Below, one piece after another: positions 1 to 11,435 of a stretch of DNA of 11,435 bases. The notes below the pieces were generated by a model. That model did not search any database. It had not been told where the DNA came from and saw only the letters and a list, made by a program, of their open reading frames with translations. This DNA is from Sphingobium sp. (GTDB lineage Bacteria; Pseudomonadota; Alphaproteobacteria; Sphingomonadales; Sphingomonadaceae): positions 1 through 11,435 of the forward strand of contig JAGVJS010000345.1 in the NCBI GenBank assembly GCA_020051025.1, written 5' to 3'. Within the stretch, counting starts at the first letter, position 1. Every line of letters starts with the position of its first letter. Made by a program: the position numbers and the translations under genes.

Positions 1-1058
1 GGCTGGGGCGCACCGGTCAGGTGCAGGTCGTCAGCCTCGATCATTGTGCCGTCACGCAGAACCAACGCGCGCTGAAGCACATTGCCCAGTTCGCGGGCAT
101 TGCCGCGCCAGTTATGGGCGCTCAGCTTGTCCATGGCGGCAGCGGTCGGCCAGACGAAACCGGCCTTGCCCATGTCCTGCTGGCGCAGGAGCATGGCGGC
201 GGCGATCGCAGCGACATCACCGGGACGCTCGGCCAGCGGGCGCAGTTCCAGCGGCATGACATTGAGGCGCCAGTAAAGATCTTCGCGGAAGCGACCGGCA
301 GCCACTTCATCGACCAGGTTACGGTTGCAGGCCGCGATGATGCGGACATTGACCGGCACCGGATGGGTGGCGCCGACGGGGAGGACTTCGCCTTCCTGAA
401 GCGCACGCAGCAGCTTGGACTGGAGTGTCAGCGGCAGTTCGGCGATTTCGTCGAGGAACAGCGTGCCGCCATCAGCGGCAAGGAACAGCCCTTCCGAAGC
501 GTTGGACGCGCCGGTGAAGCTGCCCTTCTTATGGCCGAACAGCATCGCTTCCATCATGGTTTCGGGCAGCGCGGCGCAGTTGACGGCGATGAAGTCATGG
601 GCGGTGCGGCCGGATTGGGCGTGCAGGAAGCGCGCCATGCCTTCCTTGCCAGTGCCGGTGTCGCCCTGAATAAGGACGGTGGCGTCGCTGCGCGCGACAC
701 GGCCGGCCAGCGTCATCAGGCGAGCACTGCCGCTGTCACCGACCGCCGGAACCGATGCCGGGCGAACGAGTTCAGCAATCAGGGCAAAGGCAAAACCCAT
801 GTCGGCGATGCCAAACGCCACGCGGGCCGGCAGGCCGTTGGCGGCAGCGATCAGCGACGGGGCGCCGTCATGCACGTTGATCAGGATATCGCGATGCGTG
901 GCGTGACCAATTTCGGTCGCCAGCAGGATGCGCCGGTCGTCCCGTTCACGGGGGCTGGCGGCGTCGACGATGCGAACAGTGTAATAGGCATTTTCAAGCC
1001 AGTGCTGCAGCCCCGGAAGAAGCGCGCAGACTCCACGGCTCACGTCAAGCATAGACAT
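1..1058 (-). CDS. Sigma-54-dependent flagellar transcriptional activator (FlbD/FlrC-like), C-terminus outside window
   Basis: Bacterial enhancer-binding protein that would use ATP hydrolysis to open sigma-54 promoters. I translated 352 codons on the minus strand without a stop. The AAA+ core shows Walker A GDTGTGKE (residues 132-139), a GAFTGA-loop variant GSFTGA (179-184), Walker B GGTLFLDE (197-204), an arginine-finger region RFREDLYWRL (256-265) and sensor II NWRGNARELGN (316-326). The first ~115 residues resemble no canonical receiver domain and I see no obvious phosphoacceptor Asp constellation, as in Caulobacter FlbD. A Fis-type HTH would be expected beyond the window edge. The ATG at 1058 has a weak purine-rich stretch (GGGG) upstream; a second in-frame ATG is two codons later. 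It diverges from flagellin, and two perfect sigma-54 promoters lie elsewhere in the window, so control of flagellar genes is the natural role. The FlbD assignment rather than FlrC/FleQ is inference. Confidence 0.93.
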   Translation of the reverse strand, partial: MSMLDVSRGVCALLPGLQHWLENAYYTVRIVDAASPRERDDRRILLATEIGHATHRDILINVHDGAPSLIAAANGLPARVAFGIADMGFAFALIAELVRPASVPAVGDSGSARLMTLAGRVARSDATVLIQGDTGTGKEGMARFLHAQSGRTAHDFIAVNCAALPETMMEAMLFGHKKGSFTGASNASEGLFLAADGGTLFLDEIAELPLTLQSKLLRALQEGEVLPVGATHPVPVNVRIIAACNRNLVDEVAAGRFREDLYWRLNVMPLELRPLAERPGDVAAIAAAMLLRQQDMGKAGFVWPTAAAMDKLSAHNWRGNARELGNVLQRALVLRDGTMIEADDLHLTGAPQ

Positions 1059-1155
1059 GAACAGACCCCATGTTTTGGGCGGTTTGTGCCCCCGCACGTC
1101 CCAGCCCCCTTCGATGGTTAATAAATACCCGTTCTGTGGTTATCAGATAGTTAAC

Positions 1156-1183
1156 GCCGCAAGGCGGCTTGCCGCAGGGCGGC
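1156..1183. repeat. Alternating GCCGC/GCGGC inverted-repeat block
   Basis: Four 5-bp arms alternate in orientation: GCCGC (1156-1160), GCGGC (1164-1168), GCCGC (1171-1175), GCGGC (1179-1183), with spacers of 3, 2 and 3 bases. Each neighbouring pair can form a tiny hairpin, or the array could present spaced half-sites to a protein. High G+C makes short arms like these common by chance, but the regular phasing is notable in a control region. Function is unknown. Confidence 0.5.
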
Positions 1184-1193
1184 AGCTTTTTTC

Positions 1194-1210
1194 CGGCAAA
1201 AGCGGCAAAT
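1194..1210 (+). promoter_or_regulatory. CGGCAAA direct repeats, possible activator-binding site
   Basis: CGGCAAAA (1194-1201) and CGGCAAAT (1203-1210) are direct repeats with a 9-bp period, inside a run of T-rich and A-rich sequence. They resemble, from memory, the CGGCAAA-containing ftr elements bound by FlbD in Caulobacter flagellar promoters. They lie about 100 bp upstream of the sigma-28-type flagellin promoter and 135 bp upstream of the divergent regulator gene, so they could serve flagellin control or autoregulation. The binding protein is inference. Confidence 0.4.
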
Positions 1211-1217
1211 TTTTCGA

Positions 1218-1230
1218 CCTTAGTCTAAGG
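1218..1230. promoter_or_regulatory. Perfect palindrome CCTTAG-T-CTAAGG, possible operator
   Basis: Two 6-bp arms flank a single central T. It lies between the CGGCAAA repeats and the flagellin promoter, a plausible operator position. No known regulator can be assigned from the motif. Confidence 0.35.
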
Positions 1231-1308
1231 CGCGCGCGTCGCGCCCGCGTAAGGGCCGTTCGCGACCACCCGATTCGTCCCGATTCCGAAAAAAATCGAC
1301 TCCGGTGC

Positions 1309-1335
1309 TAAAAGCTTTCCGCACCCCGCCGTTAT
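1309..1335 (+). promoter_or_regulatory. Sigma-28 (FliA) promoter of flagellin
   Basis: TAAA at 1309-1312, a 15-nt spacer, then GCCGTTAT at 1328-1335. The enterobacterial FliA consensus is TAAA-N15-GCCGATAA, so the -35, the spacing and six of eight -10 bases agree. Transcription would begin near 1342, giving a leader of about 60 nt. FliA is encoded in the same window, and the -10 core CCGTTAT recurs in front of flgM. Confidence 0.8.
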
Positions 1336-1403
1336 CCCCTTTCGAGGCCGCAAGCGCTCTGACTGATGGCAGCGACCTGATTGATGAATGGAAAGGGAAC
1401 ACC

Positions 1404-2213
1404 ATGACTGTTATCGCAACCAACACCGCTGCTCTGCGCTCGGCCAACGCTTCTTCGTCGGCCAGCAAGGCTCTGGGCACTGCAATGGAACGCCTGTCGA
1501 CCGGCAAGCGCATCAACAGCGCCAAGGACGACGCCGCCGGCCTGGCCATTTCGTCGGCCATGACCGCCCAGATCCGCGGCATGACCCAGGGCGTCCGCAA
1601 CGCCAATGACGGCATCAGCCTGGCGCAGACCGCAGAAGGCGGACTGAACGAAGTCAGCAACATGCTGCAGCGTATGCGTGAACTGACCGTCCAGGCGCTG
1701 AACGGCACCAACGACACCGATGCCAAGACGAACATCCAGGCGGAAGTCGCCCAGCTCCAGACCCAGATCACCGACACGCTGACCAACACCGAATTCAACG
1801 GCACCAAGCTGTTCGACGGTTCGACCGGCACCGTGACGATCCAGGCCGGCGCGAATGCTGCGGACACCGTGGATATCACGCTCGACAACGTGAGCACCGC
1901 GATGACCGCCGCGCTGGCAATCGACGCCACGACCGCGACGACGGCTTCGCTCGACACGTTCGACACGGCTCTGGCTTCGATCGCGACGACCCGCGCCAAC
2001 CTCGGTGCGGTGCAGAACCGCCTCGAATCGACGGTCAGCAACCTGACCAACAACATCACCAACCTGACGGATGCCCGCAGCCGCATCGAAGACGCCGACT
2101 TCTCGGCCGAAACGACCGCGCTGGCCAAGCAGCAGATCCTGAGCCAGGCGTCGACCGCGATGCTGGCCCAGGCCAACCAGAGCCAGCAGGGCGTGCTGAA
2201 GCTGATCGGCTAA
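1404..2213 (+). CDS. fliC: Flagellin, compact D0-D1 type
   Basis: Filament subunit secreted by the flagellar type III system. The 269-residue protein begins [13 protein letters not shown] and contains the N-terminal D0/D1 helices (about 1-135, with [20 protein letters not shown] at 31-50) and the C-terminal D1/D0 helices (about 195-269, with [12 protein letters not shown] and the ending [11 protein letters not shown]). The middle (about 140-190) is short and rich in Thr/Ala/Asp; there is no room for the D2/D3 outer domains of enterobacterial flagellins. No cysteine is present. The start at 1404 is chosen for its AAAGGGA ribosome site at 1392-1398 and because the conserved flagellin N-terminus begins there; the upstream in-frame GTG at 1305 overlaps the promoter. 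[10 protein letters not shown] (88-97) keeps the classical TLR5-contact pattern. Expression is probably under FliA. Confidence 0.97.
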
Positions 2214-2228
2214 TAGCCGGCACCAGAT

Positions 2229-2264
2229 TGGTCGGCTGAGGTATTGGTCACCGCCAGCCGACCA
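2229..2264 (+). repeat. Stem-loop 1 downstream of flagellin
   Basis: TGGTCGGCT (2229-2237) pairs with AGCCGACCA (2256-2264), 9 bp without mismatch around an 18-nt loop, starting 15 nt after the flagellin stop. There is no T tract, so it may protect the 3' end of the abundant flagellin mRNA rather than terminate. Confidence 0.55.
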
Positions 2265-2266
2265 TG

Positions 2267-2308
2267 GTGCCCCCGGCACATCAACAGTCCCCACCGTGCC
2301 GGGGGCGC
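2267..2308 (+). repeat. Stem-loop 2 downstream of flagellin
   Basis: GCCCCCGGCAC (2269-2279) pairs with GTGCCGGGGGC (2296-2306), 11 perfect G+C-rich base pairs around a 16-nt loop, extendable by a U-G and a G-C pair to 2267/2308. No T tract follows. It stands 2 nt after stem-loop 1. Confidence 0.6.
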
Positions 2309-2333
2309 ACCTTCGATCGAACGGCCAGAATTT

Positions 2334-2370
2334 AGAAGCCTCCGTCCCCCCGGGCGGAGGCTTCTTCATT
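2334..2370 (+). terminator. Rho-independent-type terminator of flagellin
   Basis: AGAAGCCTCCG (2334-2344) pairs perfectly with CGGAGGCTTCT (2355-2365) around a 10-nt C-rich loop, followed by the modestly T-rich TTCATT. It is the third hairpin in the flagellin-opgG interval and the most terminator-like. It leaves only about 45 nt for an opgG promoter; I found no convincing one, so some readthrough from flagellin cannot be excluded. Confidence 0.75.
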
Positions 2371-2412
2371 ACGACATGGATACAAGTCTTGGCTCGGTCG
2401 TTTTCCCCGTCC

Positions 2413-3912
2413 ATGATGACGTCCATGACCCAGATCGACCGGCGCGCGATGATCGCCGCCTCCGCCGCCGCCCTGCTGCTCCCCGACACGCTGCTCGCCC
2501 AGACGAAAGGCGCTGCCTTTTCCTGGGACACGTTGATCGCGTCGGCGCAGCGCCTGTCGCGCACCCCTTATAAAGAAGTGCCTCGCCATCCCGGCGCGGC
2601 GAAGGTCGACTATATAGCGCAACATGAGGCGCGGTTCCGCGACGAGCGGACGCTGTGGAACGACCTGCCCGGCGATACCGGAATACGCTTCTTTCCCCTG
2701 TCCCAATATTCGACCCAGCCGGTGCAGATCGCCACCGTCGAGAAGGGCCGGGCTATCCCGCTGCGCTATGATCCGACCATGTTCGACATGCCGGCCGACA
2801 ACGCCGTTGCCAAACTCGGACCGGATGCGGGCTTTGCCGGTTTCCGCATCATGAATGCCAAGCGCGACGGCGACTGGCTGTCGTTTCTGGGCGCCAGTTA
2901 CTTCCGCGCGCCCAGTCCGCAGAAACAGTTCGGCATGTCGGCGCGCGGCATCGCGATCAACACCAGCCTGCCGGGCAAGGAGGAGTTTCCCGCCTTCACC
3001 CATTTCTGGCTGGAGCGGACCGGCAATAGCAGCGTCACTATATATGCCTTGCTGGATGGCCCGTCGATCACCGGCGCCTATCGTTTCGTCAGCAGCCTGG
3101 GACCGGACGGCGTGAAGCAGGACGTGACCGCCGCGCTCTTCCCTCGCCGCCCGATCCAGGAACTGGGGCTGATGCCGATGACCAGCATGTTCTGGTATAA
3201 TCAGGCGAACCGGACGCAGGGCACCGACTGGCGCCCGGCCGTGCATGACAATGACATGCTGTCGATCGCCGGCGCCGACGGCACCGCCCATGTCCGCCCG
3301 ATCGTCAATCCGTCCGCCCCGCATTTCAGCGCTTTTACCGAAGTCAGCCCCAAGGGGTTCGGCCTGTTGCAGCGCGACCGGGATTTCAGCCATTATCAGG
3401 ATGACGGCGTCTTCTACGATCGCCGCCCGTCTCTTTGGGCCACGCCCAACAAGCCATGGGGCAAGGGACAGGTTAGGCTCTACGCCTTTCCCACCGACAG
3501 TGAATATACCGACAATGTCTGCGCCTACTGGACGCCGGACGGCGTGGCGCAACCGGGCAAGCGGATCGACGCCAGCTATCATCTGGACTGGTCGGCCGCG
3601 CGGGCGCCGGCATCGGCTGGGCTGGCCATCGTCCAGAATGTCTGGCGCGGCCATAGCGAGCAGAAGGGCGCGGAAAAGCTGGTGATCGACTTTGCCGGCG
3701 TGGCGGCCGATCCCAAACCCGGCATCTGGGTCGATGTGAGCGGCGGCACCATTGCCAAGCAGGCGGGCTATCCGGTTCTGGGACAGGACGGGCTGTTCCG
3801 CACAGTGCTTGATGTCGTGCGTCCAGAGGGTAAAGCAGCGGACATCCGGCTGCAATTGCGGTCGGGTGATCGTGCGATCAGCGAATATGTCCATTATCCG
3901 CTGGGTGCGTGA
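2413..3912 (+). CDS. opgG: Periplasmic glucan biosynthesis protein, OpgG/OpgD (MdoG) family
   Basis: OpgG acts in the periplasm on the beta-1,2-glucan backbone of osmoregulated periplasmic glucans; E. coli OpgG/OpgD were reported to be founding members of glycoside hydrolase family GH186. The 499-residue product shows family signatures: GASYFRA (160-166), FPAFTHFWLE (192-201), RPAVHDNDML (274-283), GFGLLQRDRDFSHYQD (315-330), YDRRPSLWATP (335-345), WGKG (349-352) and DNVCAYWTPDG (367-377), followed by an Ig-like C-terminal part. The N-terminus carries RRAM (10-13), an Ala/Leu-rich stretch and a likely LLAQ cleavage site. The twin arginine suggests Tat export, which is typical of OpgD rather than OpgG, so the paralogue is not certain. 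Start is ambiguous: ATGs at 2413, 2416 and 2425 are in frame and none has a good ribosome site. opgH follows 62 bp downstream. Confidence 0.93.
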   Translation: MMTSMTQIDRRAMIAASAAALLLPDTLLAQTKGAAFSWDTLIASAQRLSRTPYKEVPRHPGAAKVDYIAQHEARFRDERTLWNDLPGDTGIRFFPLSQYSTQPVQIATVEKGRAIPLRYDPTMFDMPADNAVAKLGPDAGFAGFRIMNAKRDGDWLSFLGASYFRAPSPQKQFGMSARGIAINTSLPGKEEFPAFTHFWLERTGNSSVTIYALLDGPSITGAYRFVSSLGPDGVKQDVTAALFPRRPIQELGLMPMTSMFWYNQANRTQGTDWRPAVHDNDMLSIAGADGTAHVRPIVNPSAPHFSAFTEVSPKGFGLLQRDRDFSHYQDDGVFYDRRPSLWATPNKPWGKGQVRLYAFPTDSEYTDNVCAYWTPDGVAQPGKRIDASYHLDWSAARAPASAGLAIVQNVWRGHSEQKGAEKLVIDFAGVAADPKPGIWVDVSGGTIAKQAGYPVLGQDGLFRTVLDVVRPEGKAADIRLQLRSGDRAISEYVHYPLGA

Positions 3913-3913
3913 A

Positions 3914-3942
3914 GGGAACCGTCGGCGTATTGAGCGGTTCCC
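3914..3942 (+). repeat. Small stem-loop between opgG and opgH
   Basis: GGGAACCG (3914-3921) pairs with CGGTTCCC (3935-3942), 8 bp around 13 nt, starting two bases after the opgG stop. No T tract follows, so it may tune the opgG:opgH ratio or stability rather than end the transcript. Confidence 0.5.
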
Positions 3943-3974
3943 CTAACTTGGGTCAATCGCGATAGGGCTTGCAC

Positions 3975-5864
3975 ATGACGGGGAACGGGGGCGTGCAGGC
4001 GCCGCAGGACGATGCGGAGAGCAAGCCTTTGGCGCGCGCATTCGAACAAGTACCGGCGGAAAGCCCGTTGGCGATGCCCGAGCAGGATTTCGGCGCAAAG
4101 CCTGACCTGACCCTGCGCCGTCCGCTCAACATCGACATCTGGGCGCGTCGGCTGCTGGTCGTGTTGCTCGCCCTGTTGCCCGCCGCGATGGCCGGGCATG
4201 AGATGCGGCAGTCGATCGGTCTGGATGGCATCGATCTCGTCGAAGGCATCTATCTGGCCCTCTTCATCCCGCTGTTCGCCTGGATCGCCTTCGGCTTTGC
4301 CACCGCGATGATTGGTTTTCTGCTGCTGACCGTAGGCGGCGGACGCAGCGTTACCCCCCGCCCGCTCAATGCCGCCACGCCGCTCAAGGGCAAGACCGCG
4401 ATCCTGCTGCCGGTGTGCAATGAGGATTTTCTGGGCGTGCTCGGCCGGCTGTCGATCATGGAACGATCGCTGGCGCAGGTGATGGGTGGCGAGCGGTTCG
4501 AATTTTTCATCCTGTCGGATTCCAATGTCGAAAGCGGCGAGACGGAGCGGCGCGCCTATCTGGAAATGCGCGGCTCCTTCTCCCGCCCCGTCCATTATCG
4601 CCGCCGCGCGCTCAACATCGGGCGCAAGCCGGGTAATATCGCCGAATGGGTGACGCGCTTCGGCGGAGCCTATGACTATATGGTCGTTCTGGACGCGGAC
4701 AGCGTCGTGAGTGGCCAGACCATGGCCCGCCTCGCCGCCGACATGGAGCGGCATCCGCATGTCGGCCTGATCCAGACGGTGCCCACGGTGATGGGCGCCG
4801 CGACGCTGTTCGCCCGCTGGCAGCAGTTCGCCAGTCGGCTGTTCGGCCCGACGTCGGCCGCGGGCATGATCTGGTGGGCAGGGTCCGAAGGCATGTTCTG
4901 GGGCCATAATGCGATCGTGCGGGTCAGCGCCTTTGCGCAGAGTTGCGGTTTGCCCGAACTGCCGGGACGCGCGCCCTTTGGCGGCCATATATTGAGCCAC
5001 GACATGCTGGAGGCCGCGTTGCTGCGCCGGCGAGGCTGGGACGTGCATATGGTCACGGCCGATGATAGTTTCGAGGAATTCCCGCCGTCCATGCCCGATC
5101 TGTTCACCCGCGACCGCCGCTGGTGCCAGGGCAATATCCAGCATGTGCCGCTGCTGGTGAAGATCAAGGGGCTGCACCCGGTCAGCCGGTTCCAGCTGCT
5201 GGTCGGCGCTTCAGCCTATTGCACATCGCCGCTGTGGCTGTTGCTGATGCTGGTGGTTCTGGGCGGCGCGATCAGCGGGCTTTGGCCGCCGACCGCTGTG
5301 TTGCCCTCAGGCGGGTTGCTGGCGCTGACCGTGGTGCTGCTGTTCGGGCCGAAGATATTGGCGATAATCTGGGCCATGGCCGATCCGGCCCGGCGCATCG
5401 GCTTTGGCGGCGCGGTACGAATGACGCGCGGCGTGATTGCCGATATCCTGCTATCCATCCTGATGGCGCCGGTGGCAATGCTGACCCAGACGATCAACCT
5501 GTTCGGCATATTGATGGGCAAGAAGGCGAGTTGGAACGGGCAGACCCGCGACCGCGACGGCATGGCCATCACCAGCGCGATCTGGCTGTTCAAATGGCAT
5601 CTTTTGCTGGGCGTGGCGCTGACCGCGATGGCGGTGAAGGCGGGTAGCGTGGCATGGATGTCGCCGGTACTGGCGGGGCTGTTCGCCGCGCCGATCCTGG
5701 CGGCGGTGACCGCACGCAAGGATCTGGGCCGCCGGGCCGAGGAAAGCGGCCTGTTTCAGGTCGCCGATCCGTGGTGGCGGACGCAAAGCTATCGTCCGCT
5801 GCGGTTCCGCTGGCCCAATGGCGACAAAAAGGATGTGGGACCGCTCGCGGCAAACGACGAATAA
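3975..5864 (+). CDS. opgH: Glucan glucosyltransferase OpgH (MdoH), short form
   Basis: Inner-membrane family GT2 enzyme that makes the linear beta-1,2-glucan backbone from UDP-glucose and passes it to the periplasm, where OpgG acts. The 629-residue protein has hydrophobic segments at about 59-74 and 91-121, then the cytosolic glycosyltransferase domain: ILLPVCNED (143-151), FFILSDSNV (177-185), the VLDADS motif (238-243, D240/D242), GHNA (310-313), the acidic SHDMLEA (341-347, D343) and RDRRWCQGN (379-387), the OpgH form of QxxRW. Several membrane spans follow (about 405-580). E. coli OpgH is 847 residues; this one has a shorter N-terminal cytosolic part and tail. ATG 3975 is preceded by AGGG (3964-3967); a TTG two codons earlier (3969) is possible. 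Forms a two-gene unit with opgG. Confidence 0.95.
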   Translation: MTGNGGVQAPQDDAESKPLARAFEQVPAESPLAMPEQDFGAKPDLTLRRPLNIDIWARRLLVVLLALLPAAMAGHEMRQSIGLDGIDLVEGIYLALFIPLFAWIAFGFATAMIGFLLLTVGGGRSVTPRPLNAATPLKGKTAILLPVCNEDFLGVLGRLSIMERSLAQVMGGERFEFFILSDSNVESGETERRAYLEMRGSFSRPVHYRRRALNIGRKPGNIAEWVTRFGGAYDYMVVLDADSVVSGQTMARLAADMERHPHVGLIQTVPTVMGAATLFARWQQFASRLFGPTSAAGMIWWAGSEGMFWGHNAIVRVSAFAQSCGLPELPGRAPFGGHILSHDMLEAALLRRRGWDVHMVTADDSFEEFPPSMPDLFTRDRRWCQGNIQHVPLLVKIKGLHPVSRFQLLVGASAYCTSPLWLLLMLVVLGGAISGLWPPTAVLPSGGLLALTVVLLFGPKILAIIWAMADPARRIGFGGAVRMTRGVIADILLSILMAPVAMLTQTINLFGILMGKKASWNGQTRDRDGMAITSAIWLFKWHLLLGVALTAMAVKAGSVAWMSPVLAGLFAAPILAAVTARKDLGRRAEESGLFQVADPWWRTQSYRPLRFRWPNGDKKDVGPLAANDE

Positions 5865-5883
5865 GGCATCGTAAGCGGAAAAG

Positions 5884-5916
5884 GGCCTGAGACAGGCTCA
5901 GGCCGAAAGGGCTTTT
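5884..5916. terminator. Terminator after opgH, possibly bidirectional
   Basis: GGCCTGAG (5884-5891) pairs with CTCAGGCC (5897-5904) around a 5-nt loop. On the plus strand a TTTT run follows at 5913-5916; on the minus strand CTTTTCC follows directly. It separates the rightward opgGH unit from the leftward fliA operon. The rest of the convergent gap to 6052 holds no gene I can support, only a small CGACAT/ATGTCG hairpin at 5960-5974. Confidence 0.65.
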
Positions 5917-6052
5917 GTGCAGGCTATTTCCGTTAACTTCGCACATTTCCCGCTGATTTCGACATTTCATGTCGCAGGAAGGACATTATCTTTCCAACAT
6001 GGGGCCGAGCGGACCGAGCCAGCGTGGGGCATTATCGCACAGGAGCCATGCT

Positions 6053-6076
6053 GTAGGACAGCGACCCCTGCCCTAC
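6053..6076 (-). repeat. Stem-loop immediately after fliA
   Basis: Read on the minus strand, GTAGGGCAG (6076-6068) pairs with CTGTCCTAC (6061-6053), 9 bp including one G-U, with a 6-nt loop, one base after the fliA stop codon. No T run follows, so it is a stabilising or weak terminating hairpin, with the 5884-5904 stem-loop as a backup. Confidence 0.45.
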
Positions 6077-6077
6077 C

Positions 6078-6809
6078 TCAATCGTCCCAGTCGCGCAGTT
6101 TCTCGCGCAGCTTGTCGAGTGCGGCCTTCTTGATCTGGCAGACGCGTGCGGCGCCGATGTCCAGCGTCTGGCCGATTTCCTCCAGGTTCATTTCCTCGAC
6201 GAAGTAGAGTTGCAGCACCAGCGCCTCGCGCTGGGGCAGTTCGCCGATGCAGGCGGCCAGCGCCTTCTTCAGCGATTCCCGCTCCATGATATCGTCGGCG
6301 CGGTCCTCCACATCGGCAAACCACATGGACTGGTCGGAATAGACTTCGTCCATGCTGGTATGCTGGACCATTTCGACGCTGTCGGCGATCTCGCGATAGG
6401 CGGCGGGTTCCAGCCCCATGTCGACGGACATTTCCGCTTCGGTCGGCAGGCGGCCGAGCTTCTGTTCCAGCCGATTGCGGACACCGGCAAGTTCTTTCCG
6501 CCTGGCCATTGCCGACCGGCAAATCGTTGCCTGCCGCCGCAGATGGTCGATCATCGCACCGCGCACGCGTAGCTGGGCATAGGCGGCAAAGCCAAGGCCG
6601 CGATCCTCGAAACTGTTGGCAGCCTCAACCAGCGCGACCATGCCGATCTGGAGCAGATCTTCCATCTCGATCGCGGTCGAGACGCGGCCATGGACATGCC
6701 AGGCGATCTTGCGCACCAGCGGCATATATTGGCGGGCGAGGCGTTCCGGACTGTTTTCGCCGGGTTTACCATAAGTATGGGCGCCGGCCGTTATCTTGTT
6801 CATATACAT
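6078..6809 (-). CDS. fliA: RNA polymerase sigma factor FliA (sigma-28)
   Basis: Flagellar sigma factor that directs polymerase to late genes such as flagellin. The 243 residues match the normal FliA length. Region 2 covers about 25-92 (YMPLVRKIAW, DLLQIGMVALVEAANSFED, FAAYAQLRVRGAMIDHLRR), region 3 about 95-145 (LGRLPTEAEM at 118-127), and region 4 about 189-237 (LPQREALVLQLYFVEEMNLE, then the HTH ending ARVCQIKKAALDKLR). ATG 6809 is preferred over ATG 6803 because an ideal AAAGGAGG ribosome site sits 7 nt upstream. It lies 14 bp after flhA and is most simply transcribed from the sigma-54 promoter ahead of the transglycosylase gene. Its inhibitor FlgM is encoded 3.4 kb upstream, and FliA-type promoters precede flagellin and flgM. 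Confidence 0.97.
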   Translation of the reverse strand: MYMNKITAGAHTYGKPGENSPERLARQYMPLVRKIAWHVHGRVSTAIEMEDLLQIGMVALVEAANSFEDRGLGFAAYAQLRVRGAMIDHLRRQATICRSAMARRKELAGVRNRLEQKLGRLPTEAEMSVDMGLEPAAYREIADSVEMVQHTSMDEVYSDQSMWFADVEDRADDIMERESLKKALAACIGELPQREALVLQLYFVEEMNLEEIGQTLDIGAARVCQIKKAALDKLREKLRDWDD

Positions 6810-6816
6810 GGCTCAG

Positions 6817-6824
6817 CCTCCTTT
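6817..6824 (-). promoter_or_regulatory. Strong ribosome site of fliA touching the flhA stop codon
   Basis: AAAGGAGG on the minus strand (6824-6817), spaced 7 nt from ATG 6809. Its first A is the last base of the flhA TGA. This arrangement decides the fliA start and suggests translational coupling of FliA to FlhA. Confidence 0.8.
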
Positions 6825-8941
6825 CAGGCGACCCGTTCGCGTTGCGGCAACGGATCGTGGCGTGGCGCCGGGCGATCATTGCCCACCACTGCGACCACCT
6901 CGACGCCCTTGCCGTCGGGAATTTCGAGGAAGGACAGCACCGGCGTTTCGGGCAGATGCGGTTTGAACAGGCGAGCGAGCGCGCGGCGCGCCACTGGTGA
7001 AGTGACGATCGCGAAGGCCCGCGCCTGACCCATTAACGGACGGGCGGCGTCGATCACGGCTTCGACGATGCGGTTGGCGAGCGCCGGTTCGATCGGATGT
7101 TTGGCATCGCCGGCGACGCGCATGGCCTGCGCCAGCAGCCCTTCCAGATCGCCATCGAGCGTGATGACGGGTAGCGGCATCTTCACCGGGACGAGACCCT
7201 GGATGATGAGCGCGCCGATGCGCTGACGCACCGCTTCGACCAGTTGCTCGTGACTCATGTCCGGGCGAGCGGCATCAACCATGGCTTCGCAGATGCGGCG
7301 GAAATCCTTGAGCGCGATGCCTTCGGACAGGAGCGCGCGGCAGAGCGCGCTGATCTGGGTCAGGCTGAGCGTGCCGGGCGTCAGGCCGTCGACCAGTTGC
7401 GGCGCGGCGTCCTTGAGATTGTCGAGCAGCTTGCGCGCTTCGTCCAGGCCGAACATTTCCGATGCGTTCATGGCGATCAGCTGATTGAGATGCGTCGCCA
7501 CGACCGTCGGCGGATCAACCACCGTATAGCCCGCGACCACGGCTTCGCTGCGCTTGCCCTGCGGAATCCAGACGGCGTCGAGGCCGAAGGTCGGATCTTT
7601 GGCGGCGCGGCCGGCGACAGTGCCTTCCAGTGCGCCGCTATCGAGCGCGAGCAGGTCTTCGGGCCAGATTTCATCTTCGCCCACGACGACGCCGGCGATG
7701 GTGATGCGATACTGGTTCGGTTCCAGCGCCAGATTGTCCTTCACGCGGACCATCGGCACGACGAAGCCCAGTTCCTTCGACAGCTGGCGACGAATGCCGG
7801 TGATACGGGCCATGAGCGGCGCACCCTTGCGCTCGTCCACCAGGCTGATGAGACCATAGCCGATTTCGAGGCCCAGGACCGCGCCGTCCGATACATCGTC
7901 CCATTCGATGACGGCCGGATTGGGCGGCGGCGCGACGGGCGCGGGTTCGGCAGCCTTTTTCTGGCTGGCCTTGCGCAATTGCCAGGCGATGCCACCGGCG
8001 ATCGCCGCGGCGGTCAGGATGATGATGTGCGGCATACCGGGCAGGACGCCCAGAAAGCCCAGGATCGCGGCGACCGGCACCCAGGCCTTGCCCGATCCGA
8101 ACTGGCTGGCGACCTGGCCCGACAGATCCTGTTCGCTCTTGACGCGGGTGACGATGGACGCCGCCGCGATGGAGAGCAGGAGCGCGGGAATCTGGGCGAC
8201 CAGCGCGTCGCCGATGGCGAGGATGACATAGGTTTGCGCGGCTTCGCCGATCGGCAGCTTATGGCTGACGACGCCCAGGATGATGCCGCCGACGATGTTG
8301 ATCACCAGGATCAGGATGCCCGCGACCGCGTCACCCTTCACGAACTTGCTGGCACCGTCCATCGAGCCGTAGAAGTCGGCCTCGGTCGCGACTTCCTGAC
8401 GGCGGATCTTGGCTTCTTCGGGCGTCATCAGGCCGGCGTTGAGGTCGGCGTCGATCGCCATCTGCTTGCCCGGCAAGGCATCCAGGGTGAAGCGGGCGGA
8501 CACTTCGGACACGCGGCCCGCACCCTTGGTGATGACGACCAGGTTGATGATCATCAGGATCGCGAAGACGAAGATGCCCACGACATAGTCGCCGCCGATC
8601 AGGAAGTGACCGAAAGCTTCGATCACCTGCCCCGCGGCGTCCGATCCTTCATGGCCGGACACCAGCACGACGCGCGTCGACGCCACGTTGAGCGCAAGGC
8701 GCAGCAGGGTCGCGAACAGCAGCACCGTTGGGAAACTGGAGAAATCGAGCGGCTTGGCGGCGTTCAGCGCCACCATCAGCACGGCCAGCGAGATCATGAT
8801 GTTGGTGATGAAGCCGATGTCCAGCATGACCGCCGGAACCGGCACCATCATGAACAGCACGACCATCAACGTCGCGAAAGGAAGCACGGCTCCCTTTGCG
8901 GCGCTCATCCAGATCTTCGCTTTGACTTGGGCAGGAGACAT
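6824..8941 (-). CDS. flhA: Flagellar type III export gate protein FlhA
   Basis: Membrane component of the flagellar export gate; its cytosolic domain forms the ring that docks export chaperones and substrates. The 705 residues compare with about 692 in E. coli. The N-terminal half (about 15-335) is strongly hydrophobic with the expected multiple spans, and includes the FHIPEP family signature at about 143-166 (RVSEVSARFTLDALPGKQMA). A Lys/Pro/Ala-rich linker (about 344-363) precedes the cytosolic domain from about 365, which contains ITIAGVVVGED, YTVVDPPTVVATHLNQLI and a conserved C-terminal part. ATG 8941 starts 9 bp after the transglycosylase stop; a GGAAGG (8959-8954) overlapping that gene's end is the likely, rather distant, ribosome site. 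No flhB or flhF follows; fliA does. Confidence 0.97.
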   Translation of the reverse strand: MSPAQVKAKIWMSAAKGAVLPFATLMVVLFMMVPVPAVMLDIGFITNIMISLAVLMVALNAAKPLDFSSFPTVLLFATLLRLALNVASTRVVLVSGHEGSDAAGQVIEAFGHFLIGGDYVVGIFVFAILMIINLVVITKGAGRVSEVSARFTLDALPGKQMAIDADLNAGLMTPEEAKIRRQEVATEADFYGSMDGASKFVKGDAVAGILILVINIVGGIILGVVSHKLPIGEAAQTYVILAIGDALVAQIPALLLSIAAASIVTRVKSEQDLSGQVASQFGSGKAWVPVAAILGFLGVLPGMPHIIILTAAAIAGGIAWQLRKASQKKAAEPAPVAPPPNPAVIEWDDVSDGAVLGLEIGYGLISLVDERKGAPLMARITGIRRQLSKELGFVVPMVRVKDNLALEPNQYRITIAGVVVGEDEIWPEDLLALDSGALEGTVAGRAAKDPTFGLDAVWIPQGKRSEAVVAGYTVVDPPTVVATHLNQLIAMNASEMFGLDEARKLLDNLKDAAPQLVDGLTPGTLSLTQISALCRALLSEGIALKDFRRICEAMVDAARPDMSHEQLVEAVRQRIGALIIQGLVPVKMPLPVITLDGDLEGLLAQAMRVAGDAKHPIEPALANRIVEAVIDAARPLMGQARAFAIVTSPVARRALARLFKPHLPETPVLSFLEIPDGKGVEVVAVVGNDRPAPRHDPLPQRERVA

Positions 8942-8950
8942 TGCGGCCGA

Positions 8951-9766
8951 TTACCTTCCGAGGGTGGCAAGCATGAGATAGGCGAGGCGCGCCGTCTGCG
9001 GTTGCGGCTTGACCATGATATCAGGCTGCTCGCTGAGGCGCTGGGTTTCGATCCGCACATAATCGGCGGGCTGGACGGTCTTCGCGCCGGCAGGCAGCGA
9101 TGCGTCGGCATATTGGACAGGGCCGCCCAGGCTATCGACGCCCTTTTGCAGCTTGGATGCGAAGCGGTCGCGGATTTCCGCGAAGCTGCGGGCATTGCCC
9201 TGCTTGTCGTAGAAGATGGAGCGGTTGGAGCGGGCGGCCGACGGGAACATCGACGCGGCGCTGGCGCCCGGCGCACGATCATGGACCGACAGGAATTTCG
9301 ACGCGCCGCCGACGCCCAGGAAATGCGCCAGGTAGAGGTCGACCGGCTGAGCGTCCCGGCCAAGCTTCGATTCAAGATAGGCCTTGTTGTCGGCAGCATG
9401 TTCCGCCGCCATCACCGAGGCTGTTTCTGGATTCTTGCGCAGGTCGAGTATCTGCTTACGCAGGTCCGGATCGGCGACATAATAGCGGCCACCGCTTTGC
9501 TGAATCGCATTGGCGGCCCAGCCCAGACCATATTCGCCGCCATGCTTGTCGATGACGGCGAGCCAGCTCTGGTCAATGAACTGATAAAGGCCGGTGGCGG
9601 ACGATGTGGCCGCGCGAGCCGTGGGATTGAGGCTCGATTCGATCTTGGCCTGCCCCAGCAAATAGGAGAAGTCGACACCAGTACGGCGGCTCGCCATCGC
9701 AATCGCGTTGGTCACGCGATTGCCCGTCGAACTTCCGGTTGCTGATATGTCTGCGAAAGCGGACAC
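8951..9766 (-). CDS. Flagellar-cluster lytic transglycosylase (SLT family)
   Basis: Predicted peptidoglycan-cleaving enzyme that would open the wall for the rod and hook. The SLT fold is seen in AKIESSLNP (about 40-48; candidate catalytic E43), the SATGLYQFIDQSWL stretch (56-69) and AHFLGVGGASKFL (about 137-149). The C-terminal ~80 residues are of unknown function. The start is a choice: GTG 9766 gives 271 residues and has a GAGGA ribosome site (9779-9775) 8 nt upstream, while the longer GTG 9781 lacks one and would leave almost no leader after the sigma-54 start site. Neither start gives an obvious Sec signal peptide, so export by the flagellar apparatus, as for FlgJ, is possible but inferred. 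First gene of the operon with flhA and fliA. Confidence 0.88.
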   Translation of the reverse strand: MSAFADISATGSSTGNRVTNAIAMASRRTGVDFSYLLGQAKIESSLNPTARAATSSATGLYQFIDQSWLAVIDKHGGEYGLGWAANAIQQSGGRYYVADPDLRKQILDLRKNPETASVMAAEHAADNKAYLESKLGRDAQPVDLYLAHFLGVGGASKFLSVHDRAPGASAASMFPSAARSNRSIFYDKQGNARSFAEIRDRFASKLQKGVDSLGGPVQYADASLPAGAKTVQPADYVRIETQRLSEQPDIMVKPQPQTARLAYLMLATLGR

Positions 9767-9801
9767 GACTAAAATCCTCACTTGCTAGCGAGGATATTAG
9801 A

Positions 9802-9816
9802 GCAATGTTTGTGCCA
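9802..9816 (-). promoter_or_regulatory. Sigma-54 promoter of the transglycosylase-flhA-fliA operon
   Basis: On the minus strand TGGCAC (9816-9811), five bases, TTGC (9805-9802): an exact match to the sigma-54 consensus with GG-N10-GC spacing. Transcription would start near 9790, about 24 nt before GTG 9766. A sigma-54 activator gene lies in the same window. Confidence 0.92.
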
Positions 9817-9857
9817 AGATTTGGTTAACGCGGGTAAGGGATTCGTGCTCTGAAACG

Positions 9858-9880
9858 AAAAACGGCGCCCGAAGGCGCCG
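9858..9880 (-). terminator. Rho-independent terminator after the flgN-like gene
   Basis: On the minus strand CGGCGCC (9880-9874), a TTCG tetraloop, GGCGCCG (9869-9863), then five T. A compact textbook terminator. It closes the flgA-flgM-flgN unit 25 nt after the flgN-like stop and insulates the sigma-54 promoter that follows. Confidence 0.92.
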
Positions 9881-9905
9881 CTTTAGCCGAAAGTCGTAAT
9901 ATTTT

Positions 9906-10214
9906 TCAGCGGCCGTAGGTCAGCGGCGCGGCCTGCGCGCCGTGGGCAGCAAGAATGGCAAGGCGCTGTTGCGCATGATCGGCCAGCAGCTTGACGCGCA
10001 TGCGGGCACTGTCGATCAGCGGCATCATCACGCTCAACCGTTCCAAGACAGCCGGGTCGGAACGCCAGGCGCCGATCGCGCGAACGGACGAGGCCGCGCG
10101 ACTGACACGATTGCTGGCAAGTTCGATCGCGGCGGCATCAGTGCCGTCGAGCACATCGCGAAGATCCTCGAACGCATCGAACAGATCATCCAGCGCGGCC
10201 AAACCCAGCGGCAT
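9906..10214 (-). CDS. FlgN-like flagellar export chaperone (small helical protein)
   Basis: A 102-residue protein, predicted largely helical, without cysteine, signal peptide or membrane span. It begins MPLGLAALDDLFDAFEDLRD and is rich in Ala, Leu, Asp and Arg. I recognise no sharp motif; the call rests on size, helical character and position directly after flgM, where FlgN (chaperone of the hook-filament junction proteins FlgK/FlgL) is found in many bacteria. Start ATG 10214 has AAAGGAT (10227-10221) 6 nt upstream. It lies 14 bp after flgM and is followed by a strong terminator, so it is co-transcribed with flgM. Confidence 0.6.
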   Translation of the reverse strand: MPLGLAALDDLFDAFEDLRDVLDGTDAAAIELASNRVSRAASSVRAIGAWRSDPAVLERLSVMMPLIDSARMRVKLLADHAQQRLAILAAHGAQAAPLTYGR

Positions 10215-10228
10215 GACTATATCCTTTA

Positions 10229-10504
10229 TCAGGCCGCCGACAGGTCGAGTGCGATCATGCGCTCGGCAATGGCGGACGGGTTTACCGGGTAATTGCCCGA
10301 TGCAATGGCCGATTTGATGGCCGCGATACGGTCCATGTCGACCGGGGCGCCTTCGGCGGCCATGCGCGCGGCAGGGCTGCTCGACGTAGCGGCGGTGGCG
10401 GCCGTGGTCGATCCGGTGGTGGCAGTTGCGCGCGTCTTTGTGCCTTCCCGCAGGCGGGAAGCCTCAATGGCGGCGCTGATATTCTGGCCCACAGACTTGA
10501 TCAT
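10229..10504 (-). CDS. flgM: Anti-sigma-28 factor FlgM
   Basis: FlgM binds FliA and blocks late flagellar transcription until it is exported through the completed hook-basal body. The 91-residue protein has an N-terminal part (1-25), a low-complexity Ala/Thr/Ser linker (about 26-50), and the conserved FliA-binding C-terminus: VDMDRIAAIKSAIASGNYPV (55-74) followed by NPSAIAERMIALDL. This fits the family's unstructured N-half and helical C-half. ATG 10504 is chosen because GAAGGA (10517-10512) lies 7 nt upstream; the upstream in-frame GTG at 10519 has no better site. A FliA-like promoter at 10561-10535 suggests feedback control, as in enterobacteria; flgA readthrough can also supply it. Confidence 0.93.
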   Translation of the reverse strand: MIKSVGQNISAAIEASRLREGTKTRATATTGSTTAATAATSSSPAARMAAEGAPVDMDRIAAIKSAIASGNYPVNPSAIAERMIALDLSAA

Positions 10505-10534
10505 TGGAAAATCCTTCACTCGTCCCTACTGACT

Positions 10535-10561
10535 ATAACGGACAAGTTCAAAAATCATTAA
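10535..10561 (-). promoter_or_regulatory. Candidate sigma-28 promoter of flgM-flgN
   Basis: On the minus strand TTAA (10561-10558), 15 nt, TCCGTTAT (10542-10535). It has the same spacing and the same CCGTTAT core as the flagellin promoter, but a weaker -35 and first -10 base. Start would be near 10528, 24 nt before ATG 10504. Its -35 half lies inside the 3' end of flgA. Confidence 0.6.
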
Positions 10562-11138
10562 ATCCCGGAACGCGCACAACGCCCATTTCTACGACCTGGG
10601 CGAAAATCGGTGCGCTTTTCCTGTCTTCACGCACGCGAATCGTCTCGCCCATGGCGCCATCCTCATCCGCTACCATCATGCGCGACACGCTGAAAGCGGC
10701 GTTGCCGGCCATCAATTGCACCGGATCACCCTTGCGCACGACCGCTTCCTTCGCGACGGCGGGCGCCGGGCGGGTGAAGCGATTGGCGGCACCATAGGTA
10801 GAGGCGGTCCGGGGCAGCAGGCCGGAGGCAGCAGCGGCCGATCCGGCGACCAGCGGCACGCGGATACGCCAGTTCAGAGCATCGCACTTCACCATTGCGG
10901 CACCGAAGATCGGCCCTTCCACGCTGGGGATGGTCGGGCAGGCGGCCAGACGCAGGCGGCGATCGACCGGCGCGGCGGGACCGCCCGGTTCACCCAAATT
11001 AGCGCCGACGGTCATCGCCACCAGCGAATCGATGCGGTCGAGATTCTCGAATTTCTGGCTTCCCTGCGCCTGGGCCATCGCGGGCGATGCGCCCATCAGC
11101 GCGGCGGCAGCGAGGAAGAGGGCGGAAAATCGGAACAC
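10548..11138 (-). CDS. flgA: Flagellar P-ring assembly chaperone FlgA
   Basis: Periplasmic protein needed to assemble FlgI into the P ring. The 196 residues start with a Sec-type signal (MFRFSALFLAAAALMGASPA, cleavage near AMA-QA at 22/23). Two cysteines (C67, C85), spaced as in FlgA proteins and able to form a disulfide, are followed by NWRIRVP (89-95). The C-terminal SAF/beta-clip region (about 130-192) includes VVRKGDPVQLMAGNAAFSVS and ends VVRVPG. The start is GTG 11138, with AGGAG (11150-11146) 7 nt upstream; the nearby ATG 11143 is out of frame. A perfect sigma-54 promoter lies 41 bp upstream of the start. flgM follows with a 43-bp gap. Confidence 0.92.
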   Translation of the reverse strand: MFRFSALFLAAAALMGASPAMAQAQGSQKFENLDRIDSLVAMTVGANLGEPGGPAAPVDRRLRLAACPTIPSVEGPIFGAAMVKCDALNWRIRVPLVAGSAAAASGLLPRTASTYGAANRFTRPAPAVAKEAVVRKGDPVQLMAGNAAFSVSRMMVADEDGAMGETIRVREDRKSAPIFAQVVEMGVVRVPGFNDF

Positions 11139-11179
11139 GGCATGTCTCCTGACGGAAATACGGTCTTGTCAGGATTTCA

Positions 11180-11194
11180 GCAATTTTCGTGCCA
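11180..11194 (-). promoter_or_regulatory. Sigma-54 promoter of flgA(-flgM-flgN)
   Basis: On the minus strand TGGCAC (11194-11189), five bases, TTGC (11183-11180): the second exact consensus match in the window. Predicted start near 11168, about 30 nt before GTG 11138, and 7 bp after the end of the upstream OmpA/MotB-like gene. Confidence 0.92.
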
Positions 11195-11201
11195 AATATG
11201 A

Positions 11202-11435
11202 TTAACGACCAGCCGCGATATGGATCAGCTGCCCCTGCCCTGCCCGGCCATCCCCCTGATCAAGGCCGCGAATGCGCAACCTGTCCTGAGCGATGCCGTC
11301 CATGCGCAAGGCGCGTGCGACAGCCCCCAGACGGGCGGCGGCCAGATCCCAATCGTCGAAGCGCTGCTGGCCCCGGTCAGACCCTTCGCTACGGATTTCC
11401 AGCCCGCCCGGCGCCTGCGCAAAGCGCTTCGCCAC
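11202..11435 (-). CDS. C-terminal end of an OmpA/MotB-like peptidoglycan-binding protein (partial)
   Basis: Only the last 77 residues are in the window; the frame is open at the right edge, and the GTG there is probably an internal codon. The visible part fits the second half of an OmpA-C/MotB domain: GLEIRSEGSD corresponds to the beta strand and IxGHTD loop, WDLAAARLGAVARAL to the NxxLSxxRAxxV helix, then GIAQDRLRIRGLDQG. The Asp and Arg that typically contact diaminopimelate seem retained (EGSD, AAAR). Position ahead of flgA suggests a MotB-type stator or related flagellar protein, but a general OmpA-family protein cannot be excluded without the N-terminal transmembrane helix. Confidence 0.7.
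   Translation of the reverse strand: MAKRFAQAPGGLEIRSEGSDRGQQRFDDWDLAAARLGAVARALRMDGIAQDRLRIRGLDQGDGRAGQGQLIHIAAGR

Follow-up and report, generated by a model that had tools for sequence, protein, structure and literature searches.

The 11,435-nucleotide stretch of DNA analysed here (the window) is a piece of an otherwise ordinary-looking Sphingobium flagellar gene cluster in which the sigma-54 and sigma-28 switches are conserved. With a probability that I put at roughly 0.7, the cluster is of an imported type and would encode a cascade running from CtrA to a sigma-54 activator, from there to a sigma-54 tier, and finally to a FliA/FlgM tier. What the in silico analysis itself shows is the set of genes, the sites together with their conservation, the presence of CtrA, a single RpoN, the lack of any FlbT or FliX match, and the FlhA tree. 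The initial annotation regarded the cascade as complete within the window, which is too strong, as rpoN lies elsewhere in the genome, the activator gene runs off the window, and the probable top regulator, CtrA, together with the flgB, motAB, fliD and fliE-onward operons, is found on other contigs or in relatives. The source genome is an incomplete Sphingobium assembly (2.44 Mb, 61% complete).

The window does encode, as first annotated, a sigma-54 activator, FliA and FlgM. The activator (3..1097, reverse strand; PF00158, 217.6 bits) has its likely start at an ATG at position 1058 and combines a receiver-like N-terminal domain with an AAA+ domain that carries a GSFTGA loop. In relatives, a Fis-type HTH follows the AAA+ domain and fliE comes directly afterwards (gene order, four genomes); the full-length relative L051 has 423 aa, with HTH_8. 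The activator alignment held 27 of the 52 listed full-length sequences. FliA, sigma-28 (6078..6809, reverse strand; TIGR02479, 213.2 bits against a cut-off of 189.6; NF005413, 210.3 against 201), FlgM, anti-sigma-28 (10229..10519, reverse strand; TIGR03824, 51.4 bits against 40.75), and FlhA (6824..8941, reverse strand; TIGR01398, 843.8 bits against 772.1) all score above their cut-offs, and the flagellin gene fliC (1404..2213, forward strand) matches both PF00669 and PF00700. Judged by their matches, the FlgA, SLT and flgN-position assignments are weaker than those of FliA, FlgM and FlhA: flgA (10548..11138, reverse strand) passes PF13144 (38.6 bits against 23.8) and falls below flgA_cterm (TIGR03170; 42.5 against 54.65), the SLT-like (transglycosylase-like) gene at the head of the slt-flhA-fliA operon (8951..9781, reverse strand) scores just below the cut-off of PF01464 (20.1 bits against 21.3), and the gene in the flgN position (9906..10214, reverse strand) is named by position only, family-model searches having given no match. 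At the far edge, the C-terminal piece of an OmpA/MotB-like gene (11206..11435, reverse strand) occupies the position of motB in relatives, its OmpA match having an E of only 0.078, under the cut-off.

Conservation of the sites was counted gene by gene in the best 80 of 418 loci, with the window added (81 in total) except for motA, flgB and flgG; a locus entered a count if it contained the gene and a sufficient length of DNA upstream of it. These 80 loci are mutually related, so that the counts are not independent. Non-redundant loci were counted as well, with at most one mismatch (for flgM, a relaxed pattern) and the mean of 20 dinucleotide shuffles as control.

The two exact sigma-54 promoters of the initial annotation are borne out: the window has just two exact copies of TGGCAC-N5-TTGC against an expectation of 0.02, and none of 200 shuffles contained two. 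One copy (TGGCACAAACATTGC, 9802..9816, reverse strand) precedes slt-flhA-fliA and the other (TGGCACGAAAATTGC, 11180..11194, reverse strand) precedes flgA. Among the best 80 of 418 loci plus the window, the slt site is exact in 48 of 71 and has one mismatch in 20 of 71, and the flgA site is exact in 62 of 73; among the best 80 without the window, exact sites precede flgB in 64 of 65 loci (0 of 65 on the opposite strand) and flgG in 33 of 68. The non-redundant counts are 56 of 58 for slt (shuffle mean 0.25) and 63 of 70 for flgA (shuffle mean 0.4). A single RpoN match was found in each of 13 picked genomes, ten from the same genus whose FliA is close, and three chosen for an alpha-type FlhA. Five sigma-54 activators were found in the window's own genome (61% complete), and each of 12 genomes of the same genus has between 7 and 12, so that these sites could also be served by a different activator.

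Two FliA-type promoters had also been annotated, of which the one before fliC stands as described: it is an exact TAAA-N15-GCCGTTAT (1309..1335, forward strand) and the sole exact match in the 2.44 Mb of its own genome. The site before flgMN (TTAA-N15-TCCGTTAT, 10535..10561, reverse strand) is a weaker variant, two mismatches away from the pattern by which it was first named. Among the best 80 of 418 loci plus the window, 40 of 59 have an exact fliC site and 16 of 59 one with a single mismatch, and a motA site with at most one mismatch is present in 49 of 65 loci from the best 80 alone. Non-redundant loci give 43 of 46 for fliC and 42 of 58 for motA, each against a shuffle mean of 0, and 25 of 46 for the relaxed flgM pattern against 0.15; the flgM site is absent or altered in several loci, that of Sphingobium sp. 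SYK-6 among these. A further one-mismatch match at 9859..9885 (reverse strand) is a chance one, arising from a terminator-like hairpin and T run that were read in the sequence 3' of flgMN. With positional conservation well above the shuffles, the ordered wiring first proposed, in which sigma-54 would drive flgA and slt-flhA-fliA while FliA would drive fliC and flgMN, is supported.

Upstream of the activator lies a CtrA-type site, TTAACTATCTGATAAC (1139..1154, reverse strand), that follows TTAACY-N5-NTAA, with a possible second half-site, TTAACCAT (1114..1121, reverse strand). As TTAA-N7-NTAA it differs by a single base from the full TTAA-N7-TTAA. Of 58 loci (from the best 80 of 418 plus the window), 46 have it before the activator, and it precedes none of nine other genes; in the remaining 23 of the 81 loci the activator upstream is unreadable, in some because the contig or fetched stretch ends. 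Non-redundant loci give 27 of 43 against a shuffle mean of 0, and one activator-upstream comparison took 47 of the 58 upstreams, 38 of these non-redundant. Across five genomes the pattern shows no clear enrichment (15 matches against 12 for the control), and in 11 of 12 genomes none was found in the 400 bases (fewer at a locus end) before ctrA itself. One locus carries both a CtrA-type and a sigma-54 site before the activator, and the 60 kb around fliA yielded no activator in two genomes (G251 and G149). CtrA is likely to be the top of the cascade, which the reading of the window as complete had overlooked. The leader that separates the activator start from the CtrA-type sites contains a hairpin (1080..1103, reverse strand) whose inner helix is present with compensatory changes in 27 of 27 loci, all hand-picked from the 58 and all bearing a CtrA-type site, hence not a random sample; its paired cells and covariation score were equalled in 0 of 500 shuffles.

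Could the FliA-type and sigma-54-type strings be chance matches, or conserved for other reasons? The -35 part of the flgM site does overlap the last codons of flgA, and a scan of the window's own genome, in which four of ten exact sigma-54 sites precede flagellar genes, five lie inside ORFs and one precedes a GlnK-like gene (so named by reading), showed FliA matches with at most one mismatch to be no commoner than those of the reversed pattern (8 against 10). However, the strings recur at a similar offset before the same genes in many loci and are near zero in shuffles, which makes this explanation extremely improbable. A more serious rival is a self-contained hierarchy of the Vibrio/Pseudomonas type, in which the activator itself would be the master regulator, like FleQ or FlrA/FlrC, and CtrA would have no direct part. 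Among the 12 of 58 activator upstreams that lack a CtrA-type site, eight have a sigma-54 site (at most one mismatch) instead, which would fit autoregulation or a higher activator, and several close relatives of the activator are named FlrC in databases. Yet the CtrA-type site precedes the activator in those 46 loci, and each of 12 genomes (the 13 picked genomes minus G011) has a CtrA orthologue at 76-80% identity, with 65-68 of 77 positions of its DNA-binding domain identical to Caulobacter; for two full-length relatives of the activator, Pfam matches down to E 1 included no FleQ domain; and passages in the literature cite CtrA as the master regulator of flagellar genes or motility in Sphingomonas melonis (PMC7713065; PMC8921679; PMC6472365). 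I consider a hierarchy without CtrA quite unlikely.

The origin of the cluster was traced by tree for a single protein, FlhA, using 63 rows picked across families (13 sphingomonad, 21 alphaproteobacterial and 29 other; the 21 comprise 18 of the same class, two of the same order and one of the same family). The 13 sphingomonad rows group with non-alphaproteobacterial rows (support 100/99 with eight of them and 100/100 with 20), and 9 of the 29 non-alphaproteobacterial rows fall on the alphaproteobacterial side. FlbT and FliX were found in none of ten genomes of this genus, one of which is the window's own and only 61% complete. It may instead be that FliA/FlgM and this type of FlhA date from the alphaproteobacterial ancestor and have been retained by sphingomonads, the placement of FlhA being a case of long-branch attraction. 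The sphingomonad branch is indeed long (1.76), and a sample of 389 genomes of the class gave FlgM in 17 (13 over the cut-off; the sample includes genomes without flagella), seven in this family and ten outside it. Vertical inheritance is nonetheless rather unlikely, given that an AU test, made with the tree already known, rejects a joint clade of sphingomonad FlhA with the 21 alphaproteobacterial rows (p 1.1e-6), and that three of three relatives from other genera, selected for an alpha-type FlhA and belonging to the same family (one) or the same order (two), have both FlbT and FliX. Because FlhA groups with non-alphaproteobacteria and FlbT and FliX were not found, the sequences suggest that the flagellar cluster came into the host from a different bacterial class and was later put under CtrA, the host's own cell-cycle regulator.

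In the imported cluster as I envisage it, phosphorylated CtrA would bind and activate the promoter of an operon that encodes the sigma-54 activator, followed by fliE-fliF-fliG and other genes of the basal body. Together with the one RpoN, the activator would then turn on flgB onward, flgA and slt-flhA-fliA. Early FlgM would come from transcripts reading through from flgA, and later FlgM from the FliA promoter of its own gene. FlgM would bind and hold FliA until the hook is finished and FlgM itself has left the cell via the hook-basal body, whereupon FliA would drive fliC, flgMN, motAB and flaG/fliD. The cluster, apparently of non-alphaproteobacterial descent by the FlhA tree, would have come under the control of native CtrA within the Sphingobium lineage. 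A fuller history, which I hold tentatively and at a little under even odds, is that a non-alphaproteobacterial cluster with its own activator and FliA/FlgM checkpoint replaced the alpha-type flagellum in some of the sphingomonads, that native CtrA captured it via one promoter before the activator-fliE operon, that the conserved leader hairpin adds control of activator translation, and that the top of the cascade was rewired within the family, because related lineages, Sphingosinicella for example, have a sigma-54 site at the same spot. The conserved FliA-type sites bear on a 2025 abstract stating that a flagellum-specific sigma factor is not known in Alphaproteobacteria (PMC12826043), as does the use of FliA by Rhodobacter sphaeroides Fla1 described in passages of PMC7277832. 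The cluster offers a testable case of an imported multi-gene machine placed under a host master regulator. Exchange of one promoter before the activator, a CtrA or a sigma-54 site, would set the input and leave the sigma-54 and FliA tiers unchanged.

Among known systems, Caulobacter crescentus likewise has CtrA on top and its activator in a fliF-containing operon. It differs in that here none of the ten genomes has a FlbT or FliX match and late genes have FliA-type sites; the NCBIfam FlbD equivalog model covers only the AAA+ part of the activator (273.7 against a cut-off of 750, for the window's 365-aa piece). A CtrA flagellar hierarchy was reportedly described in Sphingomonas melonis by Francez-Charlot in 2015, and that sphingomonad resembles the present case, as far as passages on it go, in having CtrA as flagellar master regulator. 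The likeness to Vibrio/Pseudomonas claimed in the initial annotation survives for the lower half of the cascade, with sigma-54 middle genes, FliA late genes and FlgM as in the polar hierarchy, and fails at the top, where the CtrA-type site is Caulobacter-like; furthermore, fliA is here in a sigma-54 operon, whereas a passage on Pseudomonas describes its fliA as constitutive (PMC3930126). Sphingopyxis granuli TFA has, according to passages on it, a comparable gene set within 39 contiguous flagellar genes (a putative sigma-54 activator, fliA and flgM) but two flagellins, and absent ctrA expression is offered there as an explanation of flagellar gene repression without oxygen (PMC6472365); those passages give neither a promoter map nor an origin or CtrA site for the cluster.

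FliA/FlgM in alphaproteobacteria is not new, the precedent being Rhodobacter sphaeroides Fla1, which is also the nearest known wiring. Passages in two papers describe Fla1 as horizontally acquired, with FleQ/FleT, sigma-54, FliA and FlgM (PMC7277832), a sigma-54 tier that makes fliA and flgM, and a FliA tier that makes flagellin (PMC7277832, PMC6180460), all in an alphaproteobacterial host as here; an export-gate protein outside the alphaproteobacterial clade, as judged from FlhA only, is a further Fla1-like trait. Fla1 comes with an rpoN copy of its own and with two activators, and it is the second flagellar system, Fla2, that CtrA controls, whereas here each of 13 genomes has one RpoN match and no dedicated rpoN copy, and the one activator seen in the cluster is preceded by a CtrA-type site. 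The lower tiers, with sigma-54 for the rod and hook genes and fliA, and FliA for fliC, flgMN and motAB, match the logic of R. sphaeroides Fla1 or Pseudomonas.

The source genome is 2.44 Mb and 61% complete, and the FliA in the window shares 95-96% identity with its counterparts in several Sphingobium species. The minus strand encodes, in reading order, the C-terminal piece of an OmpA/MotB-like gene, followed by flgA, flgM, the gene at the flgN position (9906..10214), an SLT-like gene (slt, 8951..9781), flhA and fliA. Next, opgH, opgG and fliC occupy the plus strand, and beyond fliC the minus strand carries a sigma-54 activator gene (3..1097, likely start ATG at 1058) that is incomplete at the window edge. 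The SLT match of slt is slightly below cut-off, and a profile search matched no family to the flgN-position gene. The genes for osmoregulated periplasmic glucan synthesis, opgG and opgH, stand between fliA and fliC (2296-5864, plus strand), both being at that place in 43 of 80 loci; in others (L094, L096, L100 and L103, for example) they were not found there and fliC is still nearby.

The two sigma-54 promoters proposed in the initial annotation, at 9802-9816 and 11180-11194, are both exact matches to TGGCAC-N5-TTGC, of which 0.02 are expected in the window. Across the source genome this pattern has 10 matches, versus 2 for the reversed pattern; five precede flgA, slt, flgB, flgG and a GlnK-like gene (the last three named from reading their sequences), and the other five lie inside ORFs. 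Conservation was judged in the best 80 of 418 relatives' loci from a named genome collection, plus the window. The site upstream of flgA is exact in 62 of 73 loci and that upstream of slt in 48 of 71, with one mismatch in 20 more. At the other eight genes, exact sites occur only before the activator (6/58) and flhA (6/78), the rest having none. Before flgB an exact site stands in 64 of 65 loci (0/65 on the opposite strand), and before flgG in 33 of 68. In non-redundant locus sets, promoter-site counts are far above those of dinucleotide shuffles.

The FliA-type promoters fared unequally: that at 1309-1335 (plus strand), before fliC, fits the proposed pattern exactly, and that at 10535-10561 (minus strand), before flgM, is two bases off. 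Genome-wide, the pattern with at most one mismatch gives 8 matches vs 10 for the control, four of the eight preceding fliC, a flaG-like gene, a fliD-like gene and motA (the last by comparison with relatives). At fliC, 40 of 59 loci have an exact site and a further 16 a site with one mismatch; at motA, 49 of 65 loci come within one mismatch. Weakest is the flgM site, which fits a relaxed pattern in 25 of 46 non-redundant loci and is absent or changed in several, including that of Sphingobium sp. SYK-6; its -35 part lies within the final flgA codons, so that its conservation may owe something to coding. Among six joined clusters from same-genus genomes, two have FliA-type sites upstream of fliL (G166, about 42945; G189, about 43136). 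A FliA-like string, TAAAGGTGG...GCCGATA, lies 107-119 bases upstream of flgJ inside the preceding gene in five of six genomes, and could be either a late flgJ-flgK promoter or coding conservation.

In four of the six genomes (G241, G247, G189 and G166), with genes named by position and reading of sequences, flgK to flgB run on one strand and motAB-flgA-flgMN-slt-flhA-fliA follows; opgHG and fliC come next, on the opposite strand, and activator-fliE-fliF after them. The G241 contig stops after fliF; the other three extend into fliG and more fli genes, fliD and fliS lying farther along. In G251 and G149 the stretch from fliC onward was not found adjoining fliA. Since flgMN lies directly behind flgA, FlgM might be made early by read-through from flgA and, at a later stage, from a FliA site of its own. 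Provided that FlgM is exported here as it is in other bacteria, sigma-54-driven fliA together with FliA-driven fliC and flgMN would form the usual checkpoint on hook completion.

RpoN has a single match in each of 13 genomes. Weak fold matches point to a receiver-like domain at the N-terminus of the activator; its AAA+ domain is close to those of FlrC, FleQ and NtrC1, and it carries a Fis-type HTH. It fails the FlbD model, no FleQ domain was reported, and several relatives are named FlrC in databases. Its sigma-54 contact loop reads GSFTGA instead of GAFTGA in nearly all relatives (L051:15786-17054, for example); L086 and L100 have GAFTGA. Because the genomes hold further activators (5 in the source genome, 7 to 12 in 12 same-genus genomes), I infer its action at flagellar sites from its position.

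Upstream of the activator lies what is probably the missing top input of the cascade, a CtrA-type site, TTAACTATCTGATAAC (1139-1154, minus strand), one base short of the full TTAA-N7-TTAA; relatives mostly have TTAACCAT-N4-TAAC with small variations. The part of PMC6180460 consulted quotes both this consensus and the variant TTAACCAT. Among 58 loci, 46 have TTAACY-N5-NTAA before the activator; it precedes none of nine other genes, and composition shuffles predict about 0.03 per set. All 12 genomes examined have a CtrA orthologue, its DNA-binding domain sharing 65-68 of 77 positions with Caulobacter. Against a CtrA reading count the genome-wide pattern, which is not clearly enriched (15 vs 12 for the control), and the lack of such a site before ctrA in 11 of 12 genomes. 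Of the 12 loci without the site, eight (L100, L104, L114, L118, L120, L121, L124 and L126) have a sigma-54 site there (at most one mismatch) and four have neither; one locus has both. The sigma-54 site in these eight loci suggests rewiring or autoregulation. Elsewhere, TTAACCAT occurs upstream of fliL (G247, G189) or fliO (G247, G166) in joined clusters, and a conserved TTAACCATTTTTTATC, possibly a CtrA site, lies beside a transporter-like gene (L251, L254, L262) and/or a Sel1-like gene (L258, L262).

A leader hairpin with a GGGG loop (1080-1103, minus strand) lies between the activator start and the CtrA-type sites; it is preceded by an ATCGAA box that is invariant across 27 chosen, aligned loci. 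All 27 keep the inner helix intact, and two of its four pairs vary on both sides (UA 23, CG 4; GC 15, AU 12). None of 500 shuffles equalled the paired-cell percentage, the both-side-changed cells or the covariation score, and 3 of 500 equalled the count of both-side-changed pairs; further pair types were no more numerous than in shuffles (286/500). A scan of the same loci and clusters found this form 44 times before the activator and 18 times elsewhere: four are cluster copies (G241, G247, G189, G166) of the same activator hairpin, nine are terminator-like hairpins of GTCC type that by position belong to the fliC-opgG region, and five lie at scattered places. My guess is that the hairpin controls activator translation.

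The cluster's origin was approached through FlhA, the one protein tested (63 rows, 13 sphingomonad and 21 alphaproteobacterial). The sphingomonad rows form one group (100/100) on a long branch, joining non-alphaproteobacterial rows at 100/99 with eight of them and 100/100 with 20; the remaining nine fall on the alphaproteobacterial side. The 21 alphaproteobacterial rows, including two genomes of the same order and one of the same family, stand apart, and a constraint uniting them with the sphingomonad rows was rejected (p 1.1e-6, in a test run after the tree was seen). FlbT and FliX were not found in any of 10 genomes of this genus, the incomplete source genome included, and are present in three relatives outside the genus chosen for their alphaproteobacterial-type FlhA. 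G045 (L208), of the same GTDB family, has such an FlhA, FlbT and FliX and no close FliA, which would place two kinds of flagellum inside one family.

FlgM is uncommon across the class, turning up in 17 of 389 sampled genomes (13 of them over cut-off). According to passages of PMC8921679, the two flagellar clusters of Sphingomonas sp. WG yielded no fliA, and regulation is described as Caulobacter-like; thus sphingomonads appear to hold both kinds of regulation. What may be new is an imported cluster combined with a CtrA-type site before its activator, although part of this may already be covered by the S. melonis CtrA paper. CtrA is cited as a flagellar-gene or motility master regulator in Sphingomonas melonis (PMC7713065 and PMC8921679, in excerpt). 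As far as the excerpted accounts go, S. granuli has a comparable gene set, and the nearest worked-out system to this cluster is R. sphaeroides Fla1.
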